Of a stretch of 64,000 bases of DNA, positions 1 through 64,000 are shown one piece after another; the stretch's first letter is position 1; each line of letters opens with the position of its first letter. The position numbers were made by a program, and so were the translations under genes. Where the stretch lies: NCBI RefSeq assembly GCF_003427025.1, contig NZ_QVAI01000003.1, positions 62,001 through 126,000 of the forward strand, read 5' to 3'. The notes under the pieces are model-generated. The model saw only the letters and a list, made by a program, of their open reading frames with translations, searched no databases and had not been told where the DNA came from. This DNA comes from Jiangella endophytica. Lineage in GTDB: Bacteria > Actinomycetota > Actinomycetes > Jiangellales > Jiangellaceae.

Positions 1-2
1 CA

Positions 3-680
3 CAGCCGCCCGGTGGTCAAGGGGCGTTTCCGATCGCCGATCCGGCCGCCGCGCCCCGGGGACGCGTCGACGCCACCCTGACCTCTCCGGCGTTCGATCT
101 GAGCGATCACTCCGCACCGGTGCTGCGCGTGGACATGCGCTACCTGGGGGCACCCCGGCGCCAGTCCGCCGAGATCGAGTACTCGATCGACGGGCGGACC
201 TGGAGCACGGTGTGGTCGGCGAGCACGGAGACCGTGATCGGCACGCAGAGCATCGAGTTGCCGGGCGCGGCGGGTCAGCACGCCGTACGGGTGCGGTTCT
301 CCTTCACCGGCAGCGACGACTCCCGCTACTGGGGCTTCGACAACCTGTTCCTCGGCACGTGGGACTGCGTGCCGTTGGACGGCGGACTGGTCGTCGGTGG
401 CGTGCGCGACGCCACCACCGGGGAAGGCCTGGCCAACGTGCGGATCCGCGTGGGCTCGGCGCCGGAGTCGGTGGTCTGGAGCCAGCAGTTGGACGACCAG
501 GGGGTGACCGGCGCACCGTTCTGGCTGTTTGCCGCCGGGGACGGCATCGACCGGATCGAGGCGCAGGTCACCGGATACGAGCCGTACGCCTCGGACCTCA
601 GCGTGACACCGCACGCCATCACTCACCACGACATCGCGTTGACCGGCGCCGCGCCGGCCGGCCTGGACAGGAGCCTGTGA
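3..680 (+). CDS. C-terminal part of a secreted subtilase-type protein (5' end outside window)
   Basis: The reading frame is open from the window edge to a TGA, so only the last ~225 residues are visible. The first part is a beta-rich lectin-like or MAM-like module with a WGFDN motif, which often closes such jelly-roll domains. It is followed by a carboxypeptidase-regulatory-like (CarboxypepD_reg) segment around GGLVVGGVRDATTGEGLANV. In actinobacterial secreted S8 peptidases this pair forms the C-terminus, so the missing part is probably a signal peptide and peptidase domain; that is inference. The TGA overlaps the ATG of the next gene by one base, suggesting co-translation with it. Confidence 0.7.
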   Translation, partial: QPPGGQGAFPIADPAAAPRGRVDATLTSPAFDLSDHSAPVLRVDMRYLGAPRRQSAEIEYSIDGRTWSTVWSASTETVIGTQSIELPGAAGQHAVRVRFSFTGSDDSRYWGFDNLFLGTWDCVPLDGGLVVGGVRDATTGEGLANVRIRVGSAPESVVWSQQLDDQGVTGAPFWLFAAGDGIDRIEAQVTGYEPYASDLSVTPHAITHHDIALTGAAPAGLDRSL

Positions 681-3469
681 TGCGGATCGGACACGTGCGA
701 CGACGACGGGCATCGCGAGCGGCCTTGACCGCGCTGACGGCGGCGGTGGTGCTGCCGATGGCGGCCACGGCGTTCGCGGCGGGGCAGCAAGCCGGCACGA
801 TCCTGCCGGCCCTGGACACCGAACCGGTCGCGGACGGAGCACCGTCCAGCAGCGTGATCCACCTGATCACCGGTCACGAGGTCCACGTCACCACCACGCC
901 GGCCGGTGAATATCAGGTCTCGGTGCCGGGAACGCCTGACGGTGCGCCCGCCGCGGACCTCCAGGTCCGAGCCGAGGAGGCCCCGGGTCAGGCACCAGCC
1001 CTCGTCGCCGACCCGGCGGGTACCGTGCGCCTGGTCGACGAGGGCAGAGTCGATCCGCACCTCTTCGACCTCAGCTACCTCATCGAGCACGGCTACACCG
1101 GCGCCCCGACCCCGGTCACGGTGTACTTCAACGGTGCCGTCGGCGTCGCCGACGTCTCGGCCAGGGCCGAAGCGCTCCCCGGGTCGGAGCCGGTACCGGG
1201 GACGGTCACCGAAGACCGGGCCACGGTCACCGTGGCGGCGGGGTCGGGCGAGACATTCTGGGATGCCGTCACCGAGGACCCGGACGACCAGCCGTACGCG
1301 CCGCGTGAGTTGGCCGACGGCGTCGCCGCCATCACGCTCGACGGAGCGGCCCGGCCCGATGCCGTCGAGCCGAACGCGACCGTGCCCACGGCACGGCTGA
1401 CCATCCGGGTCCACGGCAGCCAGGACCAGTCACGGTGGTACCACCGTCCGGGAACCCGCTCCATCGCTCCGCAGGGCTGGGCCACCGCGTACGCCGAGTT
1501 CTACCTGTCGTCGGTCACCGGACTCGGTGGAGCCACGCGGGCCCTGGCTTCTGGCGGCGAGGGTTGTGCGGACCCGTCGTGCGTGGTGCGCGACGTCGTC
1601 GTCGACCTGCCCGAAGGGACCTGGTTCCTCGACGGCCACGCTGTCGAGTTCAAGGACTCGCGCGGGGGTTACACCTGGTTCGTGGAACCAGAGGTGGTCG
1701 TGGACGGTGACACCACGATCGACCTCTACGTGGACGACGCGACGTGGATCGAACCGGACACACCCAGGCCCACCGAACTGGCGCACCTGGCCGTCACCAA
1801 GCAGCGCATCCGGCCGGACGGAACGCGGTTCACGAACCTCCACTTCCTGGCAGGAGATGGCTTGACCACCGGTATGTGGCTGGCTCCCACGCGGTGGCCC
1901 GCAACCACCGGCGCGTTCAATGCGTTGCTCACCCAGCAACGCCAGCAGCCCCGGATCTCCATGGCGGTGACCCAGCCGAAGGTGGGCCTCGACCTGCGCA
2001 CGGAGTACGGGCCCAAGCTGGTCGCGGAGGACTACCTGGCCGCCGAGGGAGACACGTTCGAGCTCGTGGACGTCGGAGCCGGGTCGCCGGCCGATTTCTC
2101 GCGGATCGACGCCCGGGGGAAGCTCGCTCTGGTCGCGCCGTTCAACGCCGTCACCGGATGTGCGACCGAGCCCGAGCTGTACGAGCGGGCCGCCGATGCC
2201 GGCGTTGTGGCGCTCGTCTTCGACCCGCACGACGACTACTTCATCGACGCCGGGCGCTGCTACGCTGCCCAAAGCGGCGCGCCGGGTGGGCTGCCCGACC
2301 TGTCGGTGACCGCTGAGAACGCCGCTGACCTGCGGGATCTCCTTGAGCGGGACCGTGTGATGGTCGAGGTGGACAGTCCGCGGAACCAGCGGATGGAGTA
2401 CGTCTACACGCTCGCTCAGCACTTCTACGGCGGGATCCCCGACGACATCGACCAGACGGTCACCGACCGTGACCTCACTGTCCGTGAGTCGCGGCTGCAC
2501 GACACGGCCGGACTGGGATCGTGGACGGGGTCCGCGCAGTTCGGACCCGTGATCTCGTTGGAATCGGTCGCACGTACCGACGTGATGAACATCATCGGAG
2601 GTAGCCTCTTCGACAACCTCGGCATCGCCGATGAGTCGGTGAACCTCACCGAATACATCGGACCGGTCTCGCCCGACATCATATGGACTCGGGGCTGGCA
2701 GACCGAGCGCGCGAAGGAGGACAGCGGCGCAACCGTTCTCGAGGCGCCGTCGCGGCGTGGGGAGCACTGGTTCACCAGCCCGCGGGCCATCGGTCCGGCC
2801 GAGTCCACCGGGTGGTGCAGCTTCTGCCGGGCGGGCGACGTCCTGTACTCCTTCGGGGAGCGCACACCCGGGGCGGAACCGCAGCACACCGCCGGCACCG
2901 TGACCATGCCGGACGGTGTCCTCACCGACTCCGTGGGCGACGTGATACCCGCGTCCACCGTGAACCGGGTCCGGGCCTACGTCCTGCCAGCGCAGAGCCG
3001 GCAGTACACGCTCACCGGCTCCGACTCCTCCGGCAACGAGTACGAATGGACGTTCACGTCCGGTACCGCCGGCGACAACCGGCCGCCCGGCGTCACCTGC
3101 ATCCCCGAGCTGTATTTCGCGGCGCCGTGCGGCGAACCCGTGCCGATGATCTACCTGCGCCACGTCACGCCGGTGGACATCGAGAACACTGCCGCGGCCG
3201 GCACGCGGCACACCGTCGAGATCGTCGCGTTCCACCAGGCGCCGGGCGCGCCGCAGATCAACCGTCCGTCCGTGCAGGTGAGTTTCGACGGCGGCACGAC
3301 CTGGCACGACACGCGGGTCCTGAAGGGCACCCGGGGCGGCTGGCAGGTGCGCTTCACCGTGCCGCCGCTGGCACGGACCAACGGGTTCGTGGCACTGCGG
3401 ACCGCCGCCGACGACGTGGAGGGCAACTCCACTATCCAGACGTTGTGGGAGGCGTACGCCTTGCGCTAG
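680..3469 (+). CDS. Secreted subtilase-scaffold protein with PA domain, no peptidase domain
   Basis: The 929-residue protein starts at an ATG that overlaps the upstream stop (TGATG) and is followed by a clear signal peptide (RRRRASR, hydrophobic core, ATAFAAG). The N-terminal ~180 residues match the pro-region of actinobacterial S8 peptidases (VIHLITGHEVHV, then a segment ending LADGVAAITLDGAA). In that family the DTG/HGTH/GTSMA catalytic domain follows, but none of these motifs occurs here. The chain passes straight to beta-rich domains, a protease-associated domain (FELVDVGAGSPADF to about DLRDLLE), and the usual C-terminal half ending in ...WEAYALR. Likely non-catalytic and extracellular; the role is unknown. 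A perfect hairpin follows the stop. Confidence 0.75.
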   Translation: MRIGHVRRRRASRAALTALTAAVVLPMAATAFAAGQQAGTILPALDTEPVADGAPSSSVIHLITGHEVHVTTTPAGEYQVSVPGTPDGAPAADLQVRAEEAPGQAPALVADPAGTVRLVDEGRVDPHLFDLSYLIEHGYTGAPTPVTVYFNGAVGVADVSARAEALPGSEPVPGTVTEDRATVTVAAGSGETFWDAVTEDPDDQPYAPRELADGVAAITLDGAARPDAVEPNATVPTARLTIRVHGSQDQSRWYHRPGTRSIAPQGWATAYAEFYLSSVTGLGGATRALASGGEGCADPSCVVRDVVVDLPEGTWFLDGHAVEFKDSRGGYTWFVEPEVVVDGDTTIDLYVDDATWIEPDTPRPTELAHLAVTKQRIRPDGTRFTNLHFLAGDGLTTGMWLAPTRWPATTGAFNALLTQQRQQPRISMAVTQPKVGLDLRTEYGPKLVAEDYLAAEGDTFELVDVGAGSPADFSRIDARGKLALVAPFNAVTGCATEPELYERAADAGVVALVFDPHDDYFIDAGRCYAAQSGAPGGLPDLSVTAENAADLRDLLERDRVMVEVDSPRNQRMEYVYTLAQHFYGGIPDDIDQTVTDRDLTVRESRLHDTAGLGSWTGSAQFGPVISLESVARTDVMNIIGGSLFDNLGIADESVNLTEYIGPVSPDIIWTRGWQTERAKEDSGATVLEAPSRRGEHWFTSPRAIGPAESTGWCSFCRAGDVLYSFGERTPGAEPQHTAGTVTMPDGVLTDSVGDVIPASTVNRVRAYVLPAQSRQYTLTGSDSSGNEYEWTFTSGTAGDNRPPGVTCIPELYFAAPCGEPVPMIYLRHVTPVDIENTAAAGTRHTVEIVAFHQAPGAPQINRPSVQVSFDGGTTWHDTRVLKGTRGGWQVRFTVPPLARTNGFVALRTAADDVEGNSTIQTLWEAYALR

Positions 3470-3483
3470 GTCGCGTCAGGCGC

Positions 3484-3521
3484 CGGCCGGTGGACCCATC
3501 ACCCTCAGGGTCCACCGGCCG
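3484..3521 (+). terminator. Hairpin terminator
   Basis: A perfect 14-bp inverted repeat (arms 3484-3497 and 3508-3521) with a 10-base loop lies 15 bases after the stop of the secreted subtilase-like gene. There is no T-run, as is common in actinobacteria. Confidence 0.6.
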
Positions 3522-3559
3522 ATGCGCGTCAGGAAGCGGCGGCGCATCGAGCGCGCGTA

Positions 3560-3586
3560 GAACATTCGTTCGAGTTCCGCTAGTGT
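3560..3586 (+). promoter_or_regulatory. LexA-type SOS box and leaderless promoter of the AlkB-like gene
   Basis: GAACATTCGTTCGA (3560-3573) fits the actinobacterial/Gram-positive LexA pattern GAAC-N4-GTTC. A -10-like TAGTGT follows at 3581-3586, placing the expected transcription start at the ATG at 3593, so the message would be leaderless. The box overlaps the expected -35 region, where a repressor would block transcription. The pattern is seen; LexA binding is inferred. Confidence 0.55.
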
Positions 3587-3592
3587 CGAGGC

Positions 3593-4225
3593 ATGAGTGT
3601 TGCTTTTCAAGCCTCCCTGCTCGACGACCCCGGCGGCGCCACGCTGGGTCCGCTCGGCGGGCTGGTCGAGCGCACGGTGCTTACCCAGGGCGCCTGGGTC
3701 GACGTCCGGCGAGCGTGGGTCGGCGGGTCCGACCAGCTGTTCACCGGGCTGGTCGAGTCGGTGCCGTGGCGGGCCGAGCGGCGCACCATGTACGAGCGGG
3801 TGGTCGACGTGCCGCGGCTGGTGCGCTTCTACGGCGACGGCGAGCCGCTGCCCGACCCCCTGCTCACCGAGGCGCGCACGGCGCTGAGCCGGCACTACGC
3901 GGCCGAACTGGGCGAGCCGTTCACCACCGCCGGCATGTGCTTCTACCGCGACGGCCGCGACAGCGTCGCCTGGCACGGCGACACCATCGGGCGCAGCCGC
4001 ACCGAGGACACCATGGTCGCCATCGTCTCGCTCGGCGCGCCGCGGGCGCTGCTGCTGCGTCGGCGCGGCGGCGGCAGCGCCACGCTCCGCTTCGCCGTCG
4101 GCCACGGCGACCTCCTGGTCATGGGCGGGTCCTGCCAGCGCACGTGGGAGCACGCCGTCCCGAAGACGGCCAAGCCGGTGGGGCCGCGCATCAGCGTCCA
4201 GTTCCGGCCCACGGGCGTGCGTTAG
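3593..4225 (+). CDS. AlkB-family alpha-ketoglutarate-dependent dioxygenase
   Basis: The 210-residue protein is of the size and layout of AlkB DNA-dealkylation repair enzymes (2OG-Fe(II) oxygenases), which oxidatively remove alkyl groups from bases. The iron ligands are visible as H-x-D in VAWHGDTIGR (about H128, D130) and the distal His in WEHAVPK (about H187). The 2-oxoglutarate-binding arginines lie in RISVQFRP near the end. The ATG has no Shine-Dalgarno sequence and sits at the expected transcription start of a promoter overlapped by a LexA-type box, so damage-inducible leaderless expression is likely. The substrate could be DNA, RNA or a tRNA; DNA repair is the default family assignment. 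Confidence 0.9.
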   Translation: MSVAFQASLLDDPGGATLGPLGGLVERTVLTQGAWVDVRRAWVGGSDQLFTGLVESVPWRAERRTMYERVVDVPRLVRFYGDGEPLPDPLLTEARTALSRHYAAELGEPFTTAGMCFYRDGRDSVAWHGDTIGRSRTEDTMVAIVSLGAPRALLLRRRGGGSATLRFAVGHGDLLVMGGSCQRTWEHAVPKTAKPVGPRISVQFRPTGVR

Positions 4226-4298
4226 CCGACGGCCGAGACGCGCCACGGGGTACTACGCTCCGACGAACGGCGGCAACCCACGAGGGAGAGGCGAGCCC

Positions 4299-5129
4299 AT
4301 GTTGACGCAGGTCGCGGAGGGTGTGCTGGTCCACCAGAGCGAGCTCATCCGGAACAACACCGTTGTCGTGCAAGGACGGGACGGGGTGTTGGTGGTCGAC
4401 GCCGGCATCACGGGCGACGAGATGGCCTGCCTCGCGAACGACCTTCGTGAACTGGGCCAGCCGGTCGTGGCGGGCTTCGCGACGCATCCTGACTGGGACC
4501 ACGCGCTCTGGCACACCGACCTCGGCGACGCGCCTCGTTACGGCACCGCCCGCTGCGCGGCCTCCCTGCGAGAGCTGCTGTCGAACGCGGACTGGCAGGA
4601 CCGCCTCGCCGAAGGGCTGCCGCCTGAGATCGCCGACGAGATCCCGCTCGACCCCTTCGGCCGCATCTCCGGCCTGCCCGCCGGAGCCGCGGAGGTTCCG
4701 TGGGACGGCCCGCGTGCCCGGATCATCGAGCACCCCGCGCATGCTCCAGGCCATGCGGCGCTGCTGATCGAGGGGCGCGGAGTGCTCGCCGCCGGCGACA
4801 TGCTGTCCGATGTCCTGGTTCCCATGCTCGACGTCGGCACCGCCGACCCGATCGACGACTACCTCGCCGGGCTGCGGCTGCTCGAGGACGTGGCAGACGA
4901 CGTCGAGGTCGTGGTCCCGGGTCACGGATCCGTCGGCACGGCCGATCAGCTGCGCGCGCGCATCGACCTGGACCGCGCGTACGTGCACGCCCTGCGCGAC
5001 GGCCGGGAACCCGACGACCCGAGAATCGGCCCGGCGGCCGAGCCCGGCTGGGAATGGGTGGCCGACGTGCACACGGGGCAGCGCCAGAGCCTCGCCCGGC
5101 GAGGCGAGCCGAACGGGACGCCCGAGTAG
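4299..5129 (+). CDS. MBL-fold metallo-hydrolase
   Basis: The 276-residue protein has the metallo-beta-lactamase fold signature: the zinc motif THPDWDHALWHT (about residues 61-72, HxxxDH type), a central His in PGHAALL, the D of AAGDMLSD, and a late VVPGHGSVG. A good ribosome-binding site (GAGGGAGAG) precedes the ATG. These features give a hydrolytic, probably dinuclear-zinc enzyme. The substrate cannot be read from sequence; the family includes lactonases, glyoxalase II-like enzymes and cyclases. The gene stands alone between the AlkB-like gene and a convergent lipoprotein gene. Confidence 0.85.
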   Translation: MLTQVAEGVLVHQSELIRNNTVVVQGRDGVLVVDAGITGDEMACLANDLRELGQPVVAGFATHPDWDHALWHTDLGDAPRYGTARCAASLRELLSNADWQDRLAEGLPPEIADEIPLDPFGRISGLPAGAAEVPWDGPRARIIEHPAHAPGHAALLIEGRGVLAAGDMLSDVLVPMLDVGTADPIDDYLAGLRLLEDVADDVEVVVPGHGSVGTADQLRARIDLDRAYVHALRDGREPDDPRIGPAAEPGWEWVADVHTGQRQSLARRGEPNGTPE

Positions 5130-5156
5130 GTCCGCGGTCGCGACCAGGGCGACCCG

Positions 5157-5783
5157 TCAGGGCAGCGCCGGTTCGGCCAGCGCGGCCAGCTGGGTCGCGT
5201 GCTCGCAGGCCAGCGCCGGGTCGCCGCCGACGGCGGTGGCGTCGAGGCGCGACGTCTCGCTGACGCCGAGGCTGACCACGCAGCCCCCGGTGGTGCCGGT
5301 GAACGTGACGGCCTCGTGGTCCCCGATCGGCGCCAGCGCCTGGACGTCCGTCGCGACGATGTCGGCGGGCCCGTACGTCTCGAACAGCTCGACCGACACG
5401 GTGAAGCTCTCGTTGAGCGTCGGCCCCTCGAACCGGTACCGGCAGACCCGCGCCTCGCCGAGGGTCTCGGCCTCGCCGCCGGTCAGCCCGAGCGACCCGG
5501 CACCGGCCGCGTCGACCATCGCGCACGGGTCCAGCGCCGCGAGGCCGGCATCGCCCGCCGGTCCGGTCTCCGCGGGCGCGGCCGAGGTCGGCGCCGAGGT
5601 CGGCTCCTGGGTCGGCTCCAGGGTCGGGCCGGGCGTCGGGTCGGTCGACGGCGACTCGCTCGCCGCCGTGGGCGGGCCGTCGTCGTCACCGCCGCAGCCG
5701 GTCAGCAGCACCAGTCCCGCGACGACGACGGCGGCCCGGCGGGCGGTGACTCGATTCCGTGGCACGGCGCACCATCCTGGCAT
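5157..5783 (-). CDS. DUF3558-like lipoprotein
   Basis: The 208-residue protein begins with basic residues and a hydrophobic stretch ending in the lipobox LLTGCGG, giving a lipid-anchored Cys near residue 30. A low-complexity Thr/Pro/Ser/Ala linker (about residues 35-75) follows. The mature domain starts with LDPCAMVDAAGAGSLGL, the beginning typical of actinobacterial DUF3558 proteins, and has further cysteines (CRYRF, GCVVSL, ALACEH) likely to form disulfides. Function is unknown; DUF3558 proteins are exported and surface-bound. It lies just downstream of, and on the same strand as, the LuxR-type regulator. Confidence 0.75.
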   Translation of the reverse strand: MPGWCAVPRNRVTARRAAVVVAGLVLLTGCGGDDDGPPTAASESPSTDPTPGPTLEPTQEPTSAPTSAAPAETGPAGDAGLAALDPCAMVDAAGAGSLGLTGGEAETLGEARVCRYRFEGPTLNESFTVSVELFETYGPADIVATDVQALAPIGDHEAVTFTGTTGGCVVSLGVSETSRLDATAVGGDPALACEHATQLAALAEPALP

Positions 5784-5807
5784 GCGGCCGCGACACTCGC
5801 GGTCCGT

Positions 5808-6806
5808 TCACCACCAGCCGCGCCGAGCGGCCTGGATCCCGGCCTGGAACCGGTTCGTCGCCTGCAACTGGTCGAACAGCCGCCGGGTGCGCCGCCGCAT
5901 CGTCCGCGTCGACAGCCCCAGCTGCCGCGCGATGGCGTTGTCCGTCAGCCCGGCCGCCAGCAGCTGCACCAGCTGCCGGTCCTCGTCCGGCACCTCGCCG
6001 GCGGCGTCGCCGGCCTCGCGGGTGAGCCCCGGCGCGGACGGCGATGCCAGCGGGGTCGCCCGCGCCCAGTACACCTCGAACAGCTCCACCAGCGCGTCGA
6101 GCAGGGTGGACTCGCGGATCACCAGCCCCTGGGCGTGCCCCACCTCCATCGAGAGCGGCAGCAGCGCGATGCGGCGGTCGGCGATCGCCAGCTTCAGCGG
6201 CAGCCCGGGCAGGACGCGGCCCTGTTCGCCGCGCCGCGTGAGGTCGTCGATCTCGTCCATCGCGCCGGGGATCTCCAGCGCCTCGGGCGCGTAGATGGCC
6301 CTCCAGTGCACGCCGCTGTCGAGTCGTACCGGCTCGACCGGGTTGACGGCGGCCAGCACGTACGGCGGGCGGTCCAGCACCATCATCTCCGAGCGCACCT
6401 GGTGCTGCAGGCGGACGAACCAGCGGCCCTGCTCCTCAGGACCGTTGAGCAGCTCGATCGTGCTGCCGTCGCCGGCCTGGCGGCGGGCGGCGTGGAACAT
6501 CGAGGAGAGCGCGAGGGCGGAGCCGCGCACCTGGTCCAGCTCACCGGTGCGCTCGCGCACCAGAGCGTCGAGCGCGGCCTCGGGGTCGACGGCGGTGTAG
6601 CGCCGCCGTCGTCCGGACATCCGGATGACCAGGCCGAGCGCGCGCAGCCGGCCGCACGCGCGGTCGACCCGGTTCTCGGGCTGGCCCAGTTGCTCGGCGA
6701 GCGCGGCGGGCGTCGCGTCGACGCAGGTCAGGAGGGCTCGGTAGACCTCCTCGTCGAACGGGCCGAGGCCCACGGGTGCGAGCGAGGAGGCGTCGTCCGT
6801 CGTCAT
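5808..6806 (-). CDS. TrmB-like/LuxR-type transcriptional regulator
   Basis: The 332-residue protein has a winged-helix N-terminus of TrmB type (FDEEVYRALLTCVDATPAALAEQL...), a middle region of the phospholipase-D-like effector fold seen in TrmB proteins, and a C-terminal LuxR helix-turn-helix (VQLLAAGLTDNAIARQLGLSTRTMRRRTRRLF). I prefer the start MTTDDASS over the in-frame ATG 18 codons upstream, because the longer form runs into the promoter region shared with the divergent subtilase gene. Actinobacteria often place such regulators next to secreted S8 peptidase genes, so control of the neighbour is a reasonable inference. Confidence 0.85.
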   Translation of the reverse strand: MTTDDASSLAPVGLGPFDEEVYRALLTCVDATPAALAEQLGQPENRVDRACGRLRALGLVIRMSGRRRRYTAVDPEAALDALVRERTGELDQVRGSALALSSMFHAARRQAGDGSTIELLNGPEEQGRWFVRLQHQVRSEMMVLDRPPYVLAAVNPVEPVRLDSGVHWRAIYAPEALEIPGAMDEIDDLTRRGEQGRVLPGLPLKLAIADRRIALLPLSMEVGHAQGLVIRESTLLDALVELFEVYWARATPLASPSAPGLTREAGDAAGEVPDEDRQLVQLLAAGLTDNAIARQLGLSTRTMRRRTRRLFDQLQATNRFQAGIQAARRGWW

Positions 6807-6935
6807 CGCCCCAATCTGGCCGAACTGTGCCACCGGCCGCAACCGGCCAGCTACAGCCATTGATACACGGAGTCACAGCCGTTACGAATGTGGCACAACC
6901 GCGGCAACCCCCGGCCGCGGTCTGACCTCGGGAGC

Positions 6936-9900
6936 ATGATGATTGCTCGACGACTCCGCGCCGGATCCGGCGCCGCCCTTGCCGTCGCCCTCGCCGCAGC
7001 GGGCCTGACCCCCTTCGCCGCCGGCGCGGCCGCCGAGACCGACCCGGCGGCCGACCAGGAGACCCGTGTCATCGTCCTCATGGCCGGCCCCGACGGCGAG
7101 CCCGGAGCGCCTGCCGAGCTCGCCGCGCAGCTGGACAGCGCCCAGGCGGCGACCGCGGCCGCCCGCGCCCAGGGCACCATGCTCGCCGCCGCGGACGCGC
7201 GGGGCATCGAGGCTCAGGTCGAGCACGAGTTCACCGGCCTGGTCCACGCCGTCGCGCTCACCGTCCAGGCCGACGACGTCGACGCGCTGCGCCGGCTGCC
7301 CGGGGTCGCCGAGGTCGTCCCGGACGAGCGGGTCAAGGCCACGACGGACGTGAGCGTCCCGCTCGTCGGCGCCCCCGAGGTGTGGGAGCAGGAAGCGCCG
7401 GCCGGCGGCCCCGCCGACGGCACCGGCACCATCGTCGCCGTCCTCGACTCCGGCGTCGACTACACCCACCCGTCGCTGGGCGGCGGGTTCGGCGAGGGCC
7501 ACAAGGTCGTCGCCGGCCACGACTTCGCCAACGGCGACGACGACCCCATGGACGACAACGGCCATGGCACGCACGTCGCCGGCATCATCGCCGGCACCGG
7601 CGACTCCGCCGCTCCCGTCACCGGCGTCGCGCCGGGCGCGCAGCTGACCGCCTACAAGGTGATGAACGCGCGCGGCGAGGGCTGGGAGTCCGACATCATC
7701 GCCGGGCTCGAGGCCGCCACCGACCCGGACAACCCCTACCGGGCCGACGTGGTCAACATGAGCCTCGGCGGCCCCGGCGACGGCACCGACCCGCTCGGCC
7801 TCGCGGCGACCGCCGCGACCGAGGCCGGCGTCGTCGTGGTCGCGTCGGCCGGCAACTCCGGCCCCGGCGCGCACACCATGGGCAGCCCGGCGCTGGCCGA
7901 CGGCGTCCTGTCGGTCGGCGCGTCCGCGAGCGCCCTCGTGCTGCCGACGGCTCGGCTGGCGGCGCCGCGCGAGGAGCCGATCGCCACCTACCGGGTGCCG
8001 TTCTCCGCGTCGGCGCCCACGACGCCGGCCGTCGGCGAGCTGGTCGACGTCGGCGACGGCGACGAGGAGGACTACGACCGCGTCGGTGACGTCACCGGCA
8101 AGGTGGTCGCCTACCGGCAGAACCTCCCGGCCAACGTCACCGACGTCGCGCCGTGGATGATCGAGCAGGCCCGGCTGGCCGAGGAGCGCGGCGCGATCGC
8201 GCTGCTGGCCTACATCGACAACTTCGGCGGCCCGGTGCTGATGGGCGAGGACCCGGGCGCACCGTCGGCCCTCGAGAGCGCCGCGGCCGAGCCCGGCGTC
8301 GTCGACGTCCCGCTGCCCAGCAACGCGATCTCCGGCGACGACTTCCGGCTGGACCGGCTCGTCGTCATGAGCCTGCTCGAGTCGCAGTGGGACGTGCTGA
8401 AGCGCGACCTCGCGGCCGGCCCGGTCAGCGTCGAGATCTCCGGTGAGGACGTCACCGACCAGGTGCTCGCGTTCAGCTCGCGCGGCCCGTCGCCGGACTA
8501 CTCGATCGAGCCCGACCTCGTCGCGCCGGGCTTCGAGATCATGTCGGCCATCCCGACGGCCTGGTGGGAGCCCGGCCAGTACCGGCTCTCCGGCACCAGC
8601 ATGGCCGCCCCGCACGTCGCGGGCGCCGCGGCGCTCCTGCGCCAGTTGCGGCCCGACGACGTCGTCGGCGACGTGAACGCCCGGCTCACCGGATCGTCGG
8701 CGCCGGTCGAGGCGGGGCCCACCATCGCCGGTGCTGGACGGCTCGACGTCGCCGCGGCCGCGGCCGCCGACCTGATCGCCTCGCCGGCCTCGGTGTCGCT
8801 CGGCCTGGCCGACCTCACCACGACGACCATCGGCGACACCGGCAGCACCACGCTGCGCAACACGTCCGGCGCCGACGTCACGGTCGCGTTGACGGCGCGT
8901 TCCGCACCCGGCAGCGCCGGCACGGCCACCGTCACGCCGGCCCAGGCGACCATCCCGGCCGGCGGCGAGCTCGACGTCGAGGTCGCCGTCTCGGCGGACC
9001 GGCCGGAGCAGGACGCCGACCTGGCCGGATGGATCGTCGCCACCGCCGGCGACGGCACCGAGGTCCGGGTGCCCTACCTGCTGGCCGCGCGCGGCCTCGT
9101 CGTGCAGACGTCGCCCGACCCCAGCGACGGCGCGAGCGAGGCGTTCATCTGGACGCCCGGCCCGCTGAGCGAGCCGCCGACCGTGACGGTGACCCCGCCG
9201 CGCGGCCGCCCGGTCACCGTCCAGGCCGAGCACGACCACGGCAGCTGGTACCGCGCCGCCCTGACCGGGCCGCGTGTCGGGGCCTACGCCGTCGACGTCG
9301 CCGCGACGACGGAGTCCGGCGCCGGGCTCATCGGCTCGGCGACGTTCGAGGTCACCGCTCCGGTCGGCAACTCGAACAACCCGGCCGCCTGGCAGCCGAT
9401 CGGCCCGAACTCCGGCTCCGGGCCCATCGCGACGACTCCCGCCGACCCGGACGTCGCCGCCGTCACGCAGTACATGAAGGCCGGGCCGTGGACCACCGAC
9501 GACGGCGGCGAGACCTGGCGCCAGCACAACCGGCTGCCCGTCGCCGGCGGCACCGGCAACGGCAACCTCGTCGTCGCCGCCGACGACCCCGATGTCATGT
9601 GGTACGCGGTCAACGGCTCCACCGGCGGGTTCCTCGACACCGTCGCCGACCCGGCCTACCGGGGACGCATCCTGCGCACCGAGGACGGCGGCGACACCTG
9701 GGAGCAGCTCGACGTTCCCGACGTCTCCACGATCGCGCTGGTCAGCGACCCGCAGACGCAGGTGCTGGTGGCCGTCACCGCTGCCGCGCTGCTGGTCAGC
9801 CACGACCGCGGCGACACCTGGGTCAGTCACGCCAACCTGGCCGGCAGCGAGCTGACCGGCGCCGCCGTCTCGGGCGACGACCTGTTCGTGGCGAACCTCG

Positions 9901-11246
9901 ACGGGGTCTGGGCGGTCCGCGGGCTGCTCACCGGCGACCCGACCGGCACCGAGCAGATCTACAAGGTCGACGAGGGGTACGTCGAGGGCATCGCCGCCGA
10001 CGACGACCTGCTCGCGCTCCTCGTCGACGACGTCGTCATCGGCTCGCACGACGGCGGCCGCAGCTGGGACGTGAACTACGAGATCCCCAATGGCGGTGCG
10101 CTCGACATCGTCCTGAGCGGCGAGCTGCTGATGGTCACCACCTACCGACCGGTGCAGCACGTCAGCCGCGACGGCGGGACGACCTGGACGCAGCTGCCCC
10201 AGCCGGTGGCCGGCGCCGTCGAGGACGACCTCGTCCCATGGGCCGGTGGCCTGCTGTGGTCGTCGCCGAACGCCGGGCTGTTCACCGCCGAGGACGACGG
10301 CTCCAACCCGCAGCGCATCGGCGTCCAGGCGGCCACGCCCTACGACCTGGAGATCGTCGACCGCGGCACGCCGACGCTGCTCGCCGGCACGGACTACGAC
10401 GTCTACGCCACGGACCTGCCCACCCGGCCCAAGCTGCAGGCCGGCGGTACCGAGTGGGGGCTGTCGGGCTACGAGGCGTACATCGGCACCCGGGTCGCAC
10501 AGATCGCCGTCGACCCGCAGGACCCGCGGACGGTGTGGAAGATCCGCAAGGACGCGCTGTCGCAGTTCTGGGTGTACCGCAGCACCGACGGCGGCCAGGA
10601 GTGGGAGTTCCTCAGCCGGACCAACGAGGTGCCGTTCGACCTCGCCGTCTCACCGGCCGATGCCGGCCGCGTCGTGATCCCGTTCTGGAGCCTCGGCGGC
10701 GTCGGGCTCTACGTCACCGCCGACGGCGGCCAGACCTGGCGCAAGCAGTTCCACGACGAGATGTTCACCACCGTCGCCCTGGACCCGGCCGACCCGGACG
10801 GGCTCTGGCTGGGCAGCGCGTCCGGCCTGTACCGCTCCGACGACTTCGGGCGGACGGTGCGGAAGGTCGCCGACGGCCAGGTGAGCTCCGTCGTGGCCGA
10901 CGGCGAGCGGATCGTGGCCGGCGGCACCGCCATCCAGGTCAGCGACGACGGCGGGCAGACGTTCGGCGCCGCCGACGCGGGCGGCGTGCCGATGCTCGTC
11001 GGCGACCTGATCGTCTCGCCGGCCGACGCGGACACCTGGTACGCCGCGACCAGCCAGTTCAGCGCGAACGGCCTGATCAAGGGCGGCCGCGGGGTGCTGC
11101 GCAGCACCGACGGCGGTCGCACCTGGGTGAACGTGTCCAACGGCCTGCAGAACCTCAACGTGGTGTCGCTGGAGATCAGCCCGGACGGACGCTGGCTCTA
11201 CGCCGGCACCCAGCTGGGCGGTGTGCACCGCATCCGCACCAGGTAG
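6936..11246 (+). CDS. Large secreted S8 subtilisin-like protease with C-terminal Asp-box propeller
   Basis: The ~1436-residue protein has a signal peptide (RRLRAGSG..., hydrophobic core, AGAAAE), an I9-type propeptide ending at the conserved APEVWEQ, and a full S8 triad: Asp in VAVLDSGVDYTHP (~171), His in NGHGTHVAG (~210) and Ser in GTSMAAPHVAG (~555). A PA domain is inserted between His and Ser (about residues 350-500). After an Ig-like stretch the C-terminal ~600 residues carry about nine Asp-box motifs (e.g. STDGGRTW, TADGGQTW, SRDGGTTW), forming a sialidase/BNR-like propeller for ligand or substrate binding. GGAG lies just before two adjacent ATGs (6936, 6939); either may be used. A divergent regulator lies upstream. 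Confidence 0.93.
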   Translation: MMIARRLRAGSGAALAVALAAAGLTPFAAGAAAETDPAADQETRVIVLMAGPDGEPGAPAELAAQLDSAQAATAAARAQGTMLAAADARGIEAQVEHEFTGLVHAVALTVQADDVDALRRLPGVAEVVPDERVKATTDVSVPLVGAPEVWEQEAPAGGPADGTGTIVAVLDSGVDYTHPSLGGGFGEGHKVVAGHDFANGDDDPMDDNGHGTHVAGIIAGTGDSAAPVTGVAPGAQLTAYKVMNARGEGWESDIIAGLEAATDPDNPYRADVVNMSLGGPGDGTDPLGLAATAATEAGVVVVASAGNSGPGAHTMGSPALADGVLSVGASASALVLPTARLAAPREEPIATYRVPFSASAPTTPAVGELVDVGDGDEEDYDRVGDVTGKVVAYRQNLPANVTDVAPWMIEQARLAEERGAIALLAYIDNFGGPVLMGEDPGAPSALESAAAEPGVVDVPLPSNAISGDDFRLDRLVVMSLLESQWDVLKRDLAAGPVSVEISGEDVTDQVLAFSSRGPSPDYSIEPDLVAPGFEIMSAIPTAWWEPGQYRLSGTSMAAPHVAGAAALLRQLRPDDVVGDVNARLTGSSAPVEAGPTIAGAGRLDVAAAAAADLIASPASVSLGLADLTTTTIGDTGSTTLRNTSGADVTVALTARSAPGSAGTATVTPAQATIPAGGELDVEVAVSADRPEQDADLAGWIVATAGDGTEVRVPYLLAARGLVVQTSPDPSDGASEAFIWTPGPLSEPPTVTVTPPRGRPVTVQAEHDHGSWYRAALTGPRVGAYAVDVAATTESGAGLIGSATFEVTAPVGNSNNPAAWQPIGPNSGSGPIATTPADPDVAAVTQYMKAGPWTTDDGGETWRQHNRLPVAGGTGNGNLVVAADDPDVMWYAVNGSTGGFLDTVADPAYRGRILRTEDGGDTWEQLDVPDVSTIALVSDPQTQVLVAVTAAALLVSHDRGDTWVSHANLAGSELTGAAVSGDDLFVANLDGVWAVRGLLTGDPTGTEQIYKVDEGYVEGIAADDDLLALLVDDVVIGSHDGGRSWDVNYEIPNGGALDIVLSGELLMVTTYRPVQHVSRDGGTTWTQLPQPVAGAVEDDLVPWAGGLLWSSPNAGLFTAEDDGSNPQRIGVQAATPYDLEIVDRGTPTLLAGTDYDVYATDLPTRPKLQAGGTEWGLSGYEAYIGTRVAQIAVDPQDPRTVWKIRKDALSQFWVYRSTDGGQEWEFLSRTNEVPFDLAVSPADAGRVVIPFWSLGGVGLYVTADGGQTWRKQFHDEMFTTVALDPADPDGLWLGSASGLYRSDDFGRTVRKVADGQVSSVVADGERIVAGGTAIQVSDDGGQTFGAADAGGVPMLVGDLIVSPADADTWYAATSQFSANGLIKGGRGVLRSTDGGRTWVNVSNGLQNLNVVSLEISPDGRWLYAGTQLGGVHRIRTR

Positions 11247-11263
11247 ACCGCACCAGGTAGACC
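11236..11263 (+). repeat. Perfect 14-bp tandem duplication over the stop codon
   Basis: GCACCAGGTAGACC occurs twice back to back (11236-11249, 11250-11263). The first copy contains the TAG of the large subtilase; the second copy is an untranslated duplicate, consistent with a recent slippage duplication. Confidence 0.85.
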
Positions 11264-11274
11264 GCAGCGCGCGG

Positions 11275-11310
11275 CGAGTGGGACGGGCCCCTCAGGCGTC
11301 GTCCCACTCG
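11275..11310. terminator. Bidirectional hairpin between convergent genes
   Basis: CGAGTGGGACG (11275-11285) pairs perfectly with 11300-11310 across a 14-base loop. It lies between the subtilase and the convergent small gene; the right arm falls inside the last codons of that gene. Confidence 0.5.
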
Positions 11311-11561
11311 TCGCGCAGTTCCTTGCGCAACACGTCGACCTGCACCATCAGTGCGCCGAGCAGTTCCTCGCGGTTCAGCCGATTGGTGGTGCGGTACGAC
11401 CACGCGGGCCGGCCGTCGGCGTCGAGGACCTTGATGAGCACGAACGCCTCGATGGCCGTCTCGCCCTGCGCGAGCGGATGCACCTCGAGGCCGGTGAGCA
11501 CCTGAGCGACCGGCACGCGCTCGTCGCCGATCGAATCGGGGTCGCTGTCCATGGAGGACAT
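11292..11561 (-). CDS. Small conserved-looking hypothetical protein
   Basis: An 89-residue acidic protein, with start MSSMDSDPDS chosen because the longer frame (to 11582) adds an unlikely tryptophan-rich lead. The body, VPVAQVLTGLEVHPLAQGETAIEAFVLIKVLDADGRPAWSYRTT, reads as a compact alpha/beta domain with an ordered helical end (NREELLGALMVQVDVLRKELRDEW). No export signal or known motif is visible. Function unknown. It is convergent with the big protease gene and divergent from the GDPD gene. Confidence 0.6.
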   Translation of the reverse strand: MSSMDSDPDSIGDERVPVAQVLTGLEVHPLAQGETAIEAFVLIKVLDADGRPAWSYRTTNRLNREELLGALMVQVDVLRKELRDEWDDA

Positions 11562-11680
11562 CCAAGCACCCACCACCCACACACCACGCGGTGGTCTTCA
11601 CCGACCTGTCAACCCTGGTCCGACTCCTCGTAACGTCGGTCGGTCAACCTGGCGCAACCCATCCGAATCGGAGGATTCTC

Positions 11681-12544
11681 GTGCGGATCGCCAGGATCGC
11701 AAGACTCGCCGGGCTCGTCGTCGCCACCGTGCTGATCGTTTCCCCAGGGGTCGCAGCCGCGGGCCAGCCGGGCGGCGAGGACGGCCCGGTCGTCATCGCC
11801 CACCGCGGCTCGTCCGGCATCGCGCCGGAGAACACCGCCGCGGCCGTCCGGGCTGCCGTCCGGCAGCGAGCGGACGTCGTCGAGATCGACGTCCAGCGGA
11901 CCAGCGACGGGCGGCTGGTCAACTTCCACGACTGCACACTGGAGCGCACCACCGACGTGGAGGAGCGGTTCCCGGGCCGGGCGTCGTACCGCGTGTCCGA
12001 CTTCACCTGGGCCGAGCTTCGCACCCTCGACGCGGGCTCGTGGTTCGACGAGAGCTTCGCGGGCGAGCCGATCATCACCGTCCGGGAGGTGATCCGGCAG
12101 CTCGGCCGGCGCACCGGCCTGCTCGCCGAGATCAGCCCGTGCGGGCACTACGCCGGCACCGGCCTGCCGGAGCAGCTGGCCGTGGAGCTGAGCGCGATCC
12201 CCGGCTACGTCGACGCGGCCCTGGCCGGCGGCCGGCTCGGCGTGCAGTCGTTCGAGGTCGCGGACGGGCGCGCGTTCCACGCCGCGCTGCCGGAGGTGCC
12301 GATCGGCCTGCTCGACGCCGAACGGCCCACGGAGACGGAGCTGCTGGAGCTGTCGACGTGGGCGGACCAGGTCAACCCGCAGTTCACCGTCACCGACCAG
12401 GCTCTGATCGACCGCGTGCACGAGCTGGGCATGGAGATCAACGTGTGGACGGTGAACGAGCCGGGCGCCATGCGGCGGATGCGCGACCTGAGCGTCGACG
12501 GGATCATCACCGACTTTCCGCAGTCGCTCACCCAGCGCGGCTGA
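11681..12544 (+). CDS. Secreted glycerophosphodiester phosphodiesterase
   Basis: The 287-residue protein starts at a GTG preceded by a strong GGAGGA site; a signal peptide (RIARIARLAGLVVATVLIV...AAAG) follows immediately. The GDPD catalytic motif is complete: IAHRGSSGIAPENT (HR), EIDVQRTSDG (E-x-D) and FHDCTLERTT (second His), plus the late INVWTVNEP typical of the TIM barrel. The enzyme hydrolyses glycerophosphodiesters to glycerol-3-phosphate and an alcohol outside the membrane, for phosphate or phospholipid scavenging. It is transcribed alone; a hairpin follows. Confidence 0.92.
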   Translation: MRIARIARLAGLVVATVLIVSPGVAAAGQPGGEDGPVVIAHRGSSGIAPENTAAAVRAAVRQRADVVEIDVQRTSDGRLVNFHDCTLERTTDVEERFPGRASYRVSDFTWAELRTLDAGSWFDESFAGEPIITVREVIRQLGRRTGLLAEISPCGHYAGTGLPEQLAVELSAIPGYVDAALAGGRLGVQSFEVADGRAFHAALPEVPIGLLDAERPTETELLELSTWADQVNPQFTVTDQALIDRVHELGMEINVWTVNEPGAMRRMRDLSVDGIITDFPQSLTQRG

Positions 12545-12561
12545 GGCGTCTCGGGGGCCGG

Positions 12562-12590
12562 CTCAGGGACCACCCCGAGATGTCCCTGAG
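12562..12590 (+). terminator. Hairpin after GDPD gene
   Basis: A perfect 9-bp stem (CTCAGGGAC, 12562-12570, with 12582-12590) and an 11-base loop lie 18 bases after the GDPD stop. Confidence 0.5.
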
Positions 12591-12653
12591 ACGGCCCTGA
12601 AACCACCCTTGAACTGCTGTTTCGTCGCCGGCGACAGTCGTAGCGTTGCCGCC

Positions 12654-13583
12654 ATGATCACAGCGGAACGGCTGACGAAACGCTACGGAGACAAGACCGC
12701 GGTCGACGCGATCGACTTCACGGTCCGGCCCGGCGCGGTCACCGGCTTCCTCGGCCCGAACGGCGCCGGGAAGTCCACGACCATGCGCATGGTGATGGGC
12801 CTCGACCACCCGTCCGGCGGCCGCGTCACCGTCAACGGCCGCGCCTACCGCGATCTCCCCGCGCCGCTGCACGAGGTCGGCGCGCTGCTGGAGGCGAAGG
12901 CGATCCACGGCGGCCGGACGGCCTACAACCACCTGCTGTGGCTGGCGAAGACGAACGGCATCCCGCGCCGCCGCGTCGACGAGGTCATCGGCATGGTCGG
13001 GCTGGACGCCGTCGCGCGCAAGCGCTCCGGCGGGTTCTCGCTCGGCATGGGCCAGCGGCTCGGCATCGCCGCCGCGCTGCTCGGCGACCCTGGCGTGCTG
13101 CTGTTCGACGAGCCGGTCAACGGCCTGGACCCGGAGGGCATCCGGTGGATCCGGAACCTCATCCGGTCGCTGGCCGCCGAGGGCCGGACCGTGTTCGTGT
13201 CCAGCCACCTGATGTCGGAGATGGCGCTGACCGCCGACCACCTGCTGGTGATCGGGCGCGGCGCGATCCTCGCCGACACCGACATGTCCGACTTCATCGC
13301 GCGCAACTCGGCCGCCCACGTCCGGGTGCGGTCCCCGCAGGGCGGCGTGCTGGCCGAGGCGCTGCGCGAGCGCGGCTGGGCGATCCGCCGCGACGACGAC
13401 GGCGCGCTGCTCGTCGACGGCGCCACCTCCGAGCAGGTCGGCGACGTCGCCGGGTCCCGCGGCCTCTACCTGCACGAGCTGAGCGTCGTCAACGCCTCGC
13501 TCGAGGAGGCGTTCATGCGCCTCACCGCCGACAGCGTCGAGTACCACGCCCGTACCGACCAGCCCGTTCCCGCCGGAGTGTGA
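12654..13583 (+). CDS. ABC transporter ATP-binding protein (BcrA/drug-exporter type)
   Basis: The 309-residue ATPase has Walker A GPNGAGKSTT (about residues 37-46), signature FSLGMGQRLGIA and Walker B VLLFDEPVNGLDPEG followed by the H-loop SSHLMSE. The sequence after the ATPase core is the C-terminal domain typical of the bacitracin-type (BcrA) subfamily. It pairs with the membrane gene five bases downstream to form an ABC-2 exporter, probably a dimer of each subunit. The substrate is unknown; drug or peptide export is usual for the subfamily. Confidence 0.92.
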   Translation: MITAERLTKRYGDKTAVDAIDFTVRPGAVTGFLGPNGAGKSTTMRMVMGLDHPSGGRVTVNGRAYRDLPAPLHEVGALLEAKAIHGGRTAYNHLLWLAKTNGIPRRRVDEVIGMVGLDAVARKRSGGFSLGMGQRLGIAAALLGDPGVLLFDEPVNGLDPEGIRWIRNLIRSLAAEGRTVFVSSHLMSEMALTADHLLVIGRGAILADTDMSDFIARNSAAHVRVRSPQGGVLAEALRERGWAIRRDDDGALLVDGATSEQVGDVAGSRGLYLHELSVVNASLEEAFMRLTADSVEYHARTDQPVPAGV

Positions 13584-13588
13584 CCGCC

Positions 13589-14425
13589 ATGACCACGCCA
13601 ACCACCCTCAGCCCGCCCGCGGCGGCGCCGGCCCCCCGTGCCGACGTCGGCCGGCCCCGGCTCACGTTCGGCCGCCTCCTCGACGCCGAGTGGACGAAGA
13701 TCCGCACCGTCCGCTCCACCGTCTGGACGCTCGCCTCGCTGTTCGTCCTCAGCGTCGGCCTGACGGCGCTGATCTGCTGGGGCGTCGCCGGCGAACTCGC
13801 CGACGACACCGCCGGCGAGCCGGTCGGCGCGTTCGTCACCTGGGGCCTGATGTTCGGCCAGATCGCCGCCCTCGTGCTGGGCATCCTGGTGGCGAGCGCC
13901 GAGTACTCCAGCGGCATGATCCGCACCACACTCGCCGCGGCGCCACGCCGCTGGCCGGTGCTGGCCGCCAAGACGACGGTGCTCACCGCCGTGCTGCTGG
14001 TCCTGGGCGCGATCACGTCGACCGTCGCGATCCTGGCCGGCAACTTCTTCCTCGACCGCGAGGGGATCGGGTTCTCGCTCACCGACCCCGACGTGCTGCG
14101 GACGATGGTCGGCGGCGGCCTCTACCTCGCGGTGCTGGGCGTGTTCGGCCTGGCGCTCGGCCTGCTGATGCGGCACACGGCCGGCGCGGTCACCGTCGGC
14201 ATCGCGCTGATCTTCATCGTCGGCAACCTGGTCGGCCTCATCCCCGGCGCGACCGGCGAGTGGCTGACGAAGCTGATGCCGGGCAACGCCGGGACGACGC
14301 TGGCCACCGTCGAGTCCTTCAACCCCGACCTGCTGGGGCCGTGGACCGGCTTCGGCGTGTTCGCCGGCGAGACGGCGTTGCTGCTGCTGGTCGCGGGCTG
14401 GCTGTTCTCCAGGCGGGACGCGTAG
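13589..14425 (+). CDS. ABC-2 type transporter permease
   Basis: The 278-residue membrane protein starts 5 bases after the ATPase stop. After a cytosolic Pro/Ala N-terminus and the motif LLDAEWTKIRTVRSTVWT (typical of ABC-2 permeases that partner BcrA-like ATPases), six hydrophobic segments can be counted: near residues 47-67, 90-110, 130-150, 170-190, 198-215 and 250-272. It ends with a short basic tail. It forms the exporter channel with the preceding ATPase. Confidence 0.9.
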   Translation: MTTPTTLSPPAAAPAPRADVGRPRLTFGRLLDAEWTKIRTVRSTVWTLASLFVLSVGLTALICWGVAGELADDTAGEPVGAFVTWGLMFGQIAALVLGILVASAEYSSGMIRTTLAAAPRRWPVLAAKTTVLTAVLLVLGAITSTVAILAGNFFLDREGIGFSLTDPDVLRTMVGGGLYLAVLGVFGLALGLLMRHTAGAVTVGIALIFIVGNLVGLIPGATGEWLTKLMPGNAGTTLATVESFNPDLLGPWTGFGVFAGETALLLLVAGWLFSRRDA

Positions 14426-14468
14426 GAGCGGGAAACTCGCGTGCGGCCGGGCGGTCGCGTCGGTTTCA

Positions 14469-15356
14469 ATGACCGGCGTGACCGCCTTCCGCCTGCCCAC
14501 GAAACTGTCCGAGTTCGCCGCCGGTGGCCAGGAACCCGGGCTGACGGCGTGGGCGGCGACGCTGCCGTCGGTGGTGCCCGACCTCCTGGAGCGGTGGGGG
14601 CTCACGGTCGCGGAACCCTACGAGCCGGGCGGGCAGTGCTCGTGGGTCGCGCCGGCCACGACGGCCGCCGGTGAACCCGTCGTGCTGAAGGTCGGCTACC
14701 GGCACGCCGAGGCCGAGCACGAGGCCGAGGGCCTGCGGTTCTGGGCCGGCGACGGCGCCGTGCGGGTGCTCGCCGACGAGACGTCCGACGCCACCAGCGC
14801 GCTGCTGCTCGAGCGGGCCGTGCCGGGCACGCTGCTGGCCCGGTCGCTGCCGGCGCTCGAGCAGGACGTCGTCCTGGCCGGCCTGCTGCGCCGGCTCTGG
14901 CGCCGCCCGCCCGAGGGTCACCCGTTCCGGACGCTGGCGTCGATGTGCGAGTTCTGGGCCCGCGACTTCGAGCGGCGGGTCGAGTCCGCGCCGCCCGAGT
15001 ACGACCGCGGACTGCTCCGCGAGGGGCTCACGTTCTACCGCGAACTGCCCCTGAGCAGCGACGACGACGTCCTCCTCTGCACCGATCTGCACCCCGAGAA
15101 CATCGTCGCCGCGCAGCGCGAGCCGTGGCTGGTCATCGACCCCAAGCCGTACGTCGGCGACCGCACCTACGACGCCACGCAGCACATGTTCAACATGGAC
15201 CGCCTCATGTCCGACCCCGGCGCGCTCTCCGACCGCATGGCCGGGCTGCTCGACCTCGACCCGCTGCGGCTGCGGCTGTGGTTGTTCGCCCGCTGCGTCC
15301 AGGAGTCGCCCGAGTGGGACGGCCTGTACGACGTCGCGGTCCGGCTGGCGCCCTGA
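14469..15356 (+). CDS. APH(6)/hydroxyurea-type antibiotic kinase
   Basis: The 295-residue protein resembles the aminoglycoside/hydroxyurea phosphotransferase family (streptomycin 6-kinase relatives): N-terminal LTVAEPYEPGGQCSWV, lysine-bearing VVLKVGYRHAEAEHEAEGLRFW, and the catalytic loop LLCTDLHPENIV (Asp and Asn of the kinase loop) followed by LVIDPKPYVGD (DFG-equivalent Asp). It could phosphorylate an aminoglycoside-like molecule or an unrelated metabolite; chromosomal copies without resistance are common in actinobacteria. No strong ribosome-binding site is seen; the gene follows the exporter by 43 bases and may share its transcript. Confidence 0.8.
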   Translation: MTGVTAFRLPTKLSEFAAGGQEPGLTAWAATLPSVVPDLLERWGLTVAEPYEPGGQCSWVAPATTAAGEPVVLKVGYRHAEAEHEAEGLRFWAGDGAVRVLADETSDATSALLLERAVPGTLLARSLPALEQDVVLAGLLRRLWRRPPEGHPFRTLASMCEFWARDFERRVESAPPEYDRGLLREGLTFYRELPLSSDDDVLLCTDLHPENIVAAQREPWLVIDPKPYVGDRTYDATQHMFNMDRLMSDPGALSDRMAGLLDLDPLRLRLWLFARCVQESPEWDGLYDVAVRLAP

Positions 15357-15376
15357 CCCGAGGCCAGAACCCGACC

Positions 15377-15668
15377 CGCATGACGACCCGGCGCGGGGTC
15401 GGGTGGCTGACCTCGGTGAAGCCGGCCGCCACGAACATGCAGACGGTGCCGACGTGCAGCTCCTCGACGATCACCTTCGTCGTCGTGATCGGGTAGCCCT
15501 CGACGGCTCGCGCGCCCCGCTCGCGGGCGATCCCGGCCGCGGCCCGCGCCAGCGCCGTCGCCGCTTGTACCGCTGGCACCAGCATCGCGACGCCGGGCCG
15601 CGCGTGCCGAACACCGCCCGCGGGTCGGCCCAGCTCGCGTCGTTCGCCGGCAGCACCGTGATCGTCAT
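15377..15668 (-). pseudogene. Broken GNAT acetyltransferase remnant
   Basis: The frame from 15668 gives an N-terminus MTITVLPANDASWADPRAVF...SRCWCQRYK, the start typical of a GNAT subfamily with a CxCQ-like motif. The frame then shifts: a second frame picks up ATALARAAAGIARERGARAVEGYPI...GTVCMFVAAGFTEV...RRVVMRVGF, the family's C-terminal third. The middle (~80 residues including the acetyl-CoA loop) is missing, and no stop closes the C-terminal frame before it runs into the kinase gene. This is a deletion plus frameshift remnant. It lies 4 bases after the stop of the histidine phosphatase gene, and an intact GNAT of the same subfamily heads this cluster. Confidence 0.7.
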
Positions 15669-15672
15669 GCGC

Positions 15673-16263
15673 CTACACCCGGAGGGCGTCGGGGAACCCG
15701 GTCCAGCGCAGCTCGTCGGGCAGGTGCCGGGTGTCGTTGTGCACGAGCACGGACGGCGGGCGGTCCGGCGCGTACCGGATCACGCTCAGCGCGGCGTTGC
15801 CCTGGTTCACCGTCAGCCAGCGCCACGGCGCCGCGTCGAGCGCGTGCCGCAGCAGCCAGCCGACGGTGAAGGCGTGCGTGACCACCAGCTCGTGCCGCTC
15901 GGCGTCGCCGCCGGCCGGGCCGGTGAACCGCTCGATCGCCCGCTCCGCCAGCCGGTCGCCGTCGTCGTCGCCGAACTGGTCGACGAAGCCCTGGTAGGCC
16001 GCGGGCAGTTGGTCGCGGGACGGCACGTAGTCGCCCGCCTCCGCGGCCTCGGCCGGCACGACTCCCACGAGCGCCGCGACGATGCGCGCGGTCTCGGCCG
16101 CGCGGGGCAGCGGTCCATGCCAGACGGCGTCGAGCCGTCGGCCGCCGTCACGCAGGCGGTGCCCGAGCAGCTCGGCCTGGCGCCGGCCGGCCGGCGTCAG
16201 CCCGGTCTCGTCGGGCGTGGCCTCGGCGTGCCGGGCGAGGTAGAGGTAGCGGGTGGCGGTCAT
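15673..16263 (-). CDS. Histidine phosphatase family protein
   Basis: The 196-residue protein begins MTATRYLYLARHAEATP with the RHx catalytic motif of the phosphoglycerate-mutase-like superfamily. GLTPAGRRQAELLGHRLR, the Arg-bearing HGPLPRAAETA and the second catalytic His in VVTHAFTVGWLL follow in order. It probably dephosphorylates a small molecule or sugar phosphate; the substrate is not evident. The start overlaps the stop of the upstream hydrolase by four bases (ATGA), so the two are translationally coupled. The open frame extends upstream to 17004, but that part is a shadow of the hydrolase. Confidence 0.88.
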   Translation of the reverse strand: MTATRYLYLARHAEATPDETGLTPAGRRQAELLGHRLRDGGRRLDAVWHGPLPRAAETARIVAALVGVVPAEAAEAGDYVPSRDQLPAAYQGFVDQFGDDDGDRLAERAIERFTGPAGGDAERHELVVTHAFTVGWLLRHALDAAPWRWLTVNQGNAALSVIRYAPDRPPSVLVHNDTRHLPDELRWTGFPDALRV

Positions 16264-17078
16264 GCTCTCCTCAGCAGGTCGTTGACGGCGTCGAGGACGG
16301 CCGGCCAGGCCGTCGACTCGGGATCGATGAGGCCGAAGTGTTCCACGCCGGTCAGTTCCCGCAGCGTGGCGTCCGGCCCGGCCGCGGCGCCGTAGCGGCG
16401 GCTGAACGCGGGCGGGACCTGGCGGTCCTCCGTGCCGTGCAGCAGCGCGACGGGGACACCCGGCGGGACGAGCGCCATCGGGTCGGCGACGGCGTACCGG
16501 CGCGCTCGGGTCACGGGGTCGCCGTCGAGCAGCTCCAGCGCCGCGCTGTGGTCGAGCTGCAGCTCGGCCGCCGCGACGAGGTCGAGCACGCCGGCCAGCG
16601 CGACGACCCCGGCGGGTGCTGTGGGCCGGCCCGCGGCGGTGGCCCAGCGGGAGCCCGCCCGCAAGTGGTGCCGCGACGCCGCCCAGACGGCGAGGTGGGC
16701 GCCGGCCGAGTGCCCCACGTGCACGACCCGCGTGTGGTCGACCGCGCCCGGTGCGGCGGCCGCCACCAACCCCGGCACCGTGTCCAGCGCCAGCGCCACG
16801 TCGTCGAACGTCGCCGGCCAGCCGCCGCCCGCCCCGATCCGCCGGTACTCGATCGCTGCCACGGTGTACCCGGCGGACGCGAGTCCCGCACACTGCGGCC
16901 GCGCGTGCGTCCGGTCGTACTCGGCCCGCCAGAACCCGCCGTGCACCACGACCACGAGCGGCGCACCCGTGCGCGGCCCGCCCGGGTGCCCCACGGGCAA
17001 CCACACGTCGGCCACCTGGTCGGGCAGATCGCCGTAGGCGACGGTCAGCCGCGGCGGGGGAGCGGCGCGGGTCAGCAC
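16260..17078 (-). CDS. Alpha/beta hydrolase (BD-FAE/arylformamidase-like)
   Basis: The 272-residue protein has the oxyanion motif VVVVHGGFWR (HGG), nucleophile elbow VGHSAGAHLAVW, acid in LLHGTEDRQVPP and His in GVEHFGLIDP: a complete Ser-Asp-His triad. HGGFWR and the overall order recall kynurenine formamidase and acetyl-xylan-esterase-like families. The likely start is GTG at 17078, 11 bases after the GNAT stop; no other good start fits. It is the middle gene of the GNAT, hydrolase, phosphatase operon. The natural ester or amide substrate is unknown. Confidence 0.85.
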   Translation of the reverse strand: MLTRAAPPPRLTVAYGDLPDQVADVWLPVGHPGGPRTGAPLVVVVHGGFWRAEYDRTHARPQCAGLASAGYTVAAIEYRRIGAGGGWPATFDDVALALDTVPGLVAAAAPGAVDHTRVVHVGHSAGAHLAVWAASRHHLRAGSRWATAAGRPTAPAGVVALAGVLDLVAAAELQLDHSAALELLDGDPVTRARRYAVADPMALVPPGVPVALLHGTEDRQVPPAFSRRYGAAAGPDATLRELTGVEHFGLIDPESTAWPAVLDAVNDLLRRA

Positions 17079-17088
17079 CTCCCGCGGG

Positions 17089-17715
17089 TCACGCCTTCGC
17101 CGCGCCACCCGAGGCCCCGTCCAGGTCGCGGCGCATGATCCAGCGCGGCCTCCGCGCGCTGGTCGCGTCCGTGCCGGCGACCCGCCTGAACCCGGCCCGC
17201 TCGAACATCCCGGTCGTTCCGACGTAGGCCAGCGACGTGCTGAGGCGCGCCCCGCCGGTCTCGACCGGGTAGCCCTCGACGGCCGGCGCCCCGTGCTCCG
17301 TCGCGAACGCGACCGCCTCGTGCAGCAGCTCCTCCGCCAGACCCTGCCGCCGGTATCCCGTCCGCACCACGAAGCACACGACCGACCAGACGGGGAGGTC
17401 GTCGACCGGCCGGATGGTCGTCGAGCGCACCAGCCGTTCCATCGTCGTCCGCGGCCCGACGTTGCACCAGCCGGCCGGTTCGTCGTCGACGTAGGCGATG
17501 AGACCGGGCGGCACCTCACCGGCGACCAGCTCGCGCAGCCGGTCCTCGCGGTCGGGGCCCGGCATGCGCCCGAACGCGCCCGACGGCAGCCGCCAGGACA
17601 GGCACCAGCATGCGTCGGATCCGTCGCCGCGCGGCGCGAGCAGGACGCGTAGATCGTCCCATCGCTGAGCAGTCGCGGGGTGGATCCGCACGATCGGTGC
17701 GACCTCGGCAGCCAT
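17089..17715 (-). CDS. GNAT family N-acetyltransferase
   Basis: The 208-residue protein has the acetyl-CoA-binding beta4-alpha3 region SVVCFVVRTGYRRQGLAEELL (R/Q-x-x-G-x-A type) and the C-terminal VEGYPVETGG...GTTGMFERAGFRRV typical of a subfamily with an N-terminal Cys-x-Cys (DACWCLSWRLPSG). The start at 17715 (MAAEVAP) is preferred over 17733. It is the first gene of the leftward cluster and diverges from ffh over ~95 bases. The acceptor is unknown. The broken gene at 15377-15668 appears to be a relative of the same subfamily. Confidence 0.85.
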   Translation of the reverse strand: MAAEVAPIVRIHPATAQRWDDLRVLLAPRGDGSDACWCLSWRLPSGAFGRMPGPDREDRLRELVAGEVPPGLIAYVDDEPAGWCNVGPRTTMERLVRSTTIRPVDDLPVWSVVCFVVRTGYRRQGLAEELLHEAVAFATEHGAPAVEGYPVETGGARLSTSLAYVGTTGMFERAGFRRVAGTDATSARRPRWIMRRDLDGASGGAAKA

Positions 17716-17810
17716 ACCGGCAGTCTGGCGCATGCCGCGGGGGAGGGCAGCGCGTTAGGCTTGCGGAGGACTCCCGTACCCTGCCGACGACCCTGAGGAC
17801 TTCAGCAGAC

Positions 17811-19421
17811 GTGTTCGCCACGCTCACCGACCGCCTGACCGCGACGTTCAAGAACCTGCGCGGCCAGGGTCGTCTCTCCGACGCCGACATCGACGCCACC
17901 GCCCGCGAGATCCGCGTCGCGCTGCTCGAGGCCGACGTCGCGCTGCCGGTGGTCAAGGACTTCATCGCGGCGGTGCGCGAGCGCGCCCGAGGCGAAGAGG
18001 TCTCGCAGGCACTCAACCCGGCCCAGCAGATCATCAAGATCGTCAACGACGAGCTGGTCCGCATCCTGGGCGGCGAGACCCGCCGGGTGCGCTTCGCCAA
18101 GCAGCCGCCGACGGTCATCATGCTCGCGGGTCTGCAGGGTGCCGGCAAGACGACGCTGGCGGGCAAGCTCGCCCTCTGGCTGAAGGACCAGGGCAAGCAG
18201 CCGCTGCTCGTCGCCGCCGACCTGCAGCGCCCCAACGCCGTCACCCAGCTGCAGGTGGTCGGCGAGCGGGCCGGCGTGGCCGTGTGGGCTCCCGAGCCGG
18301 GCAACGGCGTGGGCGACCCCGTCTCCGTCGCGAAGTCCAGCATCGAGCACGCCAACAGCAAGCTCTACGACGTCGTCGTCGTCGACACCGCCGGCCGCCT
18401 GGGTGTCGACCAGGAGCTGATGAAACAGGCCGCGGACATCCGCGACGCCGTCAAGCCCGACGAGACGCTGTTCGTCGTCGACGCCATGATCGGCCAGGAC
18501 GCCGTCAACACCGCTCTGGCGTTCCAGGACGGCGTCGGCTTCGACGGCGTCGTCCTCACCAAGCTCGACGGCGACGCCCGAGGCGGCGCCGCGCTGTCGG
18601 TCGCGTCGGTCACGGGCAAACCGGTCATGTTCGCGTCGGCGGGCGAGAAGCTCACCGACTTCGACGTGTTCCATCCCGAGCGCATGGCCTCGCGCATCCT
18701 CGACCTCGGCGACATGCTCACGCTCATCGAGTCGGCGCAGAAGGCGTTCGACGCCGAGCAGGCCGAAGAGATGGCCCGCAAGCTGCAGGCCAAGGGCGGC
18801 AAGGACTTCACCTTCGACGACTTCCTGCAGCAGATGCAGGCGATCAAGAAGATGGGCTCGTTCAAGAGCCTGCTCGGCATGCTCCCCGGCGCCGGCCAGA
18901 TGCGCGAGGCGCTCGACGCCTTCGACGAGCGCGAGCTCGATCGCGTCCAGGCCATCGTCCACTCCATGACGCCGGGCGAACGGGCGAACCCGAAGATCAT
19001 CAACGGTTCGCGCCGGGCCCGCATCGCGCGCGGTTCGGGTCGCCAGGTGAGCGAGGTCAACCAGCTCATCGAGCGGTTCTTCATGGCCCGCGAGATGATG
19101 AGCCAGGCCGCGCGGGGCAAGCTCGGCGGCCTCGGCGGCATGCCCGGCATGCCCGGGATGGCCGGCGGCATCCCCGGACTCCCCGGCATGGGCGGTAAGA
19201 AGAGCAAGGGCAAGCAGCCCAAGCAGGGCAAGAAGGGCAAGCGCGGCGCCCGGTCGGGCAACCCGGCCAAGCGGGCGGCGCAGCTGGCGGCCGCCGACGA
19301 GAAGCGCGCGGCCGAGCCGCAGCCCGGCCAGGTGCCGTCCGCGTTCGGCGGCGAGGCCGCCGACGGCGACGGCAACTTCGAGCTGCCCGACGACATCGCC
19401 CAGTTCCTCAAGCGGCGGTGA
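17811..19421 (+). CDS. ffh: Signal recognition particle protein Ffh
   Basis: The 536-residue protein shows the SRP54 N-domain (VFATLTDRLTATFKNLRGQGRLSDADI), G-domain motifs GLQGAGKTT (G1), DTAGRLG (G3) and TKLDGDARGG (G4), and the M-domain with its conserved SRR segment (INGSRRARIARGSGRQVSEVNQLI) that binds SRP RNA. The tail after about residue 435 is Gly/Met- then Lys-rich, longer than in E. coli. The GTG start fits the family N-terminus and a GAGGAC site lies upstream. It targets membrane and secreted proteins co-translationally with FtsY. The divergent start region (17755-17782) holds a weak TTAGGC-16-TACCCT promoter candidate. Confidence 0.97.
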   Translation: MFATLTDRLTATFKNLRGQGRLSDADIDATAREIRVALLEADVALPVVKDFIAAVRERARGEEVSQALNPAQQIIKIVNDELVRILGGETRRVRFAKQPPTVIMLAGLQGAGKTTLAGKLALWLKDQGKQPLLVAADLQRPNAVTQLQVVGERAGVAVWAPEPGNGVGDPVSVAKSSIEHANSKLYDVVVVDTAGRLGVDQELMKQAADIRDAVKPDETLFVVDAMIGQDAVNTALAFQDGVGFDGVVLTKLDGDARGGAALSVASVTGKPVMFASAGEKLTDFDVFHPERMASRILDLGDMLTLIESAQKAFDAEQAEEMARKLQAKGGKDFTFDDFLQQMQAIKKMGSFKSLLGMLPGAGQMREALDAFDERELDRVQAIVHSMTPGERANPKIINGSRRARIARGSGRQVSEVNQLIERFFMAREMMSQAARGKLGGLGGMPGMPGMAGGIPGLPGMGGKKSKGKQPKQGKKGKRGARSGNPAKRAAQLAAADEKRAAEPQPGQVPSAFGGEAADGDGNFELPDDIAQFLKRR

Positions 19422-20509
19422 CGCCGACGCCGGCGCCCGCGCTGCACCTGCGTGGGGTGGTGCTGCCCGAGGCCGAGCACCGCGACCTCTGGGTGCGCGA
19501 CGGCGTCGTCACCTACGAACCCGTCCCCGGCGCGCCGACGGTCGGGTCGGGGTGGATCCTGCCCGGCCTGGTCGACCTCCACTGCCATGTCGGCCTGGCC
19601 GCCGACGGCGCCGTCCCCGACGACGTCGCCGAGCAGCAGGCGCTCACCGACCGCGACACCGGCGTCCTCCTCATCCGCGACGCCGGCTCGGCGGCCGACA
19701 CCCGCTGGATCGACGCCCGCGACGACCTGCCGAGGATCGTCCGCGCCGGCCGGCACATCGCCCGCACCAAGCGCTACCTGCGCAACTTCGGCTGGGAGAT
19801 CGAACCCGAGGACCTCGTCGCCTACGTCGAGCAGGAGGCCCGGCGCAGCGACGGCTGGGTCAAACTCGTGGGCGACTGGATCGACCGCGACAAGGGCGAC
19901 CTCTCGCCGTGCTGGCCGCGCTGGGCCCTCGACGCGGCGATCGCCCGCGCCCACGAACTCGGCGCCCGCGTGACGGCGCACGTCTTCGGCGAGGACGCCC
20001 TGCCCGACCTCATCGGCGCCGGCATCGACGGCATCGAGCACGGGACCGGCCTGTCCGACGACCTGCTGTCGCTGATGGCGGAGCGCGGCGTGGCGCTGGT
20101 GCCGACGCTGGTGCTGGTCGACAACTTCCCGAAGTTCGCCTCGCAGGGTGAGGTGAAGTTCCCCGGCTACGCCGCCCACATGCGGGCCCTGCACGAGCGG
20201 CGCCACCAGAACGCCCGCGACGCGTTCGACGCCGGCGTCCCGCTGTTCGCCGGCACCGACGCCGGTGGCCAGCTGCCGCACGGACTCGTCGCGCGCGAGG
20301 TGCTGGAGTTCGTGGCGGCCGGCATCCCGGCGGAAGCCGCGGTAGCGGCCGCCTCGTGGAAGGCGCGGTCCTACCTGCTGGGCGGCACCGGCCTGCTCGA
20401 CGAGGGCGCGACGGCCGACCTGTGCGTGTACGCCGACGATCCGCGCGTCTCGCCCGAGACGCTGCTCGACCCCGTGCGGATCGTCCTCCGGGGTCGCGTC
20501 GTTCGCTGA
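19418..20509 (+). CDS. Amidohydrolase family protein
   Basis: The 363-residue protein begins at a GTG that overlaps the ffh stop by four bases. Metal ligands of the amidohydrolase superfamily are seen: HxH in VDLHCHVG, a Lys in WVKLVGDWID, His in ARVTAHVFG, His in GIEHGTGLSD and the final Asp in LFAGTDAGGQLPHG. An N-terminal and C-terminal strand set (GATADLCVYADDP) forms the small composite domain. The arrangement suggests an imidazolonepropionase- or prolidase-like hydrolase; substrate unknown. Coupling to ffh is positional rather than functional as far as can be seen. Confidence 0.88.
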   Translation: MTPTPAPALHLRGVVLPEAEHRDLWVRDGVVTYEPVPGAPTVGSGWILPGLVDLHCHVGLAADGAVPDDVAEQQALTDRDTGVLLIRDAGSAADTRWIDARDDLPRIVRAGRHIARTKRYLRNFGWEIEPEDLVAYVEQEARRSDGWVKLVGDWIDRDKGDLSPCWPRWALDAAIARAHELGARVTAHVFGEDALPDLIGAGIDGIEHGTGLSDDLLSLMAERGVALVPTLVLVDNFPKFASQGEVKFPGYAAHMRALHERRHQNARDAFDAGVPLFAGTDAGGQLPHGLVAREVLEFVAAGIPAEAAVAAASWKARSYLLGGTGLLDEGATADLCVYADDPRVSPETLLDPVRIVLRGRVVR

Positions 20510-20535
20510 ACCCGCGCGCCCGCCCCATCGCGCCG

Positions 20536-20595
20536 TTCCATGATCATCAACGATCCAACCACCTATAGAGGGCCGGATCGTTGATGATCATGGAA
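20536..20595. repeat. Perfect 21-bp inverted repeat (TGATCATCAAC family)
   Basis: The arms 20536-20556 and 20575-20595 are perfectly complementary with an 18-base loop. It can act as a terminator for the amidohydrolase gene. The core TGATCATCAAC also occurs near 42554 (reverse) and 57341, suggesting a dispersed intergenic element. Confidence 0.8.
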
Positions 20596-20752
20596 GCAGG
20601 TGGCCAGCGGGGGAGTCGGGCCTATCTTCGGCGCGCCCCGACCATCGAGAGCAGCAGGGGCCGGTCAACGCGGCAGGCTCAGCTGACGAGAGCCCGCCAC
20701 CCGAACACCCGGCCAACCTCACCCAACATCGCCCAAGGCAGCCCAGCGAACG

Positions 20753-20804
20753 CTTGAACAAGACTTCTTGCTCAAGAACCCTTGCTAAAGAACTCTTTAG
20801 CAAG
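20753..20804 (+). promoter_or_regulatory. Two matched operator palindromes and promoter of the ArsR-type gene
   Basis: Two 24-base palindromes with the same plan lie 28 bases apart: 20753-20776 (11-bp arms, one mismatch) and 20781-20804 (11-bp arms, perfect). Both read CTTG-N3-AAGA-NN-TCTT-N3-CAAG. A -10-like TACCTT (20806-20811) follows, placing the expected start at the ATG at 20818, so the message is probably leaderless. Placement over the -35 region suggests repression by the adjacent regulator. Confidence 0.7.
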
Positions 20805-20817
20805 CTACCTTTAGGTC

Positions 20818-21432
20818 ATGGCCCACGAGGAACAGCAGCGGATCACCGACCCCCAGTCGATGCGTGCCCTCACGCATCCGCTGCGCCTCCAGCTCATGGA
20901 CCTGCTGGGTCTCGAACCCGAGCTGACCGCCACCGAGTGCGCCGAGCGCACCGGCGAGAGCGTCGCCAGCTGCTCGTTCCATCTGCGCATGCTGGCCAAG
21001 TACGGCTACGTCGAGCCGGGCGAGCCGCGCGGGCGCGAGAAGCCGTGGCGTCTGGTCAGCCGCAGCCGCACAGTCGGGCCCGACGTCGACGACCCCGAGT
21101 CCGTCCGCGAGGCGTCGGCGGTCGCGCGGGTCGTCGTCGAGCGCGAGGCCGACCGGCTCGTGCGCACCATCGGCCGGGCCGCGGAGCTCGGACCCGACTG
21201 GCTCCAGTCCATGGTCATCAACACCTCCGCGTTCTGGATGACGCGCGACGAGCTGGAAGAGGTCATCGACCGGCTCAGCGAGTTCGCCGACGACCTCGTG
21301 GCGCGGTTCGGGCAGCGTCGCGACGACCGGTCCGTCCGGCCCGACGGCGCCCGCGTCGTGCATTTCCTCGGCGCGCTGAGCCCTGACCCCGATCTCGACG
21401 CCCACACCGCAGCCGCTCCTGACCAGCAGTAG
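20818..21432 (+). CDS. ArsR-like winged-helix transcriptional regulator
   Basis: The 204-residue protein has an N-terminal winged helix: LTHPLRLQLMDLLGLEPELTATECAERTGESVASCSFHLRMLAKYGYVEPG, the ArsR/HTH_20 pattern, then a wing (EKPWRLVSRS). The C-terminal ~110 residues are helical (DDPESVREASAVARVVVEREADRLV...) and likely serve in dimerisation or effector binding; no metal-binding Cys pair of classic ArsR is seen. Two strong palindromes immediately upstream are likely its own operators. The next two genes follow at 9 and 4 bases, so it probably controls the MFS exporter. Confidence 0.85.
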   Translation: MAHEEQQRITDPQSMRALTHPLRLQLMDLLGLEPELTATECAERTGESVASCSFHLRMLAKYGYVEPGEPRGREKPWRLVSRSRTVGPDVDDPESVREASAVARVVVEREADRLVRTIGRAAELGPDWLQSMVINTSAFWMTRDELEEVIDRLSEFADDLVARFGQRRDDRSVRPDGARVVHFLGALSPDPDLDAHTAAAPDQQ

Positions 21433-21441
21433 GAGACCGCC

Positions 21442-21642
21442 ATGTTCATCGACCTCAGCGTCCACTTCGACCAGCACGCCGAGCGCCGGGCGACCGCCGC
21501 CGGCGGCCGCACCCGCCGCGCCCTCGTCCGCACGCGCCGGTTACGCCGCTGGGCCGCCCGGTCCGCCCGGCTGGCGGCGCAGCTCGACCGCCGTGCCAGT
21601 GAGCGCCGGCCCGCCGTCACCCGGCTGAGCAACGCGGCCTGA
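21442..21642 (+). CDS. Small arginine-rich hypothetical protein
   Basis: A 66-residue protein with a clear AGGAGA ribosome-binding site, placed 9 bases after the regulator and 4 bases before the MFS gene, so it reads as a real operon member. The N-terminus FIDLSVHFDQHAE is followed by a long Arg/Ala helix (RALVRTRRLRRWAARSARLA). It has no signal peptide, membrane segment or known motif. Function unknown. Confidence 0.6.
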   Translation: MFIDLSVHFDQHAERRATAAGGRTRRALVRTRRLRRWAARSARLAAQLDRRASERRPAVTRLSNAA

Positions 21643-21646
21643 GCCG

Positions 21647-22867
21647 GTGCCGTCCGCGCTGGCGCACCGGCCGTTCCGCCGGCTCACTGTCGCCTGGACG
21701 TTCAGCAACTTCGGCGACAGCGCGCTCTACCTGACTGTCGCCATCTGGGCCAAGGACCTGACCGGCAGCAACGCGGCCGCCGGCCTCGTCTTCCTGATGC
21801 TCGGCCTGCCCGTGTTCCTCGCGCCGCTGGCGGGGCAGCTGGCCGACCGTCTCCCGCGCAGGCCGCTGGTCGCCGCGGTCAACGTCATCGCGGCGGCCGG
21901 GGTGCTGGCGCTGCTCGCCGTCGACGACGCCGCGGACATGTGGCTGATCTACCTGGTCACGTTCGGGTACGGCTGGGTCGGCTACGTCACGTCGGCGGCG
22001 CAGTCGGGGCTGCTGCGCGACCTGCTCGACGACGACCAGCTGGCCGGCGCCAACGGGCTGCTCACGACACTCGACCAAGGGCTGCGGCTGCTGACGCCGC
22101 TGGCCGGCGCGGGCGTCTACGCGCTCTACGGCGGTGGGGCGGTCGCTGTGCTGACGGCGTCCATGCTGGTCATCGCCGCGCTGGTGCTGCTGACCGTCCG
22201 CGTCGACGAGAGCCCGCCCACCCCCGCCGACGAGCGCGAGGGGTTCCGGCGCGAGCTGACCGCCGGCTTCCGGCACCTGCGCTCGACGCCGCAGCTGGCC
22301 GACCTGATTCTGTTGCTGGGCATCGCCGTCGCGATCACGGGCTTCGCCAACTCCGCGACGTTCGCGGTCGTCGAGACGCTGGGCATGCCGAGTGAGTTCT
22401 TCGGGGTCATCGCCAGCATCCAGGGTGGCGGATCGATCGTCGGCGGGCTGACGGCGGCGCTGTTGATCAGCAGGACGGGGGAGCGGACGGCGGTGGGCAT
22501 CGGGCTCGCGGTGCTGGCCGCCGGCATTGCCGCCGCGCTGACGCCGTGGGTCGTCGTCGTGTCGGCTGGTGCGGCGGTGCTGGGCGTCGGCGTGGTCTGG
22601 GCGGTCGTCGCCACGGTGACGCTGCGGCAGCGGCTCACCCCGCCGCGGTTGCAGGGGCGGACGTCCGCCGCGACGAACATGGCGCTCAACGGCCCGCAGG
22701 TGGCCGGCACCGCCACGGGCGCGGCGCTGATCGCCGTCGTCGACTATCGCGTGCTCGTCGCCGCCATGGCGGTCACGATCCTGACCTGCGCGATCGTGGT
22801 GCTCGCCCGCCGCGTCGCCGCGCCTGAGCCCGTCCAGGAGGACGAGACGGCCGCCCACACGGCGTAG
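21647..22867 (+). CDS. MFS transporter
   Basis: The 406-residue protein has about 12 hydrophobic segments, and the N-terminal MFS motif A region PLAGQLADRLPRRPLVAAVN between helices 2 and 3. The sequence (RPFRRLTVAWTFSNFGDSALYLTVAIW) resembles the enterobactin-exporter/MFS_3 group of drug or siderophore exporters. GTG start four bases after the small upstream gene. Likely expressed with, and repressed by, the ArsR-like regulator. Substrate unknown. Confidence 0.88.
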   Translation: MPSALAHRPFRRLTVAWTFSNFGDSALYLTVAIWAKDLTGSNAAAGLVFLMLGLPVFLAPLAGQLADRLPRRPLVAAVNVIAAAGVLALLAVDDAADMWLIYLVTFGYGWVGYVTSAAQSGLLRDLLDDDQLAGANGLLTTLDQGLRLLTPLAGAGVYALYGGGAVAVLTASMLVIAALVLLTVRVDESPPTPADEREGFRRELTAGFRHLRSTPQLADLILLLGIAVAITGFANSATFAVVETLGMPSEFFGVIASIQGGGSIVGGLTAALLISRTGERTAVGIGLAVLAAGIAAALTPWVVVVSAGAAVLGVGVVWAVVATVTLRQRLTPPRLQGRTSAATNMALNGPQVAGTATGAALIAVVDYRVLVAAMAVTILTCAIVVLARRVAAPEPVQEDETAAHTA

Positions 22868-22870
22868 GAG

Positions 22871-22900
22871 TTGGGTCCGTGCGCCACGATCTGGCACAAT
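22871..22900 (+). promoter_or_regulatory. Candidate promoter of the rpsP operon
   Basis: TTGGGT (22871-22876) and CACAAT (22895-22900) with an 18-base spacer lie ~130 bases before the rpsP start, in the gap after the MFS gene. It is a reasonable match to a housekeeping sigma promoter. Confidence 0.4.
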
Positions 22901-23032
22901 GACCTGCTGAACCGGCGGTCGTGCGGCCCTCTCACCCTCGAACACCGGATCCATCGAACCGTCGTGACCGGTGCCCCACTCAGGTGACGACGGCTCACCC
23001 GTGCGTGAACATTCCAAGGAGACTCCACCCCA

Positions 23033-23632
23033 GTGGCTGTCAAGATCAAGCTGAAGCGGATGGGCAAGATCCGCGCGCCGCACTACCGCATCGTCGTGGC
23101 CGACTCGCGCACCAAGCGCGACGGCCGGGCCATCGAGGAGATCGGCCTGTACAACCCCAAGCTCGAGCCGAGCCTCATCAAGGTCGACTCCGAGCGCGCG
23201 CAGTACTGGCTGGGCGTCGGCGCGCAGCCGACCGAGCCGGTGCTGGCGATCCTCAAGGTCACGGGTGACTGGCAGAAGCACAAGGGCCTTCCGGGCGCCG
23301 AGGGCACGCTGAGGGTCGCCGAGCCGAAGGCCGAGAAGCGCGCCGCGTTCGACGCCGCGCTGGCCGAGGTGCACGGCGAGCCGAAGTCCGAGGCCACCAC
23401 GCCGAAGAAGAAGCCGGCCAAGAAGTCCGCCGCCAAGAAGGCCGAGGCCAAGGCCGAGGACGTCAAGGCCGACGAGGCGAAGGCCGACGAGGCGAAGGCT
23501 CAGGAGGCGAAGGCCGAGGAGCCGAAGGCCGAGGAGCCCAAGGCTGAGCAGGCCAAGGCCGACGAGGCGCCCGCCGCCGAGGCCAAGGCCGACGACGCGC
23601 CGGCCGCCGAGGCGAGCACGGACGAGTCCTGA
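23033..23632 (+). CDS. rpsP: Ribosomal protein bS16 with long acidic/Lys-Ala tail
   Basis: Residues 1-~85 match bS16 ([30 protein letters not shown], then EIGLYNP). The GTG start gives the expected N-terminus. The remaining ~90 residues are a low-complexity tail of KAE/KADEA/KAEEP repeats; total 199 residues against ~80-160 in most bacteria. It is a component of the 30S subunit. The stop overlaps the KH gene (ATGA), giving coupling in the rpsP-KH-rimM-trmD operon. Confidence 0.97.
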
Positions 23633-23871
23633 TGCTGGCCGAGGCGCTGGAGCACCTGGTCGCCGGGGTGGTCGACCACCCCGACGACGTCAGCGTGCGC
23701 ACGCGTCAGCTCCGTCGCGGCCGGCTGCTCGAGGTCCGGGTCCACCCCGACGACCTCGGCAAGGTCATCGGCCGCGGCGGCCGCACGGCCACGTCGTTCC
23801 GCACCGTCGTCGCGGCGTTGTCCAACGACGGCGGTGTCCGCATCGACTTCGTCGACGTCGACGGGCGCTGA
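23632..23871 (+). CDS. khpA: KH-domain RNA-binding protein
   Basis: The 79-residue single-KH protein contains the GxxG RNA-binding loop KVIGRGGRTATSFRTVV. This size and place, between rpsP and rimM, is characteristic of KhpA (YlqC), which partners KhpB/Jag in Gram-positive bacteria. The ATG overlaps the rpsP stop. Confidence 0.93.
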   Translation: MLAEALEHLVAGVVDHPDDVSVRTRQLRRGRLLEVRVHPDDLGKVIGRGGRTATSFRTVVAALSNDGGVRIDFVDVDGR

Positions 23872-23878
23872 CTCCACG

Positions 23879-24388
23879 GTGATCGTCACCGTCGGGCGCA
23901 TCGGGCGCGCGCACGGCGTCCGCGGTGAGGTCTCCGTCGACGTCCGTACCGACACACCCGACGAGCGGTTCGCCGACGGCGCCGTTCTCGCCACCGACCC
24001 CGTCCGGCGGGGCCCGCTGAAGATCCTCGGGTCCCGCTGGCACAGCGGGCGGCTGCTGGTGGCGTTCGACGGCGTCGCCGACCGCACGGTCGCCGAGGGC
24101 CTGCGCGGCACGCTGCTGCTGGCCGAGATCGCCGACGACGAGACCACTGGCGACCCCGACGAGTTCTTCGACCACCAGCTGGTGGGGCTGAAGGTCGTCG
24201 GGGTCGACGGCGAAGAGCTGGGACTCGTGCGCGAGATCATCCACGCACCCAGCCAGGACATCCTCGCCGTCACGCGCACCGGCGGCGGCGAGGCGCTGGT
24301 ACCGTTCGTCGCCGCGATCGTGCCGGAGGTCGACGTCGCCGCGTCCCGGCTGGTCGTCGACCCGCCACCCGGACTGTTCGAGGACTGA
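23879..24388 (+). CDS. rimM: Ribosome maturation factor RimM
   Basis: The 169-residue protein starts at GTG with [20 protein letters not shown], the conserved RimM N-terminus, and has the PRC-barrel C-domain ([20 protein letters not shown]...[12 protein letters not shown]). It binds bS19/the 30S head during assembly. The start lies 8 bases after the KH stop; the frame extends upstream but family alignment supports this GTG. Confidence 0.95.
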
Positions 24389-24396
24389 TTGCCCGC

Positions 24397-25179
24397 ATGA
24401 GGATCGACGTCGTCACGATCTTCCCCGACTACCTCACGCCGCTGGACCTGTCGCTGGTGGGCAAGGCGCGAGAGGCCGGCGTCCTGGACCTGCGCGTCCA
24501 CGACCTGCGCGACTGGGCCACCGACCGGCACCGCACCGTCGACGACACCCCGTACGGCGGCGGCGCCGGCATGGTGATGAAGCCTGACGTGTGGGGCGCG
24601 GCGCTCGACGACGTCATCGGCTCCGGCTCGGCCGGTCGCGTGCCGCGCCTGCTGGTGCCGACGCCGTCGGGCCGGCCGTTCACCCAGGACGTCGCGCACG
24701 AACTGGCCGCCGAGCCGTGGCTGGTGTTCGCCTGCGGTCGGTACGAGGGCATCGACGCACGCCTGGTCGAGGACGCCGCGAGCCGGATGCCCGTCACCGA
24801 GCTCTCCCTGGGCGACTACGTGCTCAATGGCGGCGAGGTCGCCGCGCTCGTCGTCGTCGAGGCGGTCGCCCGGCTGCTGCCCGGCGTCGTCGGGAACCCG
24901 GAGTCGCTGGTCGAGGAGTCGCACGGCGCCGACGGCCTGCTCGAGTACCCCGTCTACACCAAGCCGCCGACGTGGCGCGGGTTGGACGTCCCCGAGGTGC
25001 TGCTCTCCGGCCACCACGGCAACGTCGCCCGGTGGCGGCGCGACCAGGCGCTGCGGCGCACCGCCGAGCGCCGTCCGGACCTCGTCGCCCGGCTGGATCC
25101 CTCGGTGCTGGACGCGCGCGACCGCGAGATCCTGGACCAGGCCGGGTTTCCGGTTCCGCCGCCGTCTGTGGCAGACTAA
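24397..25179 (+). CDS. trmD: tRNA (guanine-N1-)-methyltransferase TrmD
   Basis: The 260-residue protein starts [13 protein letters not shown] and carries the SPOUT trefoil-knot motifs [29 protein letters not shown] and [18 protein letters not shown]. It makes m1G37 in tRNAs, preventing frameshifting. It lies 8 bases after rimM in the conserved operon. Confidence 0.97.
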
Positions 25180-25186
25180 TCCGCTG

Positions 25187-25244
25187 GTGCCCGGCTCGCG
25201 ACGCCCCTGCCACAGGGGGAGCGCTCACGCGAAGGTCCGGGCAC
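25187..25244 (+). promoter_or_regulatory. Structured leader upstream of rplS
   Basis: GTGCCCGG (25187-25194) pairs with CCGGGCAC (25237-25244), enclosing a small hairpin (CCCCT 25204-25208 with AGGGG 25214-25218). The shape suggests an mRNA leader that could bind L19 for autoregulation, or a processing site. No T-run follows. Only the base pairing is seen; the function is inferred. Confidence 0.4.
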
Positions 25245-25309
25245 GTCGACCCTGACAGCACCTGAATCCGTCGGCGACCTGTGGCGCCCGCGAGAGAGCG
25301 AACACGATC

Positions 25310-25660
25310 ATGCACCTGCTCGACTCCGTCGACTCCGCGCAGCTGCGCGACGACATCCCGGCCTTCCGCGCCGGCGACAACCTCAAGGTCCACGTCCGCG
25401 TGGTCGAGGGCAACCGCTCCCGTATCCAGATCTTCCAGGGCGTCGTCATCCGCCGCCAGGGCTCCGGCATCCGCGAGACGTTCACCGTCCGCAAGGTGAG
25501 CTTCGGCGTCGGCGTCGAGCGCACCTTCCCGGTGCACACGCCGGTCATCGAGAAGATCGAGCTGGTCACCCGCGGCGACGTCCGCCGCGCGAAGCTCTAC
25601 TACCTGCGCAACCTGCGCGGCAAGGCCGCCAAGATCCGCGAGAAGCGCGAGACGGCCTGA
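25310..25660 (+). CDS. rplS: Ribosomal protein bL19
   Basis: The 116-residue protein is of normal bL19 length and carries the family signature [22 protein letters not shown] and [17 protein letters not shown]...[11 protein letters not shown]. It sits at the 30S-50S interface in the 50S subunit. It is separated from trmD by a 130-base structured leader and followed by a hairpin. Confidence 0.97.
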
Positions 25661-25677
25661 CGCTCCCCCGAGGGGAA

Positions 25678-25708
25678 CCCGGTGGCACGGCACGGCACCG
25701 CCACCGGG
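25678..25708 (+). terminator. Hairpin after rplS
   Basis: CCCGGTGGC (25678-25686) pairs with GCCACCGGG (25700-25708) over a 13-base loop, 17 bases after the rplS stop. Confidence 0.6.
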
Positions 25709-25799
25709 TAGCGTGCCAGGGGCACGTATTGTTGCTCACGTGCCACCGGAAGCGTTCGACTCTTCGCCGGGCTCGCCCCGGACACCCCAGGGAGATGCC

Positions 25800-26537
25800 G
25801 TGACCGAGGAGAACCTGCCTCGGGAAGGCGACGGGAGCCCGCGTCGCGGTGGCGACGGCACCGAGACAGCCGGCCGCGGCACTCGGAACGGGTTGGCCGC
25901 CTTCTTCAAGGAGACCGCCATCGTAGTGGCGCTCTCCCTGATCATCGCGACCGTCGTGCGGATCTTCCTCGTTCAGGCCTTCCTCATCCCGTCCGGGTCG
26001 ATGGAAGACACCTTGCTCGTCGGCGACCGCGTGCTCGTGTCGAAGATCAGCCTGCAGTTCGGCGAGATCCACCGCGGCGACGTCGTCGTGTTCGAAGATC
26101 CCGACCGCTGGCTCGGCGACCAAGCACCGTCCGGCGGCTCCGGTGTCGGCGGCGCCATCAAGGACGTCTTCGAGTTCGTCGGCGTGCTGCCCGACGACTC
26201 CGAGGAGCACCTGATCAAGCGGGTCATCGGCGTCGGCGGCGACACCGTCGCCTGCTGCGACGACTCCGGGCACCTCACCGTCAACGGCACGTCCATCGAC
26301 GAGACCTCGTACCTCTACCCGGGCGACTCGCCGTCGCTGAACGAGTTCGAGCGCACCGTCCCCGACGGCGAGTTGTTCGTCATGGGCGACCACCGCTCCA
26401 ACTCCGGCGACTCCCGCATCCACGGGACGTTCTCCGAGGACCTCGTCGTGGGGCGGGCGTTCGCCATCGCCTGGCCGCTGTCGCGGTGGGGCGGCGTCGG
26501 CAGCAACGGCGCGTTCGACAACGTCCCCGCGCCTTGA
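25800..26537 (+). CDS. lepB: Signal peptidase I
   Basis: The GTG at 25800 has a good GGGAG site and gives 245 residues. An upstream in-frame extension to 25713 exists but has no ribosome-binding site. A ~45-residue cytosolic lead is followed by one membrane segment (IVVALSLIIATVVRIFLVQAF), the Ser nucleophile in IPSGSMEDTLLVGDRV, the general-base Lys in HLIKRVIGVGGD and box E VMGDHRSNSGDSR. It cleaves Sec and Tat signal peptides outside the membrane, serving the several secreted proteins encoded here. Confidence 0.95.
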   Translation: MTEENLPREGDGSPRRGGDGTETAGRGTRNGLAAFFKETAIVVALSLIIATVVRIFLVQAFLIPSGSMEDTLLVGDRVLVSKISLQFGEIHRGDVVVFEDPDRWLGDQAPSGGSGVGGAIKDVFEFVGVLPDDSEEHLIKRVIGVGGDTVACCDDSGHLTVNGTSIDETSYLYPGDSPSLNEFERTVPDGELFVMGDHRSNSGDSRIHGTFSEDLVVGRAFAIAWPLSRWGGVGSNGAFDNVPAP

Positions 26538-26542
26538 CGCTC

Positions 26543-27232
26543 ATGCCCACCCTCGCCCGACGACGCATCCTGGTCCGGCGTGACGCCGGACTCTATGCCT
26601 ACGAGCGGACGCTGGCCCGGTCCGGGTTCGCGCCGGTCGCCGGCGCCGACGAGGCCGGGCGGGGTGCGTGCGCGGGGCCGCTGGTCGTCGGGGCCGCGCT
26701 CCTCGCGCCCGGCAAGCGAGGGGAGATCCCCGGGCTGGCCGACTCCAAGCTGCTGACGCCGGCCGCCCGCGAACGCGCCTACGACCAGGTCGTCGCCCGC
26801 GCCGTTGCCTGGTCCGTCATCATCGTCCCGCCCGACGAGGTCGACCGCGTCGGGCTGCACCGCAGCAACATCATCGCCATGCGCCGCGCGCTGGCCCGCC
26901 TCGACCCCGCACCGTCGTACGTGCTGACCGACGGTTTCCCCGTCACCGGCCTCGGCGTGCCCGGGCTCGCCATGTGGAAGGGCGACCAGGTGGCCGCGTG
27001 CATCGCGGCCGCGTCCGTCATCGCCAAGGTCACCCGCGACCGCATCATGTGTGAGCTGCACGAACAGTGGCCCGCCTACGGCTTCGACGGGCACAAGGGG
27101 TATGTGACCGACGAGCATCAGCAGGCGCTGACCGCGCATGGGCCAAGTCCGGTTCACCGTCGGTCCTACGCCAACGTCGCGCGCGTGGTATCCCTTGGAG
27201 ACGAAGGCTGGAAAGGGGAACCCGACCTATGA
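26543..27232 (+). CDS. rnhB: Ribonuclease HII
   Basis: The 229-residue protein has the type 2 RNase H motif GADEAGRGACAGPLVVGA (catalytic DE), LTDGFPV (Asp) and the late IAAASVIAKVTRD. It removes RNA from RNA-DNA hybrids and single ribonucleotides from DNA. ATG 5 bases after lepB; a TTG nine bases upstream is also possible. It is followed by DUF2469 with an ATGA overlap. Confidence 0.95.
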   Translation: MPTLARRRILVRRDAGLYAYERTLARSGFAPVAGADEAGRGACAGPLVVGAALLAPGKRGEIPGLADSKLLTPAARERAYDQVVARAVAWSVIIVPPDEVDRVGLHRSNIIAMRRALARLDPAPSYVLTDGFPVTGLGVPGLAMWKGDQVAACIAAASVIAKVTRDRIMCELHEQWPAYGFDGHKGYVTDEHQQALTAHGPSPVHRRSYANVARVVSLGDEGWKGEPDL

Positions 27233-27537
27233 GTGCTGAGGATCTCGAGAAGTACGAGACCGAGATGGAGCTCTCGCTCTACCGCGAGTACCGCGACGTG
27301 GTCGGCCTGTTCTCGTACGTCGTGGAGACCGAACGGCGGTTCTACCTCACCAACAACGTCGATTTCCAGGTGCGCGGCGAAGGCGGCGACGTCTACTTCG
27401 AAGTCACCATGAGCGACGCCTGGGTGTGGGACATGTACCGCCCGGCCCGCTTCGTCAAGAACGTCAAGGTCGTCACCTTCAAGGACGTCAACGTCGAGGA
27501 GCTCGCGAAGAGCGACCTCGAGATCCCCAAGTCCTGA
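27229..27537 (+). CDS. DUF2469 family protein
   Basis: The 102-residue acidic protein (MSAEDLEKYETEMELSLYREYRDVV...FYLTNNVDFQVR...VWDMYRPARFVKNVKVVTFKDVNVEEL) is a highly conserved actinobacterial protein always next to rnhB. It has no known catalytic motif. The ATG overlaps the rnhB stop and an AAAGGGG site precedes it. Function unknown. Confidence 0.92.
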   Translation: MSAEDLEKYETEMELSLYREYRDVVGLFSYVVETERRFYLTNNVDFQVRGEGGDVYFEVTMSDAWVWDMYRPARFVKNVKVVTFKDVNVEELAKSDLEIPKS

Positions 27538-28294
27538 CGGCGTCACCTGCCCGGGGCCGAGCACCTGCTGGTGCCGCGGCCTCGGGTTTGCGCCGGCGTC
27601 CGGCGACCCGGGCTCAGAGCCGAATTCCCTTGGCTTCCGGCCGGAGGCTTCCGGCCGGAGGCTCCAGGACCGAGGCTGCAGGCGCCGGGCGCCCCAGGTT
27701 CCAGCCCGCCGTCTGCTCCTGGGAGGACGGTTCGCCAGCCGTCGATGTGGGCGGCATCGACGTCGGCCGCAGTTCCGGCGTCGGGGCCGCTCTTCTGCCC
27801 TCTGGGCGCTGTTCGCTGATCGTCGGCTCGTGCGGCTCCGGCGCCGTTGCCGTATCCCGCACTGCCATCAGATTCAGTCGTGCAATCGCCGTGTCTCGGT
27901 CCACCCGACACCCGCGACGGTGCCTCCTCCCCGCCGCGCCGGCACGTGACCGTCACCGTCGCCGCCGTGAGCATGCCCAGAACCGTCGTCGCCGCGCCCG
28001 GTCCCGGTCATGTACCCCGTCCGCCCGTTCCCGGTCGTGCGGCTCACGTCCCATTCACCGTCAGACCGAATCACGAACCAGCACCAGACCCGTCCCGTCG
28101 ATCCGTCCCGCAGACCCGTCCCGCCGATCCGTCCCGCAGACCCGTCCCTCAGCGCTTCCGTCGCGCGTCGGCGGCTGCCTCGTCGCCCCCGTCGTCCACA
28201 GGCCAGAGCAGTCCTTCCCGTTGTCCACATTTCGCGATTTCGCGGTCGTACCGGCCGCCCGATCCGGCGAAGCTCGTGGCGGGAGGTGAGGCCG
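27538..28294. other. 757-base gene-poor gap with short tandem repeats and DnaA-box-like sites
   Basis: No frame here looks coding. A 14-bp unit CTTCCGGCCGGAGG is repeated twice (27634-27661) and is nearly self-complementary, so it may act as a terminator for DUF2469. A 26-bp unit is repeated 2.4 times at 28087-28149. Two same-direction DnaA-box-like nonamers, TCGTCCACA (28192-28200) and TTGTCCACA (28221-28229), precede the YraN gene. Confidence 0.6.
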
Positions 28295-28651
28295 GTGCGA
28301 GTCAAAGACACCATCGGCATCTACGGCGAACAGGTCGCCGTGGAGCATCTGCAGCAAGCCGGGTTCGTCGTGCTCGAGCGCAACTGGCGCTGCGACATCG
28401 GCGAGATCGACATCGTCGCGCTCGACGGCGCCACGGTCGTCGTGTGCGAGGTCAAGACGCGTAGCGGCCTGGGGTTCGGCTCGGGCCTCGACGCCGTCAC
28501 ACCGCAGAAGCTGGCCCGGCTGTACCGTCTCGCGCTCCGCTGGCGCGACGGGTCCGGCCGTGCGGGCGCCGAACTGCGAGTCGACGTCATCGCCGTCCAC
28601 CGGCGCCCGCACGGCGGGCCAGAGATCGTCCACGTGCGAGGTGCCCAATGA
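28295..28651 (+). CDS. YraN family nuclease-fold protein
   Basis: The 118-residue protein carries the UPF0102/YraN core: GIYGEQVAVEHLQQAGFVVLERNWRC, then GEIDIVALDGATVVVCEVKTR, the restriction-endonuclease-like E-x-D...E-x-K active site. A GGGAGG site supports the GTG at 28295. Its biological role is not settled; it is constantly linked to comM (YifB) and dprA as here. Its stop overlaps the next gene (ATGA). Confidence 0.9.
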   Translation: MRVKDTIGIYGEQVAVEHLQQAGFVVLERNWRCDIGEIDIVALDGATVVVCEVKTRSGLGFGSGLDAVTPQKLARLYRLALRWRDGSGRAGAELRVDVIAVHRRPHGGPEIVHVRGAQ

Positions 28652-30183
28652 CCCGCCTGGCCCGCTGCCGCAGCGTGGCGATCGTCGGCGTACGGGGCAC
28701 GGTCATCGACATCGACGTGCACATCGGCGGCATGCCCGGGTTCTCGCTGGTGGGGCTGCCCGATGCGTCGTTGTACGAGTCGCGCGACCGGGTCCGCGCC
28801 GCCATCCTGTCCACCCGCGAGTCGTGGCCGCTGCAGCGCATCACCGTCAGCCTGTCGCCGGCGGCGCTGCCCAAGCGCGGCAGCCACTTCGACCTCGGTG
28901 TCGCCATCGCCATCCTGTCGGCGGCCGATGAGGTGCCGCTCGCCGCGCTCGACGGCGTGCTGTTCCTCGGCGAGCTGGCGCTCGACGGGCGGCTGCGGCC
29001 GGTCCGCGGTGTGCTTCCCGCCGTCCTGGCCGCCGAGCGCGCCGGCCTGAGCCGTGCCGTCGTCCCCGAGTCCAACGCGGCCGAGGCACGGCTGATCCCC
29101 GGGATGCGGGTCTTCGGCGCTCAGTCGCTGCGGCAGGTGCTCGCGCATCTCCGCGACACCGAGATCCCCGACGAGGTGAGCGACGAGCTCGACGCGACGT
29201 CCGACATGCTGGCGCCGGCCGGCGACGAGGAGGCCCTCGACCTCGCCGACGTGGCCGGCCACAAGGCCGCCAAGGAGGCGGTCGAGATCGCCGCTGCGGG
29301 GCATCATCACCTGCTGCTCTCCGGCACGCCGGGTTCCGGCAAGACCATGCTGGCGCAGCGGCTGCCATCGCTGCTGCCCGACCTGCCGATCGACCAGTCG
29401 CTCGAGGTCACGTCCATCCACTCCATCGCCGGCGTGCTGCCACCGGGCCGGCCGCTGATCATCCGGCCGCCATTCGTCGACCCGCACCACACGTCATCGC
29501 TCGTCGCGATCGTCGGCGGTGGGCCGCGGGTGCCGCTCCCCGGCGCGGCCAGCCTGGCGCACCGCGGCATCCTCTTCCTCGACGAGGTGCCGGAGTTCCA
29601 GGCGCGGGTGCTCGATTCGTTGCGACAACCGCTCGAGAGCGGCACGCTCACCCTGGCCCGCTCCGAGGCGACGTCGGTGTTCCCGGCCCGGTTTCTGCTG
29701 GTGATGGCCCAGAACCCGTGCCCGTGCGGCAATTTCGGCAGCAGGGTGCGCGAGTGCACCTGCAAACCCGACACCGTGCGCCGGTACGGTCAGCGGCTGT
29801 CCGGGCCGGTCCGCGACCGCGTCGACATCCGGGTCGGCGTCGACGCTCCCACCATGGCCGAGCTCGACACCGTCGCCGAGCCCAGCAAGGTGGTCGCCGA
29901 CCGCGTCGCCGAGGCCCGCGCCCGGCAGCAACGACGGCTGCGTGGCACACCCTGGCGATGCAACGGCGAGTTGCCCGGGCCGTACCTGCGGCGCGAGTTG
30001 AAACTCCCCGCCGACGTCACCGCGCCGGCGTTCGCGAAGGTCCGCAAGGGCAGCCTGACCCTGCGCGGGGTCGACCGCGTGCTGCGGGTCGCCTGGACGG
30101 TCGCTGACCTCGCCGCCCGCGACCGGCCTACTGCAGCGGACGTGCACACGGCGCTCCGGCTCCGGCTGGGGGAGGCGGCATGA
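28648..30183 (+). CDS. YifB/ComM family Mg-chelatase-like AAA+ ATPase
   Basis: The 511-residue protein has the YifB N-terminal Lon-like domain (GVRGTVIDIDVHIGGMPGFSLVGLPD), Walker A SGTPGSGKTMLAQRL (about residue 230), the Mg-chelatase core HRGILFLDEVPEF (Walker B) and zinc-like Cys pairs (NPCPCGNFG, RECTC). The C-terminal Mg-chelatase domain completes the family length. ComM is a branch-migration helicase in natural transformation. The gene overlaps both neighbours by four bases. Confidence 0.93.
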   Translation: MTRLARCRSVAIVGVRGTVIDIDVHIGGMPGFSLVGLPDASLYESRDRVRAAILSTRESWPLQRITVSLSPAALPKRGSHFDLGVAIAILSAADEVPLAALDGVLFLGELALDGRLRPVRGVLPAVLAAERAGLSRAVVPESNAAEARLIPGMRVFGAQSLRQVLAHLRDTEIPDEVSDELDATSDMLAPAGDEEALDLADVAGHKAAKEAVEIAAAGHHHLLLSGTPGSGKTMLAQRLPSLLPDLPIDQSLEVTSIHSIAGVLPPGRPLIIRPPFVDPHHTSSLVAIVGGGPRVPLPGAASLAHRGILFLDEVPEFQARVLDSLRQPLESGTLTLARSEATSVFPARFLLVMAQNPCPCGNFGSRVRECTCKPDTVRRYGQRLSGPVRDRVDIRVGVDAPTMAELDTVAEPSKVVADRVAEARARQQRRLRGTPWRCNGELPGPYLRRELKLPADVTAPAFAKVRKGSLTLRGVDRVLRVAWTVADLAARDRPTAADVHTALRLRLGEAA

Positions 30184-31355
30184 GCGCCGAACCGATACAG
30201 GTCGCCGCGTCGTCGGCCGATCGCGCCGCCCGGGCCGCGCTGTCCGCCGTCACCGAGCCCGGCGACGAGCGGATCGCCCTGCTGGTCCGCCACACCGGCG
30301 CCGAGGCGACCTGGCGGACGATTCTCGGCGGCGACGACACCCTCGACCGCTCCCGGGTGCTGCGACGTCGCGCCGAGCACATCGACGGCGCGGAGGTGCT
30401 GGAACGGGCCGAGGCGCTCGGCATCCGGTACCTGTGTCCCGGCGAACCGGGCTGGCCGGCCCCGCTCGACGACATGGCGGCCACGCTCGACTACGCCGAC
30501 AAGGTCCCGCCTCCGCTCGGCCTGTGGTTGTCCGGCGACGGCGACCTCGCGGCGTTGGCCGAGTCGGCCGTGGCGATGGTCGGGTCGCGCGCCTGCTCCC
30601 GCTATGGCGAGCGGGTCGCCTCCGATCTGGCGACCGATCTCGCTCTCGCCGGCCGGACGGTGGTCTCCGGCGCCGCGTACGGCATCGACGCCGCTGCTCA
30701 TCGGGGTGCCCTCGGCGTCGGCGGTCAGACCATCGCGGTCCTCGCGTGCGGCGTCGACGTGCCGTACCCGCGCATGCACGCGCAACTGCTCGAGCGCATC
30801 GCTGCCGACGGCCTGATCCTCAGCGAGGTGCCGCCGGGCAGCGGGCCGATGCGTGCCTGGTTCCTCGCTCGCAATCGCATCATCGCCGCGCTGAGCGCCG
30901 GCACCGTCGTGGTCGAGGCGGCGCCGCGCTCGGGTGCGCTCAGCACGGCGTCATGGACGCAGAAGCTCAGCCGCGAGACGCTGGTCGTCCCCGGGCCGAT
31001 CACGTCCGAGCTCTCCGCCGGTTGTCACAAGCTCGTCCGCGACGGTGCCGGCATGCTGGTCACCGGGGTCGCCGACGTTCTCGAGGCGATCGGCCGACTC
31101 GGCGACCACACCCCGCCCGATCCCGAGCGCGACTCGCGGCCCATCGACGACCTGCTGCCGGCTCACACGATGGTCCGCGAGTGTATGCACGCCGGCGCCC
31201 TCGAGACCGTCGCGGCCCTCGCACTGCGCACCGGCCTGCCCGACCGGAGCGTCGCGACCGTGCTGCGCGAGTTGGCCGCAGCCGGCTGGGTGACCCGAGA
31301 AGACGGTGGCTGGCGGCTCGGATCGACGATCAGTCCACTGGAAACCCGCACATGA
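30180..31355 (+). CDS. dprA: DNA-processing protein DprA
   Basis: The 391-residue protein has the Rossmann-like DprA core: VAMVGSRACSRYGERVASDLA, VSGAAYGIDAAAHRGAL, VLACGVDVPYP and FLARNRIIAALS. A C-terminal winged-helix domain (LETVAALALRTGLPDRSVATVLRELAAAGWV) follows. It loads RecA on incoming single-stranded DNA. It is the last gene of the coupled YraN-comM-dprA set. Confidence 0.95.
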   Translation: MSAEPIQVAASSADRAARAALSAVTEPGDERIALLVRHTGAEATWRTILGGDDTLDRSRVLRRRAEHIDGAEVLERAEALGIRYLCPGEPGWPAPLDDMAATLDYADKVPPPLGLWLSGDGDLAALAESAVAMVGSRACSRYGERVASDLATDLALAGRTVVSGAAYGIDAAAHRGALGVGGQTIAVLACGVDVPYPRMHAQLLERIAADGLILSEVPPGSGPMRAWFLARNRIIAALSAGTVVVEAAPRSGALSTASWTQKLSRETLVVPGPITSELSAGCHKLVRDGAGMLVTGVADVLEAIGRLGDHTPPDPERDSRPIDDLLPAHTMVRECMHAGALETVAALALRTGLPDRSVATVLRELAAAGWVTREDGGWRLGSTISPLETRT

Positions 31356-31388
31356 CCAGGCCGGAAGGAGTATGCATAGACGCAAGGG

Positions 31389-31412
31389 GGCGCCACTCCA
31401 ACCGGTGGCGCC
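31389..31412 (+). terminator. Hairpin between dprA and dodecin gene
   Basis: GGCGCCAC (31389-31396) pairs with GTGGCGCC (31405-31412) over an 8-base loop, in the 80-base gap. Weak terminator or leader hairpin. Confidence 0.35.
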
Positions 31413-31434
31413 GACAGGGAGAGGGGAACCGCTC

Positions 31435-31641
31435 ATGGGCTCTGTCGCACGCATCACCAACATCAGCGCTCGCTCCGAGACGAGCTTCGACGACGCGGTC
31501 CGCGTGGGCATCGCCCGGGCCAGCCAGACGCTGCGCAACGTCTCCGGCGCCTGGATCAAGGACCAGAAGGTCGAGGTCAGCGACGGCCAGATCGTCGCCT
31601 ACCAGGTGGCCATGGAAGTCACCTTCGTCCTCGACGACTGA
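31435..31641 (+). CDS. Dodecin family flavin-binding protein
   Basis: The 68-residue protein matches dodecins (SVARITNISARSETSFDDAV...GAWIKDQKVEVSDGQIVAYQVAMEVTFVLDD), which form 12-mers that store flavin or CoA. The Trp in GAWIKDQ is the flavin-stacking residue. A strong GAGAGGGG site precedes the ATG. It is a stand-alone gene downstream of dprA. Confidence 0.93.
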   Translation: MGSVARITNISARSETSFDDAVRVGIARASQTLRNVSGAWIKDQKVEVSDGQIVAYQVAMEVTFVLDD

Positions 31642-31893
31642 CGTCACGGCTCGGGCGGAGGCGCCGCCCTCCGTGAGCCGGCCTCGCGGGTGCGGTGGTG
31701 TTCGGCTGATCCGTGTGAGGGGCTCGCCGGAGAACGCCATGGGTGTGCTCGGCTGACGCCGCATCGCCGCCCCGAATGCGCTGGTCCGAGCACACCGCTC
31801 GATCGTGTCCGCAGGAACGCAGACCGGGCTCCGCCCCGTGCGTCGTCAGCGTGGCGGCTCCTGTCGGCGCCGTCGCCGGGTGATCCTGGAGGT

Positions 31894-32823
31894 ATGGACG
31901 CCGACGAGGAGCTGCCCGAAGCGCTGGCCGGCGCGGTCGTGGAGTTCGCCCGGCATCTGGCGGCGGAGCGGAACCGGTCCGAGCACACGATCCGCGCGTA
32001 CACCGGCGATGTCGCCGCGCTGTTGGATCACCTGGCCAGGCTGGGACGCACCGAGGTCGGGCAGCTCGACCTCGCCACGCTGCGCAGCTGGCTCGCGCGC
32101 CAGAGCACCCTCGGCCGCTCGCGCGCCACGCTGGCCAGGCGTGCGTCGGCGGCGCGGGTGTTCACGGCGTGGGCGCACCGCACCGGGCTGCTGAACGAGG
32201 ATGTCGCCGCCGTGCTCGCGACCCCGAAGGCACGCCGGGCGCTGCCCGAGGTGCTGCGGGCCGGCGAGGCCTCGACGCTGATGGACGCGGCAGCCGACGA
32301 TGCTTCGGACGGCGATCCGGTGAACCTGCGCGACCACGCGCTGCTGGAGCTGCTCTACGCGACCGGCATCCGGGTCGGCGAGCTGGTCGGCCTCGACATC
32401 GACGACCTCGACGACGGGCGGCGGGTGGTTCGTGTGCTCGGCAAGGGCAGCAAGGAGCGGACCGTGCCCTACGGCGTTCCCGCTGCCGAGGCGCTGGACG
32501 TCTGGCTGCGTGCCGGCCGGCCGAAGCTGGCGACGCCGGCTGCTGGTCCAGCCCTGTTCGTCGGCGTCCGCGGCGGCCGGCTCGATCAGCGCGCCGCTCG
32601 CACCGTCGTACACCGGCGTCTGCGCGCGGTGCCGGGTGCGCCCGACCTCGGTCCTCACGGCCTCCGCCACACCGCGGCGACCCACCTGCTGGAGGGCGGC
32701 GCTGACCTGCGCAGCGTCCAGGAGCTGCTCGGCCACGCCTCACTCGGCACGACACAGATCTACACGCACGTCTCGGTCGACCGGCTGCGTCAGGCGTACA
32801 AGCAAGCTCATCCGCGCGCATAG
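31894..32823 (+). CDS. Tyrosine recombinase XerC-type
   Basis: The 309-residue protein has an N-terminal SAM-like core-binding domain ([27 protein letters not shown]) and the catalytic domain with Arg in [10 protein letters not shown], HxxR in [13 protein letters not shown], the His in [10 protein letters not shown] and Tyr in [10 protein letters not shown]. Length and order fit XerC, which resolves chromosome dimers at dif. Its place downstream of dprA is usual in actinobacteria; ATG preceded by GGAGGT. Confidence 0.9.
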
Positions 32824-33100
32824 GGCCAACGCGCGTGCCGGGCGGGCCCGCCACGGACTGGCGCTGGGCCTGCGTATCGGGGTGTTCGCCGCGGCGCCAG
32901 ACCCCGCACGAGGAGGTCCGTTCGCGGGCAGGACGCCGAGCTCCACGTCGGCTCGTGGTCGCAACGGACGTCTGGCCGGCCCCGGCTGGTCGGCGAAGGG
33001 CCGCAGCGACCGGCCGGCCGGAAGCGTCTCGGATCGTACGAGGCGCAGGCCGGAGCCAACGGCCTGTTGCCGCGTGCGCTGAAGGGGCGATCCGTCAGCG

Positions 33101-34438
33101 TCAGCAGGCCAAGCGGCGGGCCTCGACCGGATCGGCGTGGCGGGCGAGGTCGGTGAAGATCTCGTCGAGCCGGTCGAGGTGCGCCCGGATCCACGGCAGC
33201 CGCGTCGGATCGTCGGCGGCGAGGGCGGCGTAGCGCTGCACGTCGGTGTCGCCGTACAGGAGGCTCGTCGCCAGGCGCAGCCGCAGGGCGTCGTGGCCGC
33301 CTTCGAAGTCGGCCGCGGGCAGACCGCCGAGGCCGTACACGTCCAGCAGGTGCGCCGCCAGCTGACGACCGGTGGTGATGCCGTGCTCGCGTTCGAGGTA
33401 GCCGCTCCAGCCGCCGAAGTCCGGATAGAGGTAGAACCCGGCCCGCGGCGTCGGGAGAGCGGCGCCGGCGCGCTGCAGGCGATCGGCAAGAGCCCTGACC
33501 ACGGCGCCGTGCAGGCGGCGGCTGCGCTCGATCCGCTCGGTCAGCTCCTCCGGCTCGCCGAACGCGTACGCGGCGGCGTACTGGACCGGTGCCGCCGGGC
33601 TGGACCACATCTCGCTGGCCACGCCCAGCACGTCGGTCAGCAGCGAGCGGCCGAGTGGGCTGTCCGGCAGCCGCATGACGCCGAGTCGCCAGCCGCAGAG
33701 AGCCAGGCTCTTGGAGAGGCTGGTCGTGACGATCGTCCGTTCCGGCGCGAACTCGGCCGGGCTGTGCACGAACGTGGTGGGGTCGTGGACGAGGTCGCGG
33801 TAGATCTCGTTCGAGACGATGGCGAGGTCCAGTTCGCGGGCCACGTGAGCGATCTGCTCGACGCTGCTGCGCGACGCGACGTCGCCGGTCGGGTTGTCCG
33901 GCGTCGTGACGACGACGCTGCGGACGGTTCGGCCGGCCGCCCGCGCCGCGAGGACCGCGTCGGCGACGAGGTCGGGTCGTGGCACGCCGCCCTGGCCCGG
34001 CACCGTCGGCACGTGGATCGGCCGGTGGCCGGTCAGTCGCGACTGCGCCCGGTAGCTCACCCAGCCCGGCGACGGCGCGACGATGTCGCCGCCGAGCGCG
34101 AGCAGGAGCCCGTACAGCAGCGGCTTGCTGCCCGGTCCGGCGACGACGAGTTCCGGGTCGCTGGGCAGCCCGCGGCGCGCCCAGTAGCCGGCCGCCGCCT
34201 CACGCAGCTCGGCCGTACCCGCAACCGGCCCGTATGCGTTCCGGCTGCTCCCGATGGCCAGCGCCTCGCGCAGCGCCGGGTGCACCGGCAGTCCCGCCTC
34301 ACCGAATCCGAGCGGCAGGACCGGCAGGCCATGGCGCCGCTTCTCCGCCAGGGCTTCGTTGAGGGCCAGGGTCGGGGGCACAGGGACGGACATGGCGGAC
34401 GTCAGCTCCGGACGCGACAGTTCGGGGGACACGGACAT
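33101..34438 (-). CDS. Class I/II PLP-dependent aminotransferase
   Basis: The 445-residue protein starts MSVSPELSRPEL; an internal start MSVPVPP would also fit. Fold-type I motifs: NPTGDVASRSS, ISNEIYRDLVHDP (Asn-Glu-Ile-Tyr) and the PLP lysine in TTSLSKSLALCGWRLGVMRLP with the following Arg. It transfers an amino group between an amino acid and a keto acid; the substrate is not evident. It is monocistronic, convergent with xerC over a 277-base gap. Confidence 0.88.
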   Translation of the reverse strand: MSVSPELSRPELTSAMSVPVPPTLALNEALAEKRRHGLPVLPLGFGEAGLPVHPALREALAIGSSRNAYGPVAGTAELREAAAGYWARRGLPSDPELVVAGPGSKPLLYGLLLALGGDIVAPSPGWVSYRAQSRLTGHRPIHVPTVPGQGGVPRPDLVADAVLAARAAGRTVRSVVVTTPDNPTGDVASRSSVEQIAHVARELDLAIVSNEIYRDLVHDPTTFVHSPAEFAPERTIVTTSLSKSLALCGWRLGVMRLPDSPLGRSLLTDVLGVASEMWSSPAAPVQYAAAYAFGEPEELTERIERSRRLHGAVVRALADRLQRAGAALPTPRAGFYLYPDFGGWSGYLEREHGITTGRQLAAHLLDVYGLGGLPAADFEGGHDALRLRLATSLLYGDTDVQRYAALAADDPTRLPWIRAHLDRLDEIFTDLARHADPVEARRLAC

Positions 34439-34550
34439 GCCCCGCGAAGATCAATGGATCACTCCAGAGTGCCCAGTAGTGATCTGCAGCACAACCGATT
34501 CCGCTCGATGCGTCCCAACGTGACGACGCCGAAACGCCGCCGACACCTCC

Positions 34551-34829
34551 TCAAACGGTGATGAGCTTGCTGTAGCGCTGCCGGGCGGCCTCACCAGACG
34601 TGCCCAAGTACGACCCGATCAGCCACCACGGCTGTCCGGACCTCCGCGCCTCGCTCACGGCCTCGACGATGTCGCGATCGGCCTTGGCGCGTGCCTGGAC
34701 CGCTCGGTAGATGGCAGCCAGCGGCCGGGCGTCCTTGAAGTTGCGCGGATCGGGCTCGCGCTCCTCGATACGGCGCGCGAGTTCGTCGGCATGGTCCAGT
34801 GCTTCCTGGAGGGACATGGGCATGGGCAT
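34551..34829 (-). CDS. Putative HTH antitoxin-like protein
   Basis: The 92-residue protein begins MPMPMSLQEALDHADELARRIEEREPD and ends with a helix-turn-helix WWLIGSYLGTSGEAARQRYSKLITV typical of small DNA-binding partners in actinobacterial toxin-antitoxin pairs. Its ATG overlaps the stop of the upstream small gene by one base, so the two are coupled. Function is inferred from size and context only. Confidence 0.6.
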   Translation of the reverse strand: MPMPMSLQEALDHADELARRIEEREPDPRNFKDARPLAAIYRAVQARAKADRDIVEAVSEARRSGQPWWLIGSYLGTSGEAARQRYSKLITV

Positions 34830-35056
34830 CACCGCAAATGCTTGGGTCGGGCAGCCATCGCGTGAATGATCAATGGTCCACTGGTGGTTCGGAGAATGGC
34901 CAGTTCCAGCAGTCGAGCCGAGCGATCGGGCCCGATCAGCAGGACGATCTGCTCGTCCTGCTCGCTGGTGCTGATGACACAGCGGTAGGCGTGAAGCATG
35001 TCGGCATCGGCGACCCCGTGTTTGCGGGCGCTGGATGCGATGTAGGGGTCTGTCAA
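34829..35056 (-). CDS. Putative small toxin-like protein
   Basis: The 75-residue protein DPYIASSARKHGVADADMLHAYRCVISTSEQDEQIVLLIGPDRSARLLELAIL...IIHAMAARPK resembles a BrnT-like fold used by many type II toxins (SARKHGV...IGPDR...RLLEL...IHAM.RPK). I chose the TTG start that overlaps the M23 stop (TTGA) over an ATG at 35122 that would lie inside the M23 gene; both are possible. It sits upstream of the HTH gene, as toxin before antitoxin. Assignment is by family resemblance and gene order. Confidence 0.55.
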   Translation of the reverse strand: MTDPYIASSARKHGVADADMLHAYRCVISTSEQDEQIVLLIGPDRSARLLELAILRTTSGPLIIHAMAARPKHLR

Positions 35057-36087
35057 CGACGGTACCCTTCGCGGGTTGCCTTCGCAAGATAACTTGTCGC
35101 GGTCGAGGGTCTGGGCAGCCATGGAACCGGGTCGGCGACCCTGCCGGCGGCGTAGAGCATGAAGTGCAGGTGGCAGCCGGTCGAGAGGCCCGTGGATCCG
35201 GCCCGTCCGATCACCTGGCCCGCCCGGACCGACCGGCCGGCCGTCGCCGAGAACGCCGACAGGTGGCTGTAGGACGTGGTGAGCGGGGCGCCGCGGATCC
35301 GGCCGTGGTCGATGCTGAGCTGGAGCCCGTACGCCCCGCGGTCGCCGGCGTCGGTGACGCGGCCGGCGGCGGCTGCTCGGATCGGCGCACCGCAGGCAGC
35401 CGCGAGGTCGGTGCCGTCGTGCAGCTTGTGTTCACCGGTGATCGGATGGACCCGCATGCCGTAGGGCGACGTGATCCGCGGCGTGGCGACGGGCCATGCG
35501 AGACCGCCTGACGCGGGCGGCTTCGACGGCGGTGGGGGTGGGGCGCCGGTGAGGGTCCGTGGGCCCAATGGAAGCAGGCGCACCGGTCCATCGCCGACGA
35601 GTGCGAGTGGGTCGGTGTAGCGCTCGCCCTCGCGCGCGCCCCAGTGGAGACAGGTCGCCGGCGCGCAGTGGCTCCCGGTGGACTCCAGTGTGCCGATGGG
35701 CCGGCCGGCGCCGACCTCGTCGCCGACGGAGACGGATGGAGCGACCGGCTCGTAGGTCGTGCGCAGTGATCCGTGGTCGATGACGACGACTCCGCGGCCG
35801 GCGAGCAGCGCCGCGTAGGTGACGGTGCCGGTGCCGGCGGCGCGGACCTCCGTGCCCGCGGTCGCGGCCAGGTCGACGCCGCGGTGGCCGGCTGACCAGA
35901 GTTGCTCGGGTGGATCGAACCCGTTGACGACGTCCACCGGCCCGCCGGGTGGGCCGACGGGGTAGACCCAGCCGTCGGGTGCGAGAGCCGCTCCGGCAAG
36001 GGGTGCGCTGGCGAGGGTCGAGGGAGGCGCGACCGGGGCTCCGTGGAGGAGGCCGATCAGGAGGAGGGCGGCGAGAAGAGGGCTCAT
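35053..36087 (-). CDS. Exported protein with two M23 peptidase domains
   Basis: The ~344-residue protein starts with a hydrophobic export signal (MSPLLAALLLIGLLHGAPVA). An upstream start at 36177 is also in frame. Domain one (about 45-180) has GHRGVDLAA and CLHWG but the first His of the usual H-x-H is Cys. Domain two (about 205-330) has the full LysM-type endopeptidase set SPYGMRV...HDGTDLAAACG and CHLHF. A Pro-rich linker joins them. Only the second domain looks zinc-competent. It probably cleaves peptidoglycan outside the cell. The stop overlaps the toxin-like gene. Confidence 0.85.
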   Translation of the reverse strand: MSPLLAALLLIGLLHGAPVAPPSTLASAPLAGAALAPDGWVYPVGPPGGPVDVVNGFDPPEQLWSAGHRGVDLAATAGTEVRAAGTGTVTYAALLAGRGVVVIDHGSLRTTYEPVAPSVSVGDEVGAGRPIGTLESTGSHCAPATCLHWGAREGERYTDPLALVGDGPVRLLPLGPRTLTGAPPPPPSKPPASGGLAWPVATPRITSPYGMRVHPITGEHKLHDGTDLAAACGAPIRAAAAGRVTDAGDRGAYGLQLSIDHGRIRGAPLTTSYSHLSAFSATAGRSVRAGQVIGRAGSTGLSTGCHLHFMLYAAGRVADPVPWLPRPSTATSYLAKATREGYRR

Positions 36088-36357
36088 GTCTGCGAGCCAA
36101 CGCGCCGGATCGAGGCGGGTCAGCGGGGCGGAGCCGATTTGGGGACAAGCCGGCGAAGTGCCCGGGCCTGTGGACAAGCCAGCGAAACCGACACGCCGGG
36201 CGATCCGCTCACAGGTGCATCACGAAGTCGCAACGAAGGAGGGGCCGCGCGGGGCTCGACTGGACGACCCCACCCCCCGGGCCGGAAGGGTCGAGGGTGA
36301 GACGGGTGTGACGAAGAGCGACGTGAATGATGCGAGCAGACGGGTATGGGTGCTGAT

Positions 36358-37935
36358 ATGAATCGTGGAAAGGTCCGTGGTCATGCGGTCGCTCTCGCGG
36401 CGATCGCGCTGGTCAGCGCGGGATGTGGTGGCGGGGACGACGTCGATCTGGACGATCCGCAGGGCTCCGGCGGCGGCCAGGGCGGTGACGATCAAGGCGA
36501 CGGCCAAAGCGGCGACGGGGGCACCCTCGTCGCCGCGATCTCGGCGCAGCCGGACCAGTTCGACCCGCACAAGACTCAGGCCTACGCCAGCTTCCAGGTG
36601 CTCGAGAACGTCTACGACACCCTCGTCGTCCCGGACGCGGAGGGGGAGTTCCAGCCCAGCCTCGCGACCGAGTGGACCACCAGCGACGACGGCCTCACCT
36701 GGACGTTCACCCTCCGCGAGGGCGTCACGTTCCACGACGGCAGCGCGTTCGACTCCGCCGACGTCGTCTACTCGTACAACCGCATCATCGACGAGCAGCT
36801 GGCGAACGCCTACCGGTTCGCCAGCGTGGCGAGCGTCGAGGCGACCGATCCGCAGACGGTGACGATCACGCTCACCGAACCCACGCCCGCGCTGCTGGAC
36901 AACATCGGCGGCTTCAAGGGCATGTCGATCATCCCCGAGGGCGCCGCCGAAGCCACCGACCTGGCGACCACGGCCGTCGGCACCGGCCCGTTCACCCTCG
37001 AGGACGCCGGCGCCAACGGCGTCACGCTGGCCCGCTACGACGACTACTGGGGCGACCCGGCCCTCGTCGACGGCGTCGAGTTCCAGTACGTCAGCGAACC
37101 GGCCGCGGCGCTGACGGCGCTGCGCTCCGGCGACGTGCACTGGACGGACAACGTCCCGCCGCAGGACATCGAGGGCCTGCGGGACGACGAGCAGGTCGAG
37201 CTGGGCGTCACCCCGAGCGTCGACTACTGGTACCTCGCGATGAACCAGACGAAGCCGCCGTTCGACAACCGCGACTTCCGCCGCGGCGTCGCGTTCGGCA
37301 TCGACCGCGACGAGGTGACGGAGGCGGCCCGCTTCGGCGCGGCGACGACGAACCAGACGGCGATCCCGGAGCAGAGCCGCTGGTTCCACGAGTACGCCCC
37401 GTTCGAGCACGACCCCGATCAGGCCACCCAGCTCATCGAACAGACGGCGGCCCAGAGCCCCCAGCCCATGGCCCTCATGGTCACCGACGAGTACCCGGAG
37501 ACCGTCCAGGCGGCGCAGGTCATCCAGGCGCAGCTGGCCGAGGTCGGCGTCGAGATCGGCATCGAGCAGGAGGCGTTCGCCACCTGGCTGGACCGCCAGG
37601 CCGCCGGCGACTACGACGCGTTCCTGCTCGGCTGGCTGGGCAACCTGGACCCGTTCGGCTTCTATCACGCGCAGCACGTCTGCGAGGGCACGTCGAACTT
37701 CCAGGGTTACTGCAACCCCGAGGTCGACTCGCTGCTGCAGAGCGCGGCGGGCGAGACCGACCAGGACGCCCGCAAGGCGCTGTACGACCAGGCGGCGGAG
37801 CTGATCGTCGACGACGTCAGCTACCTGTACCTGTACAACCCCGACGTCGTGCAGGCGTGGGCGCCGGGCATCGAGGGCTACGAGATCCGCGCGGACAAGG
37901 CGATCAACTTCGAGACCGTGAGGCTGCCGGAGTGA
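36358..37935 (+). CDS. Oligopeptide/dipeptide ABC transporter substrate-binding lipoprotein
   Basis: The 525-residue protein has an N-terminal lipobox (LVSAGCGG) and a family-5 solute-binding body (TLVAAISAQPDQFDPHKTQAYASFQVLENVYDTL...). The ATG at 36358 follows the pattern of lipoproteins (MNRGKVRG); an ATG at 36346 is also in frame. It captures peptides or related solutes for the permease. It is the first gene of a five-gene cassette with four-base overlaps throughout. Two DnaA-box-like nonamers (e.g. TGTGGACAA, 36169-36177) lie upstream. Confidence 0.92.
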   Translation: MNRGKVRGHAVALAAIALVSAGCGGGDDVDLDDPQGSGGGQGGDDQGDGQSGDGGTLVAAISAQPDQFDPHKTQAYASFQVLENVYDTLVVPDAEGEFQPSLATEWTTSDDGLTWTFTLREGVTFHDGSAFDSADVVYSYNRIIDEQLANAYRFASVASVEATDPQTVTITLTEPTPALLDNIGGFKGMSIIPEGAAEATDLATTAVGTGPFTLEDAGANGVTLARYDDYWGDPALVDGVEFQYVSEPAAALTALRSGDVHWTDNVPPQDIEGLRDDEQVELGVTPSVDYWYLAMNQTKPPFDNRDFRRGVAFGIDRDEVTEAARFGAATTNQTAIPEQSRWFHEYAPFEHDPDQATQLIEQTAAQSPQPMALMVTDEYPETVQAAQVIQAQLAEVGVEIGIEQEAFATWLDRQAAGDYDAFLLGWLGNLDPFGFYHAQHVCEGTSNFQGYCNPEVDSLLQSAAGETDQDARKALYDQAAELIVDDVSYLYLYNPDVVQAWAPGIEGYEIRADKAINFETVRLPE

Positions 37936-38885
37936 CACGGTACGCGCTGCGACGGCTGGCGCAGTCGGTCGCGGTGCTGCTCGGCGTCAGCGTGCTGGTC
38001 TTCGCGATCATGCAGCTGGTGCCGGGCGACCCGATCCGCGCCGCGCTCGGCCAGCAGGCCGACCCGGAGACGTACCAGGCGCTGCGCGACCGCGCCGGCC
38101 TGGACGACCCGGTGCCGGTGCAGTTCGTCACCTGGATCGGCAACGCGGCCGTCGGCGACTTCGGGGTCAGCTTCCGCAGCGGCGAGACGGTGCTGTCGCT
38201 GATCCTGGAGCGCGTCCCCGCGACGCTGAGTCTCGCCGTCGCCGCGATCATCGTGGCGCTGCTGATCGCCATCCCGCTGGGTACCCTGTCCGCGCTCAAC
38301 CCGCGCAAGCCGGTCGACTGGTTCGCCAGCCTGTCCAGCCAGGCGGGGCTGAGTGTCCCGGACTTCTGGCTGGGCATCATGCTGATCCTGGTGTTCGCCG
38401 GGACGCTGGGCTGGCTGCCGTCGGCCGGCTACGTCCCGCTGACGGAGGACCCGGTCGAGTGGGCCCGGCACCTCATCCTCCCGGCGATCACGGCGGGCGT
38501 GTCCAGCGGTGCGATCCTCACCCGGTTCGTCCGCTCGTCGGTCCTGGAGTCGCTCGGCCAGGACCACGTGCGGACCGCCCGGGCGAAGGGCATGCGCGCC
38601 CGCGACGTGCTGACGTGGCACGTGCTGCGCAACGCGCTGGTTCCGCTGGTGACGGTGGGCGGCGTGCAGCTGGCCTACCTGCTGTCCGGCGTGGTCGTCG
38701 TCGAGTACGTGTTCGCCTGGCCGGGGCTCGGGCAGCTGGCGTTCCAGGCGGTCGAGTCGCGCGACTACCCGGTGCTGCAGGGCGCCGTACTGCTGTTCGC
38801 CGTCATCTTCCTGCTGGTCAACCTGGTGGTGGACCTCGCATACGCGCGGCTGGATCCGCGCATCACCTACAGGAGCGCACGATGA
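37932..38885 (+). CDS. ABC transporter permease (DppB/OppB type)
   Basis: The 317-residue protein begins TRYALRRLAQSVAVLLGVSVLVFAIMQLVPGDPI, the hallmark N-terminus of DppB/OppB permeases, with the EAA loop ARAKGMRARDVLTWHVLRNALVP. Six membrane segments are visible. GTG start overlapping the previous stop. Confidence 0.95.
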   Translation: MTRYALRRLAQSVAVLLGVSVLVFAIMQLVPGDPIRAALGQQADPETYQALRDRAGLDDPVPVQFVTWIGNAAVGDFGVSFRSGETVLSLILERVPATLSLAVAAIIVALLIAIPLGTLSALNPRKPVDWFASLSSQAGLSVPDFWLGIMLILVFAGTLGWLPSAGYVPLTEDPVEWARHLILPAITAGVSSGAILTRFVRSSVLESLGQDHVRTARAKGMRARDVLTWHVLRNALVPLVTVGGVQLAYLLSGVVVVEYVFAWPGLGQLAFQAVESRDYPVLQGAVLLFAVIFLLVNLVVDLAYARLDPRITYRSAR

Positions 38886-39745
38886 GGGCCGGTGAGACGC
38901 TGCGGCTGCTGTTCCGCGGCCCGACGGCGATCGTGGCGGCGGCCGTGCTGCTCGTCCTGATCGTGACGGCGTTCCTCGGTGAGCAGCTCGCCCCCCACGA
39001 CGCGACCGGCACCGACGTCTCCAACCGCCTGCAGGCGCCGAGCGCGGACCACTGGTTCGGCACGGACGAACTGGGCCGCGACGTGCTGTCGCGGGTGATC
39101 CTGGGCGCGGAGGTCTCGCTGCGCGTCGGTGCCGTCGCCGTCGGGATCTCGCTGGTCGCCGGCGTGCTGATCGGCCTGCTGGCGGGCTACTACGGCCGCT
39201 GGGTCGACGACGTGCTCATGCGGCTGTCGGACGTGCTGTTCGCATTCCCGGCGATGCTCATGGCGATCGCCGTCCTGGCGATCCTCGGCCCCGGCTCGAC
39301 CAACGCGATGATCGCGATCGGCATCGTCTACACCCCGATCTTCGCCCGCATCACGCGGGCCAGCGTGCTCAGCGTCCGCGAGGAGGTCTACGTGAAGGCG
39401 GCCCGCTCGGCCGGCGCCGGCGACCTGCGCATCATCGGCCGGCACGTGCTGCCGAACGTGACCGCGCCGATCATCGTCCAGACGTCGATCAGCCTGGCGT
39501 TCGCGATCCTCTCCGAGGCGGCGCTGAGCTTCGTCGGCCTCGGCACGCAGCCGCCGGACCCGTCGTGGGGCCGGATGCTCGCCGAGGGTCGCGGCTTCGT
39601 CGAACAGGCCTGGTGGATGGCGGTCTTCCCGGGCCTCGCGATCTTCGTGACGGTGCTCGCGTTCAACGTGCTCGGCGACGCGCTGCGCGACGTGCTCGAC
39701 CCGCGGCAACGCCAGGCGATGGCCGGAACGGGGGTGACGGCATGA
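38882..39745 (+). CDS. ABC transporter permease (DppC/OppC type)
   Basis: The 287-residue protein has the DppC signatures [22 protein letters not shown] and the EAA loop [24 protein letters not shown], with six membrane segments. ATG overlaps the previous stop. It forms the transmembrane channel with the DppB-type partner. Confidence 0.95.
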
Positions 39746-40740
39746 GTGCGCTGCTCACCGTCGACGACCTGCACGTCGCCTTCCGCACCCGCCGCCGCCC
39801 GGCCCGCGTCGTCAACGGGCTCTCGTTCGAGCTGCACCCGGGCCGCACGCTCGCCGTCGTCGGCGAGTCCGGCTCGGGCAAGAGCGTCAGCTCGCTCGCG
39901 CTGCTCGGCCTGCTGCCCGGCACCGCCGACGTCCGCGGCAGCGCGACCTTCGACGGCGCCGAGCTGATCGGCCGCTCCGAGGAGGAGCTGCGACGGATCC
40001 GCGGTGCCGGCATCGGCGTGGTCTTCCAGGACCCGATGACCTCGCTCAACCCCGTGCTGACCATCGAGCGGCAGATCGGCGAGGCGCTGCGGGCGCACGA
40101 GAAGGTGTCCGACGACGGCGTCCGTTCTCGCGCCGCGGAGCTGCTCACCGAGGTCGGCATCCCCGACGCGGCCGGCCGCCTGCGCGCATACCCGCACCAG
40201 CTGTCCGGCGGCATGCGCCAGCGGGTGATGATCGCGATCGCGCTGGCCGGCAACCCGAAGGTGCTGATCGCCGACGAGGCCACGACGGCGCTCGACGTCA
40301 CCGTCCAGGCGCAGATCCTGGAGCTGATCGAGCGGCTGCAGGACGAGCACGGCATGGGCGTCGTGTGGATCACCCACGACCTCGGCGTCGTCGCCGGCAT
40401 CGCCGACCACGTCGTCGTCATGTACGCCGGGCGGTGCGTCGAGGAGGGCGCCGTCGGCGAGCTCTTCGGCCGGCCCGCGCACCCGTACACGCGAGGTCTG
40501 CTCGGGGCGCTGCCGGTGGTCGACGACCCGCGGCCGGCGCGCGAACGCGACGAGTTGGTGACGATGCCGGGCCTGCCGCCGGATCCGGCCGCTCTGCCGC
40601 CCGGTTGTGCGTTCCACCCGCGCTGCCCGGTCCGCGCCGACGCTCGCTGCGCGACCGAGCCGCCGCAGCTGGCCCCGGTGCCGGGCAGCGCCGCCGAGCA
40701 CCGAGCGGCCACGTTCTACGCGGAGGAGGTGGCGCGATGA
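39742..40740 (+). CDS. ABC transporter ATP-binding protein (DppD/OppD type)
   Basis: The 332-residue protein has Walker [10 protein letters not shown]-loop [14 protein letters not shown], signature [12 protein letters not shown] and Walker [17 protein letters not shown]. The C-terminal oligopeptide domain ([23 protein letters not shown]) with paired cysteines is typical of OppD. ATG overlaps the permease stop. Confidence 0.95.
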
Positions 40741-41693
40741 GCGACGTGCTGGTGCGGGCGTCCGGGCTGCAGGTGCGGTTCGGCCCGGTGCGCGCCGTCG
40801 ACGGCGTCGATCTCGAGGTCCGCCGCGGCGAGACACTGGGGCTGGTGGGCGAGTCCGGGTGTGGCAAGTCGACGCTCGGGAACGCACTGCTGCGGCTGGT
40901 CGAGCCGACGGACGGGCTGGTGGAGTTCGACGGCCTGGATGTGACGGCGGCCGGACGGCGCGAGCTGCGGGCGCTGCGCCGGCGTACGGCGATGATCTTC
41001 CAGGACCCGTACGCGTCGCTGGATCCGCGGCGCACCGTCGCCGAGTCGATCGGCGAGCCGCTGGCCATCCACGGCCTGCACAAGGGGCGAGCGGCGCGGC
41101 GGGCCCGCGTCGGCGAGCTGATGGAGGTCGTCGGGCTGAACCCGGACCACGGCGCCCGGTACCCGCACGAGTTCTCCGGCGGGCAGCGGCAGCGGGTCGG
41201 CATCGCGCGGGCGCTGGCGGGCGAGCCAGAGTTCGTCGTGTGCGACGAGCCGATCGCCTCGCTCGACGTGTCCGTGCAGGCGCAGGTGGTGAATCTGCTG
41301 GTCCGGCTGCAGCGCGAGTTCGGGCTCACCTACCTGTTCGTCTCGCACGACCTCGCGGCCGTGCGGCAGGTGGCCGACCGTGTCGCCGTCATGTACCTGG
41401 GCCGGGTCGTCGAGCTCGGCGCCGGGACGTCGGTGTCCGGCACGCCGGCGCACCCCTACACGGAGGCGCTGGTGTCGGCCGTCCCGGTGCCGGACCCGAC
41501 CCGGGAGCGGACGCGGCAGCGGATCGTGCTGAGCGGCGACGTGCCCAGCCCGGCCGATCCGCCGTCGGGCTGCCGGTTCCGGACCCGCTGCCCGAAGGCG
41601 TTCGAGGCGTGCCCGGACCACGACCCCGTGCTGCAGCCGACCGGGCCGGAGCAGGCCGCGGCCTGCCACCTGCACGGCGTCACGGACCGGTGA
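40737..41693 (+). CDS. ABC transporter ATP-binding protein (DppF/OppF type)
   Basis: The 318-residue protein has Walker [10 protein letters not shown], signature [12 protein letters not shown] and Walker [17 protein letters not shown], with a C-terminal [19 protein letters not shown] segment. It forms the ATPase pair with the DppD-like subunit. It is the last gene of the cassette; its 3' end overlaps the convergent membrane-protein gene by 14 bases. Confidence 0.95.
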
Positions 41694-42297
41694 CGGGCTC
41701 CGGCTCGACGGAGTGAGCGGCGGCGTCGCCTCCGGTCGCGGCCGCGCGGGCCGCCGTGCGCCGCCACCACAGCAGTCCGGCGACGGCGCCGACGAGCACC
41801 AGCGCCCCGACCGCGACCAGCAGCGGCAGCGCCGACGACGTCCCGTCGCCGGCCGTGAAGTCCCATGGCTGCGTCGCGGTGTCGGCGGTGAACAGCGTCT
41901 GCGCCGACGACCCCTCCGTCGACACCACGGTCCGGTAGCTCTCGTTGATGTCCGTCAGCGCCGACACCGTCAGCTCCACCTCGGTGACCGGCCCGGCGCA
42001 CTCGTACACCAGCCGAGCGCCCTCGCCCAGCGGGTCGACGGCGTCGACCCGGCCCGCGCAGGCCGCCCCGTCCTGGCCGACCGTCAGGCGCTCGAGCAGG
42101 TAGTCGGCGACGCCGGGGGAGCGGGCCAGCAGCTCGGCCCCGGTCAGAGTGTCCGCGCCGGGCACGTCGAACGCGCCGACGTGCTCGCCCAGCGACACCC
42201 AGTCGTCCTCGGCCGCGACCCACTGCAGCGTGACCTGCTCGCCGTCGGTGCTGAGCGTGGCGACCAGGGGCGGGCCGAACGGGTGGGCGGGGAGCAC
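41680..42297 (-). CDS. Exported membrane-anchored protein, possibly N-terminally degraded
   Basis: The 205-residue protein (start GTG) begins LPAHPFGPP, residues that in related actinobacterial proteins follow a signal peptide. The frame upstream (..GSRSCAWLSG) has no clear signal or start before a stop, so the export signal appears lost or corrupted. The body has a conserved-looking Cys pair ([21 protein letters not shown]) and one C-terminal membrane anchor ([20 protein letters not shown]) with a basic tail. Function unknown. Confidence 0.6.
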
Positions 42298-42474
42298 GCC
42301 CGACAGCCAAGCGCACGACCGTGAACCCGCGGTGAACGCCGAGCAGTCAGCCGGGGGTCAGTTCGCCGATCCGCCGCACGATCGCTGCCGTCGACGCGCG
42401 CCATGGTGATCACGAGACGGCTCACGACGTGCCTTCTGACGACACCCACTGCTCGTGAACACGGGTTCACACAC

Positions 42475-42546
42475 CACATCATGAGGCGTTCTCCCGCTCC
42501 ACCAGGCATGCATGCCTCGTGCAGCGGGAGAACGCCTCATGATGTG
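42475..42546. repeat. Perfect 24-bp inverted repeat with palindromic loop
   Basis: Arms 42475-42498 and 42523-42546 are perfect complements; the 24-base loop contains the palindrome AGGCATGCATGCCT. A stretch of its left half (42486-42509, reverse strand) recurs at 63655-63678 with one mismatch in 24. It may terminate transcription, but the copy elsewhere points to a dispersed repeat. Confidence 0.8.
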
Positions 42547-42925
42547 AGCGATGGTTGATGATCATCGCCGGGTGCCGTCCCCTGGAGTGGTGGATTTCGC
42601 GGTCGCCGGGCGTCGCCGTGTCGACAGTGGCGTTGTGCGGATCGGGGCGATGGCGCACGTGGGTTGGTCGCGGTTGCGGCTGAGAAAACGTGCGGCAGGG
42701 GGACGGCGAACGGCACGAACCCGGCACACGAGCGCACCAGCCAACCGAGCCGCCCAGCCAACCAGCGGGTCGAGCCGACACCGCAGCCCGTCGGCGCGAT
42801 CGACCGCACCCGCGCCGACGCGAAGTCCGCCGAGGGCGGCGTCGGATCGCCGGCAGCGTGGCGACCGGCACGGTGGGCGCGGCATCGGGGGCATGAGCAA
42901 GCACCGGCGGCCCGATCCGCTGGTC

Positions 42926-42956
42926 ATTGGAGGCGGAGGGCCGCCGTCCCGTACAC
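42926..42956 (+). promoter_or_regulatory. Candidate rpsB promoter
   Basis: TTGGAG (42926-42931) and TACACT (42951-42956) are spaced 19 bases, ~210 bases before the rpsB start. The spacing is long but the -10 is good. Confidence 0.4.
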
Positions 42957-43167
42957 TGGTGAGCGGCCCAGTTTCCCTGGGTCAAATTCGCGTGCCCTGA
43001 GCACGGTCTTCGTCGTCGGTCCTGACGTCTGCGCGAGAAGAAGCGGACGGCGGGTGGCGGTAGGCCGGTGGGCACCAGGCGCGGCGGCCGACCACCGTCG
43101 CGATGAACCGGAACGAGCGTGCCGGAGTGCGAGTCATCGCGCCGGCGCGAGAGGAGGGGACGAGGCC

Positions 43168-44172
43168 ATGGCCGTCGTCACCATGCGCCAGCTGCTCGAG
43201 AGCGGCGTGCACTTCGGGCACCAGACCCGCCGCTGGAACCCGAAGATGAAGCGCTTCATCTTCACCGAGCGCAACGGCATCTACATCATCGACCTGCAGC
43301 AGTCGCTGTCCTACATCGACCGCGCCTACGAGTTCGTCAAGGAGACCGTCGCCCACGGTGGCACGGTGCTCTTCGTCGGCACGAAGAAGCAGGCCCAGGA
43401 GGCCGTGCGCGAGCAGGCCACCCGCGTCAACATGCCCTTCGTCACCGAGCGGTGGCTGGGCGGCATGCTGACGAACTTCCAGACCGTCAACAAGCGGCTG
43501 CAGCGGCTCAAGGAGCTCGAGGAGCTCGACTTCGACGACGTCGCCGGCTCCGGTCTGACGAAGAAGGAGCTTCTCATGCGCAAGCGTGAGAAGGACAAGC
43601 TCGAGCGCACCCTCGGCGGCGTGCGCAACATGGCCAAGGTGCCCAGCGCGGTGTGGATCGTCGACACCAAGAAGGAGCACCTCGCCGTCGACGAGGCGCG
43701 CAAGCTCGGCATCCCGATCGTGGCCATCCTCGACACCAACTGCGACCCCGACGAGGTCGACTACCCGATCCCGGGCAACGACGACGCCATCCGCGCGGTC
43801 AGCCTGCTGACCCGCGTCGTCGCCGACTCCGTCGCCGACGGCCTGCTGGGCCGGTCCGGGCAGCGTGGCGAGGCCCCCGAGGGCGCCGAGCTGGCCTCCG
43901 ACGAGCCGCTGGCCGAGTGGGAGAAGGAGCTGCTGCAGTCGCAGCCCGAGGCGCCCGCTGCCGCCGAGGCTCCGGCCACCGAGGTCGCTGCTGCCGAGGC
44001 CGAGGCTCCGGCCGCCGAGGCCGCGCCGGCTCCCGAGGCCGCCGAGGCCGCGCCGGCTCCTGAGACCGCGCCGGCCCCGGAGGCCGAGACGGCCCCCGAG
44101 GCCGAGACGGCCCTCGAGGCTGAGGCGCCGGCCGAGGCTCCGGCCGAGGAGCCGGCCGCTCAGCAGGCCTGA
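43168..44172 (+). CDS. rpsB: Ribosomal protein uS2 with Ala/Glu-rich tail
   Basis: Residues 1-~245 match uS2 ([31 protein letters not shown], then [17 protein letters not shown]). The last ~80 residues are [16 protein letters not shown]-type low complexity, giving 334 residues in all. A strong GAGGAGGGG site precedes the ATG. It heads the rpsB-tsf-pyrH-frr set. Confidence 0.97.
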
Positions 44173-44253
44173 CGATCATCCCCGGCCCGGGCGGACCTCC
44201 GCCCGGGCCAACCCCAGACCACGCCAGCGAACGATGAAGAGAGAAGTGTGAGG

Positions 44254-45078
44254 ATGCCGAACGTCACTGCGGCCGACGTCAAGCGGCTGCGCGATGCCAC
44301 CGGTGCGGGCATGATGGACGCGAAGAAGGCGCTGGAGGAGACCGGCGGCGACTTCGACCAGGCCATCGAGACGCTGCGCATCAAGGGTGCGGCCAAGGCC
44401 GCCAAGCGCAGCGCCGAGCGCACCACGGCCAACGGCCTGGTCGCGGCCAACGGCCCGGCCATGATCGTCCTGGCCTGCGAGACCGACTTCGTCGCGAAGA
44501 ACGAGGACTTCCAGAAGCTCGCGGCCGACATCGTCGCCGCCGCGGCCGAGGCCAAGCCGGCCGACGTCGACGCGCTGCTGGGCGCCCCGCTGGCCGACGG
44601 CCGCAAGGTCGGCGAGGCCGTCGACGCCGCCGCCGCGGTCATGGGCGAGAAGCTCGAGATCGGCGGCGTGGCCGTCGTCGAGGGCGAGTTCGCCACCTAC
44701 CTGCACAAGCGCGCCGCCGACCTGCCGCCGCAGGTGGGTTCGTTCGTCGTGTACACCTCCAACGGCTCCGAGGGCGCCCAGCAGGCCGCCCGCGACGCCG
44801 CCATGCAGGTCGTCGCGCTGAAGGCCACCTACGCCACCCGCGACGAGGTCCCCACGGACGTCGTCGAGAACGAGCGTCGCATCGCCGAGGCCACCGCCCG
44901 CGAGGAGGGCAAGCCCGAGCAGGCGCTGCCGAAGATCATCGAGGGCCGGGTCAACGGCTTCTTCAAGGAGACCGTGCTGGTCGACCAGCCGTCGGTGAAG
45001 GAGTCGAAGAAGTCGGTCGGCGCGGTGCTGGCCGACGCCGGCGTCACGGTCCAGCGGATCGTGCGCCTCGAGGCCTGA
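44254..45078 (+). CDS. tsf: Elongation factor Ts
   Basis: The 274-residue protein begins [28 protein letters not shown], the EF-Ts signature, and has the core [21 protein letters not shown]. It is the EF-Tu nucleotide-exchange factor. I chose ATG 44254 over an in-frame GTG six bases upstream because it gives the family N-terminus. Confidence 0.97.
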
Positions 45079-45130
45079 CGGCCCGGCGATCCCAGGACAC
45101 GCCCATCTCGACGCACAGGAGGCCGGCACC

Positions 45131-45934
45131 GTGACGGAGACAGACGGAACCGCACCGGTGCCGGCCTCGGGCGCCCCCGAGGCCGGGCAACCGGCCGCGC
45201 CGCGCCCCACCCGGGTGCTGCTGAAGCTGTCCGGCGAGGTCTTCGGCGGCGGCGCCGTCGGCGTCGACCCCGAGGTGGTCAAGGGCATCGCCGGCCAGAT
45301 CGCCGAGGTCGTCGTCAAGGACGGCGTCCAGGTCGCCGTGGTCGTCGGCGGCGGCAACTTCTTCCGCGGCGCCGAGCTGCAGCATCACGGCATGGACCGC
45401 GCCCGCGGCGACTACATGGGCATGCTGGGCACCGTCATGAACTGCCTGGCGCTGCAGGACTTCCTCGAGCACCTCGACGTCGACACCCGAGTGCAGACGG
45501 CCATCACCATGGGCCAGGTCGCGGAGCCGTACATCCCGCGCCGCGCCGCCCGGCACCTGGAGAAGGGCCGCGTCGTCATCTTCGGCGCCGGCGCCGGAAT
45601 GCCGTATTTCACCACCGACACGGTCGCCGCGCAGCGGGCCTTGGAGATCGGCTGTGATCGGCTTCTGATGGGCAAGAACGGCGTCGACGGCGTCTACGAG
45701 GCCGACCCCCGCAAGGACCCCACGGCCCGCAAGTACAGCAGCATCACCTACGCCGACGTCCTGCGGCAGCGGCTCAACGTCGCCGACCCCGCCGCCTTCA
45801 GCCTGTGCATGGACAACCAGCTGCCGATCGTGGTGTTCGGGCTCGGCGAGCCGAACGGCATCGCGCGCGCCATCCGCGGCGAGCGGATCGGTACCTTGGT
45901 CGCGTCGAACATCGAGACGGTCGTCGAGGGCTGA
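45131..45934 (+). CDS. pyrH: Uridylate kinase
   Basis: The 267-residue protein has the UMP kinase motifs [37 protein letters not shown] and [14 protein letters not shown]. An extra ~25-residue Ala/Pro-rich N-terminus precedes the core; the GTG has an AGGAGG site. It makes UDP for nucleic acid and cell-wall precursor synthesis. Confidence 0.96.
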
Positions 45935-45997
45935 ACGCACGGCAGCGCCCGGGCGGTCCTCTAGGATCGTCGCCACACAGCAAGCGAAGGAGTAGTG

Positions 45998-46555
45998 GTG
46001 ATCGACGAGACCCTCCTCGAGGCCGAGGAGAAGATGGAGAAGGCCGTATCGGTCGGCAAGGAGGACTTCGCCTCCATCCGCACCGGCCGGGCCCATCCGT
46101 CGCTGTTCAACAAGATCGTGGTCGACTACTACGGTGCGCCGACCCCGGTCAACCAGCTCGCGTCGTTCCACGTCGCCGACGCCCGCATGATCACCGTGCA
46201 GCCCTACGACAAGGGCTCGCTCGGGGCCATCGAGCGGGCCATCCGCGACTCCGACCTCGGCGTCAACCCCACCAACGACGGCAACCTCCTGCGCGTCGTG
46301 CTGCCCGTGCTCACCGAGGAGCGGCGCCGCGAGTACATCAAGCTGGCCCGTGAGAAGGCCGAGGGCGCCAAGGTGTCCATCCGCAGCGTGCGCCGCCACG
46401 CCAAGGAGACGCTCGACAAGCTGGCCCGCGACGGCGAGGTCGGCGAGGACGACGCCGTGCGCGCCGAGAAGCAGCTGGAGACGGTGACGAAGACCTACGT
46501 CGAGCAGATCGACGACCTGCTCAAGCACAAGGAAGCCGAGCTCCTCGAGGTCTGA
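45998..46555 (+). CDS. frr: Ribosome recycling factor
   Basis: The 185-residue protein matches RRF ([36 protein letters not shown], then [12 protein letters not shown] and the C-terminal helix [18 protein letters not shown]). AAGGAG precedes two adjacent GTGs (45995, 45998); the second gives the usual N-terminus. It splits post-termination ribosomes with EF-G. Confidence 0.97.
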
Positions 46556-46557
46556 GG

Positions 46558-47427
46558 GTGCCGGCGAGTACACACGTGGTGATGACGGACGGAGCGCCGG
46601 GCAGCAGGTCACGCCGGCACGGGCGGGCCGGTCGCGACCTGCGGGCCGCGACGCTGGTCGGGCTCGGCCTGGGCGCGGTCGTGCTCAGTACGCTGTTCCT
46701 GCTGGAACAGGCGTTCGCCGGGTTCGTCGTCATCGTCATGGTCGTCGCGGTCTGGGAGCTGGCGACGGCGCTGGGCGGGCGGGCGATCCAGGTCCCGGTG
46801 GTCCCGGTGGTGCTGGGCACCGTGCTCATGCTGGTCGGCGCCTACCTCGGCGGCGGCTCGCCGCTGCTGGTGGGCCTCGGTCTCACGGTGGCCGCGGTCT
46901 GTGCCTGGCGCCTGGGCGACCCCCGCCCGGGCTACCTGCGCGACGTGTCGGCGGGCATCTTCACCACCGTCTACGTGCCGTTCCTCGCCGGGTTCGCCAT
47001 GCTCATGCTGCGGCCCGACGACGGCGCCTGGTGGGTGTTCGCGCTGCTCGTCGTCGTGGTGGCGTCCGACACCGGCGGCCTGCTGGCCGGCGTGCTGGCC
47101 GGACGACATCCCATGGCGCCGAGCGTCAGCCCGAAGAAGTCGTGGGAGGGGTTCGGCGGCTCGCTGATCCTCGGCATCGGCGTGGCCGTCCCGGTGGCGG
47201 TGTACGCGTTCGACGCGCCCTGGTGGACCGGCGTCGTGCTCGGCGTCACCGGCGTCGTCGGCGCCACGCTGGGCGATCTGGGGGAGTCGCTGATCAAGCG
47301 TGACCTCGGCATCAAGGACATGAGTCAGCTGCTGCCCGGCCACGGCGGCCTGATGGATCGCCTCGACTCCCTGCTGCCGACGGCGCCGCTGGTGTGGCTG
47401 GTGCTCGAGTACGTCGTCACGGCCTGA
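46558..47427 (+). CDS. cdsA: Phosphatidate cytidylyltransferase
   Basis: The 289-residue membrane protein has the CTP transferase signature: SPKKSWEGFGGSL and SLIKRDLGIKDMSQLLPGHGGLMDRLDS near the C-terminus. About eight hydrophobic segments precede it. It makes CDP-diacylglycerol, the phospholipid precursor. GTG start two bases after frr. There is no undecaprenyl synthase gene between, as is usual in actinobacteria. Confidence 0.94.
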   Translation: MPASTHVVMTDGAPGSRSRRHGRAGRDLRAATLVGLGLGAVVLSTLFLLEQAFAGFVVIVMVVAVWELATALGGRAIQVPVVPVVLGTVLMLVGAYLGGGSPLLVGLGLTVAAVCAWRLGDPRPGYLRDVSAGIFTTVYVPFLAGFAMLMLRPDDGAWWVFALLVVVVASDTGGLLAGVLAGRHPMAPSVSPKKSWEGFGGSLILGIGVAVPVAVYAFDAPWWTGVVLGVTGVVGATLGDLGESLIKRDLGIKDMSQLLPGHGGLMDRLDSLLPTAPLVWLVLEYVVTA

Positions 47428-47642
47428 CGGCAAGGGCTTCGCAGTACTCGACGCGGGGCGGATCGCCCGGCCGGCGCACGTTCGGCGCGTCTCCAGGGCG
47501 GTTCGACCTCGTCCCGGTGCCTCGCCTGTTCCGCGGGCCGCACCAGCCGGATCCCGAGCCGGGCTGATCGGCCGGTGACCGCACCGGCCGATCGGCCGAC
47601 CCCGACCTCGACATACGTCATCACGGCACCGAACGTGGGACA

Positions 47643-48776
47643 ATGGTCGCCATCATGCCCAGACCCGGTGAGCTCACGCTCGTTCCCGCCCGGCGTGGCA
47701 AGCCGCCCCGCCATCTCGCCGACCTCGATGTCGATGCTCGCCGCCAGGCGGTCGCCGAGCTCGGTGAGCAGCCCTTCCGGGCCGATCAGCTCTCCCGGCA
47801 TTACTTCGCCCGCCACGTCAACGATCCCGCGCAGATGACGGACGTCCCTGCGGCCGTGCGCGACACGCTGGCGGCGACCATGCTGCCGACGCTGACCACC
47901 GCGGTGCGCCACCTCGAGACCGACGGCGGCACCACCCGCAAGACGCTGTGGCGGCTGTTCGACGGCGCGCTGGTCGAGAGCGTGCTCATGCGCTACACCG
48001 GCGACCGGCCGCGCGTCACGCTGTGCGTGTCGAGCCAGGCCGGCTGCGGCATGAACTGCCCGTTCTGCGCCACCGGGCAGCAGGGCCTGACGCGGAACAT
48101 GTCGGCGGCCGAGATCATCGAACAGGTCGTGGCGGCGGAACGCATGCTGGCCGACGGCGAGATCGCCGGGGGAACCGGACGGGTCACCAACGTCGTCTTC
48201 ATGGGCATGGGCGAGCCGCTGGCCAACTACAAGGCCGTCGTCACCGCCGTGCGCCGCATGACCGACCCCGCGCCGTCAGGGCTGGGCATCGGCCGGCGCG
48301 GCGTCACGGTGTCCACCGTCGGGCTGGTGCCGGCCATCGACAAGCTGGCCGCCGAGAACCTCGGCGTGCGGCTGGCGCTGTCGCTGCACGCGCCCGACGA
48401 CGAACTGCGCGACGAGCTGGTGCCGGTGAACACTCGCTGGAAGGTCGGCGAGGCGCTCGACTCCGCCCGGGCCTACTTCGAGAAGACCGGGCGCCGGGTG
48501 TCCATCGAATACGCGTTGATCCGCGAGATCAACGATCACGCGTGGCGCGGTGACCTGCTCGGGAAGCTGCTCAACGAGCGTGGCCGCGGCTGGGTGCACG
48601 TCAACCCGATCCCGCTGAACCCGACGCCGGGTTCGAAGTGGACCGCGTCGCGCCCGGAGCACGAGGCGGCGTTCGTCGCCGCGCTGCAGGAACGGGGTGT
48701 TCCGGTGACCATCCGGGACACCCGCGGAAGCGACATCGACGGGGCATGTGGTCAGTTGGCTACCGTTGGTGATTAG
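47643..48776 (+). CDS. rlmN: Dual-specificity 23S rRNA/tRNA methyltransferase RlmN
   Basis: The 377-residue radical-SAM protein has the Cys motif [26 protein letters not shown], the [15 protein letters not shown] segment and [14 protein letters not shown] near the end with the late [14 protein letters not shown] (cysteine for the dual-Cys mechanism). It methylates A2503 of 23S rRNA and A37 of some tRNAs. An in-frame ATG 12 bases downstream is an equally good start. Confidence 0.95.
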
Positions 48777-48820
48777 TATGCATTGCGCTTTGCTCGGCCG
48801 GTCTCGGGGGATATCGGCTT

Positions 48821-48855
48821 CTCGTGCAGTGAGCTGGCTGGACTCACTGCACGAG
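48821..48855 (+). terminator. Hairpin after rlmN
   Basis: A perfect 13-bp stem (CTCGTGCAGTGAG at 48821-48833 with 48843-48855) and 9-base loop lie 44 bases after the stop of rlmN. A weaker outer stem (GGCTT/AAGCC) extends it. Confidence 0.65.
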
Positions 48856-48904
48856 GAATCGCCCGAAGCCGGCCGTTCTGTGTTCGGGAGGAGAGTGACA
48901 CCTG

Positions 48905-50041
48905 GTGGCCGTCAGTCGTGAGCCTGAGTTCCGCACCACTCGTATGCGTGAGGGCTATGACCTGGACGCCGTCGACGACTTCGTCGATCTGGTGATCGAT
49001 GCGCTGGATGGGCGGCCCTCGGGGCGTGCGGTGACGCCCGAGCAGATCGAGGCCGAGGAGTTCAAGGTCGTCCGCATGCGTGAGGGCTACGTCATGGACG
49101 ACGTCGACGACTGGCTCGACGCGTCCGCGACGGAGCTGCGCACGCGCCGCAAGGCGGCCGCGCAGCAGTCGCAGCAGCACCAGCAGGTGCCGGCCAACGC
49201 CTACGCGCAGGGTCCCGGGCTGCCGCAGGGCGGCGCCGGACTCCCGCCGGGGACGCCCGGTCTGCCGGCCGGCGCGCCGGCCATGGGCGCCGCTCCGGTC
49301 GCGCCGCCGGTGGCGCAGCCGCCCGCCGCGCCGCCGGTCATGCCGCCGCCCGCCGGTGGCGGCTACGGCCCGCCGCCAGGCCCGGCCGGCCCGCCGTCGA
49401 ACCCGTCCTACCCGGCGGCCTACTACGACACCTCGCACGGGACGTCGCACGGCACGAGCCAGTACGACACCCAGGCCTACGACCCGCTGACCGACTCCGC
49501 GGTGAACGAGCTCGACCCCGTGCTGCGCGCGCTCGACACCAACTACGGCCAGACGCCGGTGCCCGCCGCGGCGCCGCAGCAGGAGCAGTACCAGCGCGCG
49601 CCCGAGCCGGCTGCCGAAGAGTCCTCGCTGTCGCCGTCCAGCACGCCGTCCACCGGCCTGCACCACATCGAGGTCTGGGTCCGCGACCTCGACGCCGCCA
49701 CTCGCTCGTTCGGCTGGCTGTTCGAGCGGCTGGGCTGGACGCTGTTCCAGGCGTGGGAGAACGGCCGGTCCTGGCAGGCGCCCGGCGGCGGCCCGTACGT
49801 CGTCATCGAGTGCTCGCCCGACCTCAGCTGGGTCGCCTACGACCGCAAGGCGCCGGGCCTCAACCACCTGGCGCTGGCGGTGCCGGAGCAGTGGATGGTC
49901 GACCGCATCGTGTCCGAGGCGCCCGCCTACGGCTGGCACCTGATGTTCGCCGACCGCCACCCGCACGCCGGTGGCCCGCACCACTACGCGGCCTACATGG
50001 AGAACGACGACGGCTTCGAGGTCGAGGTCGTCGCCCCCTGA
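48905..50041 (+). CDS. DivIVA-repeat / VOC (glyoxalase-fold) fusion protein
   Basis: The 378-residue protein opens with two DivIVA-type short modules (DivI1A-like): EFRTTRMREGYDLDAVDDFVD and EFKVVRMREGYVMDDVDDWLD (about residues 7-30 and 48-75). A ~130-residue Pro/Gly/Gln-rich linker follows. The C-terminal ~125 residues are a VOC domain: GLHHIEVWVRDLDAATRSFGW...YVVIECSP...LNHLALAV...GFEVEVVAP, with candidate metal ligands in GLHHIEV, VVIECSP, LNHLAL and VEVVAP. The start is GTG with GGAGGAGAG upstream. The DivIVA part suggests polar or septal localisation; the VOC part suggests metal-dependent enzymatic or ligand-binding activity. Function unknown. Confidence 0.85.
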   Translation: MAVSREPEFRTTRMREGYDLDAVDDFVDLVIDALDGRPSGRAVTPEQIEAEEFKVVRMREGYVMDDVDDWLDASATELRTRRKAAAQQSQQHQQVPANAYAQGPGLPQGGAGLPPGTPGLPAGAPAMGAAPVAPPVAQPPAAPPVMPPPAGGGYGPPPGPAGPPSNPSYPAAYYDTSHGTSHGTSQYDTQAYDPLTDSAVNELDPVLRALDTNYGQTPVPAAAPQQEQYQRAPEPAAEESSLSPSSTPSTGLHHIEVWVRDLDAATRSFGWLFERLGWTLFQAWENGRSWQAPGGGPYVVIECSPDLSWVAYDRKAPGLNHLALAVPEQWMVDRIVSEAPAYGWHLMFADRHPHAGGPHHYAAYMENDDGFEVEVVAP

Positions 50042-50078
50042 GAGACGCGGCACGACGAGGCCGCCCACGCGACCGAGC

Positions 50079-50143
50079 GGTGTACCGGAGGCGATGCCGT
50101 CTGCGGTAGCGGCGGGCGGCGACGGCATCCGCACCGGTACACC
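50079..50143. terminator. Compound hairpin between convergent genes
   Basis: GGTGTACCGG (50079-50088) pairs with 50134-50143, and inside it GATGCCGTC (50093-50101) pairs with 50121-50129. It lies between the DivIVA-VOC gene and the convergent SDR gene and could terminate both. Confidence 0.65.
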
Positions 50144-50155
50144 GGCGTGACGCCC

Positions 50156-50890
50156 TCAGCGCCCGAGGTAGGCGCCGCCGTTGACGTGCAGCACCTGGCC
50201 GGTGACGTGCCCGGCGGCGGGTGCGGCCAGGTACTGGACCGCCGCCGCGACGTCCTGCGTCGTCCCCTCGCGCTTGGTCATGGTCTCGTTCACCAGGCGG
50301 TCGCGCCGCGCGTCGCTCAGCCGGCCGCGGAAGAACTCGGTGCCGACCGTGAGGCCGGGGGAGACGACGTTGACGGTGAGGCCGCGTGGCCCGATCCCGG
50401 CCGCCAGCGACGCCGTCCACGCCTCGACGGCCGCCTTGGCCGCGCCGTAGTCGCCGCCGCCGCGCCGGGCCGCGATGGAGCCGATCGTGATGATCCGCCC
50501 GCCGGACGGCATCCGTGGCAGCAGTGCGGTGGTCACCAGCACCGCGGTCAGCACGTTGGCGTCGAAGTTGGCCCGCCAGGCGGCCGCCTCGGCGCCCAGG
50601 TCGCCGGGCTCCGGCGCCGGGTGGTCCAGGCCGGTGTTGCCGCCGGCCGCGTTGACCAGGACGTCCACCGTGGCGGGCAGCCGGTCGAGGGCCTCGGTGA
50701 CGGCGGCCGGGTCGGCCGCGTCGAAGTCCACCGCGCTCGCCTTCGGGCCCAGCTCGGCGACCGCGTCGTCGAGCCGCTCGCGCCGGCGGCCGGTCACCAC
50801 GACGGTGTCGCCGGCGGCCGCGAAGCCCGCGGCCACGGCCCGTCCGATGCCGGTGCCGCCGCCGGTGACGACGATCGTGCGTGTGCTCAT
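50156..50890 (-). CDS. SDR family oxidoreductase
   Basis: The 244-residue protein has the NAD(P) motif TGGGTGIG, VLVNAAGGN, the catalytic Tyr-Lys of GDYGAAKAAVEAW with the preceding Ser in TIGSIAARR, and the C-terminal VLHVNGGAYLGR. The residue after the coenzyme beta2 strand (TGRRRERL) suggests NADPH. Its AAAGGAG ribosome-binding site overlaps the MarR operator. Substrate unknown. Confidence 0.92.
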   Translation of the reverse strand: MSTRTIVVTGGGTGIGRAVAAGFAAAGDTVVVTGRRRERLDDAVAELGPKASAVDFDAADPAAVTEALDRLPATVDVLVNAAGGNTGLDHPAPEPGDLGAEAAAWRANFDANVLTAVLVTTALLPRMPSGGRIITIGSIAARRGGGDYGAAKAAVEAWTASLAAGIGPRGLTVNVVSPGLTVGTEFFRGRLSDARRDRLVNETMTKREGTTQDVAAAVQYLAAPAAGHVTGQVLHVNGGAYLGR

Positions 50891-50900
50891 CGAGAAACTC

Positions 50901-50914
50901 CTTTAGTGCTAAAG
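50901..50914. promoter_or_regulatory. MarR operator
   Basis: CTTTAGTGCTAAAG is a perfect 6-2-6 palindrome of the MarR kind in the 33-base space between the divergent SDR and MarR genes. It overlaps a -10-like TAAAGT (50910-50915) for marR, which would give a leaderless message, and the Shine-Dalgarno of the SDR gene. Confidence 0.7.
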
Positions 50915-50923
50915 TATCTGCCG

Positions 50924-51484
50924 ATGACAGAGTACCCCGAACCGGCCGACGACGGCTCGGACCGCATCCAGGCGGGCTGGCGCCGCGAGCTGCCGGGCGT
51001 CCCCGTCGGTTCCATCGGCGTCATCACGCGGATCCGGCGGCTGAGCCAGCTGCTCGCCGACGAGCGCCGCCGCACGCTCGAGCGGCTGGGCATCGACAAC
51101 GCGACGCTCGACCTGCTCAGCACGCTGCGGCGCAGCGGAGCGCCGTACCGGCTGACGCCCGGGCAGATCGCCGAGCGCAGCTTCGTCACCGCGGGCGCGG
51201 TGTCACAGCGCATCGCCCGGGCCGAGGCGGCCGGTCTGGTGCGCCGCGAGCGGTCCGCCTCCGACGGCCGCTCGGCCGTCGTCGTGCTCACCGACGACGG
51301 GCGCGCGCTGAACGAGCGCGTCGTCACCGACCTGCTGCGGCACGAGGAGACGCTGCTCGACGGCCTCGACGACGCGCAGCGCGCGGCACTGGCCGAGCTG
51401 CTCAAGACGCTGCTGGGCGACCTGACACGGCGCTTCGGTGCGCAGGACCGTCCGCCGCTCGACCACACCGACCGGCTACCGTAG
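50924..51484 (+). CDS. MarR family transcriptional regulator
   Basis: The 186-residue protein has the MarR winged helix: ATLDLLSTLRRSGAPYRLTPGQIAERSFVTAGAVSQRIARAEAAGLVRRERSASDGRSAVVVLTDDGRAL, including the DxRS-like wing. Helices on both sides form the dimer interface. A perfect palindrome in the shared intergenic region is its likely operator, so it probably represses itself and the SDR gene. The peptidase genes follow after 6 bases. Confidence 0.92.
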   Translation: MTEYPEPADDGSDRIQAGWRRELPGVPVGSIGVITRIRRLSQLLADERRRTLERLGIDNATLDLLSTLRRSGAPYRLTPGQIAERSFVTAGAVSQRIARAEAAGLVRRERSASDGRSAVVVLTDDGRALNERVVTDLLRHEETLLDGLDDAQRAALAELLKTLLGDLTRRFGAQDRPPLDHTDRLP

Positions 51485-51490
51485 CCCCCT

Positions 51491-52327
51491 ATGAAGGTGC
51501 TCATCTCGGCAGACATGGAGGGGGCCACGGGCGTCACCTGGCCCGCGGACGTCGAGCCGGGGACGGAGCAGTGGCAGCGCTGCCGGGCGATGTTCACGTC
51601 CGACGTCAACGGCGCGATCGCCGGCCTGTTCGACGGCGGCGCCGACGAGGTGCTGGTCAACGAGGCGCACGCGACCATGCGCAACCTGCTGCTGGAGCGG
51701 CTGGACGAGCGCGCGACCATGATCACCGGGCGGCACAAGGCGCTGACGATGGTCGAGGGCATCCAGAGCGGCGACGTCGACGGCGTCGTCTTCCTCGGCT
51801 ACCACGCGGGCGCCGGCGCCGAGGGTGTCCTCGCGCACACCTACCTGCCCAACTCCATCACCGGGGTCTGGGTCGACGACGACCCCGCCAGCGAGGGCCG
51901 GCTGAACGCGCTGGTCGCGGCCGAGTACGGCACGCCGGTCATCCTCGTCACCGGCGACGACCGCGCCTGTGCCGACGCCGCCACGTACGCACCGCTGGCC
52001 CGCACCGCGGCCGTCAAGGACTACGTGTCGCGCTACGCGGCCCGCTGCCGCCCACCCGCCCGCACGTTCGAGGACATCCGTGCCGAGGCGAAGGCGGCCG
52101 CGGCGCTCGCCGTCCGGCACGAACCGGCGACGGACCGCGGGCCGTTCACCGTCGAGATCGAGGTCGACGCCACCCAGCTGGCCGACTTCGCCGGTATGGT
52201 CCCGACGGTGCAACGCATCACGGAGCGCCGGGTGCGCTACACCGCGAGCACGGCGCACGACCTGATCCGCTGCTTCAAGGCGGTCACGACCCTGATCTCC
52301 AACGGTATCGAGAACCACTATGGCTGA
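51491..52327 (+). CDS. M55 family D-aminopeptidase (DppA-like)
   Basis: The 278-residue protein starts MKVLISADMEGATGVTWP, the M55 signature with the metal-binding D-x-E, and has NEAH (third ligand), GYHAGAGAEGVLAHTY and a late ISNGIENHYG. B. subtilis DppA is a D-aminopeptidase that releases N-terminal D-amino acids from peptides. It starts 6 bases after marR and overlaps the next gene by 8 bases. Confidence 0.9.
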   Translation: MKVLISADMEGATGVTWPADVEPGTEQWQRCRAMFTSDVNGAIAGLFDGGADEVLVNEAHATMRNLLLERLDERATMITGRHKALTMVEGIQSGDVDGVVFLGYHAGAGAEGVLAHTYLPNSITGVWVDDDPASEGRLNALVAAEYGTPVILVTGDDRACADAATYAPLARTAAVKDYVSRYAARCRPPARTFEDIRAEAKAAAALAVRHEPATDRGPFTVEIEVDATQLADFAGMVPTVQRITERRVRYTASTAHDLIRCFKAVTTLISNGIENHYG

Positions 52328-53654
52328 GCCCGACGTCCTGACCCTCGCCGCCGACCTGATCCGCATCGACACCACCAACCCGGGCGACGGCACGGGCCGT
52401 GAGCGGCCCGCCGCCGAGTACGTCGCCGAGAAGCTGGGCGAGGCCGGCATCGAGGCCACGCTGATCGAGTCGGCGCCCAACCGCGCCAACGTCGTCGCCC
52501 GCATCGAGGGCAGCGACCCCGGCCGCGACCCGATCCTCGTCCACGGCCACCTCGACGTCGTCCCGGCCGAGGCCGCCGACTGGTCGGTGCACCCGTTCTC
52601 CGGCGAGGTCCGCGACGGCATGCTGTGGGGTCGCGGCGCCATCGACATGAAGGGCATGGACGCGATGATGCTCGCCGTCGTGCGGGCCTGGGCGCGTGAG
52701 GGCCGCCGGCCGGCCCGCGACGTCGTCCTCGCGTTCACCGCCGACGAGGAGGCCAGCGCCGACCACGGCTCCACCTGGCTGGTCACCAAGCACGCCGACC
52801 TGTTCGAGGGCGTCACCGAGGGCATCAGCGAGTCCGGCGGCTACACCTTCCACGCCACCAGATTCGCGGCCTCAGCGGAGGAGCGTGCTTCGGCCGGCGC
52901 CGTCCGCCTGTACCCCGTCTCCGCCGGCGAGCGGGGGACCGCCTGGCTGCGGCTGACCGCGCGCGGCCGGGCCGGGCACGGGTCGCGGATCAACGGCGAC
53001 AACGCGGTGGCGGCGCTGGCCGGGGCGGTGCACCGGCTGGCCGAGTACGAGTGGCCGGTGCGGCTGACGCCGACGGTGCGCGCGTCGCTGGAGTCGATCG
53101 GGGCGGCGCTGGGCGTTCCGGTCGACTTGACGGGAGATGTTGACGTCGACCGATTGATGCAGCGGTTCGGCTCGGCGCGCGAGCTGGTCGAGGCGGTCCT
53201 GCGCAACAGCACCAACCCGACGATCCTCAGCGCCGGCTACAAGGTGAACGTCATCCCGGAGACCGCGACGGCGCTGGTCGACGGCCGCGTCGTGCCCGAG
53301 GCGCGCGAGGAGTTCGAGGCGACCGTCGCGTCGCTGATCGGCCCCGCGGTGAGCTGGGAGTACGAGCACTCCGAGGTCGCCCTGTCCGCCGACCCCGCGT
53401 CGCCGACGTTCACCGCCATGGCCGACGCGCTGCTGGCCGAGGACCCTGGCGCGCACGTCGTCCCCGTCTGCATGGCCGGCGGCACCGACGCCAAGCAGTT
53501 CTCCCGGCTCGGCATCACCGGCTACGGCTTCTCGCCGCTGCGGCTGCCGCCGGACCTCGACTACTCGGCCCTGTTCCACGGTGTCGACGAGCGGGTGCCC
53601 GTCGACGCGTTGGAGTTCGGCGTCCGGGTACTGGACCGATTCCTGACCACCTGA
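52320..53654 (+). CDS. M20 family metallopeptidase
   Basis: The 444-residue protein has the M20/ArgE-like set: VHGHLDVVPAEAADW (first zinc ligand and Asp), WGRGAIDMKGMDAM (bridging Asp), FTADEEASADHGS (catalytic Glu pair), the dimerisation domain with GRAGHGSRI, and a His near YSALFHGVDERVP. It cleaves an amino-acid amide or peptide bond. It sits between the D-aminopeptidase and S9 peptidase genes in one run. Confidence 0.92.
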   Translation: MAEPDVLTLAADLIRIDTTNPGDGTGRERPAAEYVAEKLGEAGIEATLIESAPNRANVVARIEGSDPGRDPILVHGHLDVVPAEAADWSVHPFSGEVRDGMLWGRGAIDMKGMDAMMLAVVRAWAREGRRPARDVVLAFTADEEASADHGSTWLVTKHADLFEGVTEGISESGGYTFHATRFAASAEERASAGAVRLYPVSAGERGTAWLRLTARGRAGHGSRINGDNAVAALAGAVHRLAEYEWPVRLTPTVRASLESIGAALGVPVDLTGDVDVDRLMQRFGSARELVEAVLRNSTNPTILSAGYKVNVIPETATALVDGRVVPEAREEFEATVASLIGPAVSWEYEHSEVALSADPASPTFTAMADALLAEDPGAHVVPVCMAGGTDAKQFSRLGITGYGFSPLRLPPDLDYSALFHGVDERVPVDALEFGVRVLDRFLTT

Positions 53655-53679
53655 CCTCGTCTTCTCGCTGGGAGAGTCC

Positions 53680-55617
53680 GTGCCCGAAACCGCACCGTAC
53701 GGGAGCTGGCCGTCGCCGGTGACCGCCGAGATCGTCGCCGAGAACGACGGCCGGCCCACCTGGGTGAGCCACGCCGGCGGCGCCCTGTGGTGGGTGCGCC
53801 CGCAGCCGGTCGAGGGCGGCCGGGTCGCGCTGCTGCGGCTGGCCGGCGACGCGGAGGAGCCGGAGGTCGTGCTGCCGTCGCCGTGGAACGTCCGCACCCG
53901 GGTGCACGAGTACGGCGGGCTCGCCTACGTCGTCGCGCCCTGGTCCGGCGGCGACGCCGTCGTCTTCGCCGAGTACTCCGACCAGCGGCTGTACCGGTTC
54001 GTGCCGGGTTCCGGCGACGACCCGGTGCCGCTGACGCCGGCGCCGTCGATCCCGTCCGGCCTGCGCTACGCCGAGCCGGTGCTGGCGCCGTCGGGGACCG
54101 AGGTGTGGTGCGTCCGCGAGGAGCACACCGGGACCGGTCCGACCGACCTGCGACGGGCGCTGGTGGCGGTGCCGCTGGACGGCTCCGGCGACGTGCGCGT
54201 GCTGGTCGAGGACACCCACTTCCTGGCCTGCCCGCGGCCGTCGCCGGACGGGCGGCGGCTGGCGTGGATCGGCTGGGACCACCCGAACATGCCGTGGGAC
54301 GCGACGCTCGTTCGGGTCGCGTCGATCGGCGCCGACGGCCGGGTGGGTGAGCCGGACACCGTCGCCGGCGGCGAGTCGGAGTCGATCCCGCAGGTCGAGT
54401 GGGAGACGCCCGACGCCCTGCTCGTCGCGTCCGACCGGACCGGCTGGTGGAACCTGCACCGCGTCCGGCTCGACGTCGAGGGCGCCGAGCCGGAGGTGCT
54501 GTGCGAGCGGGCCGAGGAGTTCGCCGGGCCGCTGTGGCGGCTGGGGGAGCGGTGGTTCGCGCCACTCGGTGAGGGCGAGGTCGCGGTGATCCGCGGCCGG
54601 GCGTCGGCGCGGCTGAACCTGCTCGACACCACGTCCGGCCTGCTCTACGACCTGCTCGAGGACACCCACACCGAGTGGACGCCGACCCTGGCGGTGTCGG
54701 GACGCACGGTGTACGGCGTGGCGGCCTCGCCCCTGTCGCCGTTCGAGGTGGTCCAGGCGTCGGTCGGCGCGGTGTCGCCGGTGGTGGCGTCGGTGCTGTC
54801 CGTGCCGGTGACGTCGTTGCCCCTGCCACAGGCGCGGACGTTCGCCGGGCCGGGCGGGCGCGACGTGCACGCGATCGTGTACCCGCCGTCGGGGTCGCGG
54901 TTCGGCGGCGTCGGCAGGGAGAAGCCGCCGTTCATCGTGTTCGCGCACGGCGGGCCGACCCACCGCGTGCCGATGGTGCACGACCTCGAGGTCGCCTACT
55001 TCACCAGCCGCGGCCTGGGCGTCGTCGAGGTGAACTACGGCGGGTCGGCCGGGTTCGGCCGCGACTACCGCTCGCGGCTGCGCGAGCAGTGGGGCATCGT
55101 CGACGTCGAGGACTGCGTGGCGGCGGCGAAGGCGCTGGTCGACGAGGGTTTCGCCGACGGCGCGCGACTGGCGATCCGCGGCGGGTCGGCCGGCGGCTGG
55201 ACCGCGGCGGCCGCGCTGGCGTTCACCGACGTGTTCGCCTGCGCGACCATCATGTACCCGGTGCTGGACCTGGTAGCGTTCCGCACCGGCGAGACCCACG
55301 ATTTCGAGTCGCAGTACCTGGAGGGCCTGGTGGGGCCGTGGCCGGAGACGGAGGATCGGTACCGCGAGCGGTCGCCGATCAACGTCCCGGAGAAGTTCAC
55401 GGTCCCGTTCCTGTTGCTCCAGGGGTTGGAGGACGAGGTCTGCCCGCCCGGCCCGACGGCACGGTTCGCCGAGCGGGTGGCAGAGCTCGGGGTGGAGCAC
55501 GAGTACGTCACCTTCGAGGGGGAACAACACGGCTTCCGACGCAAGGAGACCATCGTGACCGCATTGGAGAAGGAACTCGCGCTGTACGCCAAGGTCTTCG
55601 GGTTCAGCGCCTCGTGA
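53680..55617 (+). CDS. S9 family prolyl oligopeptidase-type peptidase
   Basis: The 645-residue protein has a beta-propeller N-terminal half (about residues 30-370) and an alpha/beta hydrolase C-terminal half. Catalytic residues: Ser in IRGGSAGGWTAAA (~502), Asp in LEDEVCPPGPT (~585), His in EGEQHGFRR (~617). The size and EFVEVNYGGS-like region (VEVNYGGSAGFGRDYRSRL) fit the acylaminoacyl/dipeptidyl peptidase group. No signal peptide is seen, so it is cytoplasmic. GTG start. Confidence 0.92.
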   Translation: MPETAPYGSWPSPVTAEIVAENDGRPTWVSHAGGALWWVRPQPVEGGRVALLRLAGDAEEPEVVLPSPWNVRTRVHEYGGLAYVVAPWSGGDAVVFAEYSDQRLYRFVPGSGDDPVPLTPAPSIPSGLRYAEPVLAPSGTEVWCVREEHTGTGPTDLRRALVAVPLDGSGDVRVLVEDTHFLACPRPSPDGRRLAWIGWDHPNMPWDATLVRVASIGADGRVGEPDTVAGGESESIPQVEWETPDALLVASDRTGWWNLHRVRLDVEGAEPEVLCERAEEFAGPLWRLGERWFAPLGEGEVAVIRGRASARLNLLDTTSGLLYDLLEDTHTEWTPTLAVSGRTVYGVAASPLSPFEVVQASVGAVSPVVASVLSVPVTSLPLPQARTFAGPGGRDVHAIVYPPSGSRFGGVGREKPPFIVFAHGGPTHRVPMVHDLEVAYFTSRGLGVVEVNYGGSAGFGRDYRSRLREQWGIVDVEDCVAAAKALVDEGFADGARLAIRGGSAGGWTAAAALAFTDVFACATIMYPVLDLVAFRTGETHDFESQYLEGLVGPWPETEDRYRERSPINVPEKFTVPFLLLQGLEDEVCPPGPTARFAERVAELGVEHEYVTFEGEQHGFRRKETIVTALEKELALYAKVFGFSAS

Positions 55618-56549
55618 CCGGGCGGCCGTCGGTGGTGCCGCTGCGCCGGCCGCGCCGCCTCGTCCCCGGTGACCGCGTCGCCGTCGTCGCCCCGTCCGGT
55701 CCGGTGCCGAAGGACCGCCTCGACGCCGGGTGCGCGATCCTGCGGTCCTGGGGTCTGGACGTCGTCGTCATGCCGCACGTGCTGTCCGTGCACCCGTCGT
55801 TCGAGTACCTCGCCGGCACCGACGTCGAGCGCGCCGCCGACCTGCAGGAGGCCTGGTGCGACCCGGCCTTCGCCGGGGTGCTGTGCGCCCGCGGCGGCTA
55901 CGGCGTGCAGCGGATCTCGTCGCTCCTCGACTGGTCGGCGATGGCCGCCGCGACGCCGAAGGTGTTCGTCGGCTATAGCGACATCACGGCGCTGCACTCG
56001 GCGTTCGCCCGCTTGCTGGGTGTCGCGACCCTGCACGGCCCGATGGTCGGGGCGCAGGCCTTCGTCACGTCCTCGTCGACGGCCGAGGGATTGCGGTCGA
56101 TGCTGTTCGGCGGTGCGGCGGGGACGGTCCTGACGTCGCCGTCGGCGCGTGCTCTCGTGCCGGGCGTGGCGTCCGGCGTGACGGTGGGCGGGTGTCTCGC
56201 GCTGCTGGCAAGCGAGATCGGCACGCCGACCGGGCTGCCGTCGGCCGCCGGGGCGCTGGTCCTGCTGGAGGACGTCGGCGAGAAGGCGTACCGGCTGGAC
56301 GGGTTCGTCACGCATCTCCTGCGGTCCGGGTGGCTGGACGGCGTCGCCGGCATCGCGCTGGGCTCGTGGCACGACTGCGAGCCGGTGGAGGAGCTGATGC
56401 GGGACCGGCTGGGGCCGCTGGGCGTGCCGATCGTCTCCGAGCTCGGGTTCGGCCACGGCCCGTCGAGCATCACCGTGCCGCTGGGCGTGCCGGCGACCCT
56501 GGACGCCGACGCGGGGACGCTGACGCTGGACGCCGACGCGCTGACCTAG
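55614..56549 (+). CDS. S66 family LD-carboxypeptidase
   Basis: The 311-residue protein has LVPGDRVAVVAPSGPVPKDRL, CARGGYGVQRISSLLDW, VFVGYSDITALHSAF, the Glu of LLEDVGEKAYRLDGF and the His in GFGHGPSSITVPLG, the order seen in MccF/LdcA-type S66 enzymes. LD-carboxypeptidases act on murein tetrapeptides and some self-immunity peptides. GTG overlaps the preceding stop. No signal peptide, so a cytoplasmic murein-recycling role is likely. Confidence 0.9.
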   Translation: MTGRPSVVPLRRPRRLVPGDRVAVVAPSGPVPKDRLDAGCAILRSWGLDVVVMPHVLSVHPSFEYLAGTDVERAADLQEAWCDPAFAGVLCARGGYGVQRISSLLDWSAMAAATPKVFVGYSDITALHSAFARLLGVATLHGPMVGAQAFVTSSSTAEGLRSMLFGGAAGTVLTSPSARALVPGVASGVTVGGCLALLASEIGTPTGLPSAAGALVLLEDVGEKAYRLDGFVTHLLRSGWLDGVAGIALGSWHDCEPVEELMRDRLGPLGVPIVSELGFGHGPSSITVPLGVPATLDADAGTLTLDADALT

Positions 56550-56599
56550 TCGCGGATTTCGCGGTCGCTCGCCGCGCCGGAGGGCTATCGTCCGGTGCT

Positions 56600-57325
56600 G
56601 TGAGCGCGTTGCTCTGGGGCCTGCTGGCCAGCTCGTCGCTGATCATCGGCGCGCTGATCGTCATGGCGCGGCCGCTGCCGCAGCGGCTGGTGGCGCTCGT
56701 CATGGCCTTCGGCGCCGGTGTCCTGATCAGCGCCGTCGCGTACGACCTCGTCCAGGACGCGTTCGAGCAGAGCAACGGGTGGGTGCTGCTGGCCGGCCTG
56801 ACCTCCGGCGCCGTCACCTTCTACGCCGGCGACCTGCTGATCGACCGCATGGGCGGCGCCGACCGGAAGCGATCGACCGGCGCCCAGGTAGGCGGCGCCG
56901 GCGCGGCGATCGCCTTCGGCACCGTCCTCGACGGCATCCCCGAATCGGTGGTGCTCGGGACCACACTGGCCGGCGGTGGCGGGGTCAGCGTCGCGATGCT
57001 GGCCGCGGTCTTCCTGTCCAACCTGCCCGAGGCGATGTCCGCGACCGCCGGTCTGTCGGCGTCGGGGACGTCACGGCGGTCGATCCTGCTGTTGTGGGTG
57101 GGCACCACGCTGGTGGCGGGCGTCGCGTCCTGGGCCGGCTGGTACTTCGTCGGCGATGCGGGTGGTGGGACGGTCGCGCTGGTGCAGGCGTTCGCGGCGG
57201 GCGCGCTGCTCACCATGCTCACCGACACGATGGTGCCGGAGGCCTACGAGTTCGGCGGTCCCTCGACCGGGCTGGTGACGGTGCTCGGGTTCAGCGTGGC
57301 GTTCGGGTTGAGCACCCTCACCTGA
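56600..57325 (+). CDS. ZIP family metal transporter
   Basis: The 241-residue protein has seven to eight membrane segments, FGTVLDGIPESVVLG and AVFLSNLPEAMSAT, the ZIP/GufA-like metal-site helices (D-x-x-P-E-S and N-x-P-E). It moves divalent cations such as zinc, manganese or iron. The GTG is 50 bases after the LD-carboxypeptidase gene. The His-rich loop of many ZIPs is absent. Confidence 0.85.
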   Translation: MSALLWGLLASSSLIIGALIVMARPLPQRLVALVMAFGAGVLISAVAYDLVQDAFEQSNGWVLLAGLTSGAVTFYAGDLLIDRMGGADRKRSTGAQVGGAGAAIAFGTVLDGIPESVVLGTTLAGGGGVSVAMLAAVFLSNLPEAMSATAGLSASGTSRRSILLLWVGTTLVAGVASWAGWYFVGDAGGGTVALVQAFAAGALLTMLTDTMVPEAYEFGGPSTGLVTVLGFSVAFGLSTLT

Positions 57326-57340
57326 GGCCGCGTGGTCCCG

Positions 57341-57390
57341 TGATCATCAACCTTCTGTGTCGCTCCGGCAGCTCAGAACGTTGACGATCA
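57341..57390. repeat. Imperfect inverted repeat of the TGATCATCAAC family
   Basis: TGATCATCAAC (57341-57351) and GTTGACGATCA (57380-57390) pair with one mismatch. It lies between the ZIP gene and the convergent gene and shares its core with the element at 20536-20595. Confidence 0.55.
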
Positions 57391-57405
57391 AGGGTGCCGG
57401 GCGCG

Positions 57406-58062
57406 TCAGGCCTCGTCGCGCGGCTCCCGGTCGGCCAGGATCCGGTCGACGGCGGCCGCCTGCTCGGTGTGCCCGGTGTCGAGGTAGCTCTGCTTCGCGT
57501 CGAGCAGATCGGTACGTGCCTCGGCGGCGCGCTCGCCCTCGGCCGGCCCCGATCGGCGGCCCGCCGCGGTGAGCTCGTCGAGGCGCTTCCGGAACCCCGC
57601 CGGCTCCGGCCGCGAGTACTCGCGTTCCGCGCTGGGCTCCCGGTACTCGGCCAGGATCTCGAACGTGATGTTGCGCTCCGCCAGCCACCGTCGGGTCGTG
57701 TCCGGAACCAGTGACGTGTCCTTGGTGGGGATGTCGCGCATGTACTTGGTCATCCGATGGCGCCCCCATCGATCCTGAGGGACGGGGTAAGGGTCGCCCG
57801 GCGGCGACTCCGCCCCGAACACGTCGAACCAGAGATCGCGCAGGATCTCATCTGTGCCCCACTGGGTCTCCGATGGGAACGGCCCGACTGAGGAGTCACG
57901 GATGTGAGCCGCCAACTCGTCGCGGAATGCGCGGATGTTGTCGTGGTCGGTCTCGAGCCACTGGGGGACGCTGTTGCAGGCATCCTGGTAGAAGTCCAGT
58001 AGCTCGCCACCACCGTCGCTGAACTCCTCGCGCCACTGCCGGAAGTTCTCGCTGATCTCCAT
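57406..58062 (-). CDS. Hypothetical protein, candidate immunity partner
   Basis: The 218-residue, strongly acidic protein (MEISENFRQWREEFSDGGGELLDFYQDACNSVPQWL...) shows no signal peptide, membrane segment or known motif. It starts at an ATG that overlaps the stop of the upstream gene (TGATG), so the pair is coupled. The first ~110 residues are helical and acidic; the last third is an Arg/Glu-rich helix (DELTAAGRRSGPAEGERAAEARTDLLDAKQSYL). Its place directly after a candidate toxin gene suggests a cytoplasmic immunity protein; nothing in the sequence proves it. Confidence 0.7.
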   Translation of the reverse strand: MEISENFRQWREEFSDGGGELLDFYQDACNSVPQWLETDHDNIRAFRDELAAHIRDSSVGPFPSETQWGTDEILRDLWFDVFGAESPPGDPYPVPQDRWGRHRMTKYMRDIPTKDTSLVPDTTRRWLAERNITFEILAEYREPSAEREYSRPEPAGFRKRLDELTAAGRRSGPAEGERAAEARTDLLDAKQSYLDTGHTEQAAAVDRILADREPRDEA

Positions 58063-59177
58063 CACAGCTCCCAGTACCTCAGTTCATTCTCGGGGTCGTC
58101 GAGGAAGTAGCTGGTGACCAAGCGCCAGGGCTGCTTCGGGCGTCTGATCATGATCACCAGGCTGCCGGGTCGCTTGGCCGTCGCCAGGACATCGTGCTCC
58201 CGAACGGCCGGCGCGTCGCCATGTCCGTCGATCGCCGAGTTGCGTGCATCAAGCCACATGCCCTCGCCGGGACCAGTATCGGTTCCGGGTGCTCGAACAG
58301 CGTAGACGTCCCCGGGGCCGATACCGGTGTCAGCGGGGCGCAGGAAGATCCTGAGTCGCGTCTTACCCTTCCCCTTGCGGTCGAGGTACGCATCGAGCTC
58401 GTTCCGGGTCCGGCCGGCAGCGCCGAGTAGCGCGATCAGTGGCTTGGCGACCGCCGCCGGCGACGTGTAATGGCCGGCCGCCGTGCCGACGCCGTGCGGC
58501 TGGCCGTTCCACCGCTGCGACAGTACTGACCCGTCGGAGTTGAGGTGCCAGTTGTCTTCGCGGGCTGGGTCGAGCAGCCATTGGACACGGGCGATCATCT
58601 GGGCTGGCGTGAGGTGGTGGCCATGGCGTTCGACGGCGTGGGATGACCTGCCGAAGAGCAGCTTCCGCGCCAGTTCCTGAAGCTTCGGCGGGAATTGGGC
58701 GACCACCTGGTTGATGGCCCGCCGCTGCGCCGCCACGTCCGGCAGCTGCCGCTGAACGGCCGCCGCCTCGTGAGCGGTCGTCGTCAGGCTCGGGGGCGGC
58801 GTCGGCAGCGGCGGGATGGAGAAGACCGGCACCTCGCCGCCGTCGTCGGAGGAGCGGAGGAGGTTCTCGAGCTCGTCGGCGTGGCCGGTGAGCACGTGTG
58901 CGACCTCCGCGAACGCGTCCTCACGGGCCGCGGCCATGCGAGTGCCCATCAGCCCGATGTCGTGCGCCGTCCCGAGCAGCTTGCGACGGACCTCGGCGGC
59001 GGACGCCGGCAGGCCGCGCGCCGCTTGCTCGACCGCGCCGCTCGTCTCCTCGACTCGCTGCCGGACGGTGCCGTCGAGCTGTTCGGCGAGTGGGGGCAGG
59101 GCTTCGCGGGCGGCACGGAGCGACTCGGCGGCGTGGCGTACACCGTCGCCGTCCGCACCATCGTCGCTCGAGGTCAT
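58062..59177 (-). CDS. Candidate polymorphic toxin with RNase-like C-terminus
   Basis: The 371-residue protein has a helical N-terminus (about residues 1-110, AAESLRAAREALPPLAEQL...) of the type found in WXG100/LXG-like exported effectors, then a Pro/Ser linker (FSIPPLPTPPPSL), a helical middle, and a compact C-terminus from about residue 175. The C-terminus has HAVERHGHHLTPAQMIARV (paired His), a Gly-rich segment and GSLVIMIRRPKQPWRLVTSYFLDDP, an order that resembles BECR/RNase A-like toxin domains. No signal peptide is present. The coupled downstream gene is a candidate immunity protein. Confidence 0.6.
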   Translation of the reverse strand: MTSSDDGADGDGVRHAAESLRAAREALPPLAEQLDGTVRQRVEETSGAVEQAARGLPASAAEVRRKLLGTAHDIGLMGTRMAAAREDAFAEVAHVLTGHADELENLLRSSDDGGEVPVFSIPPLPTPPPSLTTTAHEAAAVQRQLPDVAAQRRAINQVVAQFPPKLQELARKLLFGRSSHAVERHGHHLTPAQMIARVQWLLDPAREDNWHLNSDGSVLSQRWNGQPHGVGTAAGHYTSPAAVAKPLIALLGAAGRTRNELDAYLDRKGKGKTRLRIFLRPADTGIGPGDVYAVRAPGTDTGPGEGMWLDARNSAIDGHGDAPAVREHDVLATAKRPGSLVIMIRRPKQPWRLVTSYFLDDPENELRYWEL

Positions 59178-59249
59178 CCGCCGCCCTGCATCGTGCCGAT
59201 CTACGGCTCCACGCTAGCGCACCAGATCTCTCCGCAACGGCGAACTCCC

Positions 59250-59278
59250 GCTTCACCAGGACCGCTGCCCGGTGAAGC
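59250..59278 (-). terminator. Hairpin after the metallophosphoesterase gene
   Basis: GCTTCACC (59250-59257) pairs with GGTGAAGC (59271-59278). On the minus strand it lies just after the stop at 59297 and before the start of the toxin-like gene. Confidence 0.5.
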
Positions 59279-59296
59279 GAGAGCAAGCCGGCTCGA

Positions 59297-60946
59297 TCAG
59301 CGCGGCCGGCCGTGCAGCAGCGGATTCCCGACCTCCAGGTGCCGGAGCACCTCGTTGACGTCGTTGTCGCCGGAGGTGCCGGAGACGCCGAAGTCGCGGG
59401 CCTCGATGACGACGCGGTCGGCGTAGACGTCGATGGTGAGGCCACGGTTGACGTCGCGGGTGACGACCTCGCCGATGCCGTTGGTGTTCTCGCCGCGGGC
59501 GTCCCATTCGACCTGCATGGCGCCGGTGTTGATGGCGAGGAAGCCGTCCGGGTGGCCGCCGGGGACACGCCGCCGGACGGCCCAGTCGCCGAGCTCGTAC
59601 GGGTAGTGGGTGTGGCCGCTGAGGAAGATCGCGTTGGGATGGTCGCCGAGCATGGCGGTGAGCTCGTCGTTGCGCTCGTGGTGCTCGGCGTACCAGGGGA
59701 TCCAGGAGGCGGAGACAGTGTCGCCGAGCGGGAAGTGGGTCATGACGATGACCTGCTTCTTCCGAGCCGTCCAGTAGTCGAGGCGCTGGTCGAGCCATGC
59801 GACCTGCTCGTCGGACATCCCGACCTCCGGCGGACGGGGGAACTCCTGCCCGATGACGAGCACCGGCACCTCGCCGCCGCCCCCGGTGAGCACGTACTCG
59901 CCGTACACGCGGTCCCGCCCGGCGAAGTCGAGGAACCGGTCGCGCAGCGTCTCCCAGGACTCGGCGGCGTAGCTCTCGTGGTTGCCGATCGCCGCGACCA
60001 GCTGCGGCGGCATGATCCCCGCCGCCGTGGCGCCGGAGACCACGTCGTGGATCTGCCGCCACTCGGCGGTGGTGCCGGTCGGGACGATGTCACCGGCGAG
60101 CAGCAGCCCGGCGGCGTCAGGGCGGACGGCGTCCAGGTCGCGCAGGCCGTGGGCGAAGTCGCTCGGATGACCCTGGATGTCGCTGACCACCCAGAGCGAC
60201 GTGGCGGCGTCCAGTGACGGCGTGGGCGTCGCCGTCGTGCGGACGGACACGCTGTCGATCGCCCAGTACCAGGAGTTGCGCGGTGCGTCGAGGCGCCACC
60301 GGAAGACCGCCTGGCGGACGCCGGAGGGGACGGTGAAGCGCAGCGCCTCGGTGCTGTTGGCGAGGTCGCCGTCATAGTTGTTGGTGGTGTTCGTGGAGTC
60401 GTAGCGCAGCAGCGTCGTCTCCTCGCCGCTGCCGTCGAACTCGACCGTCACGGACGCCGACTGCCCCGTCCACGGGCGCAGGTGTGAGTCGAAGGCAAGC
60501 TCCAGCTCGGAGTGCCCGAACACCCGCACCGGTCTCGACACCAGCGTCGTGTCGAACCGGCCGGCGGCGCCGGGGGCGTCGTCGTACTCGTCGGAGTCGG
60601 CGACCGCGATGACGTCGTCGGCTCGCGCGAACCGGAAGCGCATCTGGTCCTCGGCCGCGGTCCAGTACTCGCGGGTGGTGAACGACCAGCCGCGCCAGTC
60701 GTCGACGCCGCCGGCCTGCATCTCGGGGGTGACCTCGACGGTCCAGCCGCGCGGCGGCTCGTGCGTGTAACCGTCGCCGGCCACCGCGTCGGACAGGCCG
60801 TTGAAGCTCTCGCGCCACAGGGTCTGCTGGCCCAGGCGCGACTCCTCGGCGACGGCCGTCGTCCCCATGACCGCCAGCGGGGCGGCCACCGCGGCACTCA
60901 TCAATGCCGCCGTCACAGCTGCGCGTCTGCGCGCTCGGATCGTCAT
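59297..60946 (-). CDS. Secreted metallophosphoesterase with N-terminal jelly-roll domain
   Basis: The 549-residue protein has a signal peptide (RARRRAAVTAALMSAAVAAPLAV...AVAEES). The N-terminal ~200 residues are a beta-rich lectin-like domain ending SWYWAIDSVSV. The calcineurin-like domain has WVVSDIQGHPSDF (D-x-Q in place of D-x-H), LLLAGDIVPTG, AAIGNHESYAAE (GNHE), MTHFPLG and FLSGHTHYPYE (GHxH). The Gln for His in the first motif is a variation seen in some subfamilies. It probably hydrolyses phosphate esters outside the cell. Confidence 0.88.
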   Translation of the reverse strand: MTIRARRRAAVTAALMSAAVAAPLAVMGTTAVAEESRLGQQTLWRESFNGLSDAVAGDGYTHEPPRGWTVEVTPEMQAGGVDDWRGWSFTTREYWTAAEDQMRFRFARADDVIAVADSDEYDDAPGAAGRFDTTLVSRPVRVFGHSELELAFDSHLRPWTGQSASVTVEFDGSGEETTLLRYDSTNTTNNYDGDLANSTEALRFTVPSGVRQAVFRWRLDAPRNSWYWAIDSVSVRTTATPTPSLDAATSLWVVSDIQGHPSDFAHGLRDLDAVRPDAAGLLLAGDIVPTGTTAEWRQIHDVVSGATAAGIMPPQLVAAIGNHESYAAESWETLRDRFLDFAGRDRVYGEYVLTGGGGEVPVLVIGQEFPRPPEVGMSDEQVAWLDQRLDYWTARKKQVIVMTHFPLGDTVSASWIPWYAEHHERNDELTAMLGDHPNAIFLSGHTHYPYELGDWAVRRRVPGGHPDGFLAINTGAMQVEWDARGENTNGIGEVVTRDVNRGLTIDVYADRVVIEARDFGVSGTSGDNDVNEVLRHLEVGNPLLHGRPR

Positions 60947-61051
60947 GGCCGGACGCTAGGGGGCGCAGGTGACCACTGGTGAGGGTCCGGGCGACCAGGA
61001 GATGACCAGCGGCCGTCGTGCCCGGGCCGAAAATTTGCCCGATGAGAAGAT

Positions 61052-61066
61052 TTGCGTGATCCGCAA
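61052..61066 (+). promoter_or_regulatory. Candidate operator upstream of the MMPL gene
   Basis: TTGCGTGATCCGCAA is a 5-5-5 palindrome in an AT-richer stretch 149 bases before the MMPL start. A related palindrome precedes the tetR gene (63746-63760): 11 of 15 positions agree with its reverse complement. Confidence 0.4.
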
Positions 61067-61214
61067 GAAGTCAGTTAGTGTCAGATTGCGAACGGGGCAG
61101 GCTGGTAGTCGCAGTCTCACACCGGAGTGGGGCGCGGCACACGTCGCTCTCAGCCTGCTCACAGGTTCGCCGTGGTGTTCTGACGTCGCTCTTCTCATAC
61201 GCTTGGAGTCTTCG

Positions 61215-63425
61215 GTGGCGACATTCCTCTACCGGCTGGGCCGGTTCTCGTATCGGCGCCGCGGGGTGGTGCTGGCCATCTGGCTGGGCCTCGTCGCGCT
61301 CTTCGGGGTGGGCGCATCGACGCTGTCCGGGCCCACGTCCGACACGTTCTCCATCCCCGGCACCGAGTCCCAGGAGGCGTTCGACCTCCTCGAGGACCGG
61401 TTCCCCGGCGGCAACACCGACGGCGCCACGGCGCGCGTGGTGTTCGCCGCCCCCGAGGGTCAGGCGCTGACCGACCCCGCCAACCAGGCCGCGGTCGAGG
61501 AGGTCCTGGCCGACCTCGCGACGGCGCCGCAGGTCGCCCAGGTGCCCGACCCGTTCGAGTCCGGCACCGTGTCCGAGGACGCCACCATCGCGTTCTCTCA
61601 GGTCACCTACGCCGTTCCCTTCTTCGACCTCACTGATGAGGCGCGCGAGGCGCTCACCGAGGCCGCCGACGTGGGCCGCGACGCCGGCCTGACGGTCGAG
61701 CTGGGCGGTGAGGCCGCCATGAGCAACGAGGAGCCGGCCGGCACCGAGATCATCGGCATCGGCGTCGCCGCCGTGGTGCTGGTCCTCACGTTCGGCTCAC
61801 TGATCGCCGCCGGTCTGCCGCTGCTCACCGCCATCCTCGGCATCGTCATCGGCATCTCCGCCATCACCGCGGCCAGCGGCTTCATGGACATCGGATCCAG
61901 CACGCCGACGCTCGCGCTGATGCTCGGCCTCGCCGTCGGCATCGACTACGCGCTGTTCATCGTGTCGCGGTACCGGCACGAACTGGCCATCGGCCGCGAC
62001 GGCGAGGAGGCCGCCGGTCGCGCCGTCGGCACCGCCGGTTCCGCGGTCGTGTTCGCCGGGCTGACGGTCATGATCGCCCTGGCCGGCCTGTTCGTCGTCA
62101 ACATCCCGATGCTGACGGAGATGGGCCTGGCCGCGGCGCTCACCGTGGGCGTCGCCGTCGTCATCGCGCTCAGCCTGCTGCCGGCGCTGCTCGGCTTCGC
62201 CAAGCACCGGGTGCTGGGCGGACGGATCCCCGGCCTGCGCCGCATCCGCGAGCGGGCCACTGACGACGAGAGCAAGCCGACCCTGGGCCGGCGCTGGGTG
62301 AACCTGGTGACACGGCGGCCCGTCGCCGTGCTCACCGTCGCCGTCGTCGGCATGCTGGCGCTCGCCGCGCCGTTGCTCGACCTGCGGCTCGGCCTGCCCG
62401 ACGAAGGCAGTTCGCCGCCCGACAGCACGCAGCGCAAGGCCTACGACCTCACCGTCGAGGGCTTCGGCGCCGGCTTCAACGGCCCGCTCACGGTGGTCGT
62501 CGACGGCGCCGGCAGCCCCGACCCGCAGGCCGCCGCCGACGCCGTCGCCGCCTCGCTGCAGGGGCTGGAGGGGGTCGCCAACGTCACGCCGCCCATGCCC
62601 AACGAGGCCGGCGACACCGCGATCATCAACGTGGTGCCCGAGTTCGGCCCGGGCAGCGCCGAGACCGAGGACCTCGTCGGCGAGATCCGTGACCAGATCG
62701 GCGCGGTCGGCGACGACGCCGGGGCGAGCGTGTCCGTCACCGGTAGCACGGCCATCAACATCGACTTCTCCGAGCGCATGACCGAAGCGCTGCTGCCGTA
62801 CCTGGTGCTCGTGGTCGGGCTGTCGTTCGTGCTGCTGATGCTGGTGTTCCGGTCGCTGCTGGTGCCGCTGAAGGCCGCGCTGGGCTTCCTGCTCACGATG
62901 GGCGCGACGTTCGGTGCCATCGTCGCGGTGTTCCAGTGGGGCTGGTTCAACGGCCTGCTGGGCATCGAGCAGACCGGGCCGATCATCAGCATGCTGCCGA
63001 TCTTCCTGATCGGCGTCGTGTTCGGCCTCGCCATGGACTACCAGGTCTTCCTGGTGACTCGCATGCGCGAAGAGCACGTCCACGGGGCGTCGCCGAAGGA
63101 TTCGGTGGTCATCGGCTTCCAGCACGGCGCCCGGGTCGTCAGTGCCGCCGCACTGATCATGATCAGCGTGTTCGCCGCGTTCATCTTCGGCGGCGAGGAC
63201 GTCATCATGCAGGTCGGCCTCGCGCTGGCCGCGGCGGTCGCGTTCGACGCGTTCGTCGTCCGCATGACGATCGTCCCGGCGGTCATGACGCTGCTGGGCA
63301 GCCGAGCCTGGTTCCTGCCGCGCTGGCTGGACCGCCTGCTGCCGAACGTCGACGTCGAGGGCGAGAAGTTGGCCCGCCAGCTACGGGAGGAGCCGGAGCC
63401 GGAACTGGAGCCGGCGCAGCGTTAG
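61215..63425 (+). CDS. MMPL family RND transporter
   Basis: The 736-residue protein has 12 membrane segments in two halves of six with large extracellular loops after helices 1 and 7. Motifs: LMLGLAVGIDYALFIVSRYRHEL and FGLAMDYQVFLVTRMREEHVHG carry the conserved Asp-Tyr pairs of the proton relay. It exports lipids or small lipophilic compounds, as mycobacterial MmpL proteins do. The GTG at 61215 has a GGAG site and gives the common N-terminus VATFLYRLGRFSYRRRG; the frame extends upstream but is not supported. A strong hairpin follows. Confidence 0.93.
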   Translation: MATFLYRLGRFSYRRRGVVLAIWLGLVALFGVGASTLSGPTSDTFSIPGTESQEAFDLLEDRFPGGNTDGATARVVFAAPEGQALTDPANQAAVEEVLADLATAPQVAQVPDPFESGTVSEDATIAFSQVTYAVPFFDLTDEAREALTEAADVGRDAGLTVELGGEAAMSNEEPAGTEIIGIGVAAVVLVLTFGSLIAAGLPLLTAILGIVIGISAITAASGFMDIGSSTPTLALMLGLAVGIDYALFIVSRYRHELAIGRDGEEAAGRAVGTAGSAVVFAGLTVMIALAGLFVVNIPMLTEMGLAAALTVGVAVVIALSLLPALLGFAKHRVLGGRIPGLRRIRERATDDESKPTLGRRWVNLVTRRPVAVLTVAVVGMLALAAPLLDLRLGLPDEGSSPPDSTQRKAYDLTVEGFGAGFNGPLTVVVDGAGSPDPQAAADAVAASLQGLEGVANVTPPMPNEAGDTAIINVVPEFGPGSAETEDLVGEIRDQIGAVGDDAGASVSVTGSTAINIDFSERMTEALLPYLVLVVGLSFVLLMLVFRSLLVPLKAALGFLLTMGATFGAIVAVFQWGWFNGLLGIEQTGPIISMLPIFLIGVVFGLAMDYQVFLVTRMREEHVHGASPKDSVVIGFQHGARVVSAAALIMISVFAAFIFGGEDVIMQVGLALAAAVAFDAFVVRMTIVPAVMTLLGSRAWFLPRWLDRLLPNVDVEGEKLARQLREEPEPELEPAQR

Positions 63426-63442
63426 ACCCCCCGGTGAGAAGA

Positions 63443-63481
63443 GGACGGGCGGCCGGACGGAGAGGTCCCGGCCGCCCGTCC
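63443..63481 (+). terminator. Hairpin terminator after the MMPL gene
   Basis: A perfect 14-bp stem (63443-63456 with 63468-63481) and 11-base loop lie 17 bases after the MMPL stop. Confidence 0.7.
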
Positions 63482-63513
63482 GTCTGTCCGGCCCGCAGGC
63501 GGGCGGCTCACCG

Positions 63514-63597
63514 GCGTCCGGCAGCCGTCAGGGCGTCCGGCAGCCGTCAGGGCGTCCGGCAGCCGTCCGGGCGTCCGGCAGCCGTCCGGGCGTCCGG
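63514..63597. repeat. 19-bp tandem repeat, 4.4 copies
   Basis: The unit GCGTCCGGCAGCCGTCMGG starts at 63514, 63533, 63552, 63571 and 63590 (last partial). Copies differ at one position (A or C). It is non-coding and lies in the 356-base MMPL-tetR gap, so copy number could vary between strains. Confidence 0.9.
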
Positions 63598-63643
63598 CGC
63601 GGCCGGGGCCACGTCGCTGCGGACACAGGACTCTTCACGGATC

Positions 63644-63682
63644 ACCAGGAATGCATGCCTGGTGGAGCGGGAGGACGCATGC
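63644..63682. repeat. Second copy of the GCATGCCT dispersed repeat
   Basis: 63655-63678 matches the reverse complement of 42486-42509 with one mismatch in 24, and the palindromic GCATGC flank is partly kept (63649-63654). A short CCAGG/CCTGG stem closes it. Confidence 0.75.
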
Positions 63683-63745
63683 TGAACGTGATCATTTCCG
63701 GCCGCCGGGTGGCTGGGGGAGCGCAAGTTTTCTTAGTCAGCAGTT

Positions 63746-63760
63746 TTGCGGAGTCTGCAA
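63746..63760 (+). promoter_or_regulatory. Candidate TetR operator
   Basis: TTGCGGAGTCTGCAA is an imperfect palindrome 21 bases before the tetR start, within an AT-rich promoter stretch. It shares TTGC...TCCGCAA with the site upstream of the MMPL gene. Confidence 0.45.
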
Positions 63761-63781
63761 TTTTTCGATAAAGTCGTTGAC

Positions 63782-64000
63782 ATGACAGCAGAAGTGGGCC
63801 TGCGCGAGCGCAAGAAGGCGGCCACTCGCGCCGCCCTCGCCGCCGCCGCCAACCGGCTCGCCGTGGAGCAGGGGGTCGAGCACGTCACCGTCGAGGCGAT
63901 CGCCGCTGCCGCCGACGTGTCGCCCCGGACGTTCCACAACTACTTCTCCAGCCGCGAGGAGGCCATCGTGGCCTCCATCATCGACTGGGCCGAGCGACTC
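63782..64000 (+). CDS. TetR/AcrR family regulator (truncated by window end)
   Basis: The open frame runs to the last base; 73 residues are seen. MTAEVGLRERKKAATRAALAAAANRLAVEQGVEHVTVEAIAAAADVSPRTFHNYFSSREEAIVASI is the TetR helix-turn-helix with the typical F/Y-x-Y-F recognition end. The ligand domain lies outside. Placed downstream of the MMPL gene and sharing an operator-like sequence with it, it probably controls it. Confidence 0.9.
   Translation, partial: MTAEVGLRERKKAATRAALAAAANRLAVEQGVEHVTVEAIAAAADVSPRTFHNYFSSREEAIVASIIDWAERL

Follow-up and report, generated by a model that had tools for sequence, protein, structure and literature searches.

The window, the whole 64,000-nucleotide stretch of Jiangella endophytica DNA that was analysed, contains a gene whose product joins two DivIVA-type modules to a VOC (glyoxalase-fold) domain through a long linker (Table 1). 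The gene stands downstream of pyrH, an frr-like open reading frame, cdsA, and rlmN, all on the same strand. Its ribosome-binding site is good, GGGAGGAGAG lying immediately 5' of the GTG at 48905, and its stop codon occupies 50039-50041. On the other side, between 50156 and 53654, are genes that by eye resemble SDR (on the minus strand), MarR, and M20 family members, together with an M55 D-aminopeptidase identified by Pfam. Where the DNA of the named loci extends far enough, the M20-like gene stays near the fusion, with the MAG locus L020 as the exception; the other downstream genes do so less. The comparison of the MarR-like gene used an out-of-frame reading (50878-51480), in which absent Pfam matches are uninformative.

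Table 1. Features of the fusion locus, with positions as numbered in the window.
Feature	Position	Strand	Remarks
pyrH (UMP kinase)	45131..45934	+	3 kb upstream of the fusion
frr-like ORF	45995..46555	+	named by eye; conserved neighbour
cdsA, phosphatidate cytidylyltransferase family	46558..47427	+	
rlmN	47643..48776	+	upstream neighbour where the family locus extends far enough; no rlmN match in MAG L020
Conserved leader	48773..48907	+	hairpin arms 48796-48812/48858-48874 and 48819-48835/48840-48857
PolyDIV-VOC fusion gene	48905..50041	+	378 aa, GTG start
DivIVA-type module 1 core FRTTRMREGYDLDAVDDFVD	48929..48988	+	residues 9-28; Y18, D24
DivIVA-type module 2 core FKVVRMREGYVMDDVDDWLD	49061..49120	+	residues 53-72; Y62, D68
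Linker	49157..49654	+	166 residues (85-250); P 21%, A 17%, G 11%
Conserved linear motif DPLTDSAVNELDPVLRALD	49481..49537	+	inside the linker, residues 193-211
VOC (glyoxalase-fold) domain	49655..50038	+	residues 251-378; candidate metal ligands H254, E302, H321, E374

A first-pass annotation had described the product as two DivIVA-type modules followed by a C-terminal VOC domain, and profile searches bear this out. The NCBIfam model DivI1A_domain (TIGR03544) matches two stretches of the protein (47.3 bits, E 1.2e-12), and an in-house module profile scores 43.4 and 42.2 bits for the two modules, while Pfam DivIVA reaches 26 bits, slightly below its cutoff of 28. The coiled coil behind each module is short. 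In the C-terminal part, Pfam Glyoxalase_4 matches residues 253-364 with 41.4 bits against a cutoff of 27 (E 1.9e-10). The closest solved relative of this part is 3ct8_A, a 'putative glyoxalase' (E 2e-22; 8e-34 in a profile search), and in the sequence alignment the homology to 3ct8 spans the entire VOC domain. The linker had been given as about 130 residues; it proves to be about 166 residues long and to hold the conserved motif DPLTDSAVNELDPVLRALD. A literature search returned no description of a DivIVA-VOC fusion, the papers containing such words being concerned, to judge by their titles and abstracts, with other subjects.

The fusion was matched in 21 of the 22 genomes of Jiangellaceae, a family of soil actinobacteria, and all 20 of those that are at least 90% complete have both of its ends. 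The sole family genome with no match is 81% complete. The named holders are species of Jiangella, Phytoactinopolyspora, and Haloactinopolyspora, together with two MAGs. In G013 the gene is divided between the ends of two contigs; the 20 other matching genomes have its two halves in a single open frame. This rules out an assembly error or a missing stop between two genes, the artefact that the first-pass annotation had itself put forward as one objection to a true fusion.

Selection has acted unevenly along the protein. An alignment of 20 distinct proteins, from which L013 and L034 (one split species, here with no N-terminus) were left out and in which the N-terminal halves L021 and L042 fell below the length limit, has the modules and the VOC domain nearly fixed and the linker free outside DPLTDSAVNELDPVLRALD. 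The motif is recognisable throughout except in MAG L020, where it is lost or degenerate. Between the window and nine relatives, dN is 0.007-0.115 for the VOC domain and 0.016-0.140 for the modules and rises as high as 0.84 in the plain linker; with MAG L020 set aside, the eight remaining relatives give 0.016-0.105 for the modules and up to 0.62 for the plain linker. For the 19 codons of the motif, dN is at most 0.051 in the eight relatives that keep it. VOC dN is lower than module dN against eight of the nine relatives (the exception being P. limicola), and VOC dN/dS is about 0.04-0.15, ratios supported mainly by the nearer pairs because dS approaches saturation in the distant ones. Purifying selection acts on both ends of the protein and on the 19-residue linker motif. 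No match to DPLTDSAVNELDPVLRALD was found in 10,599 ORFs of the collected loci, ORFs with the VOC start motif being excluded. The most divergent fusion locus is that of MAG L020 (Co-bin20). There frr and cdsA lie upstream, but rlmN has no match, the leader is unrelated to the others, and the linker motif is no longer intact.

The passages of the PolyDIV study that describe the group (PMC9858780) present PolyDIVs as proteins widespread in Actinobacteria, with two to eight DivIVA-like domains (motifs of the RGYDxxEVD type), mostly four and in even number, and propose for them a role in cell division. The same passages predict that the modules of a chain pair with each other and that a heptad coiled coil follows each motif, propose a loop as the main protein-binding site, place a UMP kinase gene near most PolyDIV clusters, and name as an extra folded domain a Ser/Thr kinase in one cluster. 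The fusion is likewise a single actinobacterial chain with tandem modules in even number, and pyrH lies nearby, scoring 294.4 bits with pyrH_bact against a cutoff of 243.9. It differs in having two modules where most described PolyDIVs have four, and a VOC domain where those passages name the kinase. With TIGR03543 (DivIVA domain repeat protein) the fusion scores 21.2 bits, below the curated cutoff of 154.2, and is not assigned to that model; the four-module PolyDIV of another actinobacterial genome, G196, is below the cutoff too (108.5 bits).

The module core GYxxxxVD is common to the fusion, Wag31/DivIVA, and GpsB, but the fusion has two modules per chain and no long coiled coil. GpsB Tyr25 and Asp31 mutants were used in peptide-binding tests, according to the section of PMC6335420 concerned with them. 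The residues spaced alike in the fusion are Y18/D24 in module 1 and Y62/D68 in module 2, and neither pair varies in the fused-protein alignment. The head was also considered as a Wag31 protein; this identity is rejected, the fusion protein having no match to the Wag31 model NCBIfam NF050102 at E <= 1 and the head being a two-module PolyDIV member. A separate Wag31-like gene (L002; 149.7 bits, under the cutoff of 260) lies elsewhere in the same genome, which also encodes a six-module PolyDIV.

The position behind rlmN recurs in other lineages. Among 86 non-family genomes with rlmN, 80 downstream stretches were used, four of them shorter than 3 kb, with G188, G180, G209, G171, G230, and G182 left out. 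A PolyDIV gene with four module matches follows rlmN in 14 of these 80 stretches from other Actinomycetes. In 13 of the 14 (L131, L132, L135, L139, L140, L142, L143, L148, L181, L205, L207, L208, and L209) the rlmN stop and a possible PolyDIV start are -4 to +25 nt apart; in the remaining one, G241, about 1.5 kb separates them. This spacing suggests that in those 13 loci an RNA methyltransferase is translationally coupled with a DivIVA-type adaptor. Given this neighbourhood and the rlmN-PolyDIV order of other lineages, the Jiangellaceae gene is most simply the rlmN-linked PolyDIV, shortened and extended by a VOC domain. Comparisons of the fused head with eight of the 14 four-module PolyDIVs are mixed: in all six genomes of G196's family it is nearer to the second module pair, in G193 and G083 nearer to the first.

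VOC proteins include glyoxalases, epimerases, dioxygenases, and thiol transferases. The candidate metal ligands of the fused domain were assigned from the alignment to 3ct8 and from characteristic VOC motifs. The first-pass annotation had pointed to metal-ligand-like H/E positions kept in this domain, and this is upheld: H254, E302, H321, and E374 are invariant in all 14 aligned fused proteins, the general pattern being H, E/Q, H, E. In a 31-row alignment that takes in more distant relatives, positions one, three, and four are conserved without exception. At the second position the fused rows, four of the six nearer relatives, and G220 have E, and G258 has T; for the outgroup that includes 3ct8 the residue is alignment-dependent, with Q for 3ct8 in the 3ct8 alignment.

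The fused domain belongs to the same Glyoxalase_4 subfamily as 3ct8 and standalone actinobacterial VOC proteins, which also go under the label YqjT-like and in which the ligand positions are mostly kept. Those proteins are mostly single-domain, scattered, and in some cases plasmid-borne, whereas the Jiangellaceae version is fused and family-wide. Within the window's genome the fused domain is the sole match to itself at E <= 1e-6, and in the class sample relatives occur in 6 of 118 genomes besides eight family genomes. Identity is 53-58% to the VOC copies in G254, G196, G128, and G044 and about 50-57% to those on Streptomyces plasmids. Matches fall in 31 plasmid records, 21 of them from Streptomyces and some chromosome-sized; none of the 31 covers 80% of the query, and all 30 of the matches listed lie in the VOC part. 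In the three plasmids inspected the relative is a single gene, with no common neighbours that would name a pathway, and two scans of viral contigs confirmed no relative. Among the VOC-bearing ORFs that the genome searches turned up in other families, none has two DivIVA modules. A phylogenetic tree groups all 20 fused rows with support of 100/100 and gives no resolution to a sister relation between them and the VOC protein of G196. Another join involving the same subfamily is seen in G128, where one open frame (L053:388-1890) combines methyltransferase, NUDIX, and VOC domains.

Structure prediction by AlphaFold gave models of low confidence, with mean pLDDT 47 for the whole fusion protein (helices at 20-34 and 64-90) and 59 for the VOC domain alone. 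Foldseek with the latter model returned a best E of 0.085, and VIA-align with the same model gave a best Z of 6.1 (50 rows listed). The matches listed by the two programs were half matches, some of them ferredoxin-like, and included no VOC protein. Models this weak count neither for nor against the predicted fold, the paired head, or the putative metal site, and the VOC fold is assigned from homology to the solved 3ct8.

The 128 nt between rlmN and the fusion contain a long hairpin (-68 kcal/mol, z -5.2). Of seven family leaders folded, five clearly beat their shuffles and two, L022 and L020, do not. Covariation was counted in the 10 of 21 distinct leaders that align gap-free. Six hairpin pairs change on both sides, a count matched by 3 of 500 shuffles; the covariation score is matched by none of 500, and sliding the partner destroys the signal. 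One hairpin pair is broken in five of the ten leaders. This covariation shows that the hairpin is kept, in RNA or DNA form. A covariance model built from the ten leaders finds 11 of 12 family sources, two of which are training members, with L020 missing and L019 weak, and has no match in the 80 non-family rlmN stretches. The leader is restricted to Jiangellaceae among the loci searched, and in Rfam nothing came near a gathering score. No intrinsic terminator and no strict sigma-70 promoter were found in 48600-50300, and the hairpin has no terminator-like T-run. By eye, a -10-like TAGTAT/TAGACT can be picked out at the rlmN stop.

A version with neighbouring genes is present in G196, a genome from another order of Actinomycetes, arranged as rlmN-PolyDIV-VOC on the same strand: the PolyDIV has four modules, and the VOC protein, of the fused subfamily, is encoded by a separate gene. 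The gap between rlmN and PolyDIV is -4 or +8 nt and that between PolyDIV and VOC about 11 nt, taking the first in-frame GTG as the start. In the wide sample, however, the two parts mostly stand apart: a VOC gene follows PolyDIV in one of the 80 stretches downstream of rlmN, and in one of eight genomes of G196's order. With six VOC genes and about 3,000 genes per genome, such adjacency would arise by chance in fewer than 1 in 100 cases, a rough after-the-fact estimate and not a test. The G196 pair and the fusion may have a common origin; because the tree lacks resolution for the G196 VOC protein, the linkage may also be independent or due to chance. A parallel in architecture comes from G233, where L071:1450-2304 likewise encodes two modules, followed at the C-terminus by a domain from a family of small-molecule enzymes, in this case a mycothiol-S-transferase (PF04978, E 2.6e-13). 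Among the 81 genomes in the family sample that includes G233, only the G233 match spans both parts of this two-module PolyDIV-MST protein. This second join of a PolyDIV head to an enzyme hints at a wider pattern.

We propose, with about even confidence, that the gene encodes a two-module PolyDIV adaptor tethering a VOC-fold metalloenzyme, with the head docked at an envelope scaffold. The two modules would pair within a single chain to form a DivIVA-like head, which would dock through its GYxxxxVD loop on a cell-envelope scaffold (the pole, the septum, Wag31, or a partner peptide). The role of the flexible linker and of the motif within it would be to hold or present the VOC domain, which would bind a metal through its four candidate ligands and act at the docking place on a small molecule, probably a toxic or envelope-related one. 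As judged from sequence, the arrangement suggests that an enzyme-like VOC domain is kept at one fixed cellular site. The polar or septal enzyme or sensor that the first-pass annotation had envisaged is plausible; its further idea of a methylglyoxal- or antibiotic-type ligand found no specific support.

VOC domains also serve as binding proteins, and the domain might be a sensor or ligand-binding switch and not an enzyme, such that a small molecule, with or without metal, alters how the head or the linker motif binds a partner. Conservation of the linker motif is as expected for a switchable partner-binding segment. The retention of all four ligand positions in the 14 fused proteins, and of three of them in all 31 alignment rows, speaks against such a switch, which we consider rather doubtful. 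We judge it unlikely that the product is a cytosolic VOC enzyme whose modules act only in folding, oligomerisation, or protein binding and play no part in localisation. The cell-division role of PolyDIVs is only a proposal in the passages cited (PMC9858780), and the neighbours of the fusion are nucleotide, translation, and lipid genes with no divisome gene among them; however, both modules are nearly invariant, loop residues included, which would be superfluous for a plain tether. It is very improbable that the VOC domain joined a PolyDIV gene late, as a passenger, and has persisted there by chance, sharing little function with the head: its relatives outside the family are scattered (6 of 118 class-sample genomes) and at least 30 plasmid records match in the VOC part, but it has the lower dN against eight of nine relatives, at low dN/dS, and is kept in all 20 good family genomes, with no loss or decay seen there.

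Beyond the tethered metalloenzyme that we favour for this locus, two-module PolyDIV heads could, quite speculatively, act as a general plug for bringing small-molecule enzymes to the actinobacterial growth zone, the Jiangellaceae gene having also acquired a structured leader in place of the coupling to rlmN in other lineages. The cases would be the fused VOC domain of Jiangellaceae, the VOC gene adjacent to a four-module PolyDIV in G196, the mycothiol-S-transferase of G233, and the published kinase fusions. The substrate of the VOC domain would tell what the PolyDIV head positions, and the fusion and the G196 pair offer a direct handle on it. If the proposal is true, Jiangellaceae provide an unusual instance of a metabolic enzyme being tied to the DivIVA scaffold, which would be testable in culturable Jiangella or in Streptomyces.
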